A stretch of DNA of 64,000 nucleotides from an uncultured Anaerolineae bacterium (GTDB lineage Bacteria > Chloroflexota > Anaerolineae > J036 > Brachytrichaceae): contig CALHLE010000018.1 in assembly GCA_938034415.1 (NCBI GenBank), positions 1 to 64,000 on the forward strand. The letters run 5' to 3'. The position numbers and the translations under genes were made by a program. Of the stretch, positions 1 to 64,000 are shown piece by piece (within the stretch, counting starts at the first letter, position 1; the number at the start of each line of letters is the position of its first letter). Under the pieces are notes generated by a model, which saw only the letters and a list, made by a program, of their open reading frames with translations, ran no database searches and had not been told where the DNA came from.

Positions 1-560
1 TAGCCGATCATCAGCCCCAGCACCAGCAGCGTGATCGCACTGTGCACGCGGTGGGCGATCAGCATCACCAGCGAGAACACGGCAGCCGCGCCCAGCGACG
101 CCGCGCTCACCAGCCCGAACTCGCCCAAGAAGGCCGCGCGACCGAAGACGCTGACGCTGGCTGCTGTGCCGCCCAGCACCACCAGCGCCACGCCCAGGCT
201 CGCCCCGCTGCTGATGCCCAGCACAAACGGGTCGGCCAGCGGGTTACGAAAGAGCGTCTGCATCTGCAGGCCGGCCACGCTCAGCGCCGCGCCGGCCAGC
301 AGCGCGGTAATGGCCTTGGGCAAACGAAAGAGCAGGATGATGGTCTGCCAGGTGTCTTTGCTTGCTTGGCCACCCAGCAGTATGCGCACCACCTCGTCGA
401 GCGGGATGCGCACCGAGCCGATGGCCAGCGACAGCAGGAAGGCAAAGGCAGCGAAGGCGACCAACAACGCAAAGACGCCGCGCCGCATCCCCAGCGGAGG
501 GAAGGGGTTGGCCGGCGCTTGCGCTCGGCCAACCCCGGTTGAGGGCAGGGATAGGTTCAT
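1..560 (-). CDS. btuC: FecCD/BtuC-type ABC transporter permease, 3' end outside window
   Basis: Membrane permease of a class II metal-chelate importer, here probably for cobalamin or another corrinoid. The first 186 codons are visible. A charged N-terminus is followed by a hydrophobic helix (about residues 28-48), then the family segment SVRIPLDEVVRILLGG, the LFRLPKAITALLAGAALS stretch, and AGLQMQTLFRNPLADPFVLG, a hallmark of FecCD permeases. The start ATG (558-560) overlaps the stop of the upstream binding-protein gene as ATGA, so translation is probably coupled. The cobalamin riboswitch ahead of the operon is the reason for preferring corrinoid over iron-siderophore as substrate; the permease sequence alone does not decide this. 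The ATPase gene would lie beyond position 1. Confidence 0.9.
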   Translation of the reverse strand, partial: MNLSLPSTGVGRAQAPANPFPPLGMRRGVFALLVAFAAFAFLLSLAIGSVRIPLDEVVRILLGGQASKDTWQTIILLFRLPKAITALLAGAALSVAGLQMQTLFRNPLADPFVLGISSGASLGVALVVLGGTAASVSVFGRAAFLGEFGLVSAASLGAAAVFSLVMLIAHRVHSAITLLVLGLMIG

Positions 561-1909
561 TGCGTAGGCTCAGCGGGGATCTGCCGCCAGAACACCAGCT
601 CGTGATCCGGCAGGAGTTCAGGGTGCAAGATCTTCACCAAGTCCGCCAGCAACAGGTCGGGATTGCCCACGCCGGTCTCCCAGTAATCGTTGCCGCCGTT
701 TTCGTTCACGCGCTTGTCGTAGTTCCAGACGTTGCCGCTCTTGACGGCGGCCATCTCGGCGTAGCGCGGCTCCGCCTCCAGCACCGCCTTGATGCTGTCG
801 TAGCGCTGGAAGCTGGTTAGCAGCCACACGTCGGCCTTAACGGCCTTGTCGTACACCTCCTCGAAGGTGAGCGAGAGGCTGCCGGCGCTGGTGTCGTCGG
901 CGTAGAGATAAGCGCCGCCGGCGTCAATAACCAGCCTGGCAGCGTAGCTGCCGCCGCCCGGCACGCGCCACTTGTCCTTGCTGGCCATGCCGGAGATGAC
1001 GGTAGGCTTGTTCGCGGCTGCCTTCGCCTTCTCCGCCACTTCTTGGTAGCGCCGCTTCATCTTCGCATACTCTTCCTGCGCTTTGGCCTCCTTGTTGAAG
1101 AAGAGCGCGGTGAACTTGATCCACTCGGCGCGGCCCAGCGGCGTGCCCTCCATGTATTCGGCGTTGATCACGGTGGGGATTTTGGCTTCCAGCAACTTGG
1201 GGTGCGCGTCAAACTTCGGATCGCCCACGCCGAAGGTCATCACTAAGTCGGGCTGGGCAGCGATGGTTTTCTCGACGTTCACCTCGGCGCCGCCGCCGAT
1301 CTCGATCAATGCGCCGGCCTCGATGAGCGTGCGCACCTTAGGGTTGTTCACATACAGGAAACTATCCAGACCCAGCAGACGGTCGAGCAGGTCCAGCTTT
1401 TCCAGATGGGGAAGCTGGGTGGTGCTCATGGCGATCACATCCTTTGCCGGCGCTTCGATCACCAGCGCGTCGCCGACATCAGTCGGGGCCGGCGCGCCGC
1501 ATTGCACGATGACATACTTGAATTGCTGCTCGGCGCCGCGCCAGGGATTGAGCACGGTGACGACCTTGTAGTGCTTGTGATACTCCACCACGAAGCCGGT
1601 GGCGTCCTCGATGGTGACCTTCTCCGGGAAGTAGTCCACATCGGGGCTGAAGCTCGTGATGCAGCCGTCGGTCAGGTTGGTAGTTGGAGCTTCGACAGCC
1701 GGTGTAGGCGCGGCGGTCGGCTGCGGCTCGGGCATGGCCGTTGGTTGAGGCGGCGTGGTCGGTTGAGCCGGCACAGCCGTCGGTGCAGCCGATTGAGGCT
1801 GCGCCGGGGCGACGTTGGGCGCCGGCGCAGCGCACGCCGTGAGCACGGCGACAAACGAAGCGAGTGCGAGTAAGCGAGAAAGCGCTTGATCGTTGATCTT
1901 CGCGTTCAT
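557..1909 (-). CDS. btuF: Corrinoid-type ABC transporter substrate-binding lipoprotein
   Basis: Periplasmic-binding lipoprotein that would deliver corrinoid to the neighbouring permease. It has 450 residues. A signal peptide ends in a lipobox (SFVAVLTACAAP), followed by a Pro/Ala/Thr-rich tether to about residue 75, then a two-lobe BtuF/FepB-like domain with features such as VIAMSTTQLPHLEKLDLLDR and IAAQPDLVMTFGVGDP. The family is usually 270-350 residues; the excess is tether and N-terminal insert. No Shine-Dalgarno sequence precedes the ATG at 1909, whereas a very strong one lies about 150 bases upstream at a tiny leader ORF. Expression is very likely repressed by cobalamin through the riboswitch and terminator at 1975-2245. 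Iron-siderophore binding is the alternative if the riboswitch is disregarded. Confidence 0.88.
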   Translation of the reverse strand: MNAKINDQALSRLLALASFVAVLTACAAPAPNVAPAQPQSAAPTAVPAQPTTPPQPTAMPEPQPTAAPTPAVEAPTTNLTDGCITSFSPDVDYFPEKVTIEDATGFVVEYHKHYKVVTVLNPWRGAEQQFKYVIVQCGAPAPTDVGDALVIEAPAKDVIAMSTTQLPHLEKLDLLDRLLGLDSFLYVNNPKVRTLIEAGALIEIGGGAEVNVEKTIAAQPDLVMTFGVGDPKFDAHPKLLEAKIPTVINAEYMEGTPLGRAEWIKFTALFFNKEAKAQEEYAKMKRRYQEVAEKAKAAANKPTVISGMASKDKWRVPGGGSYAARLVIDAGGAYLYADDTSAGSLSLTFEEVYDKAVKADVWLLTSFQRYDSIKAVLEAEPRYAEMAAVKSGNVWNYDKRVNENGGNDYWETGVGNPDLLLADLVKILHPELLPDHELVFWRQIPAEPTQ

Positions 1910-1974
1910 GGTTGGTGTGTGGTTTGAACGATGCGCGCGTCAAGCACGCATCCGGCTAACGGTCAACGCAAACG

Positions 1975-2001
1975 AAAACCCCTGTCTTCCTCAGACAGGG
2001 G
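1975..2001 (-). terminator. Intrinsic terminator of the cobalamin riboswitch expression platform
   Basis: On the minus strand a perfect 9-bp stem (CCCCTGTCT / AGACAGGGG) with a 5-base loop is followed by TTTT. It lies 65 bases before btuF and after the aptamer, so it can stop transcription before the operon. The stop codon of the second leader ORF (1991-1993) falls at the end of its 5' arm. Confidence 0.82.
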
Positions 2002-2038
2002 TGATGAGCCAATTCGACGAACCACACACCGTGCTCAT
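1991..2038 (-). CDS. Candidate 15-residue leader peptide ending inside the terminator
   Basis: Short ORF reading MSTVCGSSNWLITPV. Its ATG overlaps the stop of the preceding 5-codon ORF as ATGA, so it could be translated by re-initiation. Its TGA occupies the last base of the terminator's 5' arm and the first loop bases; a ribosome stopping there would mask that arm. No homology is claimed. The support is position, the coupled start and the strong upstream ribosome-binding site. Confidence 0.4.
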   Translation of the reverse strand: MSTVCGSSNWLITPV

Positions 2039-2052
2039 GGTCCGTTGATCAT
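2035..2052 (-). CDS. Candidate 5-residue leader ORF (MINGP) with strong ribosome-binding site
   Basis: ATG at 2052 is preceded, six bases upstream, by AAGGAGG (minus strand, 2065-2059), the strongest Shine-Dalgarno sequence near the btuF operon. It encodes only MINGP before TGA. The mismatch between an excellent ribosome-binding site and a trivial product suggests a regulatory role. Confidence 0.42.
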   Translation of the reverse strand: MINGP

Positions 2053-2057
2053 GCTTC

Positions 2058-2078
2058 ACCTCCTTGGTCCGAGAAGGT
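2058..2078 (-). promoter_or_regulatory. Hairpin sequestering the leader Shine-Dalgarno
   Basis: On the minus strand ACCTTCT (2078-2072) can pair over seven positions, one of them G-U, with AGGAGGT (2064-2058), closing a 7-base loop. This would bury the leader ribosome-binding site. It directly follows the cobalamin aptamer, as expected for a translational expression platform. Confidence 0.5.
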
Positions 2079-2245
2079 TGCGCAGTGCTGGTCGAGGCAA
2101 GCGTCCTGGCTCGCGCGCTCGCGTTGGCGCGCTTACAGTTGCGGCACAGCGCCGGACTTTCACCGGCTTCCACCTTTAAGCCCTAGCTTCCGAGCTTTTC
2201 AGCCTGCGCAGCGCGCAGGCATCGGGTCACCTCGACGTATTCACT
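2079..2245 (-). ncRNA. Cobalamin (B12) riboswitch aptamer
   Basis: The minus strand carries the conserved cobalamin-element segments in order: GGTGGAAGCCGGTGAAAGTC, then GCTGTGCCGCAACTGTAAGC (B12-box core), then AGCCAGGACGCTTGCC. Hairpin-forming GC-rich arms lie between and before them. The 5' and 3' edges are approximate. It sits between a TATAAT box and the btuF-btuC operon, as in known B12-repressed uptake operons. In that class, adenosylcobalamin or a related corrinoid binding shuts off expression. Confidence 0.92.
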
Positions 2246-2255
2246 TGGCGGAAGG

Positions 2256-2261
2256 ATTATA
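2256..2261 (-). promoter_or_regulatory. Extended -10 promoter of the riboswitch-btuF transcript
   Basis: Minus strand TTGCTATAAT: a perfect TATAAT with an upstream TGn extension and no clear -35 box. Transcription would start just ahead of the aptamer. Confidence 0.7.
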
Positions 2262-2354
2262 GCAAGACAGGCGGCCACGCCAGGACATCCGCAGGAGCGC
2301 AGCTTCGTGTCCTGTGCTAATCTCAAGCCAAACTGTTGACTAGAGGAGCGTTCC

Positions 2355-4631
2355 ATGTTGGATGTCGAAGCTGTGCTTGCCCAGATGACCCTGGAGGAGA
2401 AAGCCGCGCTGTGCATCGGCGCCACGGCGTGGGACACTTTGGCGGTGGAGCGACTCGGCGTGCCCGCGATCACCATGGCCGATGGCCCACACGGGCTGCG
2501 CCGCACCACAGACGCCAACCTGTTGCTCACCAAGAGCTTACCTGCCACGTGCTTTCCCACCGCCTCCTGCCTGGCTGCGACGTGGAACCCAGCCCTGCTT
2601 CAGCAGATGGGCGAGGCGCTGGCGGAAGAGGCCATCGCCTTACAGGTGGACGTGCTGCTTGGGCCGGGCGTCAACATGAAGCGCTCGCCGCTGTGTGGGC
2701 GCAACTTTGAGTACTTCTCGGAGGACCCGTTTTTGGCGGGCGAAATGGCAGTCGCGCTGATCAACGGCCTGCAAAGCCGAGGCGTCGGCGCGTGCGTGAA
2801 GCACTTCGCTGCCAACAACCAGGAGTTCCAGCGCATGGTCATCAGCGCCGAGGTGGACGAGCGCACCTTGCGCGAAATCTACCTGCCCGCTTTCGAGGCA
2901 GCCGTCAAGCGCGCCAAACCCTGGATGGTGATGTGCGCTTACAACAAGGTGAACGGCACGCTCGCCTCGGAGCACCGCCAGCTCCTCACCGACATCCTCA
3001 AGCAGGAGTGGGGGTTCGAGGGCGTAGTGGTGTCGGACTGGGGCGCGGTGCGCGACCGCGTCAAATCGCTGGCTGCCGGCCTAGATTTGGAGATGCCCGG
3101 CCCAAAGCCCTCGCATGCGCGCGCCGTGGTGGAGGCGGTGCGGGCCGGCCTTGTCGCAGAGGCAGCGCTCGACGACGCTGTGCGGCGTGTGCTGCGGCTG
3201 GCGGACAAAGCCCGGCGCACGCCTAAGGGCGGCGCCTTCGACGCCGAGGCGCATCACGCCCTGGCGCGACAAATCGCTGCCGAGGGCATGGTGCTGCTGA
3301 AGAACAACGGCGTGCTGCCGCTCAAAGGCGTTGCGAGCGTGGCGGTGATCGGCCGCTCCGCGCGCGAGCCGTATTTCCAAGGCGGCGGCAGCTCCAACGT
3401 CAACCCCACGCGCGTGGACGCGCCCTGGGATGCGCTGCGGCAGCACGGTGCGGCCATCCGCTGGGCATATGCCGAAGGTTACCCCGCCGACGGCGCGCTG
3501 CGCCAGGAGTTGATCGACGAGGCCGTCCGCGTCGCAGCCGAGGCAGAGGTCGCCCTGGTGTTTGCCGCGTTGCCGCCGCTCAGTGAGTCGGAGGGCTACG
3601 ACCGCGCGAGCCTCGACCTGCCGCCTGCGCAGGTGGCCTTGATTCGGGCGATCGCTGCGGCCCAGCCGAACACGGTGGTGATCCTCAATAATGGCGCTCC
3701 TGTGGTGATGAGCGCGTGGATTGACAGCGTCGCCGCCGTGCTTGAGGCGTGGATGATGGGCCAAGCCGGCGCCGGCGCGATCGCCGACATCCTGTTCGGC
3801 AAGGTGAACCCCTCCGGCAAGCTGGCCGAGACCTTCCCGCTGCGCCTGGAGGATAACCCGGCGCACCTCAACTGGCCCGGCGAGGCGGGCAAGGTGCGCT
3901 ACGGTGAAGGGCTGTATATCGGCTACCGCTACTACGACGCCAAAGCGCTGCCGGTGCTCTTCCCCTTCGGCTTTGGGCTTTCGTACACCACGTTTGCATA
4001 CGCCAACCCGCGCGTCTCTGCCGCCACGTTCCGCGACGTGGATGGCGTGACCGTGTACGTGGACGTGACCAACACCGGCGCTATGGCCGGCAAGGAGATC
4101 GTGCAAGTGTACGTCTGCGACCGACAAGCGTCGCTGCCCAGGCCGCCGAAGGAGCTAAAAGGGTTCGCCAAAGTAGAACTCCAACCCGGCGAGACCCGGA
4201 CGGTGGCCATCCCGCTGGACTTCCGCGCCTTCGCCTTTTACCACCCCAAATACCGCTGCTGGGTCACGGAGAGCGGCGAGTTCGACCTGCTGATCGGCGC
4301 CTCGTCGGCAGACATTCGCCACACCGTAACGGTTGCGCTGGAATCCACCGTGGCGCTGCCTTGCGCGCTGGACGCAGAGTCCACCGTCCGCGAGTGGTTA
4401 GCCGACCCGCGCGGGAAGGCCGTTTTCGGCCCGCTGTTCGAGCAGATGCGCCGCGAGATGGCGCGCGCGCTGGGCGCAGAAGCCGGCGGCGAGCCGATCG
4501 GCATGGACGCGCTGAACTTCATGCTGGACATGCCGCTGGTCACCGTGCTGGGCTTCCAGGAAGCCGCCCTGCCTGCGCCGGCCGAGGCAGTGGTGGCCAG
4601 CCTGCTCGCGAAGGTGCACGGCGGGGCGTAG
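2355..4631 (+). CDS. Glycoside hydrolase family 3 beta-glycosidase
   Basis: Hydrolyses terminal beta-linked sugars from oligosaccharides, most likely as a beta-glucosidase; substrate preference cannot be read from the sequence. The 758 residues match the usual three-domain GH3 length. The N-terminal barrel contains VPAITMADGPHGLR and KHFAANNQE, and the nucleophile motif GVVVSDWGAVRDR (Asp near residue 229). The second domain has SESEGYDRASLDLP near residue 410, and a C-terminal fibronectin-III-like domain contains PFGFGLSYTTFAY and GKEIVQVYV. No signal peptide is visible, so the enzyme is probably cytoplasmic. A Shine-Dalgarno GAGGAG precedes the ATG. The gene stands alone, divergent from the B12 operon and convergent with the next gene. 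Confidence 0.95.
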   Translation: MLDVEAVLAQMTLEEKAALCIGATAWDTLAVERLGVPAITMADGPHGLRRTTDANLLLTKSLPATCFPTASCLAATWNPALLQQMGEALAEEAIALQVDVLLGPGVNMKRSPLCGRNFEYFSEDPFLAGEMAVALINGLQSRGVGACVKHFAANNQEFQRMVISAEVDERTLREIYLPAFEAAVKRAKPWMVMCAYNKVNGTLASEHRQLLTDILKQEWGFEGVVVSDWGAVRDRVKSLAAGLDLEMPGPKPSHARAVVEAVRAGLVAEAALDDAVRRVLRLADKARRTPKGGAFDAEAHHALARQIAAEGMVLLKNNGVLPLKGVASVAVIGRSAREPYFQGGGSSNVNPTRVDAPWDALRQHGAAIRWAYAEGYPADGALRQELIDEAVRVAAEAEVALVFAALPPLSESEGYDRASLDLPPAQVALIRAIAAAQPNTVVILNNGAPVVMSAWIDSVAAVLEAWMMGQAGAGAIADILFGKVNPSGKLAETFPLRLEDNPAHLNWPGEAGKVRYGEGLYIGYRYYDAKALPVLFPFGFGLSYTTFAYANPRVSAATFRDVDGVTVYVDVTNTGAMAGKEIVQVYVCDRQASLPRPPKELKGFAKVELQPGETRTVAIPLDFRAFAFYHPKYRCWVTESGEFDLLIGASSADIRHTVTVALESTVALPCALDAESTVREWLADPRGKAVFGPLFEQMRREMARALGAEAGGEPIGMDALNFMLDMPLVTVLGFQEAALPAPAEAVVASLLAKVHGGA

Positions 4632-4715
4632 ATGTTGGCGCGCCGCGCGGCATGTGAAAGTGGCTGACATCGCGCAAGGCTACTGCGCCGGCGAGCGGGA
4701 GATTCACGCTATGCG

Positions 4716-5276
4716 CTAATCATTAGCGTTGCTCACGAAGATCGGCAAATGGCCCAGCGCGATGACGTTGTTCCAGCGAGCGCGGTCGCCCTCGGTGAAG
4801 ATGGCCGCTTCGGCGATCACCTCTGCGCCGGCTTTCTGCATGATTAGCCGCATCCCCTGAAGCGTGCTGCCCGTGCTGATCACGTCGTCCACCAGCACCA
4901 CTTTCCTGCCTCGGATAGCTTCGCGATCCTTTTCGTCGAGGAACAGGGTTTGCGGCTTGTTTGTGGTGATGGAGAGCGTCTCGGCGGAGAGCGCATCGCC
5001 CATGTAGGGTTTATGCGACTTGCGCAGCACGATGTAGGGCAGGCCGGATTCGACCGAGAGCGCATGGGCGAGGGGGATGCTTTTCGCTTCCGCCGTGACC
5101 AGATAGTCTGCTCCCATAGGCAACTGAGCGGCCAACGAGCGCGCCGCCGCCTGCACCAATTCGGTGTCGCCCAGGATGTTGAGCACCGCGATCTTCACGC
5201 CGGGCGCCACTTCCATCAATCGCAACCGGCGCTCCACGCCGGCCACGTTCACAGGGTAAAACTCATTGTCGCTCAT
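4716..5276 (-). CDS. Purine-type phosphoribosyltransferase (Apt/Xpt-like)
   Basis: Type I phosphoribosyltransferase of 186 residues, probably salvaging a purine base (adenine or xanthine) with PRPP to give the nucleotide. The PRPP-binding loop KVVLVDDVISTGSTLQGM is intact near residues 125-142. The segment YIVLRKSHKPYMGDA resembles the flexible loop region of the adenine/xanthine enzymes. The pyrophosphate-binding region GADYLVTAEAKSIPLAH corresponds to the family's substrate-pocket strand. It is slightly longer than classical Apt. The base specificity is not determined. No operon partner is visible; the next gene on this strand begins about 70 bases upstream. Confidence 0.85.
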   Translation of the reverse strand: MSDNEFYPVNVAGVERRLRLMEVAPGVKIAVLNILGDTELVQAAARSLAAQLPMGADYLVTAEAKSIPLAHALSVESGLPYIVLRKSHKPYMGDALSAETLSITTNKPQTLFLDEKDREAIRGRKVVLVDDVISTGSTLQGMRLIMQKAGAEVIAEAAIFTEGDRARWNNVIALGHLPIFVSNAND

Positions 5277-5345
5277 AACACTTCGCCAACTGAGCGTGAA
5301 AGCTACCGACGGAATTATCCATCAGACAGACGATCGTCATCCTGC

Positions 5346-6314
5346 TCACGGTATGAGCAGCACTTTGCCGCGGGTTTGGCGCGCTTCCATGTAACGGTGG
5401 GCGTCGGCGGCCTCGCTCAGCGCAAACGCGCGATCTACCCGCACATGGAGCTGGCCGGCTGCCATCCATTGGAAGAGATCGCCGGCGCGCCCGAGCAACT
5501 CGGCGCGTGTGAGCGTGTAATGGCCCAGCGTCGGCCGGGTGAGGAAGAGCGACCCCTTCTGGCTGAGCACTTGTGGGTCAATCGGATCCACCATCCCGCT
5601 AGATTGGCCATACAGCACCATGTAGCCGCGCGGGCGCAGCACGTTCAGGCCCTTGAGGAAGGTCTCCTTGCCCACCGAGTCGTACACCACGTGCACGCCG
5701 GCGCCGTCGGTCAGGCGCTTCACCTCGGCTTCAAAGTCCTGCTCGCGATAGAGGATTACATCATCCGCGCCGGCAGCCTGGGCCAGCGCGGCCTTATCGG
5801 CTGCGCCAACAGTAGCAATGACCCGCGCCCCAAGCCGCTTAGCAATCTGGATGAGCAATTGGCCCACCCCGCCTGAGCCGGCGTGCACCAATGCCACGTC
5901 GCCCGGCTTCAGCGGATAGGTAGTGAGCGCCAGGTAATGCGCGGTCATGCCTTGTAGCATCACGGCGGCGGCCTGCTCAATGGACACGCTGGGGGGAATC
6001 GGCACCAGCCGGCTCACCGGCGCGATGGCGTACTCGGCATAAGCGCCGAGCGTCATCGCGTAGGCGACGCGATCGCCAGGCTTGAACTCGGTCACCCCTT
6101 CGCCCACCGCGTCTATCACGCCCGCCGCTTCCTGGCCGGGGGTAAACGGCAGCGGCACTTTGTACCAGCCGCGCCGCTGGTAGATGTCTATGAAATTCAA
6201 GCCGGCCGCGCCGACCTTCACGCGCGCCTCGCCCGGCCCCGGCTCCGGCGTCGGTACATCTTCATACGCCAATACATCCGCGTCGCCGTGTGCGTGCACT
6301 CGAATTGCTTTCAT
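5346..6314 (-). CDS. qor: Quinone oxidoreductase, zinc-free MDR family
   Basis: NADPH-dependent medium-chain reductase acting on quinones or enones. Its 322 residues match the family. The N-terminal GroES-like fold contains [16 protein letters not shown] and [16 protein letters not shown]. The Rossmann domain carries the nucleotide motif [20 protein letters not shown] (around residues 143-162). The cysteine and histidine ligands of zinc alcohol dehydrogenases are absent, as expected for QOR. The C-terminal [20 protein letters not shown] is typical. An AAGGAG sequence precedes the ATG. The physiological substrate is unknown. Confidence 0.92.
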
Positions 6315-6357
6315 CGCAAAGTCGTCTCCTTCGCAGTTGTCGTGAACGCCACCTCGA

Positions 6358-9018
6358 TCAGCTTATCAATTCGATCAGGCGCGCTACATCCTTCTTGAGA
6401 TTGCGCCCGCGCGACGCCGCCGCCGGGTCCACCGGGCCGACGCAGGATGGGCAGCCGTGCTCGCACGGGCACTCGTGCACGCGCTGCGCCGCCATTGTCA
6501 TCAACTCTGCGTGATGCGCCATTAGCTCATCGGCCAGCCCGACGCCGCCGGGGACCAGCTCATACAGGGTGATGGTCGGCAGGCGCGTGTGCGGGCTGGC
6601 AATGTCGAACGTCGCCGCGATGTCGCTCGGGTCGCACATGACGAATAACGGCGCCAGGTTGCCGAGTAAGTAGCACAGGCCGCCCAGCGCTTGATTCATC
6701 GGTTGCGCCGTCTCGATCTTGGCGTGACACGACGGGCACACCGTCATTAGGTTGTCCAAGTCGTTCGCTTGCAGGTAAAAGTCATTTTCGCCGCGCGCGT
6801 AGCCGAAGGTGCGAAACGGCCGGCGATGATGCACATGATGCTGCTGATGCGGGCTTTCGGGCTTGCCGCAGATCACGCAGCGATAGCCATCGCGCGCGCG
6901 GGCTGCGCAACGCTGCTGCTCCCAGTTCGGCCCATAATCGTTTGGCAGCCCGATGATGCCCTCTCGCGCCAATTGCCGACAAACGCCCTCTGGGATGGCG
7001 AACCAGTAGCCGGTGGTGAGCAGCTTTTGCGGCGGCAAATCCACATCGCCCCAGCCTAGCGTCTCGTGCGTGCTGAAGCGCACTTGCCGATAGCGGGCGA
7101 CGGTGGTCGTGACCTCGATCTCGCCGCACGCCGGCGCGCAATGGCCGGCGGGCGACTGCGCCGAGCTAGGCCGGTCGAACTCGCGCAACACGATCACTTC
7201 GGACACGGCGCTGGCTTGCGTGTAATAGTCCACATCCACGCGACGCGCCACGGCGCGCCCCATCTCCCAGTCCAGCTCGGTCACCAAGTAAGGGGCGGCC
7301 TGGTGCAGATAGATCGCGCCCGGATGGACGCGCGCCGGAGCGGTGTGGCGTTCGGTCTCGCCGATCAGATTGCCCTGTTCATCCACGATGCTCACGCGCT
7401 CGCCTGCGCTGCGCAGACTCACCCGGTCGGCCGGATAGCCTTCGCCTACCCAGGTGTAGCGCGTCGCCGGCTGTTCGCCGTCTGCGTCCCTAAACAGCGG
7501 CAGCGCGCCGACGCCGCTGGCGTGCACCTCGCCCGCTTCGGCCAGCGCGTCGAGCAGCTCGCGCACGTCGGCGCTGCCGAATCGTTCGCCGCGGACGAAC
7601 GGCAGCTCAAAAGTCGCGCAGACGACGTGATCCGTCAACACGCCGAGGCTGTCCGGCGCAATCCGCGCGTGCTCAGGAGACTGCCGGAAGAGATAGTCAG
7701 GATGGGCGGCCAGGTATTGATCGAGTGGGTCAGGGGTGGCAACCATGACGGCGACGCTGGGCCGCTGCCGCCGACCGGCGCGCCCCGCTTGCTGCCAGAA
7801 GCTGGCGATGCTGCCCGGATAGCCGAGCATTACGCAGGCATCCAACGCGCCGATGTCAATACCCAGCTCCAGCGCGTTGGTCGCGACCACGCCGCGCACG
7901 CGGCCGTCGCGTAGTCCCTGCTCAATGGCGCGCCGCTCCTCGGGCAGGTAGCCGCCGCGGTAGCCGCTGATCGGGAGCGGGGGCTGCGAAGCGGTGCTTT
8001 CTGACTCGCCGCCGGCGTTCGGCCTGATTGATCGCAGGTAGGCCAGCAAAATCTCGGCCTTGTTCCTCGACCGCGCGAAGCAGATCGTCTGTAGCCCCTC
8101 GCCGATGAGGCGCGCCGCGATGTCGCGGGCGACGAAATCGGCGCTGCGGCGTAGGCCAAACTGTGGGTCGGTCAACGGTGGGTTGACGATGATGACATGG
8201 CGCTCGCCGCGCGGACTGCCGTCGTCGTCCACCAGCGTCACCGGCGCTTCGATCAGGCGCTCAGCGTGTTCCTGAGGGTTCGCAATCGTCGCCGAAGCCA
8301 GGATGAACACCGGATTTGAGCCGTAGAACGCGCATAGGCGCTTCAGCCGGCGGATGACGTTGGCGACGTGGCTGCCGAAGACGCCGCGATAGGTATGCAC
8401 TTCGTCAATGACGACGTAGCGCAGATGCTTAAAGAACGCCGCCCAGCGCGTGTGGTGCGGCAGGATGCCGACGTGCAGCATGTCGGCGTTGGTGATGAGC
8501 GCGCGCGCGTCGCGGCGGATCTCGGCGCGCATCGCCTGCGGCGTATCGCCGTCGTAGGTGTAGACGGCGGATGAGCGGCGATCGCCGACCGAACCGGTGA
8601 TCTGCGCTCCGCAATCGTCCATCATCGCCCGCAAATGCGCGAGTTGGTCCTGCGCTAGCGCCTTGGTGGGGAACAGGCAGAGCGCCCGCGCGTTCGGATC
8701 ACGCAGCAGCGCGTCCAGGATCGGCGCGTGAAAGCACAGCGACTTGCCGCCGGCGGCGTTCGCAACCACGATCACGTGCCTGCCCTGCGACGCCGCTTCG
8801 ATCGCCTGCGCTTGGTGCGTGTAGGGCTGCTCGATGCCGCGCCGCTTGAGCATCTCGCGCAGGCGCGGATCGAGCGCGGCAGGGAATTCGGCGAATCGCG
8901 CGGGGCAGGCCGGCGCGCGCTGCCAATCGCACACGTCGCGCATGAATTCGCGGTCGGCGCGCAGGCGGGCGAGCACAGCGTTCACATCGGCCATGTCGGC
9001 GGCAATCGCGGCATGCAT
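6358..9018 (-). CDS. MrfA/YprA-like DEAD/DEAH repair helicase with internal HNH domain and DUF1998 zinc domain
   Basis: Superfamily 2 helicase of 886 residues. The Q-motif region [12 protein letters not shown], Walker A variant [11 protein letters not shown] (near residue 90), DEAH-type box [10 protein letters not shown], motif [13 protein letters not shown] and motif [12 protein letters not shown] are all present. The C-terminus has the DUF1998/MZB cysteines [10 protein letters not shown] near residue 850. MrfA-class helicases act in repair of mitomycin-type lesions. Between core and MZB, near residues 700-770, lies an HNH/McrA-type zinc-nuclease motif: [14 protein letters not shown], then [13 protein letters not shown] 9018 was chosen because a TACAAT box (9030-9035) lies 11 bases upstream; ATG 8994 is the alternative. 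Longer reading frames would run into the divergent LysM gene. Confidence 0.88.
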
Positions 9019-9047
9019 CGCTCGGCGACATTGTAACGCCCGCTCCC

Positions 9048-9053
9048 TATAAT
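9048..9053 (+). promoter_or_regulatory. -10 box of the LysM lipoprotein gene
   Basis: TATAAT lies 18 bases before the ATG at 9072. It is divergent from the minus-strand TACAAT of the helicase, so about 55 bases serve both promoters. Confidence 0.6.
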
Positions 9054-9071
9054 TGCTGCGAGAGATTTCGC

Positions 9072-9716
9072 ATGCGCGCGCCGCTCGCACTGGTAGGCTG
9101 GCTGCTTTTAGCCGCATGTTCGGCCGGGCCGAGGGAAACACCGACGCTTGACCCCAGCGCAATGCAGACGCGCATCGCGCGCGAGCTGGCCGACATCCCG
9201 ACGGCAGCACCGGCGCCCAGCCGCACGCCGCCGGTCAGTCCTGCGCCTGCGCCGGTCCAATCATCCACCGTCGCGCCTCCTACTCCCACACCTGCCACAA
9301 TGCCAAGCCGGCAGCCTTCGCCAGCCGCCGGAGAGTACACCGTGCAACCCGGCGACACGCTATCGTCCATCGCCGTCAGGTTCGGCACATCCATCGCGGC
9401 GCTCCAGCTCCTCAACAACCTGGGCGACGCGCAAGTCGTCCGTTCCGGGCAAGTCCTGAAGCTGCCGGCGGACAAGCTTCACCCCGATGAAAGTCCCTGG
9501 TGGTTCGTCTACACAGTGCAACCCGGCGAGACGCTGAGCACAGTCGCAGCAAAGTTTCGCGTGCCGCTCGCCGACGTGTTGCGCGTGAACGCAGTGACCA
9601 ACCCCAGCTTGGTGCGCGCAGGTCAGCAGTTGATCATCCCAGCCAACGGGCCGCGCGCAGGTCAGCCGCGTATACTAGCAGCCGTCCCCTTGGCATGGGG
9701 GGACACCCCTATATAG
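9072..9716 (+). CDS. LysM-repeat lipoprotein, two LysM domains
   Basis: Predicted exported lipoprotein of 214 residues. The signal peptide ends in a lipobox (WLLLAACSAG), followed by a Pro/Thr/Ala-rich linker to about residue 90. Two LysM domains follow: EYTVQPGDTLSSIAVRFGTS...VLKLPA and VYTVQPGETLSTVAAKFRVP...LIIPA. LysM modules bind peptidoglycan glycan chains, so the protein probably associates with the wall; no catalytic domain is present. The next gene on the same strand, 27 bases on, encodes a second LysM protein with a CAP domain, suggesting related roles and a shared origin of the repeats. Confidence 0.9.
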   Translation: MRAPLALVGWLLLAACSAGPRETPTLDPSAMQTRIARELADIPTAAPAPSRTPPVSPAPAPVQSSTVAPPTPTPATMPSRQPSPAAGEYTVQPGDTLSSIAVRFGTSIAALQLLNNLGDAQVVRSGQVLKLPADKLHPDESPWWFVYTVQPGETLSTVAAKFRVPLADVLRVNAVTNPSLVRAGQQLIIPANGPRAGQPRILAAVPLAWGDTPI

Positions 9717-9743
9717 AGTCTCGTCCTTCGAGCGAGAACTGCC

Positions 9744-10709
9744 ATGAAGAAATGTTTCATCCTGTGCGCGTCGCTGGCCCTGACAGCGGTCGGCGTCCTC
9801 GGCCCGAACCGGAGCGTGCGCGCCGCCTGGCCGGCGAATCCCCCGCGCGAGTATGTCGTGCAGCCAGGCGACACGTTGCTTGGCATTGCGCTCGCCTTTG
9901 GCGTGTCCATGGCCTCGATTCAGGCGTTCAACGACCTGCCAGACCCCAACGTGCTCCAGGCCGGGCAGAAGTTGAGAATTCCGGCGCAGCCGTTGCAAGC
10001 CGGCGAAGGCGCGCTCTCGACGCTCTACGTCGTCCGACCAGGCGACACACTTAGCGCCATCGCCGCGCGCTTTCAGCTCCGGGTCAGCGACTTAACCCGC
10101 GCAAACCGGATCACGGAAGACGCGATCATCCGCGTAGGCCAAAAACTGGTCATCCCGGCCGTGGGCGCAGCTCAAGCGGCGCGCGCCCCCGCTCCGGCCG
10201 TCGAACTGATCCCGCTCATCCCGGTCACGGCCTCCGCGCCGGCGGGCGAAACTACGCAGGCATCACCGGCAAGCCCCGAATTGGGCGCCGCGCCGACGGC
10301 ATATCCCGTTGCGGAGATTGAAACGATGCGGGCGCGCCTGTTGGAGTTGTACAACCAGGCGCGCATTGCCAGTGGCGTCCCGCCGCTGGCTTATTCGTTC
10401 GTTTTACAGGCCGCCGCGCAGGCTCACGCCGAGGACTGCGCCGCGCGCGGCACGGGCAGCCACATCGGTTCGGACGGCTCGCGCGCCAGCCAGCGCATCG
10501 CCCGCGCCGGCTACCCCGGCCGCGTGACCGGCGAGAATTGGGCGTTCGCTCGCAGCGCCGACCAGGCCTTCGAGATGTGGTACACGAAAGAGATCCCCAG
10601 CCAAGGCCCGCATCTGCAGAACATCCTGTCGCCGCGCTACAAAGAAGTCGGCTTCGGCGTTGCGCCTGCGCGCAACGGCTTCTTCCTCATCGCCAACTTC
10701 GGCGGGTGA
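9744..10709 (+). CDS. Secreted LysM-CAP (SCP/YkwD-like) protein
   Basis: Secreted protein of 321 residues. After a signal peptide (SLALTAVGVLGP...VRA) come two LysM domains, starting EYVVQPGDTLLGIALAFGVS and LYVVRPGDTLSAIAARFQLR, then a linker, then a C-terminal CAP domain of about 125 residues. CAP signatures are LYNQARIASGVPPL, AQAHAEDCAARG, GENWAFA and HLQNILSPRYKEVGFGV. Bacterial YkwD-like CAP proteins are wall-associated and mostly of unknown biochemical function. No lipobox is apparent, unlike the neighbouring gene. It probably forms a two-gene unit with the preceding LysM lipoprotein. Confidence 0.92.
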   Translation: MKKCFILCASLALTAVGVLGPNRSVRAAWPANPPREYVVQPGDTLLGIALAFGVSMASIQAFNDLPDPNVLQAGQKLRIPAQPLQAGEGALSTLYVVRPGDTLSAIAARFQLRVSDLTRANRITEDAIIRVGQKLVIPAVGAAQAARAPAPAVELIPLIPVTASAPAGETTQASPASPELGAAPTAYPVAEIETMRARLLELYNQARIASGVPPLAYSFVLQAAAQAHAEDCAARGTGSHIGSDGSRASQRIARAGYPGRVTGENWAFARSADQAFEMWYTKEIPSQGPHLQNILSPRYKEVGFGVAPARNGFFLIANFGG

Positions 10710-10736
10710 GTTTGCGCGCGCCCCACAACACCGCAC

Positions 10737-11066
10737 ATGAACCTCTCCGACTACCAACGCCTGTCGCGCCGCACGGCGCAATACCCATCCATCGGCCACG
10801 CGGTGATCTATCCGGCGCTCGGCCTGACCAACGAGGCCGGTGAAGTAGCCGGCAAGATCAAGAAAATCTTCCGCGACAAGGCCGGCGTCATCAGCGAGGC
10901 CGACCGCGAGGCGCTCAAGGCCGAGCTGGGCGATGTGCTGTGGTATTTGGCCCAGGTTTGCACTGAACTCAATCTGTCGCTGGAAGACGTGGCCCAGCAC
11001 AACCTGGACAAGCTCGCCTCGCGCCAGGCGCGCGGCGCCATCGGCGGGGCAGGCGACGAGCGATGA
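10737..11066 (+). CDS. MazG-like nucleotide pyrophosphohydrolase
   Basis: Small all-alpha NTP pyrophosphohydrolase of 109 residues, a single-domain MazG-like protein that would hydrolyse (d)NTPs or modified nucleotides to monophosphate and pyrophosphate. The metal-binding motif [20 protein letters not shown] supplies the ExxE pair, and a second acidic motif [13 protein letters not shown] lies at about residues 65-77. This is the standard two-motif pattern. It follows the LysM-CAP gene by 27 bases and precedes the YjbQ-family gene by 19, so the set may be co-transcribed. The true substrate is unknown. Confidence 0.9.
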
Positions 11067-11085
11067 ACCCAGAACCGCAACCGCT

Positions 11086-11508
11086 ATGAAGTCCTACCGC
11101 AAAGAAATCTGGATGAACGTCCCCAAGCGGCGCGCCTTCGTCAACATCACGCCGCAGGTCGAACAGGCGCTGCGCGAGAGCGGCATCCGCGAGGGGCTAT
11201 GCCTGGTGAACAGCATGCACATCACCGCCTCGGTGTTCATCAACGACGACGAGAGCGGCCTGCACCACGACTTCGAGCGTTGGCTGGAGGAGCTGGCGCC
11301 GGAAGTCCCCGGCCCGTCGCGCTACCGACACAACCTGACCGGCGAGGATAACGCCGATGCGCACCTCAAGCGCCAAGTGATGGGGCGGGAAGTCGTCGTG
11401 GCCGTAACGGATGGCCGGCTGGACTTCGGCCCGTGGGAGCAGATCTTCTACGGCGAATTCGACGGCATGCGCCGCAAGCGCGTGCTGGTCAAGATCATCG
11501 GCGAGTAG
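11086..11508 (+). CDS. YjbQ/UPF0047 family protein (secondary thiamine-phosphate synthase-like)
   Basis: 140-residue protein of the YjbQ (UPF0047) family. The pattern [20 protein letters not shown] with [20 protein letters not shown] and [31 protein letters not shown] (split here in two segments when read) covers the conserved core, including the histidines thought to bind metal. Family members show weak thiamine-phosphate synthase activity, but their true cellular role is not settled. The ATG at 11086 gives the usual family length and N-terminus (MKSYRKEIW). It lies 19 bases after the MazG-like gene, in the same direction. Confidence 0.9.
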
Positions 11509-11536
11509 CGCCGAACGCCGCGCACCTTTGCTTTTG

Positions 11537-12667
11537 CTACGGGCACAGTTTAGCCTGGTGCTCCTGAAAGGTCACCGAGAACTGATGTGAGCCGTCGCCG
11601 TTGCACGACGCGACGAAGTAGTAGAAGTTAGTCTGCGCCGGCTGAAGCACGGCTTGGATAGAGGACAGGCCGGGGTTGGCAATCGGCCCGGGCGGCAGGC
11701 CGGGGTTGGTGTAGGTGTTATAGCCGCCCGGATCCACGAACTTCAAGTCGTCCAGCGTCAGCCCTTTCTTCCACCACGTGCCTTGATCCGGCTGATAGCC
11801 CAGCGCATATTGCGTCGTCGGGTCGGCCTGCAGCGGTTGCCCTACCCGCAGGCGATTGAAGAACACGCTGGCGATGATCGGCCGTTCAGCCGGAATGACC
11901 GCCTCGCGCTCGACGATGGACGCCAGGGTTAGTAACTCGTGCGGGTTGCGCCCTTCAGCGCGCGCCTGCTCCAACAGCGGCGCCGCTTTGACGCCGAAGT
12001 TATCCAGCATGCGCAGGACGACATCTTGGGCTGTGGGGTTCTCCGGCAGGCGATACGTGTCCGGGAAGAGATAGCCCTCGAGCGTGGCGTCCGCGGGCAA
12101 CCCGCGCAAGAAGGGATAGCCATACGCGCGGGCGCGGCTGGTCAGCCGGATGAACTCGTCGGCGCTTAAGCCGAGCTGTTGCTCCAGGAGCTGGGCGATC
12201 TCCTCGCGCCGCTTGCCTTCGGGGATGGTCACTTGAACCTCGCGGGCGGAGCTGCGCTGGAGGGCAAGCGCGATCTGCTCAATGTTCATATTGGGCCGCA
12301 GCGTGAATACGCCGGCGTTGATGGTCGCATCCAACCCTTTGACCCGCACATACAACCGGAACAGGTCGGGGTCCTTAATCAGGCCTTGTGCCTGTAGCTT
12401 GCGCCCGATCTCGGCCACGGACTCGCCGGGTGCGACTACGAACGTCTGCGGGGTGGGGTCGTTGCTGGCCGGGCGGCTCAGGTCATTGCTGCGCAGAAGG
12501 TCGAGATAGGTGCCGATCAGCCAGCGGTCCAGGCCGGTCATGCGCTGGGCATCAGGGATGCCGACGCCGCGAATGCGCTGCGTCCACGTCGTGCCGGCGA
12601 AGACCAGCAACGCCAGGGTCGCGGCGAAGACCCCTAGCTTCGAGATTGAGAATCGTGCTCTGTTCAT
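11537..12667 (-). CDS. mltG: Endolytic murein transglycosylase MltG
   Basis: Membrane-anchored lytic transglycosylase that cleaves nascent glycan strands and is thought to set their length. 376 residues: one N-terminal membrane helix (about residues 11-28, LGVFAATLALLVFAGTTW), a LysM-like region with VAPGESVAEIGRKLQAQGLI, and the YceG core. The catalytic Glu lies in LTLASIVEREAVIPAERP. The C-terminal signature NPGLPPGPIANPGLSSIQA is intact. ATG 12667 is chosen because it immediately precedes the membrane helix. It follows ruvX by 22 bases on the same strand, a common mltG-ruvX arrangement. Confidence 0.95.
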   Translation of the reverse strand: MNRARFSISKLGVFAATLALLVFAGTTWTQRIRGVGIPDAQRMTGLDRWLIGTYLDLLRSNDLSRPASNDPTPQTFVVAPGESVAEIGRKLQAQGLIKDPDLFRLYVRVKGLDATINAGVFTLRPNMNIEQIALALQRSSAREVQVTIPEGKRREEIAQLLEQQLGLSADEFIRLTSRARAYGYPFLRGLPADATLEGYLFPDTYRLPENPTAQDVVLRMLDNFGVKAAPLLEQARAEGRNPHELLTLASIVEREAVIPAERPIIASVFFNRLRVGQPLQADPTTQYALGYQPDQGTWWKKGLTLDDLKFVDPGGYNTYTNPGLPPGPIANPGLSSIQAVLQPAQTNFYYFVASCNGDGSHQFSVTFQEHQAKLCP

Positions 12668-12689
12668 AGCCTGTTGATGCTCGCGGCGA

Positions 12690-13106
12690 TTAACGCGCGC
12701 CGCGCACGTGCTCATCGAGATAGCGCTGTAGGATGACTGCGGCCGCGATCGCGTCGTCGTGATCGGGTTGCTTGCGCCGCCGAACCTCGGCGAGCACCCG
12801 CCTGGCGTCCTGCGTCGTATAGCGCTCATCCACCCAGCGAATCGGCACACCGAGTCGCGCGCCCAGCACTTCGACAAACGCTTGCACGTGCCGAGCCTGC
12901 TCGCTGAGGTTGCCATCGGCGTGCAGCGGCAGGCCGACCACCACCTCATCGGCTTCATGCTCGGCGACCAACGCAACGACGCGCGCGACCGCGTCCTCGC
13001 GCTTGCGGTCTATCACGCACAGCGGCCGGGCGATCAGCTTTGTCACATCGCTCACCGCCGCGCCGATGCGGCGGTCGCCTATGTCGAGCGCAAGTGTCCT
13101 TGCCAC
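12690..13106 (-). CDS. ruvX: RuvX/YqgF pre-16S rRNA processing nuclease
   Basis: Small RNase H-fold nuclease, 138 residues, implicated in maturation of the 16S rRNA 5' end (formerly a proposed Holliday-junction resolvase). The conserved motifs are present: LALDIGDRRIGAAVSD at the N-terminus, EVVVGLPLHADGN in the middle, IRWVDERYTT, and the C-terminal acidic DHDDAIAAAVILQRYL. The start is GTG (13106). It lies upstream of mltG and downstream of the baseplate-J-like gene on the minus strand; the gap to the latter holds short GAATTGAGA repeats. Confidence 0.94.
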   Translation of the reverse strand: MARTLALDIGDRRIGAAVSDVTKLIARPLCVIDRKREDAVARVVALVAEHEADEVVVGLPLHADGNLSEQARHVQAFVEVLGARLGVPIRWVDERYTTQDARRVLAEVRRRKQPDHDDAIAAAVILQRYLDEHVRGAR

Positions 13107-13149
13107 AGAATTGAGAATTGAGAATGCAGAATTGAGAGTTGTTCCTTCT
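13106..13149. repeat. Short GAATTGAGA-type repeat cluster
   Basis: The intergenic stretch contains GAATTGAGA three times (one adjacent pair, then one after a TGCA spacer), then an inverted copy within TTCTCAATTC. On the minus strand it reads as repeated CAATTCT units. It is AT-rich and contrasts with its GC-rich surroundings. It has no coding explanation. Confidence 0.7.
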
Positions 13150-13153
13150 CAAT

Positions 13154-14659
13154 TCATTCCCGTTCCACCTTCGTCTCGATGCGCAAGGTGACGAACGGCA
13201 GGCGGTTGACGAACTGCATCAACCAGTCGGGGCCGACTTCGATGCGCGGGTTGCGCTTGAGCGCGAAGTTTTGCAACAGCGCCGCCTGCGCGTCGGCCGG
13301 CGTCTTGCCGCGCACCAGCCGCCGGACGGCGTTCTCGTCAATCGCCGCGCCGGCCAAGCCGCGCGCCTCGACAAACAACAGCGTCTCATTGCCGGTGCCC
13401 TCTTCGGCCACCTCGCCGCGCCAAGCTTCTACGGAGAGCAGCTCGAAGTCCTCCGGGGTCTTCAACCGGAGCGCCTCGCGCGCTACGGTCTCCAGGTCGC
13501 GCGGCGATACGGCCAACCCGGCGACCTGCAGGCGCATGTTCAAGGTGACGCTGTCGGCCTGCTCAGTGACGAAGCGGTCGAACGTCTCATCCTGCCGCTC
13601 GGCAATGAACAGCGTCTCCGGGAGGACGATCAAGCCGTCGTTGACGACTTCGCGCTGCCGCTGCATCTTCTCGGCAGCTTGCTGGAGCAGCTCGTCGCGC
13701 AGCGCGCGGCGCAGCCGCCGATAGTCCTCTTCGGTCACGGCGGGCAAAATCACGTTGCCGCCGCCGCCCGTCGGGTCGGCATTGAACACGGTCACGGCCA
13801 GGGCCGGCACCCCCTCCACTTGGTTGATCTGGCCGGCGGCGACGTTGCCGTTTGGCCCGGCTTCGATCGCTTCGATTTCGACTTCCGCTCGACCGCCGGG
13901 CGGCACTTCCACGTCCTCCAGCGTGACGAAGCGCGCCGGCGCGCTCGTCGCCGTGGTGCGCACCACCGTATTGCGCGGCACAACGAAGGACGTGGCAAGC
14001 ACGTTGGTGAAAGTCACCCGGCCGCGCGCTTTCGCGCTCGGGATGCTCTTCTTACCGGTGGCGTTCGTGCGCATCCGGCCTTCGACGATCACGTCAATGC
14101 GCGTCGCCGGAATTGTGCGCGCTGCCAGGTTGACCCGGTCGGCGCGGGTGTCCAGCGTGACCGGCACGATGGCGCTGATGCTCTGACTGGACGCGGTGAG
14201 CGTGACCTTGGCGCGGGGGAGCAGCATGAGGCCTGCTGCCGCCATCACAGTGAGGGTCACCAGCGACACAATGGCCCGGCCAACCATCAAAGAGCGGTTA
14301 CGGCTGGGGAAGAAACGCTGCAGCGAATCCGGCGCAAACCGACGCGGCGGCGTTAGGCGGCGAATCGGCTCGATGCGCTCATCGGGCAGCCACTGCCGGT
14401 TGATCGCGTCGTTGACGCTGGCAAAGGCCACCAAGCCGACCTCACGCGCAGCCATGCGCTGATCGCGGTCGGGGTGGACGACCGCGACTTCGACGCCATA
14501 GTCCCGCGCAGCGCGGCGCACGCGCGCAAAGTCCAGCTCGCGCCAGCGCATGCCCGTGGGCATGACCAGGGCGACGCGATCCGCGTTGGCCCATTCGATG
14601 CGGTCGCACGCGCCAGGGGCATCATCGGCAGGGTCGAGCGTGACGATGCGTCCGATCAT
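13154..14659 (-). CDS. Membrane-anchored protein with baseplate-J-like region
   Basis: 501-residue protein of uncertain function. The N-terminal cytoplasmic part (about 130 residues) contains DRVALVMPTGMRWRELDFAR and AAREVGLVAFASV. A single transmembrane helix (SLVTLTVMAAAGLMLLP) follows, then a large external beta-rich region. The repeated barrel-like segment with NTVVRTTATSAPARFVTLEDVEVPPGG resembles the baseplate J/gp47 core often annotated in Chloroflexota proteins. This is not a phage gene by context: it sits between alaS and ruvX-mltG, with no other phage function nearby. ATG 14659 was preferred over the TTG nine bases earlier. Confidence 0.6.
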   Translation of the reverse strand: MIGRIVTLDPADDAPGACDRIEWANADRVALVMPTGMRWRELDFARVRRAARDYGVEVAVVHPDRDQRMAAREVGLVAFASVNDAINRQWLPDERIEPIRRLTPPRRFAPDSLQRFFPSRNRSLMVGRAIVSLVTLTVMAAAGLMLLPRAKVTLTASSQSISAIVPVTLDTRADRVNLAARTIPATRIDVIVEGRMRTNATGKKSIPSAKARGRVTFTNVLATSFVVPRNTVVRTTATSAPARFVTLEDVEVPPGGRAEVEIEAIEAGPNGNVAAGQINQVEGVPALAVTVFNADPTGGGGNVILPAVTEEDYRRLRRALRDELLQQAAEKMQRQREVVNDGLIVLPETLFIAERQDETFDRFVTEQADSVTLNMRLQVAGLAVSPRDLETVAREALRLKTPEDFELLSVEAWRGEVAEEGTGNETLLFVEARGLAGAAIDENAVRRLVRGKTPADAQAALLQNFALKRNPRIEVGPDWLMQFVNRLPFVTLRIETKVERE

Positions 14660-14689
14660 TGTGAGCAAGGTTTCGCCCAGATGAACGGG

Positions 14690-17401
<2,712 letters not shown>

Positions 17402-17410
17402 GTTTACGGA

Positions 17411-17416
17411 ATTATA
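17411..17416 (-). promoter_or_regulatory. -10 box of alaS, adjacent to its start codon
   Basis: TATAAT on the minus strand, nine bases from the alaS ATG, leaving at most a few bases of 5' UTR and no room for a Shine-Dalgarno sequence. Confidence 0.7.
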
Positions 17417-17488
17417 AGGACGAAACTATCCCCCGCTGCGCAGAGGGGACAGCGATGCGCATATACATGCTATATACTACGCATCGGA

Positions 17489-18667
17489 TTGGTCTCCCGA
17501 AGCACAGCGCGCGCGATCCTCGCGGGGCTGACGATCAGCCTAATCGCCGGCCTAATCATCGTCGCCGGCTCGGCGTTAGCGCCCTTCTTCATCGGCGGTG
17601 TGCTGGTCTACCTGCTGCTGCCGGTCGTCAACTGGCTAGACCACTGGATGCCGCGCTGGGCCGCCATTTTGCTGCTTTACGCCGCGGGGCTGCTCGTCGT
17701 GATCACGCTCCTGATTCTGCTGCTGCCGCCGCTGATCAGCCAGACCATCCGCCTCACAATTAACGTTGCGCGGCCGGATCAGTTGGAGCAGCTCATCACG
17801 CAAGTGGTGGACTGGTATCACACCAACGTCCCGGGGGAATTTCAATCTCCGCTAGAGCAGATTTTGCGCAGCAGCCTGCCCGGCATTCAAGCTAACCTGA
17901 GCACGCTGGCCACGACGACCGCGGCCTTCTTGCTGCGACAAATTCGGCAGGTCTTTAGCTGGTTATCTTTTGCCGTTGGCCTGTTGATTGTGCCGATTTG
18001 GTCATTCTATGTGTTGAACGACGCGCGCAAGGTACGCCTGTTCATCAATCGTCAGTTGCACTATCGCATCCGCGCGGATTTTTGGAACGTGTGGAGCATC
18101 CTCGACCGCGCGCTCAGCGCCTACATTCGCGGTCAGCTCCTCCTGGCGCTGATCATCGGCATTGCCGCCGCCATCAGCCTTTTGGCGATCAACTTGGTGC
18201 CGGGCATGAAGGTGGATTACATCCTGCCGCTGGCGCTGTGGGCCGGCGTTGCCGAGCTGGTGCCGATGATCGGCGCGACGCTAGGCGCGATCCCGGCCGT
18301 GATCGTCACCCTGTTCGTCGGGGGCTTGCCCTCAGCGCTGGCCGTGCTCATCGCTTTCACCATCGTCCAACTGGTCGAAAACAACTTGTTGGTGCCTCGC
18401 GTGATCGGCGACAGCGTAGGCGTGCATCCGGCCATCCTGATCATCATGCTGGTGATCTTCGGCAAGCTGTTCGGCTTGCTCGGCGTGATCGTGGCGGCGC
18501 CGGCCACCGCCGCCGCGCGCGACCTTTACCGCTACGCTTACCATCGGTTAAACAACCGCTCGCCTGCCGAAGCGCGCGCCTTGGTGCTGTCGCCGGCCAG
18601 GCTGGTCGCGCGGCCGGCCCGCCGGCCGGCTGCCGTAGCCCCAATGCGCGAGCGGCCGCTGCCGTAA
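17489..18667 (+). CDS. AI-2E family transporter (PerM/TqsA-like)
   Basis: Polytopic membrane protein of 392 residues in the AI-2E transporter family, members of which export small molecules such as autoinducer-2 or couple sodium/proton flux. Eight or so hydrophobic helices are visible, including GLTISLIAGLIIVAGSALAP, ILLLYAAGLLVVITLLILLL and FTIVQLVENNLLVPRVIGD, the last with the family's conserved PxxxG-type region. No in-frame ATG precedes the first helix; TTG at 17489 is chosen because a TATACT box (17473-17478) sits ten bases upstream. Substrate unknown. Confidence 0.82.
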   Translation: MVSRSTARAILAGLTISLIAGLIIVAGSALAPFFIGGVLVYLLLPVVNWLDHWMPRWAAILLLYAAGLLVVITLLILLLPPLISQTIRLTINVARPDQLEQLITQVVDWYHTNVPGEFQSPLEQILRSSLPGIQANLSTLATTTAAFLLRQIRQVFSWLSFAVGLLIVPIWSFYVLNDARKVRLFINRQLHYRIRADFWNVWSILDRALSAYIRGQLLLALIIGIAAAISLLAINLVPGMKVDYILPLALWAGVAELVPMIGATLGAIPAVIVTLFVGGLPSALAVLIAFTIVQLVENNLLVPRVIGDSVGVHPAILIIMLVIFGKLFGLLGVIVAAPATAAARDLYRYAYHRLNNRSPAEARALVLSPARLVARPARRPAAVAPMRERPLP

Positions 18668-18706
18668 TGCGCATCCCCGAAGCAAGCGTGATACCATCAC
18701 GCGGCA

Positions 18707-19888
18707 ATGTGGTTCTTTCGCGCCCCCACCCTCGTTCATGGCGAAGATGCGCTGCAACACCTCGGCGAGTTACAAGGCAACCGTGCGCTGATCGTCACCG
18801 ACCCCGTCATCCGACGGGCCGGCCTGCTGGAGCCTGTGCTGGCTGCGCTGGCCGCGACGGGCATGCAACTCGCAACGCACGACGACGTCGAGCCTGAACC
18901 ATCGCTGGCGACCATCCAACGCGGCGCGCAGGTCATGCAGCAGTTCGCGCCCGATTGGATCATCGCCGTCGGCGGCGGCAGCGCTATGGACGCTGCCAAG
19001 GCGATGTGGGTGTGCTACGAAAACCCTGACGTTGACTTGGAGGCGCTCAGCCCACTGGAGCCGATCGCGCTGCGCCGCAAGGCGCGCCTGGTTGCCATCC
19101 CCACCACCGCCGGCACAGGCAGCGAGGCGACATGGGCCTTTGTCATCACCATCCCCGGCGACCCACCGCGCAAGCTGGGCAGCGGCCATCCGCTGGCCAT
19201 GCCCGACCTAGCCATCGTGGATCCGCGCATGACGCGCACCGCCCCGCCCCGCGTCACCGCCGATAGCGGCATGGATGCGCTCACCCAGGCTATTGAGGGC
19301 TATCTCTCCACCTGGGCGAACGACTACACCGACGGGCTGTGCCTCGTCGCTGCTCGGTTGGCGCTGGACTACCTGGCGCGTGCCTATCGCAACCCCAACG
19401 ACGCAGCAGCGCGGGAGAAGATGGCCAACTGCGCAGCCATCGGCGGGCTGGGCTACATCAACAGCATGGTCGGGCTGGCGCACTCGATGGGGCATGCGCT
19501 CGGCGCGATCTTCCACCTGCCGCACGGTCGCGCCGTCGGGCTGTGCCTGCCCTACGTCATCGCGTTCTACGCCAGCTCGGCGCGCCCAGCCGAGGTGAAG
19601 ACGCGCTTCGTCGAGCTGGCCCGCTTTTGTGGGCTGCGCGGCGACGATGAGCGAGAAGCCGCACAGGCGCTGATCGAACGCATCCGCGCCCTGGCTGCCG
19701 AGATCGGCCAGCCGCTGACCATTGCCGAGGCCGGCATCGCGCCGGCCGATTTCGAGCGCCAGCTCAATGCGCTGGTGGACAACGCAATGAACGACACAGT
19801 GATCTTCGCCTCGCCGCGTCCGCCATCGGCCGACGAGTTGCGCGCGCTCTTCGCGTGCGCCTTTCACGGCAGGCCGGTCGAATTTTGA
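18707..19888 (+). CDS. Iron-containing alcohol dehydrogenase
   Basis: Type III NAD(P)-dependent alcohol dehydrogenase, 393 residues. The nucleotide loop is IIAVGGGSAMDAAKAM (near residue 86). The metal ligands are provided by DSGMDALTQAIEGY and GLAHSMGHALGAIFHLPHG, which contain the Asp and three His of the family. The signature IPTTAGTGSEATWAFVI is also intact. The substrate could be butanol, 1,3-propanediol or lactaldehyde; sequence does not decide. A TGaTACCAT extended -10 (18692-18697) ends nine bases before the ATG. The glycosyltransferase downstream starts 12 bases after this gene. Confidence 0.93.
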   Translation: MWFFRAPTLVHGEDALQHLGELQGNRALIVTDPVIRRAGLLEPVLAALAATGMQLATHDDVEPEPSLATIQRGAQVMQQFAPDWIIAVGGGSAMDAAKAMWVCYENPDVDLEALSPLEPIALRRKARLVAIPTTAGTGSEATWAFVITIPGDPPRKLGSGHPLAMPDLAIVDPRMTRTAPPRVTADSGMDALTQAIEGYLSTWANDYTDGLCLVAARLALDYLARAYRNPNDAAAREKMANCAAIGGLGYINSMVGLAHSMGHALGAIFHLPHGRAVGLCLPYVIAFYASSARPAEVKTRFVELARFCGLRGDDEREAAQALIERIRALAAEIGQPLTIAEAGIAPADFERQLNALVDNAMNDTVIFASPRPPSADELRALFACAFHGRPVEF

Positions 19889-19900
19889 TTGACGCAGACG

Positions 19901-21160
19901 ATGCGCATTGCGCTGATCAGCTTTCACACCTCGCCGCTGGCGACGCTGGGCGGCAAAGACACCGGCGGCATGAACGTGCTCGTGCGCGAGGTCGCGCGCG
20001 AACTCGGCCGGCGCGGCATCGCCGCCGACGTTTTCACCCGCAGCCAGAGCGCGCAATCGCTGCGCATCGACCCGCGCCTTGGCCCGAACGTGCGCGTGAT
20101 CAACGTGCCGGCCGGCCCTGAGTCGCCTGTGCCCAAGAGCGGCCTGCATCAATTCGTCCCCGCCTTCACGGAATGGATCTGCCGCTTCACGCATGAAGAA
20201 TCGCGCCTGCACAACGCCTACGACGCGATTCACGCGCACTATTGGCTCTCCGGCCTGGTGGCCGAGGCGCTGCGCGCATGTTGGGGCGTGAAGTTCGCCA
20301 TCACCTTCCACACGCTGGCCGAGCTGAAGAACCAAATCGCGCAGCGCGACCAGGAGCGGGAGAGCGAAATTCGATTGCGCAGCGAATGTCACTTGTGCAG
20401 CGTGGCCGACCGCATCACGGCCAACACCAGCGTCGAGAAGCAACAACTCGTGCGCTTCTACGGCGCCGGCTCCTCGCGCATCCGCATCGTCCCGCCCGGC
20501 GTAGATCTCTCGCGCTTCCATCCGATCGAACAAAGCTACGCCAAATCGGTTGTCGGTATCCCACCATCGCATCGCATGATCCTGTTCGCCGGACGCATCG
20601 AGCGGCTGAAGGGCATAGACACGCTGCTCAAAGCCATGGCGCTGCTGAAGGCCAAGCGCGACGACTGGGACTGGGACAACCTGTGCGTGGCCATCATCGG
20701 CGGTGATCCCAGCGCCGCCGGCCAACGCGAGAACGAGGAGATGGCCCGCCTGCACGAGCTGCGCAACGAACTCGGCTTGGGCGAGCTGGTGATCTTCCTT
20801 GGCGCGCGCGACCAGGACGTTCTGCAGTATTACTACGCCGCCGCCGAGATGCTGGTGATGCCGTCTCATTACGAGTCGTTCGGCATGGTCGCGCTCGAGG
20901 CGATGGCCTGCGGCACGCCGGTGATCGCGTCGGACGTGGGCGGGCTGAGCGTGCTGGTGCAACACAACAAGACCGGCCTGCGAGTGAAGGTAAATGATCC
21001 GGCAGAACTAGCCCGCGCCATCGAGAAGCTGATGGACGACGACGTTCGCCGCCGGCGCATGGGCCATGCCGCCTCATGTTACGCCGAAGCCTACGCTTGG
21101 CCGAAAGTCGTAGACAAGTTGCTAGGGGTGTATCGGGAGCTGGCGGAGACGGGCCGCTAA
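19901..21160 (+). CDS. GT4-family glycosyltransferase (MshA/sucrose-phosphate synthase-like)
   Basis: Retaining GT-B glycosyltransferase of 419 residues. The N-terminal domain starts RIALISFHTSPLATLGGKDT with the Gly-rich acceptor/donor loop followed by GGMNVLVREVARELGRRGI, as in MshA and sucrose-phosphate synthase. The C-terminal domain has ILFAGRIERLKGIDTLLKAM and the E(x7)E donor motif in SHYESFGMVALEAMACGTPV. The donor is likely a nucleotide sugar; the acceptor is unknown. A TTG 12 bases earlier is an alternative start. It may be co-transcribed with the upstream alcohol dehydrogenase. Confidence 0.9.
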   Translation: MRIALISFHTSPLATLGGKDTGGMNVLVREVARELGRRGIAADVFTRSQSAQSLRIDPRLGPNVRVINVPAGPESPVPKSGLHQFVPAFTEWICRFTHEESRLHNAYDAIHAHYWLSGLVAEALRACWGVKFAITFHTLAELKNQIAQRDQERESEIRLRSECHLCSVADRITANTSVEKQQLVRFYGAGSSRIRIVPPGVDLSRFHPIEQSYAKSVVGIPPSHRMILFAGRIERLKGIDTLLKAMALLKAKRDDWDWDNLCVAIIGGDPSAAGQRENEEMARLHELRNELGLGELVIFLGARDQDVLQYYYAAAEMLVMPSHYESFGMVALEAMACGTPVIASDVGGLSVLVQHNKTGLRVKVNDPAELARAIEKLMDDDVRRRRMGHAASCYAEAYAWPKVVDKLLGVYRELAETGR

Positions 21161-21216
21161 CCGCCCGCAAGAGACCACGCTGCCTTCAGCGCTCCCGATT
21201 CAACTACAATCAGCCT

Positions 21217-21567
21217 ATGCCAGTCCGCGGAATCAGCTACGTCGCCGTATGGTCGAAGGACCTAGCGGCGAACCGGCACGTCTTTGCGAACGTGCTGGAA
21301 CTGCCCATCGCTTACGAAGACGAGGACATCGTCGTGTTTGAAACCGACGGCGCTCAACTCGTGTTGCAGCGCGCAACCGGCGCCGACGAGCGCCTCGACG
21401 GCACGATTCAATTCGGCTTCAACGTCACCGAACTAGAGTCGCTGACGCGGACTTTAGTCGAGGCAGGTCAGACCATCGAACTAGATCGCGAAGACCTGGG
21501 CATGAAGCAGCATGTCACCGTCCTGCGCCTGCCTTCCGGCCAATCGGTCGAATTCATCGGCGAGTAG
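21217..21567 (+). CDS. VOC-superfamily (glyoxalase/dioxygenase-fold) protein
   Basis: 116-residue single-domain vicinal-oxygen-chelate fold protein. It begins VRGISYVAVWSKDLAANRHVF and has the paired beta-alpha-beta layout of the family, ending RLPSGQSVEFIGE. Metal-ligand positions are only partly conserved: the expected N-terminal His is replaced by Tyr/Val, so catalytic activity is uncertain. ATG 21217 is supported by a TACAAT box (21205-21210) six bases upstream, which predicts a leaderless transcript. Confidence 0.72.
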   Translation: MPVRGISYVAVWSKDLAANRHVFANVLELPIAYEDEDIVVFETDGAQLVLQRATGADERLDGTIQFGFNVTELESLTRTLVEAGQTIELDREDLGMKQHVTVLRLPSGQSVEFIGE

Positions 21568-21573
21568 CCCGGC

Positions 21574-22092
21574 TTAATCCTGCAAGATGTGCTCCAAGTC
21601 GGCGCGCGTCAGGCGATAGGGATGCCAACCCTGCAGGCGCGTCGCGCCCATGCGTTCGTAGAATTCGATCGCCGGCGTGTTCCAGTGCAACACTTGCCAC
21701 TCCATCCGCCCACACCCCGCATCGCACGCCACTCTGGCGCAATGCTTGAACAGTGCAGCGCCGATCCGCTGCGAGCGGTACTCGGGCAGCACGAAGATAT
21801 CTTCGAGATACAGCGATGGCAGCGCCAAGAAAGTCGAGTAGGTGAAGAACGTGATGGCGTAACCCACCGGCCGGCCATCCACCTCGGCCAGCCAGGCGTC
21901 GAATCGCGGCGACTCGCCGAACGCATCACGCTTCAGCCGTTGGCGCGCCGCCTCGTCCGGGCGCGGCAGCCGCTCATAATCGGCCAACGCGCATATTAGG
22001 TCACACAACACTTCGCCATCCACTGGCGTGGCCTTGCGAATTTTCACCGTCGCGCGCGCTTTGTGCGCCGACCCAGATGCGGGCCTCGTCAT
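21574..22092 (-). CDS. GNAT-family N-acetyltransferase
   Basis: 172-residue acetyl-CoA-dependent N-acetyltransferase. The core is VKIRKATPVDGEVLCDLICA at the N-terminus, YLEDIFVLPEYRSQRIGAAL for the acetyl-CoA-binding pyrophosphate loop (R-S-Q-R-I-G), and WQVLHWNTPAIEFYERMGAT near the end. The layout resembles diamine/spermidine acetyltransferase-like members. The start ATG at 22092 has GGAGGAG five bases upstream. The substrate is unknown. Confidence 0.9.
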   Translation of the reverse strand: MTRPASGSAHKARATVKIRKATPVDGEVLCDLICALADYERLPRPDEAARQRLKRDAFGESPRFDAWLAEVDGRPVGYAITFFTYSTFLALPSLYLEDIFVLPEYRSQRIGAALFKHCARVACDAGCGRMEWQVLHWNTPAIEFYERMGATRLQGWHPYRLTRADLEHILQD

Positions 22093-22178
22093 CCACACTC
22101 CTCCATACCACAAAAGGGCGCAGCGGAACCTAGAACCTATCGGGATTGTATCTGAGGGGTGTGATACAGTCGCGCGCG

Positions 22179-23636
22179 ATGAGGACAAGGACGAAGCAGC
22201 GCACGCTCTGCTTAATCGCCTGCATGTTGACGCTCGCCGCGTGCGCCGACTTGCCCCGCATAGACCTGGGCGATCTCGTCAGCGTGGGCGAGATCGCGCG
22301 CCTGGCGGCCACGCCGGCCGTGGTCATGCCGGGGATCGCGCCCACCGCCGCGCCGCCGACAGTCTCGACGGCTGCGCGCGTCAAGCAGCGGACGAAAATT
22401 CGCGTCGGCATTCGCTACGACGCGCCGCCGCTGTCGCGCGTGAACGCTGATGGCGAACTGGAAGGCATGGATGTAGATTTGGCGCGCGAGTTCGCCCGCC
22501 GCTGGCTGGGCAGCGAGCGCAACGTCGAATTCGTGCAGGTCACGTCGCAATCCGCGCCGGGCAAAGTGAAGAACCGCGAGGTGGACCTGGCGCTCGGCGG
22601 CCTGATCCACACCCGATCGGCCGAAGCGGAGGTGGACTTCGGTCTGACGTATCTCTACGATGGCGAAGCGCTGCTGGTGCGGGCCGGCGAGTTTGCCGAC
22701 TTCCCCAGCCTGGCGCGGCGCGCAGTCACGTATATAGACTTTCCCTCGGCCGTCGCGCTTGGCGATGCGCAGATCGCCGCAAACATCACCGTGTCGCTTC
22801 AGTCGCGCAACTCGTATCGCGCTGCGGTCAACGACTTGCTGGCCGGCGCGACCGATGCCGTGGCCGGCCGATGGCGGCGGCTGCGCGCCACAGCCGCCGG
22901 CAACCCGGCGCTCGCCATCGCCGCCGTGCTCACGGTTGAACCGGTCGCCATCATGCTGCCTCATAACGACTCAGACTGGGCCGACCTGGTCAACCTTACG
23001 CTGACGGCGATCGTCGCCGACGGCACCTTCAGCGCGCTCCACCAGAAGTGGTTCGGCACGTCGCCCGACCCGATCCAGACCATCGCCCAACCCGCTGCGC
23101 TGCAACTGGTCAGCCTGCCAGATTCGATCGCGCTGCGCGATGCACTGAGCGTGATCCGCCAATCGGGCGTCGTGCGCGTCGGCTTCGACCCGCAGGCGGC
23201 GCCGTTCTCGGTCGCCAACGCGAACGGCGAGCCGGCGGGCTATGAAGTCGAACTGGTGCGCGAGATGGCGCGCCGCTGGTTCGGCAACCCGGCGCAGGTG
23301 CAATTCACACCGCTGCCGGCAGATCAATTCGCCGCGGCGCTCGCCGACGGGAGGATCGAGATGGCCATCGGCGGCATCCGGCGCACCGGCACGAGCGAAC
23401 GCGTCATGGACTTCAGCATCACCACGTTCATGTCGGCCAATACGCCGCTGGCAATCGCCTTGCCCGCAAATGATTCGGCTTGGAGAGACCTGGTAAACCT
23501 GACGTTGCAAGACATGCGGGCCGACGGCCAATACGCCCGCATCTTCGCCCGGTGGTTCCCCGATCAGCCCATCAACGAGATCGTGCGCTGGCCGGGCAGC
23601 GAGCCGAGGGTCGCATCGCTGCTGGCCGGCAACTGA
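22179..23636 (+). CDS. Lipoprotein with tandem family-3 solute-binding domains, second one shortened
   Basis: 485 residues. Signal peptide with lipobox (ACMLTLAACADL), a linker to about residue 80, then two SBP_bac_3 domains. Domain 1 (about 80-310) starts KIRVGIRYDAPPLSRVNADG and ends SALHQKWFG. Domain 2 (about 330-470) starts VVRVGFDPQAAPFSVANANG and has VELVREMARRWFG, but after ITTFMSANTPLAIALPANDS it jumps straight to the C-terminal helix, so most of lobe 2 is missing. No permease or ATPase is adjacent, so it may be a sensor or an orphan binding protein. ATG 22179 is preferred because a TGaTACAGT box ends eight bases upstream. Confidence 0.85.
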   Translation: MRTRTKQRTLCLIACMLTLAACADLPRIDLGDLVSVGEIARLAATPAVVMPGIAPTAAPPTVSTAARVKQRTKIRVGIRYDAPPLSRVNADGELEGMDVDLAREFARRWLGSERNVEFVQVTSQSAPGKVKNREVDLALGGLIHTRSAEAEVDFGLTYLYDGEALLVRAGEFADFPSLARRAVTYIDFPSAVALGDAQIAANITVSLQSRNSYRAAVNDLLAGATDAVAGRWRRLRATAAGNPALAIAAVLTVEPVAIMLPHNDSDWADLVNLTLTAIVADGTFSALHQKWFGTSPDPIQTIAQPAALQLVSLPDSIALRDALSVIRQSGVVRVGFDPQAAPFSVANANGEPAGYEVELVREMARRWFGNPAQVQFTPLPADQFAAALADGRIEMAIGGIRRTGTSERVMDFSITTFMSANTPLAIALPANDSAWRDLVNLTLQDMRADGQYARIFARWFPDQPINEIVRWPGSEPRVASLLAGN

Positions 23637-23729
23637 GAGGCATCGCTCCGGCCCCTGGTGTATGAGCCGGCGGTGCAGCCGGGCATCCGGTTCGGTCGCA
23701 GTTGGCGCAGGTGACCGCCACGCACGGCA

Positions 23730-24482
23730 TCACACCTTCTCCACGACCAACAGATGCGATAGCCCGAAGGCGCGCAACGGCGACGATTCGAGCCGATGCG
23801 CCGCAGCCCGCAAGGCCCGGCCGGCGGCGCCGGCGCGCGCGATGATGTTGTCGAAGCCCGGATACACCTGTGTGTGCAAGACCAGGCGCACGGGCGCGCC
23901 GTCGAACAGCGCGCGCAGTTGTCGCGACGTATAGGCGCGCACATGGGGCGCAAGCGCGTTGCGAATCGCGTCCGGCAACCAGTTCACCAACGGCTTGTTG
24001 CCGAAATGATATTGGCCGCGCCAGTAGATGCCGTGCGTCTCGAAGGGATACAGCCGGTTGGGCGCAAAAATCACCGCCCGGCCGCCGGGGCGCAACACGC
24101 GCGCAATTTCGCGGCAAGCAGCGCGGTCATCCTCCACGTGTTCGAGCACCTCATTGCTGAACACCACGTCGAACGCGTTATCCGCAAACGGCAGCCGCTC
24201 GGCCGCGGCAGCCAGCAGCCCCGCCACCCCCGCCGCGCGACCGGTCTGCAGCCGCTCGATTTCGATATCGAAGCCGAACACGTGCGGCGTGTAGCGGCGA
24301 ATCTCGCGCATATAGGCGCCGATGCCGCAACCGAACTCCAGCACGCGCTTGCCGGCTAACGGCGCCGCTGCGTTCAGCATAGCCAGCCTGCGCTCCTGGC
24401 CCGCGCGCCACACGAACGATGGATTGCCGCGTTCGGCAGCTTTCGCAATCAAGGCGCGCAAGGCATCAGACGATTCGCCCAT
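23730..24482 (-). CDS. Class I SAM-dependent methyltransferase
   Basis: 250-residue Rossmann-fold methyltransferase of the methyltransferase-11 type. The SAM-binding motif I is RVLEFGCGIGAYMREI (about residues 44-59), followed by FGFDIEIERLQ for the acidic post-I residue, NAFDVVFSNEVLEHVEDD and IARVLRPGGRAVIFAPN. The C-terminal part resembles enzymes acting on lipid or sugar substrates but no substrate is assigned. ATG 24482 lies 12 bases after a TACAAT box and is divergent from the SDR gene. Confidence 0.88.
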   Translation of the reverse strand: MGESSDALRALIAKAAERGNPSFVWRAGQERRLAMLNAAAPLAGKRVLEFGCGIGAYMREIRRYTPHVFGFDIEIERLQTGRAAGVAGLLAAAAERLPFADNAFDVVFSNEVLEHVEDDRAACREIARVLRPGGRAVIFAPNRLYPFETHGIYWRGQYHFGNKPLVNWLPDAIRNALAPHVRAYTSRQLRALFDGAPVRLVLHTQVYPGFDNIIARAGAAGRALRAAAHRLESSPLRAFGLSHLLVVEKV

Positions 24483-24542
24483 CGGTGTCCGAAGATTGTA
24501 ACGGCGCTTCGGCCCGGCGACTGGAGCAGACGTCCGCCACCC

Positions 24543-24548
24543 TATAAT
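24543..24548 (+). promoter_or_regulatory. -10 box of the SDR gene, nine bases from its ATG
   Basis: TATAAT followed by nine bases and ATG (24558), giving essentially no 5' UTR. Confidence 0.65.
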
Positions 24549-24557
24549 CCACTCAAG

Positions 24558-25274
24558 ATGAACATCTCCCTGGACGGCAAAGTCGTCGCCATCGCCGGCG
24601 CGGCCGGCGGCCTTGGCCCAACGGTCGTCGCAGCGTTCGCGCGCGCCGGCGCTGTGCTGTCGTTGGTTGACCGAGACGCATCTAAGCTCGACGCGCTCAT
24701 CGCGTCGCTCGGCGCGCCGCCGGGAAAGCACCACTGGGCTACAGCGGACCTGCTGGACGCGGGACAGACGCGCGCGTGGGCGGAGCAGATCCAACAACGA
24801 CATGGGCGCGTGGATGCCGTGCTCCACCTCGTCGGCGGCTACCGCGGCGGGCAAAAGATCGCTCAGTTCCCCGACGACGACTGGGCGCTGCTGAAGCAGC
24901 TCTTGATCGAGACGACGTGGAACGTCATGCGCGCCTTTGTCGAGCCGCTCAAAGCCAGCCGCGGCCGCTTCATCCTAGTCTCCTCGCCGCAGGCCCAAAA
25001 GCCCTCACACGCGAACGCCGCCTATGCAGCCTGCAAGGCGGCCAGCGAGGCGCTTACCCTGGCTCTGGCCGACGAATTGCAGGGCAGCGGCGCGACCGCC
25101 AATATCATCGTCGTCAACGCCATCCTCACGCCGCAGATGCGCGCCGAGAGGCCCGACGCCGACTACGCGCAGTTCACCACGGCTGAGGACATTGCCAGCG
25201 CGATGTTGTATCTGTGCTCCGACGCCGCAGCCAACATGAACGGCCAACGGCTGTCGCTCTTCGGCGCCCGATGA
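24558..25274 (+). CDS. Short-chain dehydrogenase/reductase
   Basis: NAD(P)-dependent oxidoreductase of 238 residues. The cofactor motif appears as VVAIAGAAGGLGPTVVAAFA, a variant of TGxxxGxG. The catalytic YxxxK is found in ANAAYAACKAASEALTLALA, with an upstream Ser in FILVSSPQAQ. The C-terminus TAEDIASAMLYLCSDAAANM is standard. The substrate is unknown. The following coiled-coil gene starts inside its stop codon (ATGA, 25271-25274). Confidence 0.9.
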   Translation: MNISLDGKVVAIAGAAGGLGPTVVAAFARAGAVLSLVDRDASKLDALIASLGAPPGKHHWATADLLDAGQTRAWAEQIQQRHGRVDAVLHLVGGYRGGQKIAQFPDDDWALLKQLLIETTWNVMRAFVEPLKASRGRFILVSSPQAQKPSHANAAYAACKAASEALTLALADELQGSGATANIIVVNAILTPQMRAERPDADYAQFTTAEDIASAMLYLCSDAAANMNGQRLSLFGAR

Positions 25275-25675
25275 AGTTCCTCGACCGCGTGACGTTGCTC
25301 ATCCGCTCAACCGTGAGCGGCGCCTTTCGCGGAGGCGCGGCCCAAGCATCATCCAACCGGCGCCGCGACCGGTTGCTGGATGAAGCGCGAGCGCAAGTGG
25401 AGAGCCTGCGCAGGGACTTGGCCGAGGCAGAAAAGCGCGGGGACGAGGCCATAGCCGGCCGGCTGAGGGGTGAGATCGCCAAACTCCAGCGCTTGTTAGA
25501 TGAAGTAGAAGCGCATCAGAAGCGCGAACAGCTACAGCCGCGCTCGTCTCCGGCGCCTCAGCCATCGTCGCCTCCGAACGTGGCTCAGGCCGAGGAGAGC
25601 CAGGCCATGCCGGATGCGCAGCTCGACGAGACGCGGATCGCCGATCAGCTTCGCAAGCTGCGCGAAGGGCGATGA
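25271..25675 (+). CDS. Small coiled-coil protein, PspA-like in composition
   Basis: 134 residues, unrecognised. A short N-terminal amphipathic segment MKFLDRVTLLIRSTVSGAF is followed by a charged coiled coil (about residues 30-85, with Leu heptads in RLLDEARAQVESLRRDLAEA) and a Pro/Ser-rich tail ending in ADQLRKLREGR. The N-terminal helix plus coiled coil recalls the start of PspA/Vipp1 membrane-stress proteins, but it is much shorter, so that assignment is weak. It is coupled to the SDR gene by an ATGA overlap. Confidence 0.7.
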   Translation: MKFLDRVTLLIRSTVSGAFRGGAAQASSNRRRDRLLDEARAQVESLRRDLAEAEKRGDEAIAGRLRGEIAKLQRLLDEVEAHQKREQLQPRSSPAPQPSSPPNVAQAEESQAMPDAQLDETRIADQLRKLREGR

Positions 25676-25679
25676 ACGC

Positions 25680-26348
25680 TCAGTCTATGCGATACCCCAC
25701 CCCGCGCACGGTTTGCAGGTGCTCGGGGCGCGAAGGGTCTTTTTCGATCTTCTCGCGCAGCCAGCGCACATGCACATCCACTGTGCGCACGTCGCCGTCG
25801 AAGTCGTAGCCCCACACTTGCGTGATGAGAAATTCGCGCGAGAGCACGGCGCCTTTGTTGCGCATGAGCGTGGCGAGCAGCTCGAACTCTTTGTGACTGA
25901 GCTTGATCTCCTTATCGCCCAGGAAGACGCGCCGCGAGACCAGGTCGAGCTGCACGTCGCCGGCCCGCAGCAGGCTCTCCGTGCGCTTGGGCGTACGCCG
26001 CAAGGCGGCTCGGATGCGCGCGGTCAGCTCGGGCAAGCTGAACGGCTTCACCACGTAATCGTCGGCGCCATTGTCCAACCCGATCACGCGATCGATCTCG
26101 CCGGCGCGCGCAGTCAGCAGGATGATCGCCATGTCCGATTCGCGCCGCAAGATGCGACACAGCGACAGACCGTCCAGGCCGGGCAGCATCACGTCCAACA
26201 CGCAAATATCCGGCTGCTCGCGCCGCGCGATTTCTAAACCGTCATCGCCACTGGTGGCCGTGATGACCGTGTAGCCCTCGCTCTCCAGGTGCCTGGCCAG
26301 CAAATCGAGCAGGATCGTTTCGTCTTCGACAATCAGAACCTTGGGCAT
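25680..26348 (-). CDS. OmpR/PhoB-family response regulator
   Basis: 222-residue two-component transcription regulator. The receiver domain has the acidic pair VEDE, the phospho-acceptor Asp in CVLDVMLPG (about residue 51), the switch Thr in LLTARAG and Lys in YVVKPFS. The DNA-binding winged helix is at about 130-222, with LSHKEFELLATLMRN and TVDVHVRWLREKIE. It follows phoU on the same strand, so it is probably a PhoB/PhoP-type regulator of phosphate starvation; no sensor kinase is adjacent. ATG 26348 (MPKVLIVEDE) gives the standard N-terminus. Confidence 0.92.
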   Translation of the reverse strand: MPKVLIVEDETILLDLLARHLESEGYTVITATSGDDGLEIARREQPDICVLDVMLPGLDGLSLCRILRRESDMAIILLTARAGEIDRVIGLDNGADDYVVKPFSLPELTARIRAALRRTPKRTESLLRAGDVQLDLVSRRVFLGDKEIKLSHKEFELLATLMRNKGAVLSREFLITQVWGYDFDGDVRTVDVHVRWLREKIEKDPSRPEHLQTVRGVGYRID

Positions 26349-26415
26349 ATCTGCGTCACTGTCACATGCGCAAACGCCGGTCGGCGACTCAACTCGGCTG
26401 CGCGACGACGACACG

Positions 26416-27099
26416 TCACTCGGTCGGACCGGGCTTGTAATCCCCTAGCTCCGCAGTCACGGCGAAGATCACGCGTTCGCACAAGTTAGTCGCCCTATCG
26501 GCGATGCGCTCCAAGTTATGCGCAACCCAGAGCAAATACGTTGATTGCGCAATTGTCTTCGCGTCTTGCATCATGAAGGTCAACAGCTCGCGCAGAACCT
26601 GCACGTATAGGTCGTCCACTTCTTGATCGCGCGCGACGATAGCCTTCGCGGCCTCGGCATCCATCTGCACGAACGCATCCAGCGCACTGCGAATCATTTC
26701 GCTAGCGATCTCTTGCATGCGTGGGATGTCAATGAGCGGTTTGACCAGTGGCTCGTCGCCAATTCGAATAGCGATGGAAGCGATGCCGCTGGCATGATCG
26801 GCGATGCGCTCCAGCTCGCTGGCCATGTGAATGGCAGCGACAATGTAACGCAGGTCTTTCGCCGCCGGCTGTTGCGTCGCAATTGCACGCACGCACTCAG
26901 ACTCGACCTGATAACGCAGCGCGTTGATGTGCTGATCCGCCTCGACGACTTGGTGCGCCAGCGACAGATCACGATCCTTGAGCGCGCGAACAGAATTGGC
27001 GATTTGATCTCCGACGAGGCTACCCATGCGGAGAATGTCATTGCGAATTTCGGCGATGTCGTGATCTAGCGCCGAGCGAGTGCGTGGAGCACTTGACAT
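26416..27099 (-). CDS. phoU: Phosphate transport accessory protein PhoU
   Basis: 227-residue PhoU, which links the Pst phosphate transporter to the phosphate two-component system and represses the response in high phosphate. Two repeats of the three-helix fold are visible: ALDHDIAEIRNDILRMGSLV with VVEADQHINALRYQVE, then MIRSALDAFVQMDAEAAKAI with ARDQEVDDLYVQVLREL. The metal-binding E/DxxxD positions appear in both repeats. It precedes the response-regulator gene by 67 bases. A pair of direct GTTAAC-like repeats upstream may be its Pho box. Confidence 0.95.
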   Translation of the reverse strand: MSSAPRTRSALDHDIAEIRNDILRMGSLVGDQIANSVRALKDRDLSLAHQVVEADQHINALRYQVESECVRAIATQQPAAKDLRYIVAAIHMASELERIADHASGIASIAIRIGDEPLVKPLIDIPRMQEIASEMIRSALDAFVQMDAEAAKAIVARDQEVDDLYVQVLRELLTFMMQDAKTIAQSTYLLWVAHNLERIADRATNLCERVIFAVTAELGDYKPGPTE

Positions 27100-27126
27100 G
27101 TTAGCTCACCTGTATAGACACATCCC

Positions 27127-27143
27127 GTTAAGCAAAAGTTAAC
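27127..27143 (-). promoter_or_regulatory. Candidate Pho box upstream of phoU
   Basis: Minus strand GTTAAC-N5-CTTAAC: two TTAAC half-sites with an 11-base period, as bound by PhoB/PhoP-type regulators. A -10-like TATACA (27111-27116) begins ten bases downstream, the usual spacing for Pho boxes that replace a -35 element. This suggests phoU and the downstream regulator are phosphate-controlled. Confidence 0.5.
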
Positions 27144-27220
27144 AAAAGGAGAAGGAAAAGTAAAGCGGCAAACACAGAGGGCTTAACTTGAAATTCACGC
27201 CGACTTCACACCATCGCGCT

Positions 27221-27472
27221 ATGTTTCACCGCGGAATGACCAGACAACTCCTTGATGAGACGATCGCCTACCTGAGGAAGGAGCTGACGAGCATTCATCA
27301 CGACTTGACCTGGGCAGACGGGGCGCAAGCCGAATCCTTCCGCGTGCGACAAATCCGCCTGCTCGCGGAGCTGGATCGCCTGGAAGCGCTGCGACGGACG
27401 ATGGCCGCGCCGGTCGCAATGCGCAACCCTGCATCCTCAATATATTCCGCCGGCGGCATTCCGGCCGAATGA
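27221..27472 (+). CDS. Small helical hypothetical protein
   Basis: 83 residues, not recognised. A predicted long amphipathic helix spans TRQLLDETIAYLRKELTSIH and RVRQIRLLAELDRLEALRRT, after which the tail is short and unstructured (SSIYSAGGIPAE). It could be a small coiled-coil or structural protein. ATG 27221 and ATG 27236 are both plausible starts; a TTG at 27188 would also extend the frame. It is divergent from phoU and ends just before a bidirectional terminator. Codon usage is similar to the surroundings, so it is likely real. Confidence 0.55.
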   Translation: MFHRGMTRQLLDETIAYLRKELTSIHHDLTWADGAQAESFRVRQIRLLAELDRLEALRRTMAAPVAMRNPASSIYSAGGIPAE

Positions 27473-27481
27473 TAAAACAAA

Positions 27482-27518
27482 GAGCAAACTCCCTGCGCTA
27501 AGGAGTTTGTTCTTTTTT
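27482..27518. terminator. Bidirectional intrinsic terminator between small ORF and tRNA-Arg
   Basis: An 11-bp stem (GAGCAAACTCC / GGAGTTTGTTC, one G-U) around a 9-base loop is followed on the plus strand by TTTTTT. On the minus strand CTCTTTGTTTT follows, so it can also end the tRNA transcript. Confidence 0.85.
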
Positions 27519-27589
27519 GCCCCTACGCAGATTCGAACTGCGATCTACGGCTCCGGAGGCCGGCGCTCTATCCATTGAGCTATAGGGGC
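27518..27589 (-). tRNA. tRNA-Arg (anticodon CCG)
   Basis: Minus strand cloverleaf: acceptor GCCCCTA/TAGGGGC, D-arm GCTC...GAGC, anticodon loop CTCCGGA (CCG), T-arm CGCAG TTCGAAT CTGCG, discriminator A. The first anticodon-stem pair is a C/T mismatch. It reads CGG codons. The CCA end is not encoded. Confidence 0.95.
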
Positions 27590-27675
27590 ACGGCTTATCC
27601 TCAACCCCGATTGTAGCAGCGGTTGAGCGCGCGTTCAATAGCGCTGGCTATAATCTGCGGCGCTTACAACGCACC

Positions 27676-29112
27676 ATGTCACTGGTAGTCCTCAAATTTG
27701 GCGGCACGTCCGTCGGCGACGGCGCCGCAATCCGCCAAACCGCACAGATCGTCCGCGATGCGACCACGCGCTGGGACCATGTGGTCGTCGTGACATCCGC
27801 GATGGGCAAATCGGCCGACCCGCGCGACGCGCTCAAAGTGACCGACCTGCTGCTCAACGCGGCCCGATCGGCCGCCGCCGGCGACGGCGAGAGTTACCCG
27901 CGCGCCCGCCGCATGTTGGCCGACAAGCACCACGCCGCAATCGAGGCGACCGTCGGCAACGCCGACGAGCGCCAACGCATCGGCGAGGAAATTGACCAAC
28001 TGCTCAGCGGCTTCGAGATGCTGTGCGCCAGCGTGCGCGTGCTGGGCGAAGTCACCCCGCGCGCGCTCGACGCCATCGCCGGCCTGGGCGAACGCATGGC
28101 CGCCCGCATCCTGGCCGGCGCCCTCCGCAGCGTCGGCGTGATGGCCGAGCCGCTCGACGCCACCGAATTCATCATCACCACCGACCGTTACCAATCGGCT
28201 GCGCCGCTGATGGGCCCCACGCGCGAGCGGACGACCGCGCGATTGATGCCGTTGTTGCAGGCCGGCGTGACGCCGGTCGTGACCGGCTTCATCGGCGCCA
28301 CGCTATCCGGCGTGCCCACCACGCTCGGGCGCGGCGGCAGCGACTACAGCGCCAGCATCCTCGCCGCAGCGCTGAACGCCGACGAGGTCTACAACTACAC
28401 CGACGTGGACGGCGTCTTGTCCGCCGACCCGCGCATCGTGCCGGACGCGCGCACCATCGAGGTGCTGACCGCGCAAGAGATGAGCGAACTGGCTTACTTC
28501 GGCGCATCGGTGCTGCATCCGATGACGATTGCGCCGCTGGTGGAAAAGAACATCCCGCTGCGCGTGAAGAACACCTTTAACCCGACGCACCCGGGCACGC
28601 TCATCGTGCACCGCAGCGACCTCGCGCCGAGCGACAGCGTGATCAAGGCCGTGACTGCCATCAAGGACGTGAGCATGATGACCGTGTCGGGCGGCGGGCT
28701 GAAAGGCGTGCCGGGCATCGCCGGGCGGACATTCATGGCCGTGGCGCGCACCCACACCAGCGTGCTGATGATCTCGCAAGCGTCATCCGAGCAAAATATC
28801 TGCTTCGTCATTCCCAAGGCCGCCGCGCCGAGCGTGGCCGCCGAACTGAGCGCCGAATTCCGCCAAGAAATGGAACACGGCGAGATCAACCCGATCGAGA
28901 CGTTCGACCAGGCATCCATCATCACCGCCGTCGGGATGGGCATCAGCGAGACGCCCGGCGTCAGCGGCCGCGTGTTCAGCGCGCTGGGCGCGCAGAACAT
29001 CAACGTGTTCGCCATCGCGCAGGGGTCTTCCGAATGCGCGATCAGCTTGATTGTGGCCGCCGACCGTTGCGACGAAGCCGTGCGCGCCGTGCACGCGTTG
29101 ACCAAAAGCTAA
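27676..29112 (+). CDS. lysC: Aspartokinase, monofunctional with ACT domains
   Basis: Phosphorylates aspartate in the first step of Lys/Thr/Met synthesis. 478 residues, a longer aspartokinase of the ThrA/LysC-III type. The kinase core opens VVLKFGGTSVGDGAAIR, with GFIGATLSGVPTTLGRGGSD and NYTDVDGVLSADPRIV downstream. Two C-terminal ACT domains (about 320-478) contain MTVSGGGLKGVPGIAGRTF and SIITAVGMGISETPGVSGRV, so allosteric inhibition by an amino acid is expected. There is no homoserine dehydrogenase fusion. TATAAT at 27649-27654 is the probable -10 box. Confidence 0.95.
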   Translation: MSLVVLKFGGTSVGDGAAIRQTAQIVRDATTRWDHVVVVTSAMGKSADPRDALKVTDLLLNAARSAAAGDGESYPRARRMLADKHHAAIEATVGNADERQRIGEEIDQLLSGFEMLCASVRVLGEVTPRALDAIAGLGERMAARILAGALRSVGVMAEPLDATEFIITTDRYQSAAPLMGPTRERTTARLMPLLQAGVTPVVTGFIGATLSGVPTTLGRGGSDYSASILAAALNADEVYNYTDVDGVLSADPRIVPDARTIEVLTAQEMSELAYFGASVLHPMTIAPLVEKNIPLRVKNTFNPTHPGTLIVHRSDLAPSDSVIKAVTAIKDVSMMTVSGGGLKGVPGIAGRTFMAVARTHTSVLMISQASSEQNICFVIPKAAAPSVAAELSAEFRQEMEHGEINPIETFDQASIITAVGMGISETPGVSGRVFSALGAQNINVFAIAQGSSECAISLIVAADRCDEAVRAVHALTKS

Positions 29113-29136
29113 ACATCGGAGAAGGAGTTCGCACCC

Positions 29137-29862
29137 ATGATCAACTGGAAAGCCCTACTGGCTGAATTCATCGGCACATTTGCGCTGGTTTTTATCGGTT
29201 CGGGGGCGGTGTGGTTTGCTAAAACCGCGCCCGGCTATGCGGCAGGTCCGGTCCTGCCCGCCCTGGGTCATGGCCTCGCCGTGATTTTCGCCGCCTACTC
29301 AATCGGCAAAGTCAGCGGCGCGCATCTGAATCCGGCGGTGACGACTGCCATCGCCATCACCGGCAACATGGACTGGGTCAAAGCCGCAACATACATCGTC
29401 GCGCAAGTCATCGCCGGCCTGGTCGCGGCGCTGGCGCTGAACGCCATTCTGTCGCCTGCGGCGCAAGGCGGCGCTGCGGCTAACTTCTTCGGCGCGTTCA
29501 GCTACAACACGGCCGTCACCAACTCCATCGGCGCGCTGTTCACCGAGGCGATCTTGACGTTCTTCCTGGCTTTTGTGGCGGTGATGGGCGCGGCTTATGG
29601 CAAAGCGGGCGATTTCGCCGGCCTGGCCATCGGCCTGACGTTGGCCATGGTGATCCTGGGCGGAGGCGGCATCAGCGAGGCCGGCGTGAATCCGGCGCGC
29701 TCAATCGGCCCGGCGATCGTGGCCGGCAGGTTGGACAACATCTGGATTTACATCATCGGTCCCATGCTTGGCGCGGCAGCCGCTGCCGCAATCGCGCGCT
29801 ACGGGCTTGACCCGAACGCGCCGCCGCGCACGCCCCCCGCGCGCAACACCGGCCGGCGCTGA
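29137..29862 (+). CDS. aqpZ: Aquaporin / MIP-family channel
   Basis: Six-helix water or glycerol channel of 241 residues. Both NPA motifs are present: GAHLNPAVTTAIAI and AGVNPARSIGPAIV. The sequence is nearer to AqpZ-type than to GlpF (no second-NPA Asp). The Shine-Dalgarno GGAGAAGGAG lies before the ATG. It follows aspartokinase by 24 bases and is closed by the hairpin at 29888-29946. A role in osmotic water flux is likely. Confidence 0.93.
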   Translation: MINWKALLAEFIGTFALVFIGSGAVWFAKTAPGYAAGPVLPALGHGLAVIFAAYSIGKVSGAHLNPAVTTAIAITGNMDWVKAATYIVAQVIAGLVAALALNAILSPAAQGGAAANFFGAFSYNTAVTNSIGALFTEAILTFFLAFVAVMGAAYGKAGDFAGLAIGLTLAMVILGGGGISEAGVNPARSIGPAIVAGRLDNIWIYIIGPMLGAAAAAAIARYGLDPNAPPRTPPARNTGRR

Positions 29863-29887
29863 GTCCCCTCAAACCCGTCGCGCAACA

Positions 29888-29946
29888 GCCGCAAAGGCGC
29901 ACAGACCTGCGATACACTTGGCTGCGCGCCTTTGCGGCCGTTTTTT
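29888..29946 (+). terminator. Terminator hairpin that abuts the der start codon
   Basis: A perfect 13-bp inverted repeat (GCCGCAAAGGCGC / GCGCCTTTGCGGC) separated by 25 bases is followed by TTTTTT. It can end the aquaporin transcript. The der ATG lies only four bases after the T-run, and the loop holds TGCGATACACTT, a possible -10 region for der. Confidence 0.75.
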
Positions 29947-29950
29947 CGTC

Positions 29951-31453
29951 ATGAAGAAGTCCTTCGTCGCGCTCGTTGGCCGCCCGAACGTCGGCAAGAG
30001 CACCTTGTTCAACAGGCTGATCGGCGAACGCCTGTCGGTGGTGGACGACCGCCCCGGCACCACGCGCGACCGCATCCAGGCGCCGGTCACATGGCGCGGC
30101 GTCGAGTTCACCCTGGTGGACACCGGCGGCATTGAGCCGCTGGAGCCGCTGCGCAGCAAGGACAAGCCGGCGCTTGCCGAAGCGTCGGCGGACTTCGTGC
30201 GCGAGATTCGCGAACAGGCCGAGATCGCCATCGCCGAGGCCGATGTGCTCGTGTTCACCGTGGACGCGCAGGCCGGGCTGACGGCAGCCGACGAAGCCGT
30301 GGCCGAGATCCTGCGCAGGCTGGTCGGCCAACGCCAGCGCCAGGGCAAATCCACGCCGCCCATCATCATCGCCGCGAGCAAGGCCGAGGCGCAGGCCCCG
30401 CGCGACGCTAGCGTCGAGTTTTACAAGCTCGGCCTGGGCGAGGTCTATCCCGTCAGCGGCATCCACGGCCATGGTGTTGGCGACCTGCTCGACGCCATCG
30501 TTGCGGCCATCCCGCCTCAGCCGGCGGAGGAAGCCGCGCCGGACGAATCGGTCAAGATCGCGCTGGTGGGCCGCCCCAACGTCGGCAAGTCCTCACTGTT
30601 CAATTGTCTCATCGGCGCGGAACGGGTGATCGTGAGCGATGTGCCGGGCACCACGCGCGACGCCATTGACACGCGCATCGAGTTCGTGGAAGCGGAGGCC
30701 GACGAGGCGATCCGCGACGATTCAAGCATCACGCCCCACCCGACGCGGGTGACCCCCATCACCCTGATAGACACCGCCGGCATCCGCAAGCGCGGCAGCA
30801 TCACCCCCGGCGTGGAGAAGTGGAGCGTGCTGCGCGCGTTCAAGGCGGTTGAGCGCAGCGATGTGGCGTTGCTGCTGCTCGACGCAACCGAAGGCGTGGT
30901 CGCCCAGGACGAACACATCGCCGGCTACATCCTCGACGAGAACAAGGGCGTGGTCGTCGTGGTCAACAAGTGGGATCTGATCGAGAGCGCGGAGAAGGTG
31001 GCCCGCACGGCGCAGCCGGTGGAAGGGCTGGGCCTGCTGACGGCCAAGATGCAGGACTTCCTGAAGCTAGTCCAGGACAGGCTGAACTTCATGGCCTATG
31101 TGCCGGTGCTGTTCGTCAGCGCCAAGACCGGCTTTCGCACCGACCACATCTTGCCGACCGCCCTGCGCGTGAACGAGGCGCGCGCCATGCGCATCTCGAC
31201 CAGCGACCTGATGCGCATTGTGCGCGAAGCCAGCGAACGGCACGCTCCGCCGACGCGCGCCGGCAGACGCCTGAAGATTTACATGGCCGCGCAGGTGGGG
31301 GTCAACCCGCCCACCTTCGTCTTCCACGTCAACGACGCGCAACTGGTGCACTTCACCTACGAGCGCTTCCTGGAGAACCGCCTGCGCGAAGCCTTCACCT
31401 TCCTCGGCACGCCGATCCGGCTGATCTTCCGCGGGCGGCGGGATGAGCGCTAG
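29951..31453 (+). CDS. der: Ribosome biogenesis GTPase Der (EngA)
   Basis: Double-GTPase required for 50S ribosome assembly. 500 residues. First G domain: GRPNVGKSTLFNRLIGE and DTGGIEPLEPL; second: GRPNVGKSSLFNCLIGAE and DTAGIRKRG, with VNKWDL as NKxD. A KH-like C-terminal domain ends the protein (VNPPTFVFHVNDAQLVHFTY). The linkers are somewhat longer than in E. coli Der. The ATG is four bases after a terminator T-run and lacks a Shine-Dalgarno sequence. It converges and overlaps by four bases with the DUF554 gene. Confidence 0.97.
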   Translation: MKKSFVALVGRPNVGKSTLFNRLIGERLSVVDDRPGTTRDRIQAPVTWRGVEFTLVDTGGIEPLEPLRSKDKPALAEASADFVREIREQAEIAIAEADVLVFTVDAQAGLTAADEAVAEILRRLVGQRQRQGKSTPPIIIAASKAEAQAPRDASVEFYKLGLGEVYPVSGIHGHGVGDLLDAIVAAIPPQPAEEAAPDESVKIALVGRPNVGKSSLFNCLIGAERVIVSDVPGTTRDAIDTRIEFVEAEADEAIRDDSSITPHPTRVTPITLIDTAGIRKRGSITPGVEKWSVLRAFKAVERSDVALLLLDATEGVVAQDEHIAGYILDENKGVVVVVNKWDLIESAEKVARTAQPVEGLGLLTAKMQDFLKLVQDRLNFMAYVPVLFVSAKTGFRTDHILPTALRVNEARAMRISTSDLMRIVREASERHAPPTRAGRRLKIYMAAQVGVNPPTFVFHVNDAQLVHFTYERFLENRLREAFTFLGTPIRLIFRGRRDER

Positions 31454-32190
31454 GTGAAGCCCGGCAATCCGAACGCGCCGAGCGCGGCCACGATGGCCGG
31501 CCCGATCGCCAGCGCGGGCAGGTAGTTGGCCAGCCGAATCTGCTTCAGGTCGAGCAGGGTGAGGCCGATGCCGATGATGAGCAGCGCGCCGGTGGCCGAC
31601 AGCACAGCTAGCATCGGCGGGGTCAACCAGCCCTGGAGCTGGCCGGCCAGCAGGGCGATGCCCCCCTGCACCACGACGATGGTGATGACGGAGAAGCCCA
31701 CCCCGACCCCCAGCGACGCCGCAAAGGCCAGCGCGGCGAAGCCGTCGAGCGTGCTCTTGATGGCCAGCAGCGAGTAGTCCCCCCGCAGGCCATCCTGGAT
31801 CGAGCCGAGGATGGTCATCGGCCCGACGCAGAACACCAGGCTGGCGGCGACGTAGCCGCGAATAAAGCGCGCGGTGCGCTCGGCGTCCTCGCTCTTGGCG
31901 AAGCGCCGCTCCAGCGCCGCGCCGAAGCGATGCAGCGCCCCGTCAATGTCCATCCACTCGCCGACCACGCCGCCGATGAGAATACTCAACAGGATGACGA
32001 TGAACTTGAACGGCGCGTTCTGCTGGTCGGCCATCGCGTCCACGATGTTGAGGACGGCGTAGCCGACGGTGCTTAGGCCCAGGCCGGTGAGCACCGTCTC
32101 GCGCATCCGCGCCGGCAGGCGGTTGCCCAGCGCGACGCCCAGCGCCGCGCCGATCAGCACCGTGACGACGTTCAGGAATGTGCCGACCAT
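31450..32190 (-). CDS. DUF554 family membrane protein
   Basis: 246-residue integral membrane protein with about seven hydrophobic segments, beginning MVGTFLNVVTVLIGAALGVA and containing VFCVGPMTILGSIQDGL, the DUF554 signature. Function unknown; the family is often described as YdfK-like. It is separated from xseB by 18 bases on the same strand and overlaps der by four bases at its 3' end. The conserved Cys-Val-Gly-Pro motif is intact. Confidence 0.9.
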   Translation of the reverse strand: MVGTFLNVVTVLIGAALGVALGNRLPARMRETVLTGLGLSTVGYAVLNIVDAMADQQNAPFKFIVILLSILIGGVVGEWMDIDGALHRFGAALERRFAKSEDAERTARFIRGYVAASLVFCVGPMTILGSIQDGLRGDYSLLAIKSTLDGFAALAFAASLGVGVGFSVITIVVVQGGIALLAGQLQGWLTPPMLAVLSATGALLIIGIGLTLLDLKQIRLANYLPALAIGPAIVAALGAFGLPGFT

Positions 32191-32208
32191 CGTTGCGAGG
32201 GGTGCGCG

Positions 32209-32421
32209 CTAATCCTTCACCTCTCTCACCCGCAGCTCCGCCTGGTCGAGGAGCTGCGCGCAGTGCGCGACTAACCGTTGGCCGTGCGCGTAGAGTTCCA
32301 GCGATTGATCGAGGGGCAATTCGCCGCGTTCGAGCTGCGCCACAATTGCCTCCAGTTGTTGAAAGGCCTGCTCGAACGTGAGTTGCGCGATGCTCGCTTC
32401 GGCGGTCTCCTTTTTGGCCAT
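32209..32421 (-). CDS. xseB: Exodeoxyribonuclease VII small subunit
   Basis: 70-residue XseB, which with XseA degrades single-stranded DNA. The family pattern LTFEQAFQQLEAIVAQLERG and LPLDQSLELYAHGQRLVAHC is complete, and the protein has the usual 70-80 residue, two-helix length. The large subunit xseA is not in this window. It lies upstream of DUF554 on the same strand. Confidence 0.94.
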   Translation of the reverse strand: MAKKETAEASIAQLTFEQAFQQLEAIVAQLERGELPLDQSLELYAHGQRLVAHCAQLLDQAELRVREVKD

Positions 32422-32514
32422 GCGCGAATGTTACTGCATAGCACGGGGAAGCTGAGGATGCGCTGCGCGCATAGCAGGATGACCGCAACGGCTGGAAGCC
32501 GACGCGCATCACGC

Positions 32515-32520
32515 TACAAT
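32515..32520 (+). promoter_or_regulatory. -10 box of selC
   Basis: TACAAT twelve bases before the mature 5' end of tRNA-Sec, so that transcription would start within the short leader. Confidence 0.55.
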
Positions 32521-32532
32521 CCAGTTGTCCAG

Positions 32533-32626
32533 GAGGGTGGATGCGCCCCGGTGGGCGTCCTGGTCTTCAAAACCAGTGGCAGGTTGCTCAGCAAGCTGCG
32601 GTGAGTTCGACTCTCATCCGCCCTCG
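32533..32626 (+). tRNA. selC: Selenocysteine tRNA (anticodon TCA)
   Basis: 94 bases with the specific tRNA-Sec layout: an 8-bp acceptor (GAGGGTGG/CCGCCCTC), a 6-bp D stem closing a 4-base loop (GCGCCC CGGT GGGCGT), anticodon loop CTTCAAA with TCA in a 5-bp stem CTGGT/ACCAG, a long variable arm (GCAGGTTGC...GCAAGCTGC, one mismatch), T-arm GTGAG TTCGACT CTCAT and discriminator G. It implies the organism decodes UGA as selenocysteine. SelA, SelB and SelD are not in the window. Confidence 0.95.
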
Positions 32627-32673
32627 TAGCGCGGCTCCTCGCCGGCGCAACGGGCGACGGTTGACCCCGGCGC

Positions 32674-33741
32674 TCAATCGGCGAATTCGTCTACGCCCTC
32701 GTCCTCCTCGCCGGCCTCTGGCTTGGTCGTCGGCGCAAACTTGACGGCTTGGCCGCTGGCGATGGACTCGCGCACTTGCGCTTCGATCTTGGCGGCGACT
32801 TCGGGGTGCTCGGCCAGGTAGGCTTTGGCGTTTTCGCGTCCTTGGCCGATGCGCGCGCCGTCGTATATGAAAAACGTGCCGCGCTTCTCGACGATGTTCA
32901 TGCTGGTGGCCACGTCTAGCATGTCGCCGAGCGTGCTGATGCCCTCGTTATACATGATGTCGAACTCGGCCTCCTTAAAGGGCGGCGCGACCTTGTTCTT
33001 GGTCACGCGCACGCGGGTGCGGCTGCCGGTCACTTCCCCGCCCGACTTGATGGCTTGCACTCGGCGCACGTCCAGGCGCACCGAGGCGTAGAAACGCAGC
33101 GCCATGCCGCCGGTCGTGGTCTCCGGGTTGCCGAACATCACGCCGATCTTCTGGCGGAGCTGGTTGGTGAAGATGATGGCCGTGTTGGTCTGCTTGATCA
33201 CGCCGGCCAGCCGTCGGAGCGCCTTGCTCATCAGCCGCGCCTGGACGCCGGGCTGCAAGTCGGTGATCTCGCCTTCGATCTCGGCCTTCGGCACCAGCGC
33301 GGCCACCGAGTCAATGACGACGACGTCAATCGCGTTCGAGCGGATGAGCTGCTCGGCGATGTCGAACGCCTGCTCGCCCGTGTCGGGCTGTGAGATGAGC
33401 AGATCGTTCACGTTCACGCCGCAGCGCGCCGCGTAGGCCGGATCAAGGGCGTGCTCCATGTCAATGTAGGCCGCGATGCCGCCGCGCTTCTGCGCCTGCG
33501 CCACGATGTGCTGGCAGATTGTGGTTTTGCCCGAAGATTCAGGGCCGTAGATCTCGGTGATTCGCCCGCGCGGGATGCCGCCGACGCCCAGCGCGATGTC
33601 CAACGCCAGGCTGCCGGTCGGAATGACATCCACGTTCATCTGGGATGCTTCCCCCAGGCGCATGACCGCGCCGTCGCCGTGAGCCTTGAGGATCGAGGCG
33701 AGCGCGATGTCGAGCGCCTTCTTCTTCGCGTCTGCTGCCAT
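32674..33741 (-). CDS. recA: Recombinase RecA
   Basis: ATP-dependent strand-exchange protein, also the SOS co-protease for LexA. 355 residues. Walker A is GPESSGKTT; the family core reads [20 protein letters not shown], with [11 protein letters not shown] and [20 protein letters not shown] (loop L2 region). It ends with the acidic tail [17 protein letters not shown] precedes the ATG. A GAAC-N4-GTTC LexA-type operator overlaps the promoter (33795-33814). It is convergent with selC. Confidence 0.98.
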
Positions 33742-33793
33742 TTCTCTTCTCCTGGGAGCGCCGCCGGGTGTTCACCAACCTGGGCCGGCTGCT

Positions 33794-33807
33794 CGAACAA
33801 CTGTTCT
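33794..33807 (-). promoter_or_regulatory. LexA-type operator of recA
   Basis: Minus strand AGAACAGTTGTTCG contains the perfect palindrome GAAC-N4-GTTC, the core of the Gram-positive type LexA (Cheo) box. It begins two bases after the TATAAT -10 box at 33809-33814, where repressor binding would block transcription. Confidence 0.75.
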
Positions 33808-33808
33808 A

Positions 33809-33814
33809 ATTATA
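33809..33814 (-). promoter_or_regulatory. -10 box of recA
   Basis: TATAAT on the minus strand, about 67 bases before the recA ATG and next to the LexA-type operator. The transcript would have a leader of roughly 60 bases. Confidence 0.7.
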
Positions 33815-33858
33815 TTGCGTTCGCATCGGTGAGCAAGTCGCTTCGCGCGAACGGCGCG

Positions 33859-35142
33859 CTAACGCACCACCAACTGCTCGCGCTCCGGCCCCACGCTGAC
33901 CATCGTCACCCGAACGCCGGCCAGCGCCTCAATCCGGGCGATGTAGGCGCGCGCTTCCGCCGGCAAGTCCTCGAAGCTGCGTGCGGATGTGACATCGTCC
34001 TTCCACCCCGGCAGCTCTTCGTAGATCGGCCGGCACTGCGCCAGGATTTCGCTATCCTGCGGGAAATCCTCCAGTTGCGCACCGTGATATGCGTAAGCCA
34101 CGCAGATGCGCAGCGGGGCCAGGCCGGTGAGGATGTCCAGCTTGGTGAGCGCCAGCTCGGTCAGGCCGTTCATTTGCGCGGCGTAGCGCAGCGCCACGCC
34201 GTCGAACCATCCCACGCGACGCGGCCGGCCGGTGGTCGCGCCGTATTCGTCCCAGGGGTTCGCGCCAGTGCCGCGCAAGCGCTGCGCCGGCTCGCCATCC
34301 AGTTCGGTGACGAACGGCCCTGCGCCGACGCGCGTGCAAAACGCCTTGGCCATGCCGACGACGCGCGTGATCGCTTGGGCCGGCACGCCTAGGCCGGTCA
34401 ACACGCCGCCGATGGTCGCGCTAGACGACGTGACGAACGGATACGTGCCGTGGTCAATATCGAGCATGACGGCTTGCGCGCCTTCGGCCAACACGCGCTT
34501 GCCCTGCGCCAGGGCGCGATTCAGCGTGCGGAAGGTGTTGGCTAGATAGGGCGCGACGTGCCGCGCCGCCTCGGCGTATTGGTCGGCAGCCGCCTGGGCG
34601 TCGAGCGGCGGACGCCCATATTCGCGCTCCAGCGCGCGATTGACGCGCTGGGTGTGCTCATACACGGCCTCGGCGAATCGCCCGGGATCGCGCATCAGCC
34701 CTGCGCGCAGCCCCAGGCGCGCCGCCTTGTCGCTGTAGGCAAAACCAATGCCGCGCTGGGTGGTGCCGATGCCGCCTCGCGTCGCTTCGCGCGCGGCGTC
34801 GAGCGCGATATGCCCCGGCAGGATGACGTGCGCAGCCTCGCTGATCTGCAGGTTCTCCGGCGTGACCGGAAATCCGGCGGCGACGATCTCATCGCGCTCT
34901 TTCAGGAAGTGGATCGGGTTGAGCACGACGCCGTTGCCGATGATGTTCAGGCAGCGTTCGCGGAAGATGCCGGCCGGCAGCAGGTGCAACTTGAACACCC
35001 GCGAACCGATGGTGATGGTATGGCCGGCGTTGTCGCCGCCGTTGAAGCGCGCAACAATATCAGCATCCGCCGCCAACGCATCGGTGATCCGGCCTTTGCC
35101 TTCGTCGCCCCACTGGGCGCCGAGTAAGACGGTGATAGACAT
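33859..35142 (-). CDS. purA: Adenylosuccinate synthetase
   Basis: Converts IMP and aspartate to adenylosuccinate using GTP, in AMP synthesis. 427 residues. N-terminal signature VLLGAQWGDEGKGRITDALA, catalytic FNGGDNAGHTI, and LDIDHGTYPFVTSSSATIGG, the purA consensus. The start ATG (35142) gives the family N-terminus. It follows the helical protein gene by about 50 bases, at the end of a minus-strand run with HDAC and MFS genes. Confidence 0.97.
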   Translation of the reverse strand: MSITVLLGAQWGDEGKGRITDALAADADIVARFNGGDNAGHTITIGSRVFKLHLLPAGIFRERCLNIIGNGVVLNPIHFLKERDEIVAAGFPVTPENLQISEAAHVILPGHIALDAAREATRGGIGTTQRGIGFAYSDKAARLGLRAGLMRDPGRFAEAVYEHTQRVNRALEREYGRPPLDAQAAADQYAEAARHVAPYLANTFRTLNRALAQGKRVLAEGAQAVMLDIDHGTYPFVTSSSATIGGVLTGLGVPAQAITRVVGMAKAFCTRVGAGPFVTELDGEPAQRLRGTGANPWDEYGATTGRPRRVGWFDGVALRYAAQMNGLTELALTKLDILTGLAPLRICVAYAYHGAQLEDFPQDSEILAQCRPIYEELPGWKDDVTSARSFEDLPAEARAYIARIEALAGVRVTMVSVGPEREQLVVR

Positions 35143-35191
35143 AGGGTCGTGCCTTTCGCCTTGTATCTGGCCTCTGGTCTCTCCTGTCGTA

Positions 35192-35860
35192 TCAAGCCGG
35201 CGGGCGCCGCGCCTCCAGCTCGGCCAGGCCGGCCTCGACTTCGTCACGCGGCAGGCCGCCGAGAAGCAACTCGTGATCCTTGAGCCGCAGCAATCGCTCG
35301 TAAAACGCCACACCCGCTTCGAGCAGCGATTCATCCTCCGGCGCAGCCTCGAGCAGGCTATACAGGTCGTCCTCGGCGTCGGCGAAGCGATGAATGCGCT
35401 CATGATAGCGGAACAGGCGCTCGCGCGTCGCGAACGGCACATCGAAATGCGCCAATTTCTCGATCAGCGCATCCATCCGCGCGATGTCGTCTTTGGCGAC
35501 GCCGAAAGGCTGCCGCAGCAGCGCCTCGAGCAGCACGTTCGCCGCCTTCACGTAGTAGGCTTGCGCCGCATCATATTCGCCGGCCAGGGCGTGCCAGTCG
35601 CCGTCGGCGCTCAACAATCCACTGAGCGCCACGCTTTTATTCATGTCGCCGACCTGGGCCAGGCCGGTTGCCAGGATCAGGTAGTCGTCGGGCGCGTCGC
35701 GGACGAATTGCGGCTCCATGCCCAACAGCTCGCGGTAGGCCAGGTCGAGTTGCTCGCGGGCCTCCGCGCGCTTGTCCTCGGTGAGCAGTTGCTTGAGCGC
35801 GAGCAAGAACTCGCCAAACTGCTCGATCATGCGTTTGATGTAGTCCTGCGAATAGCGCAT
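35192..35860 (-). CDS. Helical repeat protein, possibly DUF6483-like
   Basis: 222 residues, alpha-helical, with tetratricopeptide-like spacing. It begins MRYSQDYIKRMIEQFGEFLL, similar to the opening of DUF6483 proteins, and contains AGEYDAAQAYYVKAANVLLE and ESLLEAGVAFYERLLRLKDH. Function unknown; it could be a scaffold. No enzyme motif is seen. It starts five bases after the HDAC gene ends, so it is probably in the same operon. ATG 35860 was chosen because it gives a compact N-terminus right after that gene. Confidence 0.72.
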   Translation of the reverse strand: MRYSQDYIKRMIEQFGEFLLALKQLLTEDKRAEAREQLDLAYRELLGMEPQFVRDAPDDYLILATGLAQVGDMNKSVALSGLLSADGDWHALAGEYDAAQAYYVKAANVLLEALLRQPFGVAKDDIARMDALIEKLAHFDVPFATRERLFRYHERIHRFADAEDDLYSLLEAAPEDESLLEAGVAFYERLLRLKDHELLLGGLPRDEVEAGLAELEARRPPA

Positions 35861-35865
35861 GGCAG

Positions 35866-36960
35866 TCACTTTAGGCCGTTGAGCGCGGCGAAGGCGGCGA
35901 TCAAGTCTTCGACCGGCGCTTCCGGCGCCGGACATGGGCCGAGCGGATCTTCGACATCAGCGAGGTTGCCCTGCATGATGCGCAGCGCGTTCAGCACGCC
36001 GTAGCTGAGGGCCTGCAAGTCGTAGCCGCCCTCGAGCACGACGACCATCCTGCCGCCGCACAGCTCATCGCTCAGCTCACAGAGCACGCGCATCATGCGC
36101 GCGAAGCCGGCCAGCGAGACGCGCATGTGCGCCAGGGGGTCGCGCCAATGCGCATCAAAGCCGGCTGAGACCAGCAGCAGGTTAGGGGCAAACCGCCGCG
36201 CGGCCGGGATGAGGATCTCGTCGAAGACCAGCGCATACCCAAAGTCGCCCGTCTCCGGCGGCAGCGGCACGTTGATCGTCGCCCCGCGCCCCGCGCCCTT
36301 GCCGCGTTCATCGGCGGCGCCGCTGCCGGGGTACACCCAGCCGTACTCGTGGATCGAGACATAGAGCACGCGCGGGTCGTCGTAAAAGAGGGCCTGCGTG
36401 CCGTTGCCGTGATGCACATCGAAGTCCACGATCATCACGCGTTCCGGCCGGGTGTTGCGCTGGTTGCGCACGGCCGAAGGCGACCAGGCGTAGTCGTGTT
36501 CCGCGTCAATGTCGCCCAGCGCGTGCTTGGCCGCAAACGCGATGTTGTTGAACAGGCAAAATCCCTCTCCGTGGTCGGCGAAAGCGTGATGCCCCGGCGG
36601 GCGCACCAGCGCGAAGGCGCGTCGCACCTTGCCTTTCATGACGGCCTCGGTTGCGGCGAGGCTGGCGCCCACAGCCATGGCCGCGGCGTTGAAAGATTCG
36701 GCCACGATATAGGTGTCGGGGTTGAGCGCGCCGCGACCGCGCTCGCTGAATGCGTATACCTGCGAGACGTAGCGCGGCGAATGCAGCGCGGTCAATTGCT
36801 CAAAAGTGGCTGCTCCGAACGGCAGCGCTTCCAAAGAGGCCAGCGCACCTCGCTCGCGCAGCAGGTCCATGATCGCCCGCAAGCGTCCGGCGTGCTCCGG
36901 ATGTCCGGGCAAGTCATGCGCCAGGAAGGCAGGATCGTAGAGATAGCCGACCGCAGACAT
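35866..36960 (-). CDS. Histone deacetylase/AcuC-family deacetylase
   Basis: Zinc-dependent amidohydrolase of 364 residues, related to AcuC and acetylpolyamine amidohydrolases. Conserved: LPGHPEHAGRLRAIMDLL, the catalytic His pair in VRPPGHHAF, DFDVHHGNGTQALFYDDPRV with Asp-Val-His zinc ligands, and VSAGFDAHWRDPLA. The substrate may be acetylpolyamine or acetylated protein. ATG 36960 (MSAVGYLYDP) is favoured; a GTG nine bases earlier overlaps the MFS stop codon as GTGA and is an alternative. Confidence 0.92.
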   Translation of the reverse strand: MSAVGYLYDPAFLAHDLPGHPEHAGRLRAIMDLLRERGALASLEALPFGAATFEQLTALHSPRYVSQVYAFSERGRGALNPDTYIVAESFNAAAMAVGASLAATEAVMKGKVRRAFALVRPPGHHAFADHGEGFCLFNNIAFAAKHALGDIDAEHDYAWSPSAVRNQRNTRPERVMIVDFDVHHGNGTQALFYDDPRVLYVSIHEYGWVYPGSGAADERGKGAGRGATINVPLPPETGDFGYALVFDEILIPAARRFAPNLLLVSAGFDAHWRDPLAHMRVSLAGFARMMRVLCELSDELCGGRMVVVLEGGYDLQALSYGVLNALRIMQGNLADVEDPLGPCPAPEAPVEDLIAAFAALNGLK

Positions 36961-36965
36961 GGCAA

Positions 36966-38336
36966 TCACTTACCGAGGCTCACGAGCGAGCGGCGCCGTT
37001 TGGCCGGGTCCTGCAGCACCGCCACCACCAACAAGCTGCCGATGATCAAAATGACGGCGTTGGCCAGAAAAGGCCCGGCGCGATCCCAATCGTAGAGCAC
37101 GCCCATTACCAAAGGGCCGAACACCTGTCCCATGGATTGCGCCAAGGTGTATAAGCCGAAGCCGATGCCGCGCTGCTTGCCGCCGGTCATGTCGGCGACC
37201 ATCGCTTGCTCGGCCGGCACAGCCGCAGCATAACAGGCCGCCTCAAGCGTTGCAAAGAGCATAAGCGCCGCAATCGCCAAGTTGACGGTGGGGAAGACCA
37301 TGCTCAAGAAGGGGATGGTGAGCGAAAACAGGCCGCTTGTCGTCAGGCCGACGACCATCGGCGGCTTGCGCCCGACGCGATCCGCAACCTGACCCAGGCG
37401 CGAGGGCAGAAACGCCCAGATCAGCGCCGCCGGGATGTAGGCCATCGCAATCAGCAGCAGGTTCTGCGTAAGGTGATCTTGGATGAAGGTCAGGATGAAC
37501 GGCGCCAGACCATAAGATGAAGCGGTGGTCAGCATGACGATCGCCATCAAGACATACAACTGCGGGTCTATCTTCTGCCGAGCCGCTTCCTCGCGCTCCG
37601 CCTCGATCAAGGCGTATTTGCGCGTCTCCGGCACAGTGCGCACCGCTAGGATGAAGGCGAGCAGCGCCCCAAGCGCATACACGACGAAGATCACCGACCA
37701 CACCGTTTGATTCAATCGCAACCCATGGGTAGGGTCGAAACCGAACAGCAGCAGGATGGGGACGGCGATCAACCCGCCGAACAACCCGCCTCGGTATTGT
37801 GCCTCCTCGGTGTAGCCAAAGCTGGAGCCACGGCCGCTCTGCCGCGCCAGATCCGCCGTAATCGTGTATGAGGAGAGCAGCATCGTGCCCAGCCCAAAGC
37901 CCTGAACGGTGCGCGCAAGGAAGAGCATGGCCACTGCAAATGACGCATCCGCCTGAATCGCAATTCCGCCCAGCCGGAAGCTGAACTCGCGGGCGAAGAT
38001 GAACAACACCATCGCCAGCAGCAAAATGCCGACGCCCAGGCACAAAAAGAACCGGCGGCCGTAGAGGTCCATGCTACGCCCGATGATCGGTCGGGCGATG
38101 GCCATCATGAACGCCGGGATGGCGAACAGCAGGCCCTTCTCCAGGCCGCTGGCATTGAAGTTGCTCGAATAGATCGGCAGCGCAACGACCAACGCAGAAG
38201 TCGCAAGCGAGGCCAAACGGATCACGGTCTGCAGCCGATGTAGGTTACGGCGCGCTTCCAGCAGGTGAAGGGGCGCCTTTACGGCATCATGGACTGTCGC
38301 AAGCCCATTCTGCGCGCTCTCGATAGTCTGCTGCAT
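36966..38336 (-). CDS. MFS-family transporter
   Basis: 456-residue major facilitator transporter with 12 predicted helices. The loop 2-3 motif appears as GRSMDLYGRRFFLCLG and the mirrored one as LGQVADRVGRKPPMVVGL. It has an N-terminal amphipathic extension of about 40 residues (QTIESAQNGLATVHDAVKAP) that is unusual. The substrate is unknown; efflux of drug-like compounds is plausible. A TACAAT box (38346-38351) ends nine bases before the ATG, suggesting a leaderless mRNA. The HDAC gene follows immediately. Confidence 0.9.
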   Translation of the reverse strand: MQQTIESAQNGLATVHDAVKAPLHLLEARRNLHRLQTVIRLASLATSALVVALPIYSSNFNASGLEKGLLFAIPAFMMAIARPIIGRSMDLYGRRFFLCLGVGILLLAMVLFIFAREFSFRLGGIAIQADASFAVAMLFLARTVQGFGLGTMLLSSYTITADLARQSGRGSSFGYTEEAQYRGGLFGGLIAVPILLLFGFDPTHGLRLNQTVWSVIFVVYALGALLAFILAVRTVPETRKYALIEAEREEAARQKIDPQLYVLMAIVMLTTASSYGLAPFILTFIQDHLTQNLLLIAMAYIPAALIWAFLPSRLGQVADRVGRKPPMVVGLTTSGLFSLTIPFLSMVFPTVNLAIAALMLFATLEAACYAAAVPAEQAMVADMTGGKQRGIGFGLYTLAQSMGQVFGPLVMGVLYDWDRAGPFLANAVILIIGSLLVVAVLQDPAKRRRSLVSLGK

Positions 38337-38456
38337 TAGGCGTGAATTGTAACCGCATCGGCCGGGTTAAGATGAATCGGCCGGCCCGTAAGCTCGCAGG
38401 CCCAGTCGGCAGCCGCTGTACGGACTCGCATGGACGCTTTAGCAACTGCGTTCGTC

Positions 38457-38462
38457 TAAAAT
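38457..38462 (+). promoter_or_regulatory. -10 box of the NBR1-Ig lipoprotein gene
   Basis: TAAAAT ends seven bases before the GTG start at 38470; leaderless with a GTG start. Confidence 0.55.
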
Positions 38463-38469
38463 AGCGAGT

Positions 38470-39237
38470 GTGGCGCTACGAAGGCTCGGCTGGCGCGCGT
38501 TCGCCGCGGCGCTTCTCGTGGGAATCCCTGCCTGCGGCAATCCTCCTCCAAGCGGCCTCAAGCCGATGGTGGCAATCGTGACCCCGCCGGACGGAGCGCG
38601 CTACGAACCCGGCGAAACGATCCCGCTTACGGTCGCCGCCGTCGCCAGCCGAAACGTCATCCGCGTTGAAATTATGCTCGACGATCAGATCGTCGCCACG
38701 CAGGCGAATCCGCAGCCGTCGCTCACCTTCTCCACGCGCATCACGTATGTGCCGCGCGCGCAAGGTCGGCTCCAACTGAGCGCGGTGGCTGTGGATGCCG
38801 CCGGCGTCGCCAGCGAGCCGTATGCGATCACGCTCATCGTCGGCCAGGAGACGCCCGCCGCCCTGCCGCCAATTGAGACCACGCCGGTCGTCGGCGCGGG
38901 CGGGTGCGTCCTCACGGCGGCGTTCGTCACAGACGTCAGCATCCCCGACGGCACATCAATCGCCGCCGGCGCGACCTTCATCAAGACCTGGCGCATGCGC
39001 AACACCAGCAGCTGCGATTGGGGCGAAGGCTACAGCATCGCCTTCTTCTCCGATACGCCCATGCACCCGACCGGCCGCGAGCCGATCCGGCCGACGCCGA
39101 GCAACGGCGTGATAGATATCAGCGTGCCGTTGACCGCGCCGACGCAGCCTGGCGTTTACACAACCACCTGGCGCCTGAAAGACCCGAGTGGGCGGTTCTT
39201 CGGCAACCGCGTGTTCGCCGTGATCCGCGTGCCATGA
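38470..39237 (+). CDS. Lipoprotein with Ig-like and NBR1-type Ig domains
   Basis: 255-residue exported protein starting at GTG. Lipobox LLVGIPACGN. The first Ig-like domain (about residues 35-125) contains TPPDGARYEPGETIPLTVAA. The second (about 145-255) is of the NBR1 Ig-like type, with IAAGATFIKTWRMRNTSSCD and PGVYTTTWRLKDPSGRFFGN. These domains occur in many Chloroflexota surface proteins and probably mediate binding, not catalysis. No neighbour suggests a more specific role. Confidence 0.88.
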   Translation: MALRRLGWRAFAAALLVGIPACGNPPPSGLKPMVAIVTPPDGARYEPGETIPLTVAAVASRNVIRVEIMLDDQIVATQANPQPSLTFSTRITYVPRAQGRLQLSAVAVDAAGVASEPYAITLIVGQETPAALPPIETTPVVGAGGCVLTAAFVTDVSIPDGTSIAAGATFIKTWRMRNTSSCDWGEGYSIAFFSDTPMHPTGREPIRPTPSNGVIDISVPLTAPTQPGVYTTTWRLKDPSGRFFGNRVFAVIRVP

Positions 39238-39257
39238 ACAGCCCCACTGACGCACCA

Positions 39258-39911
39258 TCACCGCGCGTACACGCGCACCTGCCACAGGACGCCGGCGCTG
39301 CGGTGAAACCGCAAACGCAGGCCGCCGCGCTCGACGACGGCATCCAACTCCGCGAGGCGATGGACGTAGAACAGCAGCGAATCGCGGCGCAGGCGCTCGA
39401 ACAGGTTGATACACCACACGCCGGCGCGCGTCCACCACGCATCGCGCGGGAAGACTAGGCCAAGCACGCGCTGCGCTCGCGCAGCAGCCGCGCCGACTAA
39501 CTGCGGCATGTCAGGATAGCAGCAGATCACCCGGTCGAGCGTGACGATGTCGGCCGGCGCGACCGCGTCGGCCAGCGCGACGAAGTCGCCGTGTAGATAC
39601 GTCACGCGATCGGCGTGGCCCAGTCGCTCGGCTTCTCGGCGCGCAGCCGCCAAAAAGGCGCTCGAGCCGTCCACATCCACTGCCGAGCGCGCGCCGGCTT
39701 TCAACAGTTCGTGATGCGCTGCGCCCACCCCTCCGCCGATGTCGAGCAGCTTCGCGCCGGCGACCGGCGTCGCCTCCTGAATGGCCTGCAAGAGCAGGCG
39801 CGTCGCCCGGGCCGGCCCGTGCTTGCGATAGTGCTCCAGGTCGTCCTCGGCATACGAGGCGTCGAAGACGCGCTCGAACGCCCGGCAACTTGATCCCGCG
39901 CAACACTTCAT
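39258..39911 (-). CDS. SAM-dependent methyltransferase with Cys-rich N-terminus
   Basis: 217-residue class I methyltransferase. SAM motif AKLLDIGGGVGAAHHELLKA (about residues 54-73), acidic residue in SAVDVDGSSAFL, and DIVTLDRVICCYPDM. The N-terminus MKCCAGSSCRAF has an unusual cluster of three Cys in nine residues, perhaps a metal or redox site. The substrate is unknown. Its start overlaps the stop of the thioesterase gene as ATGA, so the two are coupled. Confidence 0.87.
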   Translation of the reverse strand: MKCCAGSSCRAFERVFDASYAEDDLEHYRKHGPARATRLLLQAIQEATPVAGAKLLDIGGGVGAAHHELLKAGARSAVDVDGSSAFLAAARREAERLGHADRVTYLHGDFVALADAVAPADIVTLDRVICCYPDMPQLVGAAAARAQRVLGLVFPRDAWWTRAGVWCINLFERLRRDSLLFYVHRLAELDAVVERGGLRLRFHRSAGVLWQVRVYAR

Positions 39912-40819
39912 CCCCGCTCCTCCTCAGCGCAATGACCGACCGAGCAGACGGCGATGTTCGGCGCGAAGTCATCGCGCATCGCCTGCGGGATGCGCCGAGG
40001 CGCGCCGGTGCGCACATCGGCGCACACGCCCAGCACGTTGATGCGCGCGAGCAGCGCGCCGTCGGATAGGCGCGTCACGGTGAAGTGACGCATGGCCGTC
40101 GCGCGCTTGACCTCGGACAACCAGGCGACAATTTCGATCTCGTCGTCGAACAGGGCTGGCCGCAGGTGCTCGATCCACATGCGGCGGTAGAAAATGCCGA
40201 CGCCGGCTCCGGCCATGCGCGTGACCGGCCAGCGATAATGCGCGATGCACTGCATGCCGCACTCCTCGGCCCATTCGGCGTAGATGGCGTTGTTCACATG
40301 GCCGGCCGAGTCGCACTCGCGCCATTGCACTCGCCGGCGCAGGCGATACGCGCCCTCGGGCGGGGGCGGCGCGGACGGGAACTTCTCGCGACCAAGGCAT
40401 CGTTCGGACAAGCCTTCGGGGAAGAAGGCGCGGATCAGCTCATCCGGTATCGCGGCAGGCTTCTGCGTCGCCGCATCGAGAAAAGCCCAATCCGTAGTCG
40501 CCCTGGCGATGAGCGCGCCCGTCGTCGTCGAGCGCAGCTCGTAGGCGCGGCGCGAGGTGACGCGCCGGAAGTCGGCCACCCAGGTCTTCACCGCGATCGT
40601 GTCGCCGTACTGCGCCGGCCGAATGTACTCGATGTCTGTGGCGCGCGCATACCAAACGCGCCCCATCTGCGCATAGCGCTGCGGGTCGTAGCCGGCAGCC
40701 GCCGACGCCTCAAAGGCCGCCTCTTGCATGTAGCGCAGATAGTTGGCGTTGTTGACGTGGCCATACAAGTCGCATTCGTAGAAGCGCACCTTGAAGGCGC
40801 TGGTATGGACGAGCGGCAT
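39908..40819 (-). CDS. Tandem hotdog acyl-CoA thioesterase
   Basis: 303-residue protein with two 4-hydroxybenzoyl-CoA-type hotdog domains. Each has the active-site signature: ECDLYGHVNNANYLRYMQEA in the first and ECDSAGHVNNAIYAEWAEEC in the second. The E-C-D-x-x-G-H-V-N-N motif supplies the catalytic Asp in this family. Length and doubling indicate an acyl-CoA thioesterase, substrate unknown. ATG 40819 is chosen over ATGs further upstream because TATTAT (40827-40832) ends seven bases before it. Confidence 0.9.
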   Translation of the reverse strand: MPLVHTSAFKVRFYECDLYGHVNNANYLRYMQEAAFEASAAAGYDPQRYAQMGRVWYARATDIEYIRPAQYGDTIAVKTWVADFRRVTSRRAYELRSTTTGALIARATTDWAFLDAATQKPAAIPDELIRAFFPEGLSERCLGREKFPSAPPPPEGAYRLRRRVQWRECDSAGHVNNAIYAEWAEECGMQCIAHYRWPVTRMAGAGVGIFYRRMWIEHLRPALFDDEIEIVAWLSEVKRATAMRHFTVTRLSDGALLARINVLGVCADVRTGAPRRIPQAMRDDFAPNIAVCSVGHCAEEERG

Positions 40820-40826
40820 GAGTGCA

Positions 40827-40832
40827 ATAATA
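40827..40832 (-). promoter_or_regulatory. -10 box of the thioesterase-methyltransferase operon
   Basis: TATTAT on the minus strand, seven bases from ATG 40819; predicts a leaderless transcript and decides the start. Confidence 0.6.
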
Positions 40833-41039
40833 GCCCCAGTTGCGACAACCATGCCTGCGCCTGAGTTCATGCGCGCTTATCCCAACGGCCGACCCGCCCT
40901 CCCCGCGCCGCCCAGCATCGCGCGCCAGTTGATCGAACACTGGCTCGCGCGGCGGGCAGAATGAACGCCTATGCCGACCGCGATGGCCCGGCGGGCAGCC
41001 TGACGCATCTTCATTCGGCAACGCAAAATACAGCTCGGT

Positions 41040-41936
41040 GTGGATAACCTCCTCGGCCTCTTGTTCGTCTTCCTATGGGCTTCAGCCTCAACGGCTGCCA
41101 AATACGGCTTTCAGTCCCAGCCGCCATTGACGGTGCTCAGCGCGCGTTTTGTCATCGCCGCGGCCATGCTGCTGGCCTGGAGCTACGGGATTCGCCGCAA
41201 CAGCGCGTTGCCGAGCGGCAAGCAGTGGGGGCAGCTCGCTATCATCGGCCTGACCAACAGCACGCTTTTTCTGGGCGCGGCCTGGTTGTCGCTGCGCGAG
41301 GTGTCGGTCGGCCTGTATAGCCTGTTCCTGGCGACCATGCCCTTCCTGGTCGCCGTCCTGTCGCGCGTCTGGCTTGGCCGCCGAGTGACGCGCAACGAAT
41401 GGCTGGGCATCGCTGTAGCCGCCGCCGGCTTGATCATCGTCGCTGCGCCATCGCTGGCGGCCAGCGCAGCCACCTGGCAGGGGCTGGGGTTGATCGCTAT
41501 CGCCATGGTGAGCCAAGCCATGGGCAGCGTCTATCTCAAACGGACGGCGCTGACCCTGCCCAGCGCCATCATCAACGCATGGCAATTGGTCTTTGGGCTT
41601 ATCTTCCTGCTGCCCTTCGCCGTCGCGCTGAACGGCGACGCCGTCTTGCAGGTCACGCCGGAGCTGGTCGGCGGGCTGGCGTGGTCCATCCTGATGGTGT
41701 CCGTGATTGCCAATGCGCTGATGTTCGCGTTGCAGAAGCGCGACCCGTTGCGCGCCAGCGTGTGGTTGTTGCTGGCGCCGGCGTTTTCGTACTGGCAAGC
41801 GGCGCTGGTGCTGGGCGAGCCGATTCGCGCATTCGACGTAGGCGGCGCGGCGCTGGTGGTCGCCGGCCTGGTCATCTCCGGCGTGATGGATGTGAGGCGC
41901 GCCCCGGCCGGTCAACGCGCGTCGCCGCCCAGGTAG
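41040..41936 (+). CDS. EamA/DMT-family transporter
   Basis: 298-residue membrane protein with ten predicted helices in two EamA halves; the family exports amino acids or other metabolites. The first half opens LLGLLFVFLWASASTAAKYG and contains LGAAWLSLREVSVGLYSLFL; the second has AWQLVFGLIFLLPFAVAL and AFSYWQAALVLGEPIRAFDV. The start is GTG (41040). Its 3' end overlaps the livF gene on the other strand by 25 bases. Substrate unknown. Confidence 0.9.
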   Translation: MDNLLGLLFVFLWASASTAAKYGFQSQPPLTVLSARFVIAAAMLLAWSYGIRRNSALPSGKQWGQLAIIGLTNSTLFLGAAWLSLREVSVGLYSLFLATMPFLVAVLSRVWLGRRVTRNEWLGIAVAAAGLIIVAAPSLAASAATWQGLGLIAIAMVSQAMGSVYLKRTALTLPSAIINAWQLVFGLIFLLPFAVALNGDAVLQVTPELVGGLAWSILMVSVIANALMFALQKRDPLRASVWLLLAPAFSYWQAALVLGEPIRAFDVGGAALVVAGLVISGVMDVRRAPAGQRASPPR

Positions 41937-42694
41937 GCATCGCGCACCTCCGGGCTGCCGAGCAGATCGCGCGCTGCGCCCTCCAGCACGATGTGGCCAT
42001 TCTGGAGCACATAGCCACGGTCGGCAATTTGTAGGGCCAGGTTGGCGTTCTGCTCCACCATGAACACCGTCACGCCCTGCTGATTGATGTGCTGGATCAG
42101 GTCGAGCACGCGGTCCACGAACAAGGGCGAAAGCCCCATCGTCGGCTCGTCCATGCAGATCAACTTAGGCCGCCCCATCAGCGCGCGCGCCATGGCCAGC
42201 ATCTGCTGCTCGCCGCCGCTGAGCACGCCGGCGCGCTGGTTCAGCCGCTGGCGCAGGCGGGGGAAGCGTTCGAGCATCTGTTCGTAGTCGCGCCGGACTT
42301 CCTCACGGTCGGCGCGCGTATATGCGCCCATCAGCAGATTCTCGCGCACGGTCATCTCGGGGAAGATGCGGCGCGATTCCGGCACCGACCCGATGCCGCG
42401 TCGGATGATCTGCGGCGTCGGCAGGCCGGTGATCGGTTGGCCGTCGAACAGCACGCGGCCGGCGCGCGGCTTGACCAGGCCCAGGATCACCTTCATCGTC
42501 GTGCTCTTGCCGCTGGCGTTGCCGCCCAACAAGCATACGATCTCACCCCGGCAGACGTGCAGATTCAAGCCGAAGTGCACCTGCAACGCGCCGTAGAAGG
42601 TCTGAATGCCCTCAAGCCGGAGCAAGGCGGACGAGGACGCTTGCGGCGTCGCCTGCGCCGTTGGCATTGTGGGGAGCGCAAGCAGGTCGTTCAT
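41912..42694 (-). CDS. livF: LivF-type branched-chain amino acid ABC ATPase
   Basis: 260-residue ATPase of a branched-chain-amino-acid-type importer. Walker A is a variant, LLGGNASGKSTTMKVILGLV (Asn-Ala in place of the usual Asn-Gly-Ala). The signature motif is GVLSGGEQQMLAMARALMGR and Walker B is LICMDEPTMGLSP. The LivF-type ending RGYVLQNGHIVLEGAARDLL is present. It overlaps livG by ATGA and ends the operon. The transporter may import amino acids, urea or amides. Confidence 0.94.
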   Translation of the reverse strand: MNDLLALPTMPTAQATPQASSSALLRLEGIQTFYGALQVHFGLNLHVCRGEIVCLLGGNASGKSTTMKVILGLVKPRAGRVLFDGQPITGLPTPQIIRRGIGSVPESRRIFPEMTVRENLLMGAYTRADREEVRRDYEQMLERFPRLRQRLNQRAGVLSGGEQQMLAMARALMGRPKLICMDEPTMGLSPLFVDRVLDLIQHINQQGVTVFMVEQNANLALQIADRGYVLQNGHIVLEGAARDLLGSPEVRDAYLGGDAR

Positions 42695-43596
42695 CAGCTC
42701 ACCGAAGCGGGGCGCGCCTGCGGCCGGCCGGCGCGCCGATCGTCTTCGCCGGCCGGCTGCGCGTCCCGCGCATCGCCGACCTGACGCTTGTGGCCCAGGT
42801 AGGCTTCGATCACCTTCGGGTCGTCGCGCACGCTTTGGGGCGCGCCTTCGGCGATCTTGCGCCCGTCGTCCATAACGATGACGCGATCGGAAAGCTGCAT
42901 CACCAGCGATAGCTTGTGCTCGATCAACAAAATGGTCAGGCCGCGTCCCTTGAGGGCGCGGATGAATTCGAGCACCTCGGCGGTCTCGGTCGGATTCATG
43001 CCGGCGGTTGGCTCGTCCAACAAGAGCAGCCGCGGGCGCAGCGCCAACGCGCGGGCGATCTCGGTGCGCCGACGGTTGGCGTAGGAGAGGCTGTAGGCCG
43101 GCTGGTCGGCGCGCGGCAGCAGTCGGTCGCCGAACAACGCCAGCACTTCGCGCGCTTCCTCGCGCAGCCGCCGACGCTCCTCGCGCCAGGCCGGCGGCTG
43201 GATCAGCGCCAGCGCCAACTCGGCCATCATGCCCAGCACCGGCGCGCGCAAGCGATGCGCCGCCTGGCGCGTGTGCGCGCCGATGAGCACGTTATCTAGC
43301 ACGCTCAGATTGCCGAACACGCGCCCGTGCTGAAAGGTGCGCGCGATTCCCAACGCGGCCAGCTCCTCCGGCGGCAGACCGGTGATCGGGCGCCCATCCA
43401 ACAGCACCTGACCGCCATCCGGCTTGTCCAGGCCGGTGATCAGGTTGAACAACGTAGTCTTGCCTGCGCCGTTCGGCCCGATCACGCTCACCGTCTCGCC
43501 TGCCTCGACGGTCAAATCTACGCCGTCCACCGCGACGACCCCGCCGAATTCGCGGCGCAGGCCACGGACTTCTAACAGCGCCATGCCATGCCTCAC
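42694..43596 (-). CDS. livG: LivG-type branched-chain amino acid ABC ATPase
   Basis: 300-residue ATPase. Walker [21 protein letters not shown], signature [20 protein letters not shown], and Walker [16 protein letters not shown]. The LivG-specific insert [20 protein letters not shown] is present. The signature Ser-Tyr-Ala-Asn replaces the usual S-Y-G. A GTG start overlaps the livHM stop as GTGA; ATG 43584 is the alternative start. It is co-transcribed with livHM and livF. Confidence 0.94.
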
Positions 43597-45431
43597 ACCG
43601 TCCCCAGCAACCCCTGCGGGCGGAAGCGCACCAATAAGAGCAGCACGACGCCGTAGAGCAAATAGCGCGCGTCGGCCAGCGGGCGGAACAGCTCCGGCAG
43701 CGCCGTCAGCGCGATGGCGCCGACGACCGCGCCGCTCATGTTGCCCATCCCGCCCAGGATCACCATCGTCAGACCCAGGATCGAAGTCGTCGCCGCGAAG
43801 GTCTCGTTATTGATGTATGAGTACATGTGCGCGGTGAACGCCCCGCTTAGCCCGGCGATCAATCCGCCGGCGATGAACGCCAGCGCCTTATAACGGTGCA
43901 GCGAGACGCCGAAAGCGCGCGCCGCGACCTCGTCTTCGCGCATCGCGCGCCACGTGCGGCCCAGGTGCGACTGCGTCAGCCGCCATTGGAAGAGCGCGGC
44001 GACGACCAGCATCGCCAAGGCAAACCAGTAGATCGGCGCCGTCTCGACAATCGGCAGGCCGAACAACGACAGCGGCGGGATGTTGCTCAGGCCCAACACG
44101 CCGTTGGTCAACCCTTCCCAGTTGAGGATGATCTGATTGATCACCTCGCCGATGCCCAGCGTGGCCAGCGCGACGTACTGGTTGCGCAGGCGGAAGACCG
44201 GCCACATGAGCAGCGTGCCCAGCGCAGCCGCAATGGCCGCGCCGGCGAGCAACGATAGCTCCAGCGGCCAACCCAGGCGCATGGCCAACAGGGCCGAGGC
44301 ATAGCCGCCGATGGCCAGGAAGCCCGCCTGGCCAAGCGACATCTGCCCCGCCGTGCCGGTGACCAGCGTGATGCTCAACGCCAGCATGGCAAACAGCCAG
44401 GCGTTGGTGAAGATTTGCAAGAGGTAGGGGTTGGATGAGATGAAGGGCAAGAGGGCAGCAGCGACCAGCCCGCCGATGGCCACAAACCACGGGATGCGCA
44501 CCGGCTTGCTGTTCGCCACGAACGTGCCGGTGAGCGGCTCAGGGGGCATCGCGCGCTGCGCGCCGAACAGGCCGGTCGGCCGCAGCACTAGCACGCCGAT
44601 GAGGATGACGAAGGTGAACAGGTTGCGGTAGGTCGAGCCAAACAGCGCGACGCCAAACGTCTCGATCAAGCCCAGCAGCAAGCCGCCGATTACAGCGCCG
44701 GGCACGCTGCCCAGCCCGCCCAGCAGGTTGGCCGCAAAGCCCTTGACCATCGCGCCGTAGCTCATGGTCGGATAGACCGAGGTGAAGTACATGCCGATCA
44801 TCACGCCGCCGATGCCGCCCAGCACCGACGCAACTGCGAACGCGAGCGCGTTGATCGCGTTCACGTCCACGCCCATCTGTTGCGCCGCCTCGCGGTCCTG
44901 CGCCGTCGCGCGCAGCGCCCAGCCCAGCCGCGTGAAGCGCAGAAAGGCGAACAACGCCGCCGCGATGGTGATCGTGATGGCCGCGATGAGCGCGTCGAGC
45001 GCGCCGATGCTGACCCCACCCAGCATGACGCGCGTCGCCGGCAGCGGGCTGGGGAACGACTGCGGATTGGGCGAGAAGATGAGCTGCACCAACTGGTCAA
45101 GCGCAAAGCTGATGCCGATGGTGGCCAGCAACGGCGCGATGCGCGCTTCGCTCTGCAGCCGGCGCAGGCCGAAGCGCTCGATCAGCACGCCGAGCACCCC
45201 GCAGACTACGGCGACGACGATGAACGTCGGGCCGAGCGACCAACCCAACCCGGTCACGCATACCCATCCCACGTATGCGCCGATCATGTACACCGAGCCA
45301 TGGGCAAAGTTGATCAGGTTGGCCACGCCGAAGATGAGGGCGAGGCCAATGGCGATCAGCGCATAGATGTTGCCGATGACCAATCCGTTGACGAGCTGGT
45401 CGGCGAACGCGCGCAAGGTGAACTCGGGCAT
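43593..45431 (-). CDS. Fused LivH-LivM permease
   Basis: 612-residue membrane protein joining both permease subunits of a branched-chain-amino-acid importer. Residues about 1-295 are LivH-like, with [20 protein letters not shown] and [20 protein letters not shown]. Residues about 310-612 are LivM-like, with [20 protein letters not shown] and [20 protein letters not shown]. The pair is usually encoded by separate genes, so this fusion fixes a 1:1 ratio. It sits between the URO-D-like gene and livG. Confidence 0.93.
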
Positions 45432-45437
45432 GGGTGG

Positions 45438-46478
45438 TCAGGCCGGCAACGGCAACTCGGCGGCGCGGCGCAGGGCGTGCAAGTTGGCCGCAGGCGCATC
45501 CATGTTCACGCCGCAGCCCGGCGACAGCAAAAAGCGGCGTCCGCCGGTGGCGCGAATGGCGCGTTGCGCTTCGGCAATGACATCATCGGGCGCGCCGGTC
45601 TGCAACGTGCTCAGCTCATCCACCCCGCCGATCAGCGCGCGCTGCGTTAAACCCTGCGCCGCGCCTACAGTAGGGTTACCCTGGTTGAGCGTTGCCCAGT
45701 TGATAGCGTGCACCGGATAGTCCATCACCGCGTCGAAGTACACCTCGGGGCCGCACACGTGCAGCAGGTTAAACGGCGCACCTTGCACGGCCTGGAGCAC
45801 GCGCAAGTCGTAAGGGCGGCCAAAGCAGGCATATTCTGCCTCCGTGAGCACGCCCCGGCGGGCGAGCTTGACGATGGCGAAGAAGATGCCGCTGGCCCCA
45901 GCATCCACGGCCGCAGCGGCATAGCCGGCCAGCGCGTCGGCGATCACGCTCAGCGCGTGGTGAACGCCCTGCGGATTCTCGGCGATGGCGCGCCGGATGC
46001 CGTCGTACTGCGCCTGGATCAACTGGCCGGCGTCATGCTGATCCGCGCGCGCCATTAGGAACGCCAGCACCGACAGCGGCGAGAACACCGTCTGCACAAA
46101 GTGCGCGTCGCCGATGCCCGCTTTCACGCGGCGCACCAGGTCGAGATGTTCGGCGAAGGCGCCGCCTCTAGGATCCACCGGCGCCAGCTTGTCTAGGTCG
46201 GCCGGCGAGCGAATCGGCCCATCCACCAGCCTGGGGAAAACCGAGGTGTAGTCGCCGAAATCGTAGCGGTTGCCCCACGCTTCGGCGTAGTATGTCGCAC
46301 GCGGGTTCAACTTCAGCCAGTCCCAGTCGAACTCGCGGAAGTGGGCTAGGCTAGCAGCCGCCAGTCGCTCGGCAGAGACTTCCTCGGGCACGAAATGCCG
46401 CCAGGCCGACACCGGCACGCGATCCACGGGTTCGCCTTTGAGCGCGGCTTCCACGCGCTCGCGCTTGCTCATGCGCAT
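45438..46478 (-). CDS. URO-D superfamily protein, MtaA/MtbA-like methylcobamide methyltransferase candidate
   Basis: 346-residue (beta-alpha)8 barrel protein of the uroporphyrinogen decarboxylase superfamily. It has the zinc-ligand pattern His-x-Cys ([11 protein letters not shown], near residues 238-240) and a third Cys in [16 protein letters not shown] near 320, typical of MtaA/MtbA-class methyltransferases and absent from true HemE. The N-terminus [20 protein letters not shown] is the family opening. It may transfer methyl groups between a corrinoid protein and a thiol. It lies inside a liv operon, between livK and livHM. GAGGAG precedes ATG 46478. Confidence 0.82.
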
Positions 46479-46503
46479 GATGCTCGATCTCCTCGAGGGG
46501 GTC

Positions 46504-46543
46504 AAAAATCCTGGGTCGGCGAAGATGTCGCCTTCGCCGACCC
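46504..46543 (-). terminator. Intercistronic terminator after livK
   Basis: Minus strand perfect 12-bp stem (GGGTCGGCGAAG / CTTCGCCGACCC), 7-base loop, then AGGATTTTTG. It separates the binding-protein gene from the remainder of the operon and would leave livK in excess, as is common for ABC importers. Confidence 0.8.
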
Positions 46544-46571
46544 AACCGCTCCCTTGACAAAGCGCGCCGGG

Positions 46572-47804
46572 TCATTGCCCGGCTTGCTTGCTGCCATCCC
46601 AGGTGACGAACTTGCCGTCTTTGACGATCAAGTCCACGAACTGCGGGTTGGCCACGCGGCGCGTCTCGGGGTTGAAGGTCACTTTGCCGTAGATCACGCT
46701 GGGCACATCCTTGATCTGGGTGAAGGCGTCCCGGATGGCTCGGCGATCCGGCCCGGCGACTTCGATCAGCGCGGCGACGATGTTCATCGTGTCGTAGGCG
46801 TGCGCGGCGAAGAAGTCGGGTTCTTCGTTGTATTTAGCGCGATAGGCCTGCACGAACGCCTGCACGGTGGGGCGCGGGTCTTCGGGCGAGAACTGGCCGC
46901 GGATGTATACGCCCTCCACTGCGGCGCCGCCGAGGCGCAGGAAGTCGGGCGAGTGCAGCGACGACGCGCCGACGATGGGCACCTTCAAGTCGGTCGTGGC
47001 CAACTGCTGTACGATCTGCGCGCCATCAGCCTGATACGAGATCAGCACGATGCCGTCGGGCTTAGCGTCGCGCACGCGCGTCAACGCCGAGCGGAAATCT
47101 TTCTCGTCGGGCAGATACGCTTCGGCTGCGACGATCTCTGCGCCGATCTTCTTGGCATGTTGCTGGAATAGGTCATAGGTGGCCTTGCCCCAGTCGGTGT
47201 TCAGGTAGAACACGGCTAGCCGGTTCAGGCCCAGCGTGTTGTGGGCGAATTCCGCCAGCGCCGGCGATAGGTCGGCCTGCGTCGCCGAGTTGCTCCACAT
47301 GTAGTCGCCGCCCTTGGTGAAATCCGGGTGCGAGTTGGTGAAGCCAAACTGCACCAGGCCGGCCCGCTGATAGATCGGCGAAGCCGCCATCGAGGCTGGG
47401 CTGCTGAAATCGCCCAGCTCAATCACAATGCGTGGGTCGGCGACGAATTTTTGCGCGACGACGACGGACTGCTTGGGGTCGCTCTGGGAATCCTCGAAGA
47501 TGTATTCCAGCTTGCGCCCGCGCACGCCGCCCTTGCCGTTGATGGCATCGAGCGCCAGGTCGAAGCCCTTCTTCCACTGCACGCCGTAGCGCGCATTGGG
47601 GCCGGTGAGCGGGCCGCTCACGCCGATGTAGATCGGTTCGCCGGAAGCCGCGGGCTGAGCCGGGGCGGATTGGCCGGGCGGATTAGCCGCCGGCGGCGGC
47701 TGCACGGCGCAGGCCGATGCAGCTATCGCTAACCCTACCAGGACGCCCGGGATGGCAAGTTTGCTGCTGCGCATAGCAACGAACGGACGAGACAAGCGAT
47801 TCAT
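46572..47804 (-). CDS. livK: LivK-type ABC transporter substrate-binding lipoprotein
   Basis: 410-residue periplasmic-binding protein (family Peripla_BP_6). Signal peptide with lipobox (GLAIAASACAVQ), a Pro-rich linker to about residue 55, then YIGVSGPLTGPNARYGVQWK and ALDAINGKGGVRGRKLEYIF, the standard opening. The ligand could be branched-chain amino acid, amide or another small molecule. ATG 47804 is preceded by GAGG; ATG 47774 is an alternative closer to the signal peptide. It is followed by a terminator hairpin and then the URO-D gene. Confidence 0.94.
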   Translation of the reverse strand: MNRLSRPFVAMRSSKLAIPGVLVGLAIAASACAVQPPPAANPPGQSAPAQPAASGEPIYIGVSGPLTGPNARYGVQWKKGFDLALDAINGKGGVRGRKLEYIFEDSQSDPKQSVVVAQKFVADPRIVIELGDFSSPASMAASPIYQRAGLVQFGFTNSHPDFTKGGDYMWSNSATQADLSPALAEFAHNTLGLNRLAVFYLNTDWGKATYDLFQQHAKKIGAEIVAAEAYLPDEKDFRSALTRVRDAKPDGIVLISYQADGAQIVQQLATTDLKVPIVGASSLHSPDFLRLGGAAVEGVYIRGQFSPEDPRPTVQAFVQAYRAKYNEEPDFFAAHAYDTMNIVAALIEVAGPDRRAIRDAFTQIKDVPSVIYGKVTFNPETRRVANPQFVDLIVKDGKFVTWDGSKQAGQ

Positions 47805-48089
47805 AGAAACCTCATATTCAAAGATAACAGCGCCGAAGGCGCACTCCGGCGCCGACGACAAATAGACCTGAATTTAGAGCGCAGTGAACGCGCGCTGTAA
47901 CGGCGAGAACGTGATAGACGAGGACGGAGAAGGTGCGCGGGCTAGCGGCGCGCGTCAGCTTCAAGCCGGCCAGCCCGCGCGGTACACAAGCACGCCATCC
48001 CAATCCGGCGGAGACGCGGCGAATAGAGCGTGCATCGTGGTCGCATAGCAAGGAGTGGATACATGGGCGTCGCTCGGTCTATTGCGCGA
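47805..48089 (-). promoter_or_regulatory. Long leader region of livK, contents uncertain
   Basis: About 280 bases between the predicted start site near 48083 and the livK ATG hold no recognisable riboswitch. On the minus strand a 40-codon frame begins MYPLLAMRPRCTLYSPRLRR just after the promoter, without Shine-Dalgarno support, and a GC-rich hairpin (GGCGCCGGAGTGCGCC) lies near the livK start. Nothing else is assigned. Confidence 0.35.
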
Positions 48090-48118
48090 ATGTTAACGAG
48101 GTGCGCCGTACTTGTCAA
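48090..48118 (-). promoter_or_regulatory. Sigma-70 promoter of livK
   Basis: Minus strand TTGACA (perfect -35), 17-base spacer, TAACAT -10. It is one of the few -35 boxes in the window that match the consensus, and it gives livK a leader of about 280 bases. Confidence 0.72.
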
Positions 48119-48190
48119 TGGCCGCCCACCGGCGGCAGGCGCGGCATCGGCAGCGCCGCCGCGCAAGCGGCTGGAGCTGAAAGGCCGACG

Positions 48191-48714
48191 TTACCAGCGC
48201 GTTTCCATGAACCGCCAGCCCGGTTGGACTTTCTGCATCTCGGCCTCGTCGTTGCGCCTGGTCAGGCCACACTTGACGTAGTTCGCGTGCAGCTTGGCCA
48301 GCATGTCGCGGTCGAGTTCGATCCCCAGTCCGGGCGCATCGCCGACGACCAAACTGCCGTCGTCGAACTGCAGGCGTCCGCCGACGACTACTTCCTCATA
48401 TTGCTAGGGATAGTGGATGGTGGTGCGCATGTGTTCACGGTCGCCGCTGGTCGCGTCGCCGAAGTGCGCCTCCTATGTCGCGCGCAAGCGCATTCAAGCG
48501 GAACGGATCGCTGCCCACGACCAAGTGGCACACGCCCTCCAAGTCGGCCAGCACATCTGCGCCGCCCAGCAGTGCGCTCACGCCAGCGATGTTGTCGTCG
48601 CTCGCCACCTCGACGACGACGCGCAAGGCGTATGGCGCGTTACAGGCCGGCCGCGTTCAGCAGCAGCGGGTCGGAGATGGCGATCGGGGTAACGCGGAAA
48701 TCGGCCATGCGCAT
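48191..48714 (-). pseudogene. gudD: Decayed glucarate dehydratase (enolase superfamily)
   Basis: The remnant begins MADFRVTPIAISDPLLLNAA, the glucarate dehydratase opening, then hits TAA. The next piece, in another frame, reads ALRVVVEVASDDNIAGVSAL and LADLEGVCHLVVGSDPFRLN. A large central deletion follows, then the C-terminus TTIHYP-stop-QYEEVVVGG (a TAG where Trp is expected) and GDAPGLGIELDRDMLAKLHA to a final TAA at 48191. Only about 170 of the usual roughly 440 codons remain, with two premature stops, a frameshift and loss of the active-site barrel. Confidence 0.85.
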
Positions 48715-48787
48715 GATGCGCCGGTTTTAGCACATCCTGCGTCGCCTCAAAAGCAAGCAGCCCGACGCCGAAGCGAGCGAGCTGCAA

Positions 48788-48860
48788 TGGTGACGACAGG
48801 ACTTGAACCTGTGACCCAGGGCTTATGAGTCCCCTGCTCTACCGACTGAGCTACGTCACC
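48788..48860 (-). tRNA. tRNA-Met (anticodon CAT)
   Basis: Minus strand, 73 bases: acceptor GGTGACG/CGTCACC, D-arm GCTC...GAGC, anticodon loop CTCATAA (CAT) on a 5-bp stem AGGGG/CCCTG-type, T-loop TTCAAGT, discriminator A. An elongator Met reading is likely; tRNA-Ile2 with modified CAT cannot be excluded. No CCA is encoded. Confidence 0.93.
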
Positions 48861-48970
48861 AAGTAAGAGGCTTCTTTAATTTTACCATCGCCCCTCAACG
48901 CGCAAGATGCGTGGGGTGTATTTCTGGCGAGGGGCAGGCTGAAAAGATGGGAGAAAGCGCGCGCCGGCGA

Positions 48971-49852
48971 TCACCGGTCGCTGCGGGCCAGCCGGCGCTC
49001 GATGCGCGATTGGATGGCCTGCAACAGGATGGTCATCAGCCAGTAGAACGCCGCTGCGATCAGCAGCGTCTCCATCGAGTGGAAGTACTGCTGGCCCACC
49101 TTCTGCGCGCGCCAGAGCAGCTCTTGCACGCCGATGACCGAGACCAGCGCCGAGTCCTTGGTCATGGCGATGAACTCGTTGCCAACCGGCGGGATGACGA
49201 CGCGGAACGCCTGCGGCAAGATGATCAGCCGCATGGTTTGCCATGGCGACATGCCCAGCGCGTATGCCGCTTCGCTCTGGCCTTTGCTGATGGACTGGAT
49301 GCCGGCGCGGAAGGTCTCGGTCATGTAGGCCCCGTAGTTGATCGCCAGCGCCAGGATGCCGGTGGGGACGGCGGGCAGCAAGAGCAGACTGCTGACAAAG
49401 GGATATTGCTGCTCGAAACCGGGGATGAGCTTGTTGAGCTGCTGGTTGATCTGCGGCAAGCCGAAGAACAGCAAGAAGATCTGGATCAGGAACGGCGTCC
49501 CTCGGATGAGCGAGACGTAGAACGTCGCAACGCCGTAAGCGATGGGGTTCTTCGACAGCCGGCCCAACGCGCCGAAGAACGCGAAGACGATCGCCAGCGT
49601 GATCGAGGCGATGGAGATGAACAGCGTCATCGCAATGCCCACGCGAAAGGCGTCATCTGTGCCAGCGCCGTACACGATGAACCCCCACCATTCACCTATG
49701 AAAGCCGTGTCCAGCCGGATGGCAGCTAGGAAGGCGAGGATGCAGGCGAATATAGCGACCCAGACGAGCGCAACCTGCGCTTTGAAAGAGAGCGCCGCGC
49801 GAGGGGGACGCGGCTCATTGCCCGCAGGAGAGGTAGGAAGCGAAGTAGCCAT
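48971..49852 (-). CDS. Polar amino acid ABC transporter permease
   Basis: 293-residue permease of the His/Glu/Gln type importer. It contains FYVSLIRGTPFLIQIFLLFF and the EAA loop-like SEAAYALGMSPWQTMRLIIL, characteristic of HisM/GlnP. Five to six helices are predicted after a charged N-terminus of about 30 residues. The cognate binding protein is the upstream gene, but no ATPase follows: tRNA-Met lies next. The ATPase must be elsewhere or shared. Confidence 0.93.
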   Translation of the reverse strand: MATSLPTSPAGNEPRPPRAALSFKAQVALVWVAIFACILAFLAAIRLDTAFIGEWWGFIVYGAGTDDAFRVGIAMTLFISIASITLAIVFAFFGALGRLSKNPIAYGVATFYVSLIRGTPFLIQIFLLFFGLPQINQQLNKLIPGFEQQYPFVSSLLLLPAVPTGILALAINYGAYMTETFRAGIQSISKGQSEAAYALGMSPWQTMRLIILPQAFRVVIPPVGNEFIAMTKDSALVSVIGVQELLWRAQKVGQQYFHSMETLLIAAAFYWLMTILLQAIQSRIERRLARSDR

Positions 49853-49888
49853 GCGATCGGTCTGCTACGGCGTCAAGCGCGATCCACG

Positions 49889-49935
49889 TGTTAAGAACCC
49901 AGGACTCGCCTTTGTGAAATCCTGGGTTCTCAACA
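49889..49935 (-). promoter_or_regulatory. Intercistronic stem-loop between binding protein and permease genes
   Basis: Perfect 11-bp inverted repeat (AGAACCCAGGA / TCCTGGGTTCT), extending to 16 pairs with one mismatch through TGTT/AACA, around a 15-base loop. No T-run follows on the minus strand, so it may protect the upstream mRNA from 3' exonucleases and not be a true terminator. Confidence 0.55.
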
Positions 49936-49984
49936 CACGAGACCGGGATCGGCTTCTGCGACGAAGCGCCCGGCACGCCGGGGT

Positions 49985-50863
49985 TCACTTCGTCAGCTTG
50001 GTCAGGTCGAAGCCGTCATAGTGCTTCTTGGAGAGGGCCGACAGCGTGCCGTCGGCGTGCATGTCTTCCACAATCTTGCTCAGCGCCGCCAGGAACTTGG
50101 CATTGGGCTGCGCGGCTTTGTCAATGCTGATGCCAATCCGATCGGCAAACACGGTGGGGCCGACCGTCACGACCGGCGCGCCCTTTTTGATCGCGTCGGC
50201 CAGCACATTGGCCGCCGTCAACACAGCGTCGTAGTCCTTGCGGCCGGCTTGCATAGACTGGATGCACTCCAGGTCGGTCTTCACCATCGCCACCTTCACA
50301 TTCTTCGGCGGGGGGACGACCTCGCCTTCCATCTGAAGGGTGCCTTTGAGATATTCCTCGTAGACGGTGGACTCGCCCACGCAGACCACCCGGCCCTCCA
50401 GCGCGCTGAGGTCCTGGATGGCGTCCTTCAGGTCGGCGCGCGCGCCGAATTGAGCGGCGGTGTAGTAATACGGCGGCGTGAAGTCCAGCACCTTCTGGCG
50501 TTCGGGGGTGATGGTCATGCTGCCGATGCTCACGTCCCAGCGGCCGGCCCAGTTGCCGGCCGTGATCGCGCTCCAGTCTGGGGTGACGAACTCCACCTTG
50601 ACCCCGAGCCGCCGGCCCACTTCATACGCCACGTCAATATCGAAGCCGGTCCAGGTCTTGGTCTTCTCGTCGAAATAGCTCTGCGGCGCATAGTTCGCGT
50701 CGGTGCTCACGCGCATCACGCCGCGCTCCTGGATGATGTCGAGCAGGTCTTTCTGGCCGGCGGCCGGCGCCGCTGTAGCAGACGGCGCAGGAGGCGGCGC
50801 CGCGCAAGCGCTCAACATCGCAGCAACTAGACAAGCAACCGGCAGAATGCGCATGTGTTTCAT
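49985..50863 (-). CDS. Polar amino acid ABC transporter substrate-binding lipoprotein
   Basis: 292-residue family-3 solute-binding protein. Lipobox LVAAMLSACAAP. The domain starts VMRVSTDANYAPQSYFDEKT and has FDIDVAYEVGRRLGVKVEFV, WDVSIGSMTITPERQKVLDF and VCVGESTVYEEYLKGTL. Ligand is probably a polar or basic amino acid. AGAGGGAAGAGC precedes ATG 50863. The permease follows after a stem-loop. Confidence 0.94.
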   Translation of the reverse strand: MKHMRILPVACLVAAMLSACAAPPPAPSATAAPAAGQKDLLDIIQERGVMRVSTDANYAPQSYFDEKTKTWTGFDIDVAYEVGRRLGVKVEFVTPDWSAITAGNWAGRWDVSIGSMTITPERQKVLDFTPPYYYTAAQFGARADLKDAIQDLSALEGRVVCVGESTVYEEYLKGTLQMEGEVVPPPKNVKVAMVKTDLECIQSMQAGRKDYDAVLTAANVLADAIKKGAPVVTVGPTVFADRIGISIDKAAQPNAKFLAALSKIVEDMHADGTLSALSKKHYDGFDLTKLTK

Positions 50864-51026
50864 TGCTCTTCCCTCTTCGCCGTTAGGATGGTTGACCGCG
50901 CGAGATTGTAGCGCTGCGAGGAAGAGACGCAAGCAACCCAAAGCGCATAGGGGGCTAGACGAGCGGGGCAACGCTCATAACCAGAGCCTCTGTGCACTTC
51001 GTACAGCACGCCTCTGGCATGCGCCC

Positions 51027-51674
51027 TCAGTAGAAATACTCGATGGGCCAGCCGCGCTGTCGCGCATAGCGCTTCAGCATCCGATCAGGATTGACGACCA
51101 CTGGATGGCCGACGGCATCCAGCAGCGCGCGATCGGAGTACGAGTCGGTGTAGAACGTGCATGCGCTCAACGGCACGCCGCGCTCGGCAGCGATGCGCTC
51201 GCCCCAGATGCGCTTGCCCTCGCCATAGCACGGCTCGCCCACAATCCCGCCGGTGAACTTGCCGTTGGCGATCTCTAGCTCGGTGCAACGATAGGGGATG
51301 CGCAGATGGCGCGCGACCGGCTCAACGGCGAACTGCGTCGAGGCTGAAAGCAGCACGACGTAATCCCCCTGCTGCTCGTGCGCCCGCAGACGGGCGAGCG
51401 CTTTTGGAGCGACGTGGGGGAGCACGTCTTCCTCCACCCACCGGTCGCACAATTGCTTCATCGCTACCGCATCGCCGTCGCGAACGCGCCGGCTCAGGCG
51501 CGCCATCGCCCTTGGGAAGTTGAGCAGGTTCAGCGAGTATTGCAAGCTGATCAACATGACGCTGATCAACTCGCGCGTGGATATCATGTTGCGCCGCCAC
51601 AGATATTTGACGTAGAGTGTGCCGCTGCTCACATCCAGCAGCGTCTTGTCCATGTCGAAGAAGACAACACCCAT
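51027..51674 (-). CDS. HAD-IB family hydrolase (phosphoserine phosphatase-like)
   Basis: 215-residue haloacid dehalogenase-type phosphatase. Motif I FFDMDKTLLD with the nucleophilic Asp, motif II LLSASTQF, motif III/IV region YGEGKRIWGERI and FYTDSYSDRALLDAVGHPVV. The subfamily IB pattern resembles SerB and acyl-phosphate or lipid phosphatases. An insert near residues 30-60 (RELISVMLISLQYSLNLLNF) is hydrophobic, which suggests a membrane-associated substrate. Substrate unknown. Confidence 0.88.
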   Translation of the reverse strand: MGVVFFDMDKTLLDVSSGTLYVKYLWRRNMISTRELISVMLISLQYSLNLLNFPRAMARLSRRVRDGDAVAMKQLCDRWVEEDVLPHVAPKALARLRAHEQQGDYVVLLSASTQFAVEPVARHLRIPYRCTELEIANGKFTGGIVGEPCYGEGKRIWGERIAAERGVPLSACTFYTDSYSDRALLDAVGHPVVVNPDRMLKRYARQRGWPIEYFY

Positions 51675-51734
51675 AACTCTTTGACGAGTAGCGCTCAGCC
51701 AGGCACCCGCGCCCTCTGTTCAAACAGCCCCGCG

Positions 51735-52595
51735 CTAATCTCCAAATAACCCGGTCTCTAACTTCTCGCCGCGACGATAGGGCGGATAGGCGCGCGCGAA
51801 ATACTCGAAGCCCTGATTGCGTCGAAAGAGGAAACGCGCGATCCGGCTGCCCCTCGCCAGCGGTTGTTGGCTGGCATGGCAATCCGACGCGGCTTGCTTG
51901 ATGCGCAAGTAGCGCCGTGTGTCTATTCGCGTCGTGATCGGCACATCCCATGAGGCGATCTGCACCAGGTCAATATCCTTGTTGCGACCAAAGCGGCGTG
52001 GGTCTTGCCGGAGCAACGGCATGATCCGCACGCCCCACTTGAGCAGGCGCTTGGGGAACACGGTGAAATACAGCCGCGGCGCCGGCGCATCTTGCTTGAC
52101 CACCGACCACAAGCCGTTAGGCTCCAGCTTCCACTCGATGCCGTACAACTGCTCGTAGGCGCGCATGGTGGCCTGGTGCAGCTTGATGTGGTCGGGGTGA
52201 CCGTAGCCGCCGTATTGGTCATGCGTGATGATCGCGTCGGGATGCAAGCGCTCGATGAAGTCGGCGATGCGCCCGGCCACCTCATCCAGCGGCGCGGCGC
52301 ACAGCGTCCCTTCCGCGCCGTTGCCAGCCGCGCCGGCCATGCCGCTGTCGCGGTAGCCCAGGAAGTGCACCCCGGCCAGGCGCAGTTCCTTCGCTGCGCA
52401 CGCCAGCTCCGCCGTGCGCAGTTCGGCAACGTCGGCATAGCCGTTCAAGCGCTCGGCGTCCACTGTGCCGGACTCACCGCGCGTGCCGCACAGGTAATGC
52501 ACGGCCGCACCGCGATGCGCATATTTGGCCAATGTGCCGCCCGGGCCGAACGACTCATCGTCGGGATGAGCGAGGATGACAAGCAACGTAGCCAT
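51735..52595 (-). CDS. PIG-L/LmbE family deacetylase
   Basis: 286-residue zinc-dependent N-acetylglucosaminyl deacetylase-type enzyme. The catalytic metal motif is LLVILAHPDDESFGPGGTLA and the second is HDQYGGYGHPDHIKLHQATM. Members of the family remove acetyl groups from GlcNAc-containing glycans, mycothiol or bacillithiol precursors; the substrate here is unknown. ATG 52595 gives the standard N-terminus. It lies 19 bases after the threonine aldolase gene, so a two-gene unit is likely. Confidence 0.93.
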   Translation of the reverse strand: MATLLVILAHPDDESFGPGGTLAKYAHRGAAVHYLCGTRGESGTVDAERLNGYADVAELRTAELACAAKELRLAGVHFLGYRDSGMAGAAGNGAEGTLCAAPLDEVAGRIADFIERLHPDAIITHDQYGGYGHPDHIKLHQATMRAYEQLYGIEWKLEPNGLWSVVKQDAPAPRLYFTVFPKRLLKWGVRIMPLLRQDPRRFGRNKDIDLVQIASWDVPITTRIDTRRYLRIKQAASDCHASQQPLARGSRIARFLFRRNQGFEYFARAYPPYRRGEKLETGLFGD

Positions 52596-52614
52596 AGCTG
52601 CCGGGGCGAGCGCA

Positions 52615-53703
52615 TCAATAGACCCGAACCACGCCGTCGGCAACCTGCCTTTGCCCGTCGTGTGTGACGTGCGCGATCACCTGCACCGCCTCTATCACTT
52701 CGTCGCACGAGACGTAGCAATGCGTCACGGCGCGGATGCGGCGCGGGCCGGTCGGCAGCATCTTCACCCGCTCGGCGGCTGCGCGCCGGCACAACTCGGC
52801 AGCGTCGAACGGCAAAGCCGGATCGAGGTCGAAATACACCATGTTGGTCTTCACCCCGGCCAGGTTGACGTGCAGCCCCTCGACCCGGGCGATGCCCTCG
52901 GCCAGGACGCGCGCGTTGGTGTGGTCCTCGCGCAGGCGCTCGACCATCTGCTCCAGAGCGATGATGCCGGCTGCGGCGATCACGCCGGCCTGGCGCATGC
53001 CGCCGCCCAGCGCCTTGCGCCGTTTGTGCGCGATGCGAATGAACTCCCGCGACCCGCATAGCACGCTGCCGACCGGGCCGCTCAACCCTTTGCTCAGGCA
53101 AAACGTCACGCTATCGGCGCACTGCGCTAGGGCTTTCACATCTACGTTCTGCGCAACGGCAGCGTTGAAGATGCGTGCGCCGTCAATGTGCAGCTTCAAC
53201 CCGCGCGCATGGGCGAGATCGGCGACCTGGCGCGTGTATTCCGGGGTGAGATAGGCGCCGCCCATGCGATTGTGCGTGTTCTCCAGCGCAACCACGCGGG
53301 CCGGCGCAAAGTGCGCGTCGTCGGGGCGAATGGCCGCCTCGATGTCCTCTAGCCGGAGCGAGCCATCCGGCTGGTTGGGGACGACATACGGCAAGACGCC
53401 GCCGATGACGGCGAGTCCGCCGGCCTCATTAGTGTAAACGTGCGACCCATCGCCGACGATCGCCGCGTCGCCGCGTCCGCAATGCGCCAGCAGCGCCGTC
53501 AGGTTGCCCATCGTGCCGCTGCTGACCAGCAGCGCCGCCTCGTGGCCCAGCTTCTCGGCAGCCAACTCTTGCAGGGTATTGACGGTGGGGTCTTCGCCGA
53601 ACACGTCGTCGCCCACTTTGGCAGCCGCCATCGCCTCGCGCATGGCTGGCGTGGGCACGGTCAACGTGTCGGATCGCAGGTCAATGAAGCCGTTGAGCGC
53701 CAT
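52615..53703 (-). CDS. ltaE: Low-specificity L-threonine aldolase
   Basis: PLP enzyme of 362 residues that splits threonine and allo-threonine to glycine and acetaldehyde. The opening FIDLRSDTLTVPTPAMREAM is the family signature. The active-site Lys is in SVTFCLSKGLSGPVGSVLCG, with HIDGARIFNAAVAQNV supplying the PLP-binding Asp and Arg region. A TAGAAT box (53710-53715) ends six bases before ATG 53703, so the mRNA is probably leaderless. Confidence 0.95.
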   Translation of the reverse strand: MALNGFIDLRSDTLTVPTPAMREAMAAAKVGDDVFGEDPTVNTLQELAAEKLGHEAALLVSSGTMGNLTALLAHCGRGDAAIVGDGSHVYTNEAGGLAVIGGVLPYVVPNQPDGSLRLEDIEAAIRPDDAHFAPARVVALENTHNRMGGAYLTPEYTRQVADLAHARGLKLHIDGARIFNAAVAQNVDVKALAQCADSVTFCLSKGLSGPVGSVLCGSREFIRIAHKRRKALGGGMRQAGVIAAAGIIALEQMVERLREDHTNARVLAEGIARVEGLHVNLAGVKTNMVYFDLDPALPFDAAELCRRAAAERVKMLPTGPRRIRAVTHCYVSCDEVIEAVQVIAHVTHDGQRQVADGVVRVY

Positions 53704-53709
53704 GTGCGG

Positions 53710-53715
53710 ATTCTA
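53710..53715 (-). promoter_or_regulatory. -10 box of ltaE
   Basis: TAGAAT on the minus strand, six bases from the start codon; no room for a ribosome-binding site. Confidence 0.6.
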
Positions 53716-53788
53716 TCGCGCTCGCGATGTGGCGACGGGATAGCTCCTACTGCGCATCTGCGCTACACTTCGAGCCGCGAGGTGAACG

Positions 53789-54478
53789 ATGCGGTGGATT
53801 CGCGCCTGGAGTGATCAGGTCATCGAGTCGCCGGCGCTGGCTTGGTCGGCGTTCGGCGCTTGTGTGTTCGCGTTCGTTTTCGGCACGGCCGGCTGGTATG
53901 GGAGCTTCTTCGGCGAGGTCAACGCGCCCCTGTGGGCCTATCCATTCATCCCCGATTGCCCGTTGGCGGCGCTCATGTTCGGCGTCGCGCTCCTCCTGAT
54001 GCACATGAAACGCGCCGGCAACCTGATCAACCAGCTCGCGGCGGTGTTCTGCATCAAATACGGCGTGTGGACGATGTCGTTCTGGGCGCTGTATTGGGCG
54101 CGCACCGGCGACATCGAACTGAGCGGCATATTCAGCGGGCCGGTGATGTTTGCCACGCACCTCGGGCTGACGATCATGGGGCTGCTGCTGTTGCAGTATG
54201 TGCAGCCGAGCACGCGCGATGCGTTGATCACGTTGGGCTGGTTTGTGCTGAGCGACATTGTGGATTACGCGCCGATCGCCGTCGGCCGGCTGGGCGGCTA
54301 TGGCTACTACCCACCGCTGCCGTGGGTCAACGGCGACCCGGCGGCGCTTGTGCCGGCCATGATGTGGAACGCCGTCGCTATGACTTGGGTGTTGAACGGC
54401 GCGTTGTTGATCTGGGCGCTGGCCCGCCGCCATTCAACGCCGAAGCGGTCTGCGGCAGCGCGCGCCTCGGCAAGGTAA
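53789..54478 (+). CDS. DUF1405 family membrane protein
   Basis: 229-residue integral membrane protein with about six helices, e.g. ALAWSAFGACVFAFVFGTAG and VMFATHLGLTIMGLLLLQYV. DUF1405 (YpjA-like) hallmarks are WAYPFIPDCPLAALMFGVAL and QLAAVFCIKYGVWTMSFWAL. Function unknown. GAGGTGAACG precedes the ATG. The gene converges with murA. The C-terminal tail (RRHSTPKRSAAARAS) is basic and probably cytoplasmic. Confidence 0.9.
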   Translation: MRWIRAWSDQVIESPALAWSAFGACVFAFVFGTAGWYGSFFGEVNAPLWAYPFIPDCPLAALMFGVALLLMHMKRAGNLINQLAAVFCIKYGVWTMSFWALYWARTGDIELSGIFSGPVMFATHLGLTIMGLLLLQYVQPSTRDALITLGWFVLSDIVDYAPIAVGRLGGYGYYPPLPWVNGDPAALVPAMMWNAVAMTWVLNGALLIWALARRHSTPKRSAAARASAR

Positions 54479-54492
54479 GGCCAAACGGCGGC

Positions 54493-55782
54493 CTAAGCAG
54501 TCCGGCGTTCGATCTGCGCGCCGATGGCGCGCAGCTTCTCCTCGAAGCGCTCGTAACCGCGGTCGATCTGCTGCACGTTCTGGATCACGCTCACGTCCTC
54601 GGCGCACAGCGCAGCGATCACCAGCGCGACGCCGGCGCGGATGTCTGGGCTTTGCACGCGCTCGCCGCGCAGCCGGCTCGGCCCCTGCACCACACAGCGG
54701 TGCGGGTCGCACAGCACAATGCGCGCCCCCATGCTGATGAGCTTGTCCACCCAGTATAGGCGGCTCTCATACATCTTCTCGTGAAACAGCACGCTGCCCT
54801 CGGCCTGCGTGGCGGCGACAATGGCCGAGCTGATGGCATCGGCGGGGAAGGCCGGCCAGGGGTTATCGTCAATTTTCGGCATGTAGCCGTCAAACTCCGG
54901 CTCGACGACCAGGCGTTGGTTGCCCGGCACGAAGACATCCGCGCCGTGCGTCTCGAAGCGGATGCCGAGCCGGCGCAGCGCCAAGCGCGTCATACCCAAG
55001 TGTTGCGGGTCGGCGTTGCGAATCCACAGCCCCTGTTCATCGGCACAGAGCGCGCCGATGACGATGAAACTGGTCACTTCGATATTGTCGGCGCCCAGGG
55101 TGAACTCCGCCCCGCCCAGCCGGTCGCAGCCATGGATCACCAGCGTATTCGAGCCGATGTGCTCGATGTGCGCTCCCATGCGGTTCAAGCAGTGACACAG
55201 GTCTTGCACGTGCGGCTCGCTAGCGGCATTGCGCAGCACTGTGACGCCTTTCGCCAGCGCCGCTGCCATGATGGCATTCTCGGTCGCCGTTACGCTGGCT
55301 TCGTCGAGCAGAATATCGGCGCCGGTCAGGCCGGAAGTGCTGATCTGAAACTCGCCGTTGACGCTGATGCTCGCGCCCAGGGCATGGAAAGCGAGGAAAT
55401 GGGTGTCGAGCCGGCGGCGGCCGATCACGTCGCCGCCCGGCGGCGGCAGGTTGATGCCGCCGACGCGCCCCAGCATCGGGCCGGCCAGCAGGATGCTGGC
55501 GCGAATCTCTCGGCACAAGTCGCGACTCAGCGCGCGAGCGTTTACGTCGGCTGCGTGCAAGCGCAGGCTATTCGGCGCTATCCACTCGACCGACACGCCG
55601 AGCGTCTGCAACAGGCGCGCCATGACTTCCACGTCACGGATGCGCGGCACGTTATGCAGGATCAGCGGCTCTTCGGTGAGCAGGCTGGCAGCCAGCAGCG
55701 GCAGCGCGGCATTTTTGTTGCCGGAAGCGACGACCTCGCCATGCAAGCGGGCGCCGCCGTGGATGACGAACTCCGAATTCAT
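54493..55782 (-). CDS. murA: UDP-N-acetylglucosamine 1-carboxyvinyltransferase MurA with Cys-to-Asp active site
   Basis: First committed step of peptidoglycan synthesis: transfers enolpyruvate from PEP to UDP-GlcNAc. 429 residues. The catalytic Lys-Asn pair (VVASGNKNAALPLLAAS, residues 23-24) is intact. In the catalytic loop, INLPPPGGDVIGRRRLDTHF, the usual Cys115 is Asp118 (codon GAC, 55429-55431). Such Asp versions remain active and are insensitive to fosfomycin in organisms such as Mycobacterium. The start MNSEFVIHGG was chosen as the family opening. The pdh operon terminator lies just upstream. Confidence 0.96.
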   Translation of the reverse strand: MNSEFVIHGGARLHGEVVASGNKNAALPLLAASLLTEEPLILHNVPRIRDVEVMARLLQTLGVSVEWIAPNSLRLHAADVNARALSRDLCREIRASILLAGPMLGRVGGINLPPPGGDVIGRRRLDTHFLAFHALGASISVNGEFQISTSGLTGADILLDEASVTATENAIMAAALAKGVTVLRNAASEPHVQDLCHCLNRMGAHIEHIGSNTLVIHGCDRLGGAEFTLGADNIEVTSFIVIGALCADEQGLWIRNADPQHLGMTRLALRRLGIRFETHGADVFVPGNQRLVVEPEFDGYMPKIDDNPWPAFPADAISSAIVAATQAEGSVLFHEKMYESRLYWVDKLISMGARIVLCDPHRCVVQGPSRLRGERVQSPDIRAGVALVIAALCAEDVSVIQNVQQIDRGYERFEEKLRAIGAQIERRTA

Positions 55783-55825
55783 ATCAGTCAGGCTACATGC
55801 TGCGTCGGATGCGAACTGGCGCGAC

Positions 55826-55862
55826 AAAAAAGCGCCGCTTGTCATCTTCAACGACAAGCGGC
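55826..55862 (-). terminator. Terminator of the pyruvate dehydrogenase operon
   Basis: Minus strand 10-bp perfect stem GCCGCTTGTC / GACAAGCGGC with a 9-base loop, followed after GC by TTTTTT. It closes pdhA-pdhB-E2 and isolates murA. Confidence 0.88.
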
Positions 55863-55879
55863 ATCAAGGAGAATCGGCG

Positions 55880-57169
55880 CTAGAGCACCAGGCTCCAGGG
55901 ATTCTCGAGCAGGCGCTTGATCTCGTTGATGAACTGCGCGCCCTCGGCGCCGTCGGTCAGGCGGTGATCGCCGGAGAGCGTCATGTTCATCATGGTGCGG
56001 ATCACGATCTCCCCGTCGCGCACCACCGGCGTCGGCATCGCCGTCGCCACCGCCAAGATGCCGGCGTCGGGCTGGTTGACAATGGCAATGAAGTTCTCCA
56101 CGTTATACATGCCCAGGTTGCTAATGGTGAACGTCTGCCCACCTGTATCGCCCGGCTGCATCTTGTTGCTCCGCGCGCGCTCGACCAGCGCGGCCATCTC
56201 CTGGCTGATCTGCTTGAGCGTCTTCTTGTCGGTGTCGCGCACGGTGACCGTGACCAGACCGCCCTCGACCGTTACGGCGCTGGCGACGTGCACGTCATCG
56301 CGCCTCTCGATGCCCTCCGGCGTGAACGCGGCGTTCATGTTAGGGAAGCGGCGCAGCGCCAGCGCCACGGCGCGGATGACCATGTCGTTCACCGAGACCT
56401 TGATCCCTTCCGGCTTTAGCGACTCGTTGATCTGCGCGCGCAAGGCCAGCGCGGCGTCCATCTCCACGGCGACGGTGATGTAAAAGTGCGGGACTTGCTG
56501 CTTGCTGGCGACCATGCGCGCCGCGATGGTCTGGCGCATGCGGGTAAGCGGTTGCGCAACGCCGGCCGCGACGGGCGGCGCGGACACCTGGGTAACCGGC
56601 GCGGGTTGCGGCGCCGGCTCGGGCGTCTTGACGACCGGGCTGACCGGCTCAGACTTGGGCGGCGGCACAAACGCCTCGACGTCGGCCTTGGTGATGCGGC
56701 CGTCCGGGCCGGTGCCCTTCACATAGCGCAGGTCAATGCCGCGCTCCTCGGCTAAGCGACGAGCGACCGGCGTCGCAATGATTCGGCCTTCGTTGACAAC
56801 TTGCGGCGCAACGACGGCCGGCGGCGTCCGAGGTTCGGCTTGCGCCGCCCCGTTCGACTTCGGCGCATCCGGCGCAGGTTGAGACTCCGGCTGTGGTGGA
56901 ACAGATGGCTGCGCGCCCTCAATAGGTTCATCCGGGGCAGCGATGATGCCGATGACCTGACCGACGGGGACTTTTTGGCCGGCCTGCGCGAGGATCTTGC
57001 GCAACACGCCGCTGCTGAACGACTCAATCTGAATTGTCGTCTTGTCGGTTTCGATCTCCGCAATGGGCTCGCCTTTCGCTACGGGATCGCCCTCTTTCTT
57101 CAACCAGGCGGCGATCGTGCCCTCGGTCATGTCGAACCCCATTTGGGGCATGGTGATTTGTGTAGCCAT
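55880..57169 (-). CDS. pdhC: Dihydrolipoamide acyltransferase (E2) of pyruvate dehydrogenase-type complex
   Basis: 429-residue E2 subunit. One lipoyl domain (residues about 1-80, lipoyl Lys43 in EIETDKTTIQIESF), a Pro/Ala-rich linker, a peripheral-subunit-binding domain (IIATPVARRLAEERGIDLRY), a second linker, and the catalytic acyltransferase core ending LSGDHRLTDGAEGAQFINEI with the active-site His and Asp. Only a single lipoyl domain is seen, as in many Gram-positive-type complexes. E3 is not in the window. It starts 11 bases after E1 beta. Confidence 0.95.
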   Translation of the reverse strand: MATQITMPQMGFDMTEGTIAAWLKKEGDPVAKGEPIAEIETDKTTIQIESFSSGVLRKILAQAGQKVPVGQVIGIIAAPDEPIEGAQPSVPPQPESQPAPDAPKSNGAAQAEPRTPPAVVAPQVVNEGRIIATPVARRLAEERGIDLRYVKGTGPDGRITKADVEAFVPPPKSEPVSPVVKTPEPAPQPAPVTQVSAPPVAAGVAQPLTRMRQTIAARMVASKQQVPHFYITVAVEMDAALALRAQINESLKPEGIKVSVNDMVIRAVALALRRFPNMNAAFTPEGIERRDDVHVASAVTVEGGLVTVTVRDTDKKTLKQISQEMAALVERARSNKMQPGDTGGQTFTISNLGMYNVENFIAIVNQPDAGILAVATAMPTPVVRDGEIVIRTMMNMTLSGDHRLTDGAEGAQFINEIKRLLENPWSLVL

Positions 57170-57179
57170 GTTGGAACTT

Positions 57180-58163
57180 TTAGTATTGCTTCTGTAGCAT
57201 CGCGTGCACGGCAGCAACCACGTCCTCGGCGAACGGCAACGTCGCGCGTTCTAGATTTTTGGCGTAGGGCATCGGCACTTCCAGGCCGGCCACGCGCGCA
57301 ATCGGCGCGTCCAAGTCGTTGAATGCCATCTCCTGCAGCGATGCTGCAATCTCCGCGCCCAGGCCGGCCGTGCGCCAGCCTTCTTCGACCACAATCACGC
57401 GGTTGGTCTTGTGAACCGACTCCAGCGCCAATGACAGGTCGAGCGGACGCAAGGTGCGTAAGTCTACGATCTCCACGTCTACGCCTTCTTCAGCCAGGAC
57501 GCGCGCCGCCTTGAGGCTCTCCATCGTCATGCGCCCCCACGTCACCAGGGTCACATCCTTGCCCCGCCGCTTATAGTCCGATACGCCGATGGGGATCAAA
57601 TATTCCTCATCCGGCACTTCGCCGCGCGTGCCGTAGAGCTGGAGGTGTTCCAAGAAGACGACTGGGTCATCGTCGCGGATGCTGGTCTTCAGCAGCCCTT
57701 TCGCATCGTAGGGCGTGGACGGCGCGACGACCTTCAGGCCAGGGACGTGAGCGAACCAGGCGTCGAAATTTTGCGAGTGCGTCGCGGCCGTGCGGCCATG
57801 GCCGTTGGGCGTGCGGATGACCATCGGCACTTTGATCTGGCCGTTGAACATGTGGCTTTGCTTGGCGGCATGGTTGACGATCTGATCCCAGGCGACCAGC
57901 GTGAAGTTGACGGTCATGATCTCGCACACCGGGCGCATGCCGCCCATGGCCGCGCCGATGCCCACGCCGATGATCGCTTCCTCGGCGATGGGGGTGTCGC
58001 GCACACGTCCGGGGAATTCTTTGGCCAGGCCGGACGTGACGCCGTATGCGCCGCCGCCGGCATAGGCCACCACGTCCTCGCCCCAGATCACAACGGTGGG
58101 GTCGCGCTGCATCTCTTCGCGCAGCGCGCGCTTCAGCGCCTCACGATAGGTAATTTCTGCCAT
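57180..58163 (-). CDS. pdhB: Pyruvate dehydrogenase E1 component, beta subunit
   Basis: 327-residue transketolase-like subunit forming the TPP site with E1 alpha. It opens ITYREALKRALREEMQRDPT and contains RVRDTPIAEEAIIGVGIGAA (the conserved catalytic Glu region), plus MVIRTPNGHGRTAATHSQNF. The C-terminal transketolase domain includes VDVEIVDLRTLRPLDLSLAL. It is flanked by E1 alpha (3-base gap) and E2, in a standard order. Confidence 0.96.
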   Translation of the reverse strand: MAEITYREALKRALREEMQRDPTVVIWGEDVVAYAGGGAYGVTSGLAKEFPGRVRDTPIAEEAIIGVGIGAAMGGMRPVCEIMTVNFTLVAWDQIVNHAAKQSHMFNGQIKVPMVIRTPNGHGRTAATHSQNFDAWFAHVPGLKVVAPSTPYDAKGLLKTSIRDDDPVVFLEHLQLYGTRGEVPDEEYLIPIGVSDYKRRGKDVTLVTWGRMTMESLKAARVLAEEGVDVEIVDLRTLRPLDLSLALESVHKTNRVIVVEEGWRTAGLGAEIAASLQEMAFNDLDAPIARVAGLEVPMPYAKNLERATLPFAEDVVAAVHAMLQKQY

Positions 58164-58166
58164 GTC

Positions 58167-59207
58167 TCACGCATGTTTGCCGTTCGCAGGAACGCTTTTG
58201 GCAATCGTGGGCGGGCGGATGAGCGAGCCGGCGATTTGCATGTTGCGAACGGGCTGCTGATAGATGTAATCGTAGAGCGTATCTAGCGCAGGTTCAGGGC
58301 TTTTGTCGGCAAACTCGATGGCATCCTCAACTTCTTGCTCAACGCTCTTTTGGATGTCGTCCAGGTCCTTCGGCGTCACCAGGTTGCGCTTCAACAACAC
58401 CTCGGTCGCGAAGCGGGTGATCGGGTCGCGCTCCTTCCACCGCGCGATCTCGGCCTTGTCGCGCTGCACGTCGGGATCGGCCATCGAATGGCCGCGATAG
58501 CGGTAGGTGACCACATCGAGGAAGGAAGGGCCTTCCCCTCTGCGCGCGCGCTCCGCTGCGCGACACACCGCTTCGCGCACTGCCATCACGTCCATGCCAT
58601 CCACCTGTTCGGCGTACATGTTGTAGCCGGCAGCTTTCTGGATCATCGGCACGGCGCTGTGCACGTCGTAGTGCGTCCCCATAGCGTACTGGTTGTTCTC
58701 GACCATGAAGATGATCGGCAGATTCCACAACTTCGCCCAGTTCATAGCGGCGTGGAAAGTGCCGATGTTAGTCGAGCCGTCGCCCATCGAGCATAGCGTC
58801 ACCCGGCCCGTCTTGAGATACTGCGCCGCCGCGGCCAAGCCGGCAGCCAGCGGCAAGTGGCCGCCGACGATGGCGTAGCCGCCCCAGAAGCGGTTCCGCA
58901 CGTCCACGAGGTGCATCGAGCCGCCGCGCCCGCCGGTGGTGCCCGTCGCGCGCCCGAATAGCTCGGCCATCACCGCGCGCGCGGACGAACCGCGCGCCAG
59001 CGCCCAGCCGTGATCGCGGTAGTTGACCACCACATCGTCGTCGGGATGCAACGCCGAAACCGCCCCCACCGCGACCGCCTCTTGTCCGTTGTACAGGTGC
59101 AAAAAGCCGGCAATCTTAGCTTTAGCATACATCTCTGCGGCGCGATCCTCAAACACGCGGATGAGGACCATTTGCCGGTAGAGTGCGACCAGATTCTCTT
59201 TATCCAT
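58167..59207 (-). CDS. pdhA: Pyruvate dehydrogenase E1 component, alpha subunit
   Basis: 346-residue TPP-dependent subunit. The TPP-binding motif is CSMGDGSTNIGTFHAAMNWA through FMVENNQYAMGT, and the phosphorylation-loop region TYRYRGHSMADPDVQRDKAE is intact. The opening LVALYRQMVLIRVFEDRAAE is typical. GGAGAAGCA precedes the ATG. It is the first gene of a pdhA-pdhB-E2 operon. The substrate could also be acetoin or a branched-chain 2-oxo acid, but the pyruvate type is most likely. Confidence 0.95.
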   Translation of the reverse strand: MDKENLVALYRQMVLIRVFEDRAAEMYAKAKIAGFLHLYNGQEAVAVGAVSALHPDDDVVVNYRDHGWALARGSSARAVMAELFGRATGTTGGRGGSMHLVDVRNRFWGGYAIVGGHLPLAAGLAAAAQYLKTGRVTLCSMGDGSTNIGTFHAAMNWAKLWNLPIIFMVENNQYAMGTHYDVHSAVPMIQKAAGYNMYAEQVDGMDVMAVREAVCRAAERARRGEGPSFLDVVTYRYRGHSMADPDVQRDKAEIARWKERDPITRFATEVLLKRNLVTPKDLDDIQKSVEQEVEDAIEFADKSPEPALDTLYDYIYQQPVRNMQIAGSLIRPPTIAKSVPANGKHA

Positions 59208-59482
59208 TGCTTCTCCGTAACACGTTTCTCCCCGATGTGCGCCGAGCCGACCCGCGCGCCTGCCGAATTCCTACCGGACTGAGCGCGGTCAGGACGTTTA
59301 CAGGTAAGCGGAAGCGCTCACTCGCCGCCATGGGTAGAACACCACATCGCCGCCGATGATTCATCGCAGCGCGGCAACACAGGTGCGCTCAAGCAAAGAT
59401 GAACAGCACAGGTTCAGCGCGTGGGTATTTTACGCATACTCATAGGCCAACCTCCTCAGGCAGCGCAGGGCCATCGGCTCGT
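59208..59482. other. Non-coding stretch between pdhA and the adenosyltransferase gene
   Basis: About 275 bases with no ORF, RNA or repeat recognised. It presumably holds the pdh promoter and the 3' end of the adenosyltransferase transcript. Confidence 0.5.
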
Positions 59483-60034
59483 TCAGCCTTTCGCCAGCGT
59501 CACGTTGCTCACCCCGGCCAGGGCATTTTCATACAGGCTGAGCACGAATAACAGCGATGATAGGCGATTCAGATATCGCACCAACTCCACGTTCTCCACC
59601 AGACCATCGTGCACGAGATGCACGACCAGGCGTTCCGCGCGACGAACGACGGTGCGCGCCAGGTCGAGGTAAGCGCCCGGCAGTGAATCGCCCGGCACGA
59701 CGAATTCTTTGGGGAGCTGGATCAACGCGGTGATGGCGTCAGTCTGCTCTTCCAGCCAGGCTACGCGCTGCGCGTCTATTTTGCGGAATTGAGGCGCCGT
59801 CTGCTGAGTAGCAGCCAACTCGGCCATCAGATGATATAGATCGCGCTGGGCCGCGAGCAACAACGCGCGCGTGCGTTCGCTCTGCGCCGCAGCGCGGGCG
59901 ATGCCAATCGCGGCGCTGGATTCGTCCACCGTGCCGTATGCCTCCGGCTGCGGCATATACTTGGCAACGCGCCCTTCACCAAGCAAGCTGGTAAAGCCAT
60001 CATCCCCGGTGCGCGTGTAAAACTGACTTGTCAT
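59483..60034 (-). CDS. Cob(I)alamin adenosyltransferase, PduO type
   Basis: 183-residue enzyme that transfers the 5'-deoxyadenosyl group from ATP to cob(I)alamin, giving coenzyme B12. The ATP site is FYTRTGDDGFTSLLGEGRVA near the N-terminus, followed by the family segment YGTVDESSAAIGIARAA. The C-terminal RTVVRRAERLVVHL and VRYLNRLSSLLFVLSLYENA are typical. It fits with the riboswitch-controlled corrinoid importer at the start of the window. TATAAT (60044-60049) ends nine bases before the ATG. Confidence 0.94.
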   Translation of the reverse strand: MTSQFYTRTGDDGFTSLLGEGRVAKYMPQPEAYGTVDESSAAIGIARAAAQSERTRALLLAAQRDLYHLMAELAATQQTAPQFRKIDAQRVAWLEEQTDAITALIQLPKEFVVPGDSLPGAYLDLARTVVRRAERLVVHLVHDGLVENVELVRYLNRLSSLLFVLSLYENALAGVSNVTLAKG

Positions 60035-60043
60035 GGTCGTGCC

Positions 60044-60049
60044 ATTATA
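60044..60049 (-). promoter_or_regulatory. -10 box of the adenosyltransferase gene
   Basis: TATAAT on the minus strand nine bases before ATG 60034; part of a compact divergent promoter region with the LysM lipoprotein gene. Confidence 0.65.
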
Positions 60050-60065
60050 GGGGTTGGGCTACCGG

Positions 60066-60071
60066 TATAAT
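60066..60071 (+). promoter_or_regulatory. -10 box of the LysM lipoprotein gene at 60 kb
   Basis: TATAAT ends six bases before a GTG codon (60078), which identifies GTG as the start and predicts a leaderless mRNA. Confidence 0.65.
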
Positions 60072-60077
60072 TTTGCC

Positions 60078-61052
60078 GTGTTGCCTCACGCGTCGCTGAG
60101 ATACGCCGCCGGCCTGCTCGCTTTGCTCATCGTCTCCGGCTGTTCAGGCGCAGTGAGCAATCAGACGCCGACGCCGCCCCCCACGGTCGCCTTGCCCACC
60201 CCACGGCCCACGCTTACCCCACGGCCCACGCCGACGCTCGCCGCCGCGACGCCGCCGGCACCCAGTCAACCGGCTGCCACGCCCACGCCGGTGATCTACA
60301 TCGTGCAAGCCGGCGACACGCTGATCCCGATTGCGAATCGCTTCGGCGTGAGCGTCGCCGATCTGATCGCCGCCAACGGCAACCTCGACGCTACCCGTTT
60401 GCAGATTGGGCAGCGATTGATCATCCCGCAGTTGCGACAGTCGGCCCCGTCGGACGGCTCACTCATCCCCTCGCCGACGCCGGTGCCTTATGAGATACGC
60501 GGCTTGAACTCCGTCCGCTCACCGGCGGGCAGCCTGGATGTGATGGGTGAGGTGTTCAACCCCGGGCCAACGGGTATGGGTAACGTGAAGGTGCTGGCGA
60601 CGCTCCAAGACGACGCCGGCAACGCGCTGCAGAGCGCCGTCGCTTCTGTTCCCCTCAGCGTCGTCCCGGTCAACCAGACCTCGCCATTCCGCGTGTTGTT
60701 CACCGACCCACCGCAGGGCTTCACCAAGTTCGTTGTGACGCCGCTGCGCGCAGAAGCCGTAGACCCCCGTGCGCTCATCGTACCGCTCGCCGTCAGAAAC
60801 GTCGTCGGCCGGCCCAACGGACCGCAGTTCCGCGTCACCGGCGAGATTGCTAACACAACCGCTGAGACGGCCAGACAGGCGCGGCTGCTGGTGACGATTT
60901 ATGACGCTGAGCGGCGCGTCGTGGGATACCGTTATTTCACACTCAGCGAAGCTCCCCTGGATCCTAACGGGGTCTTGCCTTTTGATGTGCTGCTGACCAC
61001 GGCCACGCCCAACGTGGCCAGCTTTGCCGTATACGCCGAAGGCGCGCGGTGA
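60078..61052 (+). CDS. LysM lipoprotein with C-terminal FxLYD-like region
   Basis: 324-residue exported lipoprotein. Starting at GTG, the signal peptide ends in a lipobox (ALLIVSGCSGA). A Thr/Pro-rich linker with repeated TPRPTLTPRPTPT leads to one LysM domain (YIVQAGDTLIPIANRFGVSV...LIIPQ). The C-terminal half has two beta-rich segments, SLDVMGEVFNPGPTGMGNVK and FRVTGEIANTTAETARQARL, that resemble FxLYD-type extracellular domains. Upstream TTG codons (60054) would put residues before the signal sequence and overlap the -10 box. Confidence 0.87.
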   Translation: MLPHASLRYAAGLLALLIVSGCSGAVSNQTPTPPPTVALPTPRPTLTPRPTPTLAAATPPAPSQPAATPTPVIYIVQAGDTLIPIANRFGVSVADLIAANGNLDATRLQIGQRLIIPQLRQSAPSDGSLIPSPTPVPYEIRGLNSVRSPAGSLDVMGEVFNPGPTGMGNVKVLATLQDDAGNALQSAVASVPLSVVPVNQTSPFRVLFTDPPQGFTKFVVTPLRAEAVDPRALIVPLAVRNVVGRPNGPQFRVTGEIANTTAETARQARLLVTIYDAERRVVGYRYFTLSEAPLDPNGVLPFDVLLTTATPNVASFAVYAEGAR

Positions 61053-61084
61053 CGGCGGCTGATGGGCGGGCCTGCGCCGGCGAT

Positions 61085-61885
61085 TCACGAATGCCCACGC
61101 ACAACCAGCGCTTCCGGGTCGGCCTCGATCAGCGCTCTCGCCCGGCGCTTCACCGGCAGATGCTCGCCCTCGTCATCGTCCAAGGCCAGCAACAGCACCG
61201 GCGACAGGCTGGGCGAGCGCAGGAAGATCGGCGCGTTGGCCGCTACCAACGGTCGCGCTACGACGCCGCCAAATCCGACAAAGACGTTGACGGCGTGCGC
61301 CGCCGCCAGGTCGCTCGCCCCATCGCCCACCAACATCGCACGACAGCCGCGTTCGCGCAAGCTGCGGATGACCTCGGCCTTGCCATGCTGCGACGTGAGC
61401 GGCGATTCTTCGTACATCAGATACGACTCGTCGGGGTTGCCGACCTCACTGCAGCGCTGATAATCCCACCAGCGTCCGCTCAACTGGTTATAGGACAAGC
61501 CGACGGCATGAATCCGCTCGCGCGGCAGCCCCAGCCATAGGCCGAAGCCAACGACGGCATCGGCCAAGCCGCCGCTGATGATGAACACCTTGCGCCCCAG
61601 CGCGTGCAGCGCGGCGATCGTCTCGCGCGCATCGGGCGTGACGGTGCGCTTGTAGGCTTCCTCGATGGCGCGCAGGTCGGCGCGCGTCGGCGCGAGCAAA
61701 CGCAGCCGCTCAGCATACACCTCCTGCAGCGGAATGCGCCCATCCATTGCGGCGCTGGTGAGCGCGGCGATGCGCGCTTCCACGCCTTTGAGCCGCGCCA
61801 GCTCGTCAATGCCCTCAATCGTTGAAAGGGTGCTATCGCAATCGAAGAACACCTCGTCCACCGGCAGAGGACGGCGCTTCAACAT
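61085..61885 (-). CDS. HAD-family phosphoserine phosphatase-like hydrolase
   Basis: 266-residue phosphatase of the SerB type. Motif I VFFDCDSTLSTIEGIDELAR (with the Asp-x-Asp), motif II VFIISGGLADAV, motif III near HGKAEVIRSLRERGC, and motif IV MLVGDGASDLAAAHAVNVFV. Glu in STIEGIDEL fits a phosphoserine-type substrate loop. ATG 61885 is chosen because TACAAT (61893-61898) ends seven bases upstream; longer starts would run through the promoter. Serine biosynthesis is likely but unproven. Confidence 0.88.
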   Translation of the reverse strand: MLKRRPLPVDEVFFDCDSTLSTIEGIDELARLKGVEARIAALTSAAMDGRIPLQEVYAERLRLLAPTRADLRAIEEAYKRTVTPDARETIAALHALGRKVFIISGGLADAVVGFGLWLGLPRERIHAVGLSYNQLSGRWWDYQRCSEVGNPDESYLMYEESPLTSQHGKAEVIRSLRERGCRAMLVGDGASDLAAAHAVNVFVGFGGVVARPLVAANAPIFLRSPSLSPVLLLALDDDEGEHLPVKRRARALIEADPEALVVRGHS

Positions 61886-61892
61886 GCGGTTG

Positions 61893-61898
61893 ATTGTA
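61893..61898 (-). promoter_or_regulatory. -10 box of the SerB-like gene
   Basis: TACAAT on the minus strand seven bases before ATG 61885; decides the start and implies a leaderless mRNA. Confidence 0.6.
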
Positions 61899-61928
61899 GG
61901 CGCGAGCACGCTATCATCGGCGGCATCC

Positions 61929-63461
61929 ATGCTGGCCAAAGTCTATTCGTGCGCCATCCTTGGGCTAGAGGGCCACATCGTCGAGGTCGAAGTGGACAGC
62001 GGGCGCGGTTTGGCGATGTTTACGCTGGTCGGATTGCCCGATGCGGCGGTGAAGGAAAGCAGCGAGCGCGTCCGCGCCGCGATCCGCAATAGCGGCCTGC
62101 ACTTCCCCACCAACCGCATCACGGTCAACCTTGCCCCGGCCGACCTGAAGAAAATCGGCCCCAGCTACGATTTGCCGATTGCGCTGGGCCTGTTGATCGC
62201 GTCGGAGCAACTCGCTCCCGGCTGCCTGGACGGCGCGATGGTGATGGGCGAGTTGGCGCTGGACGGCGCCGTCCGACACGTGCGCGGCGTCTTGCCGGCT
62301 GCGGCCTTCGCGCAGGCGCAGGGCTTTCGCCGCATCTTCGTGCCGGCTGCCGACGCCGGCGAGGCCGCCCTGATCAACGGCATTGAGGTCATCGCCGTTG
62401 AATCGCTGGGGCAACTAGTCAGCGGACTGAACGGGGCGACGCCGCTGGTGGTTGCGGCGCCAAGCCTGCCGACGCGTCCGTCCGCAGCGCCGACCGCGCC
62501 TTCACCGATCACCGATTTCGCCGAGATCAAGGGCCAAGAAACGGCCAAGCGCGCCTTGGAGGTCGCCGCCGCAGGCGGGCACAACGTGCTGATGATCGGC
62601 TCGCCTGGGGCTGGCAAAACGCTGTTGGCGCGCGCTTTGCCCGGCATCCTGCCCGATCTGACGCTCGAAGAGGCGCTCGACATCACGCGCATCTACAGCG
62701 TGGCCGACATGCTGCCGACGGATGTGCCACTGATCCAACAACGCCCCTTTCGCGCACCGCATCACACCATCAGCCATGCCGGCATGATCGGCGGCGGCAA
62801 GCTGCCACGGCCGGGCGAGGTCTCGCTGGCGCATCGCGGCGTGCTCTTCCTGGACGAGCTGCCCGAATTCGACGCGCGCACGCTGGAGGTGCTGCGCCAG
62901 CCGATGGAGGATAAGGTCGTGACGATCGCGCGCGCCTCCGGCGCGCTCACCTTCCCCGCCAACTTCCAGCTCGTCGCGGCGATGAACCCTTGCAAGTGCG
63001 GCTGGTATGGCGACCCAATCAAGCCGTGCACATGCACGCCGGCGCAGATCAGCGCCTACCAAAAGAAGATCAGCGGCCCGTTGCTCGACCGGATAGACAT
63101 CCATTTAGAGGTCACCCGTGTGAACTTCGAGAAGCTCAGCGACCTGCGTCCGGGCGAGCCATCGGCAACGATTCGCGCCCGCGTGCAGGCAGCGCGCGAC
63201 CGCCAGGCGCATCGCTTCCGTGGCACACCGCTAACCTGCAATGCCGACATGAGTGTGGGCGACCTGCGGCGCTATTGCGAACTCGACGAAGCCGGGCGTA
63301 GCCTGATGAAAGCTGCCATGAACCAGTTGCAAATGAGCGCGCGCGCCTTCCACCGCGTGCTCAAGTTGGCGCGCACCATCGCCGACTTGGCCGGCAGCGA
63401 TCGGATCGCCACGGTGCATCTTGCAGAAGCATTGCAGTATCGCCCGCGCAGGCAAGCGTAA
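61929..63461 (+). CDS. comM: YifB/ComM family Mg-chelatase-like ATPase
   Basis: 510-residue AAA+ protein of the ComM/YifB family; ComM is a hexameric branch-migration helicase in natural transformation. The N-terminal domain VYSCAILGLEGHIVEVEVDS precedes LVGLPDAAVKESSERVRAAI. Walker A is MIGSPGAGKTLLARALPGIL, Walker B is GVLFLDELPEFDARTLEVLR. The C-terminus NPCKCGWYGDPIKPCTCTPA has the zinc-binding Cys cluster. TATCAT at 61912-61917 is the likely -10 box. No com pilus genes are in the window. Confidence 0.94.
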   Translation: MLAKVYSCAILGLEGHIVEVEVDSGRGLAMFTLVGLPDAAVKESSERVRAAIRNSGLHFPTNRITVNLAPADLKKIGPSYDLPIALGLLIASEQLAPGCLDGAMVMGELALDGAVRHVRGVLPAAAFAQAQGFRRIFVPAADAGEAALINGIEVIAVESLGQLVSGLNGATPLVVAAPSLPTRPSAAPTAPSPITDFAEIKGQETAKRALEVAAAGGHNVLMIGSPGAGKTLLARALPGILPDLTLEEALDITRIYSVADMLPTDVPLIQQRPFRAPHHTISHAGMIGGGKLPRPGEVSLAHRGVLFLDELPEFDARTLEVLRQPMEDKVVTIARASGALTFPANFQLVAAMNPCKCGWYGDPIKPCTCTPAQISAYQKKISGPLLDRIDIHLEVTRVNFEKLSDLRPGEPSATIRARVQAARDRQAHRFRGTPLTCNADMSVGDLRRYCELDEAGRSLMKAAMNQLQMSARAFHRVLKLARTIADLAGSDRIATVHLAEALQYRPRRQA

Positions 63462-63500
63462 GCTTAGCGCCTCGCGTCGGCGACGAGCGGATGCGAATGC

Positions 63501-63506
63501 TACAAT
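63501..63506 (+). promoter_or_regulatory. -10 box of mutS2
   Basis: TACAAT ends six bases before the GTG start at 63513, predicting a leaderless mRNA. Confidence 0.6.
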
Positions 63507-63512
63507 CCCGCC

Positions 63513-64000
63513 GTGATTGCCAAGCACCTCCATACGCTTGAGCTTCCCAAGATTCTCGATCGCCTGGCGACATACTGCTCGTTCTCTGCCAGCGTCGCGC
63601 TGGCGCGCGCGCTAGAGCCGGCGACGGAGCCTGCGGAAGTGGAGCGCCGGCTGGCCGAGACCGCTGAGGCGCGCGATGTGCTTGGCAAAAACGACCAGCT
63701 CGGCATCGGCGGCGCGCGTGACGTGCGCGAAGCCGCGCGGCTGGCCGCCCGCGGCGGCGTGCTGGAACCGCGGACCTTCCTGGAAATCCGCGACACATTG
63801 TTGAGCGGACGCAACATCCAGCGCGCCCTATCGCGCTTCGGCGCGCTTTACCCGCAACTCACCGCCATCGTTAATGCCATTGAGCCGAACGGCGCGCTGG
63901 TTGCCGAGATCAACCGCTGCGTTGATGATAACGGCGAGGTGCGCGACACGGCCTCGCCGGATTTAGCTGCCATCCGCCGCGCGGTGCGCATGGCGCACGA
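63513..64000 (+). CDS. mutS2: Endonuclease MutS2, 5' part
   Basis: The first 162 codons of MutS2, a MutS homologue that acts on recombination intermediates and on collided ribosomes. It opens HLHTLELPKILDRLATYCSF, the MutS2 N-terminal signature, followed by ARALEPATEPAEVERRLAET. The clamp, ATPase and Smr domains lie beyond the window. The GTG start is fixed by the TACAAT box six bases upstream. Confidence 0.92.
   Translation, partial: MIAKHLHTLELPKILDRLATYCSFSASVALARALEPATEPAEVERRLAETAEARDVLGKNDQLGIGGARDVREAARLAARGGVLEPRTFLEIRDTLLSGRNIQRALSRFGALYPQLTAIVNAIEPNGALVAEINRCVDDNGEVRDTASPDLAAIRRAVRMAH

Follow-up and report, generated by a model that had tools for sequence, protein, structure and literature searches.

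A B12 riboswitch of uncultured Anaerolineae with a conserved five-codon Pro-stop micro-ORF between its switching hairpin and an intrinsic terminator

The cobalamin riboswitch preceding a btuF-like gene in this Anaerolineae genome is followed, ahead of an intrinsic terminator, by a five-codon ORF which ends in Pro-stop, is conserved in relatives and has its Shine-Dalgarno (SD) sequence in the 3′ arm of the switching hairpin. We consider the element to be a transcription-attenuating B12 riboswitch with a built-in, conserved and riboswitch-gated Pro-stop micro-ORF, in which a slowly releasing ribosome would aid antitermination in most ORF-bearing lineages. The probability of this reading is, in our estimate, about 0.5. 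The window referred to below is the whole stretch of 64,000 nucleotides that was analysed.

Named relatives place the source genome in the Thermoflexales/Candidatus Roseilinea group of the Chloroflexota. All elements of the locus are located on the minus strand, in the order aptamer, hairpin, ORF1 (the five-codon micro-ORF), ORF2, terminator and btuF. A candidate −10 promoter element, TATAAT, can be read directly at 2256..2261. The aptamer (2079..2244) is the only RF00174 match in the source genome, found by a covariance-model search at 2244-2079 with 48.7 bits, above the gathering score of 31.5 bits. It is followed by a P13-like switching hairpin, ACCUUCU-CGGACCA-AGGAGGU (2058..2078), seen in the letters as well as in the predicted fold, with arm A (ACCUUCU) at 2078-2072, the loop at 2071-2065 and arm B (AGGAGGU) at 2064-2058. 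The SD of the micro-ORF, AAGGAGGUG (2057..2065), is formed by arm B, as had been proposed from the sequence. ORF1 (2035..2052) reads ATG ATC AAC GGA CCA TGA, i.e. M-I-N-G-P-stop, and shares an ATGA with ORF2 (1991..2038), which has 15 codons, MSTVCGSSNWLITPV-stop. The TGA of ORF2, at 1993-1991, lies at the end of the 5′ arm of the terminator hairpin ACCCCTGTCT-GAGGA-AGACAGGGGT (1978..2002; arm C 2002-1993, loop 1992-1988, arm D 1987-1978; predicted −18.3 kcal/mol), behind which a moderate U tract, TTTCGTTT, is found. The regulated gene, P0001 (557..1909), encodes the btuF-like substrate-binding component of a B12 ABC transporter (Pfam PF01497 Peripla_BP_2, E 1e-27); the start of a btuC/FecCD-like permease gene (1..563, cut by the contig end, start approximate) was recognised by reading the translation by eye. 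The btuF ATG at 1909 is 125 nt from the end of ORF1 and 81 nt from that of ORF2, and has no SD (CCACACACCAACCATG). This is ordinary here, since an SD-like motif near the start is present in only 17 of the 44 long ORFs obtained by crude ORF calling in the 64-kb window. The original prediction had described the same parts, including the buried SD, the ATGA overlap and the SD-less btuF, and its description is accurate on reading the sequence; the structure prediction and Cobalamin covariance model that it named as a check likewise recover the aptamer, the P13-like hairpin and the terminator.

The same P13-like hairpin is present in nearly all members of the family. In the window, the CGG of the loop CGGACCA could, by eye, pair with CCG of L5, as in an L5-L13 kissing loop that would join aptamer and expression platform, and many relatives have the loop CGUGAYCA without a clear L5 pairing. 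A relative without micro-ORF and terminator (L191, G042:C122) has the same hairpin, with 4 nt separating the SD from the ATG that starts a long gene, which suggests that arm B can act as a genuine ribosome-binding site. By eye, this gene is homologous to the gene which in L043 and L058 lies downstream of a micro-ORF and terminator, and evolution appears here to have switched between control of transcription and control of translation; a Pfam search with the L191/L043 gene matched no family.

Conservation of the micro-ORF was studied by searching the leader DNA against 41 genomes and RF00174 against 28 genomes of the family and 199 of the class, which yielded 160 oriented riboswitches. The class sample was drawn from the best-scoring RF00174 matches, a regular expression served to find the hairpins and a simple scan the terminators. 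In almost all riboswitches of the family, the P13-like switching hairpin is present and the ORF behind it has exactly five codons (MINGP, MTNAP, MPNAP, MANAP, MINAP, MICAP, MSQAP, MPRAP and MIRAP), the exceptions being MAEVT, MAHAS, MLDTS, MRN, MP and MRHAPV. The consensus is M-x-[N/R/x]-[A/G]-P-stop, with five codons here and 2–8 codons in other lineages. The family ORFs are anchored to the SD, at 24.2 nt (sd 2.1). In 1000 dinucleotide shuffles of the 100 nt 3′ of the hairpin, a micro-ORF of at most eight codons is expected in a mean of 1.0 (maximum 5) of the 36 family riboswitches, versus 29 observed; exactly five codons are found in 26 of 36 versus 0.12, and Pro-stop in 24 of 36 versus 0.07, all of these being counts over related, hence not independent, family members.

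Three further tests guard against the effect of kinship, namely an unconstrained genome-wide pattern, the pattern of substitutions and the location of the motif. When hairpin, SD and ATG were searched genome-wide with no ORF length set, all 16 riboswitch loci had five codons, and two coincidental off-target loci had ORFs of 9 and 30 codons. Pro occupies codon 5 in 28 of 31 family ORFs, written as CCA, CCG, CCT or CCC, and the stop is TGA (21), TAA (6) or TAG (4). The nine MIRAP leaders show synonymous differences only, start (GTG or ATG) and stop (TAG or TGA) included. The 28 family genomes contain 28 matches to SD-ATG-xx-[AG]P-stop; B12 riboswitches account for 23, and the other five are in 23S rRNA (three, recognised by sequence) and at two unrelated sites. 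The reversed control pattern has no match in the same 28 genomes, and no such micro-ORF occurs in 12 TPP riboswitch leaders of the family. The shuffles, the unconstrained pattern and the comparison with TPP riboswitches exclude a chance origin of ORF1, and its conservation among relatives supports the leader ORF of the earlier proposal as a conserved coding sequence. The predominance of GCA at codon 4 hints at some constraint on the RNA besides coding. Two pattern matches, L095 in an archaeal and L106 in a Clostridia bin, have no aptamer and were discarded as coincidental. In another relative (L192, G042:C90), the same riboswitch has kept its terminator and carries a degraded ORF, with ACG at the start and the Pro-stop lost; the micro-ORF appears to decay as one unit.

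Outside the family (about 20 taxonomic families), a micro-ORF is found in 22 of 102 hairpin-bearing riboswitches versus a shuffle mean of 1.7, and eight of these 22 end in Pro (MARAP, MAQGP, MAKSP, MIRGP, MTYGP, MIHGP, MFDRP and MTIP) versus 0.13 expected. The Pro-specific pattern adds MVNGP, MCQAP, MNHDP and MIHAP. Other classes of the phylum contribute MARAP, MTRAP, MVAQMF, MVKPSE and MVLASP; MARAP, MTRAP, MVKPSE and MVLASP are immediately 5′ of terminators. In the other families, the gap between the stop and the terminator stem has a mean of 1.7 nt (sd 3.3, range −5 to +7, leaving out one distant case). When its P site holds the last sense codon, a bacterial ribosome covers about 9 nt past the stop; thus, a terminating ribosome in these lineages would cover the terminator 5′ arm, the geometry of a leader-peptide attenuator, in which the position of the ribosome decides on the terminator. 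By contrast, ORF1 of the window stops 32 nt short of the terminator, and in its family the distance is 27–93 nt, with one GTG-started case at 106 nt. The idea that a ribosome halted at a leader stop lies over the terminator arm is therefore in keeping with the geometry of many related lineages but not with that of ORF1 in the window. The micro-ORF is not essential to switching, since 56 riboswitches of the class have a similar hairpin and terminator without such an ORF. The search for leader ORFs in relatives, suggested together with that idea, has thus a mixed outcome, with ORF1 kept in the family, the ORF2 stop not kept and many homologous riboswitches lacking the ORF.

Folding predicts an antiterminator in the window (1990..2073) in which CUCGGAC (2073-2067) pairs with GUCUGAG (1996-1990) and AGG-AGGUGAAGC (2064-2053) with GCUCAUCACCCCU (2009-1997). 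The locus accordingly has both parts of a transcription-attenuation platform, an intrinsic terminator before the gene and a predicted antiterminator that is mutually exclusive with it, and P13, antiterminator and terminator are, as modelled, a complete classical switch that would need no ribosome. Since the antiterminator also buries the SD, the latter is predicted to be paired in both folded states. A ribosome modelled on ORF1, at its start or its stop, leaves the terminator free and abolishes the antiterminator at equilibrium. As far as the models of footprint and energy go, this argues against the earlier view that the window needs a ribosome to overcome its terminator: the antiterminator forms without one, and across the 32-nt gap the terminator still forms in the presence of a ribosome on ORF1.

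Relatives pair differently. In the closest ones, the P13 5′ arm CCUUCUC is complementary to the terminator-loop letters GAGAAGG, with −11.9 kcal/mol for most g1/g3 members, and a ribosome holding P13 open there would therefore help antitermination. In other families, AAGGGG pairs with CCCCUU, with and without a micro-ORF and slightly more strongly with it. No antiterminator common to the whole family was found and no single rule fits, because there are three pairings (arm A with GAGAAGG, loop and arm B with the terminator arm, and AAGGGG with CCCCUU); most single-sequence antiterminator pairings do not beat letter shuffles. In the MIRAP-type leaders L050, L052, L194, L193 and L189, the SD-ATG spacer (GGNAGAAC) and the letters 5′ of the terminator arm (GUUCUNCC) seem to co-vary, which points to an antiterminator that may include the ribosome-binding site of the micro-ORF. 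Given that an antiterminator exists with and without the ORF, the micro-ORF is best regarded as an addition to a working attenuator.

From this arrangement we infer a response to B12, translation of the micro-ORF, a pause at its stop and the direction in which the ribosome acts. With B12, P13 would be held closed, the SD hidden and the terminator formed. Without it, P13 would open, arm B could pair with the terminator 5′ arm as a ribosome-free antiterminator, and a ribosome could load on the micro-ORF. Pro-stop would then slow release, so that the ribosome dwells at the stop; Pro before a stop codon is a preferred site of trans-translation, that is, of slow termination (PMC3985003). In most micro-ORF-bearing Chloroflexota lineages, the dwelling ribosome would sit on the terminator 5′ arm and add to antitermination. 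In the family of the window, where the terminator appears to have moved at least 27 nt away, only an indirect action of the ribosome would be possible; it might, for instance, hold P13 open and thereby let arm A pair with the terminator-loop GAGAAGG of the close relatives. Translation probably matters, since the start codon, the short length and the final Pro of the micro-ORF are under selection. Ribosome-assisted antitermination is favoured in the other ORF-bearing lineages, because Pro-stop slows release and most of them have the stop directly at the terminator; it is plausible in these sister lineages and, on the same modelling, not well supported in the window itself. A wider generalisation, which we put forward only tentatively, is a phylum-wide platform in which a metabolite, beyond mere RNA pairing, licenses one ribosome onto a five-codon Pro-stop micro-ORF and slow termination parks it against an intrinsic terminator, as a minimal roadblock gated by the metabolite.

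The micro-ORF could also be translated without any role in attenuation, which would then be purely RNA-based; it might, for instance, absorb ribosomes drawn by the SD-like arm and stop them before the terminator melts. The two folds of the window are predicted to be isoenergetic, at −47.9 kcal/mol for P13 plus terminator and −47.9 kcal/mol for the antiterminator, and the pairing of arm B with arm C is common to ORF-bearing and ORF-less relatives, as such a switch would have it. Nevertheless, loss of the ATG would be a simpler way to avoid translation than the conservation of a well-spaced start codon and a release-slowing Pro-stop, and a ribosome ending at −5 to +7 would still cover the terminator arm, so that we regard this account as possible but somewhat unlikely. 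Translation might, conversely, promote termination, the SD-bound ribosome barring arm B from the terminator arm and the leader sensing B12 together with translation capacity. This would agree with the predicted antiterminator of the window and of the MIRAP group, which uses the SD, the spacer and the ORF, and with the modelled ribosome, which removes the antiterminator and leaves the terminator. However, the stop of the other lineages is on the terminator arm, where a ribosome would block termination, and GAGAAGG in the terminator loop of the close relatives can pair with the freed arm A; a termination-promoting role is accordingly doubtful.

The original prediction had assigned the decisive step to ORF2, namely that in this species the ribosome re-initiates at ATGA and, on ending ORF2, lies over the 5′ arm of the terminator. 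The ORF2 stop does coincide with the last base of the arm, and the same position recurs in L038, which is 96% identical, and in five others that reach it by chance-like GTG or TTG starts. The overlap itself is trivial, because the Pro codon CCA followed by TGA spells ATGA. An overlapping NTG start is present in no more than 14 of 31 family leaders, and the stop falls within the terminator arm in seven of these 14 and elsewhere in the other seven. Moreover, the TGA in the arm derives from the conserved loop letters TGAGAAG/TGAAG and not from a conserved frame. With 17 of 31 leaders lacking the overlapping start and a variable stop position, ORF2 is ruled out as a conserved element, the part of the mechanism built on it is unsupported, and re-initiation onto ORF2 is very improbable. 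Hardly credible at all is an untranslated micro-ORF whose codons 4–5 and stop are kept as pairing letters (ACC with GGU of the SD, or a hairpin in the ORF), as could be imagined from the dominance of GCA at codon 4 and from codons 3–5 lying within a hairpin in several members, but which is at odds with the four Pro codons, the three stops, the synonymous-only variation of MIRAP, GTG for ATG and the retention of Pro-stop at other ORF lengths (MP, MTIP, MVLASP).

The leader that we favour, a transcription-attenuating riboswitch with a gated micro-ORF, resembles several known systems in part. RF00174 riboswitches that attenuate transcription have the same aptamer, switching hairpin, antiterminator and intrinsic terminator, and the ORF-less relatives in the class are exactly so; the difference is the conserved gated micro-ORF between switching hairpin and terminator. 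In Mycobacterium tuberculosis, the ppe2 B12 riboswitch is combined with the uORF uPPE2, which has an AUGA overlap with the main gene and reinitiation on it (Kipkorir et al. 2024, PMC11260477), and translation of the uORF is required for expression (PMC11260477). Both leaders have a B12 riboswitch over a leader ORF with its own SD, an AUGA stop/start overlap and an SD-less downstream gene (PMC11260477). In ppe2 only, the uORF overlaps the main gene, and control is translational, by termination-reinitiation, without an intrinsic terminator. In the window, the conserved ORF has five codons, ends before an intrinsic terminator and is more than 100 nt from the main gene; neither ORF overlaps or is coupled to btuF, given the gaps of 125 and 81 nt. 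The arrangement had been put forward as one not known as a described class; the combination of B12 riboswitch and AUGA uORF is in fact known from ppe2, and what stands is its association with an intrinsic terminator. A literature search, made mostly without subscription papers, found no riboswitch-gated micro-ORF abutting an intrinsic terminator and returned only the M. tuberculosis case as a similar arrangement.

TnaC is an arrest leader with Pro-stop in which the stop codon is in the A site. In CruR, a leading ribosome stalled at RAPP prevents Rho-dependent termination (PMC9426467). The micro-ORF shares with TnaC and the CruR uORF its shortness, a Pro ending the (here putatively) stalled peptide and a held ribosome that would prevent termination, and differs in that B12 would be sensed by RNA and not by the nascent peptide, in its five residues and in the intrinsic rather than Rho-dependent terminator. 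As in arrest peptides, Pro is the last residue before the A-site codon (Pro5-stop in 28 of 31 family ORFs). The R-A-P at the P site of the MIRAP, MARAP and MPRAP variants recalls the RAPP/RAGP peptides ApdA, ApdP and SecM, and arrest at RAPP requires a Pro in the A site (PMC10951233). Unlike these, the micro-ORF places a stop codon in the A site, lacks a long N-terminal regulator module and, in many variants, has N, Q or H instead of R. The Salmonella mgtA leader has a short ORF in a switching 5′ UTR. Leader ORFs are likewise embedded in the switching 5′ UTR of mgtCBR (PMC3641672), and both Salmonella leaders differ from ours in responding to other signals, sensed via translation of the ORF, and in the RNA itself.

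Riboswitches are usually classed as acting on transcription or on translation. If the favoured mechanism is true, the leader would represent a hybrid, with the riboswitch read by the ribosome and the outcome passed on to RNA polymerase, and few known conserved leader peptides would be shorter than that of the micro-ORF. About 50 natural variants, with or without the ORF, with or without Pro and with the stop near or far from the terminator, are available for testing the share of translation in attenuation.

Duplicated B12 riboswitches with micro-ORFs are found in two genomes, about 2.7 kb apart in one (G017:C68, 28276 and 30932; MINAP and MPRAP) and about 23 kb apart in the other (G020:C106, 13357 and 36955; MIRAP and MIGAP). 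B12 riboswitches of this class often control secreted alpha-alpha toroid proteins with squalene-cyclase-like repeats (L090, L050, L131, L169), and the downstream protein of L090 matches Pfam SQHop_cyclase_C. These proteins resemble the intrinsic-factor/transcobalamin fold and are possible extracellular B12 binders. The window also contains a selenocysteine tRNA with the anticodon TCA at 32533-32625 on the plus strand (RF01852, 73.2 bits), on which ARAGORN agrees.
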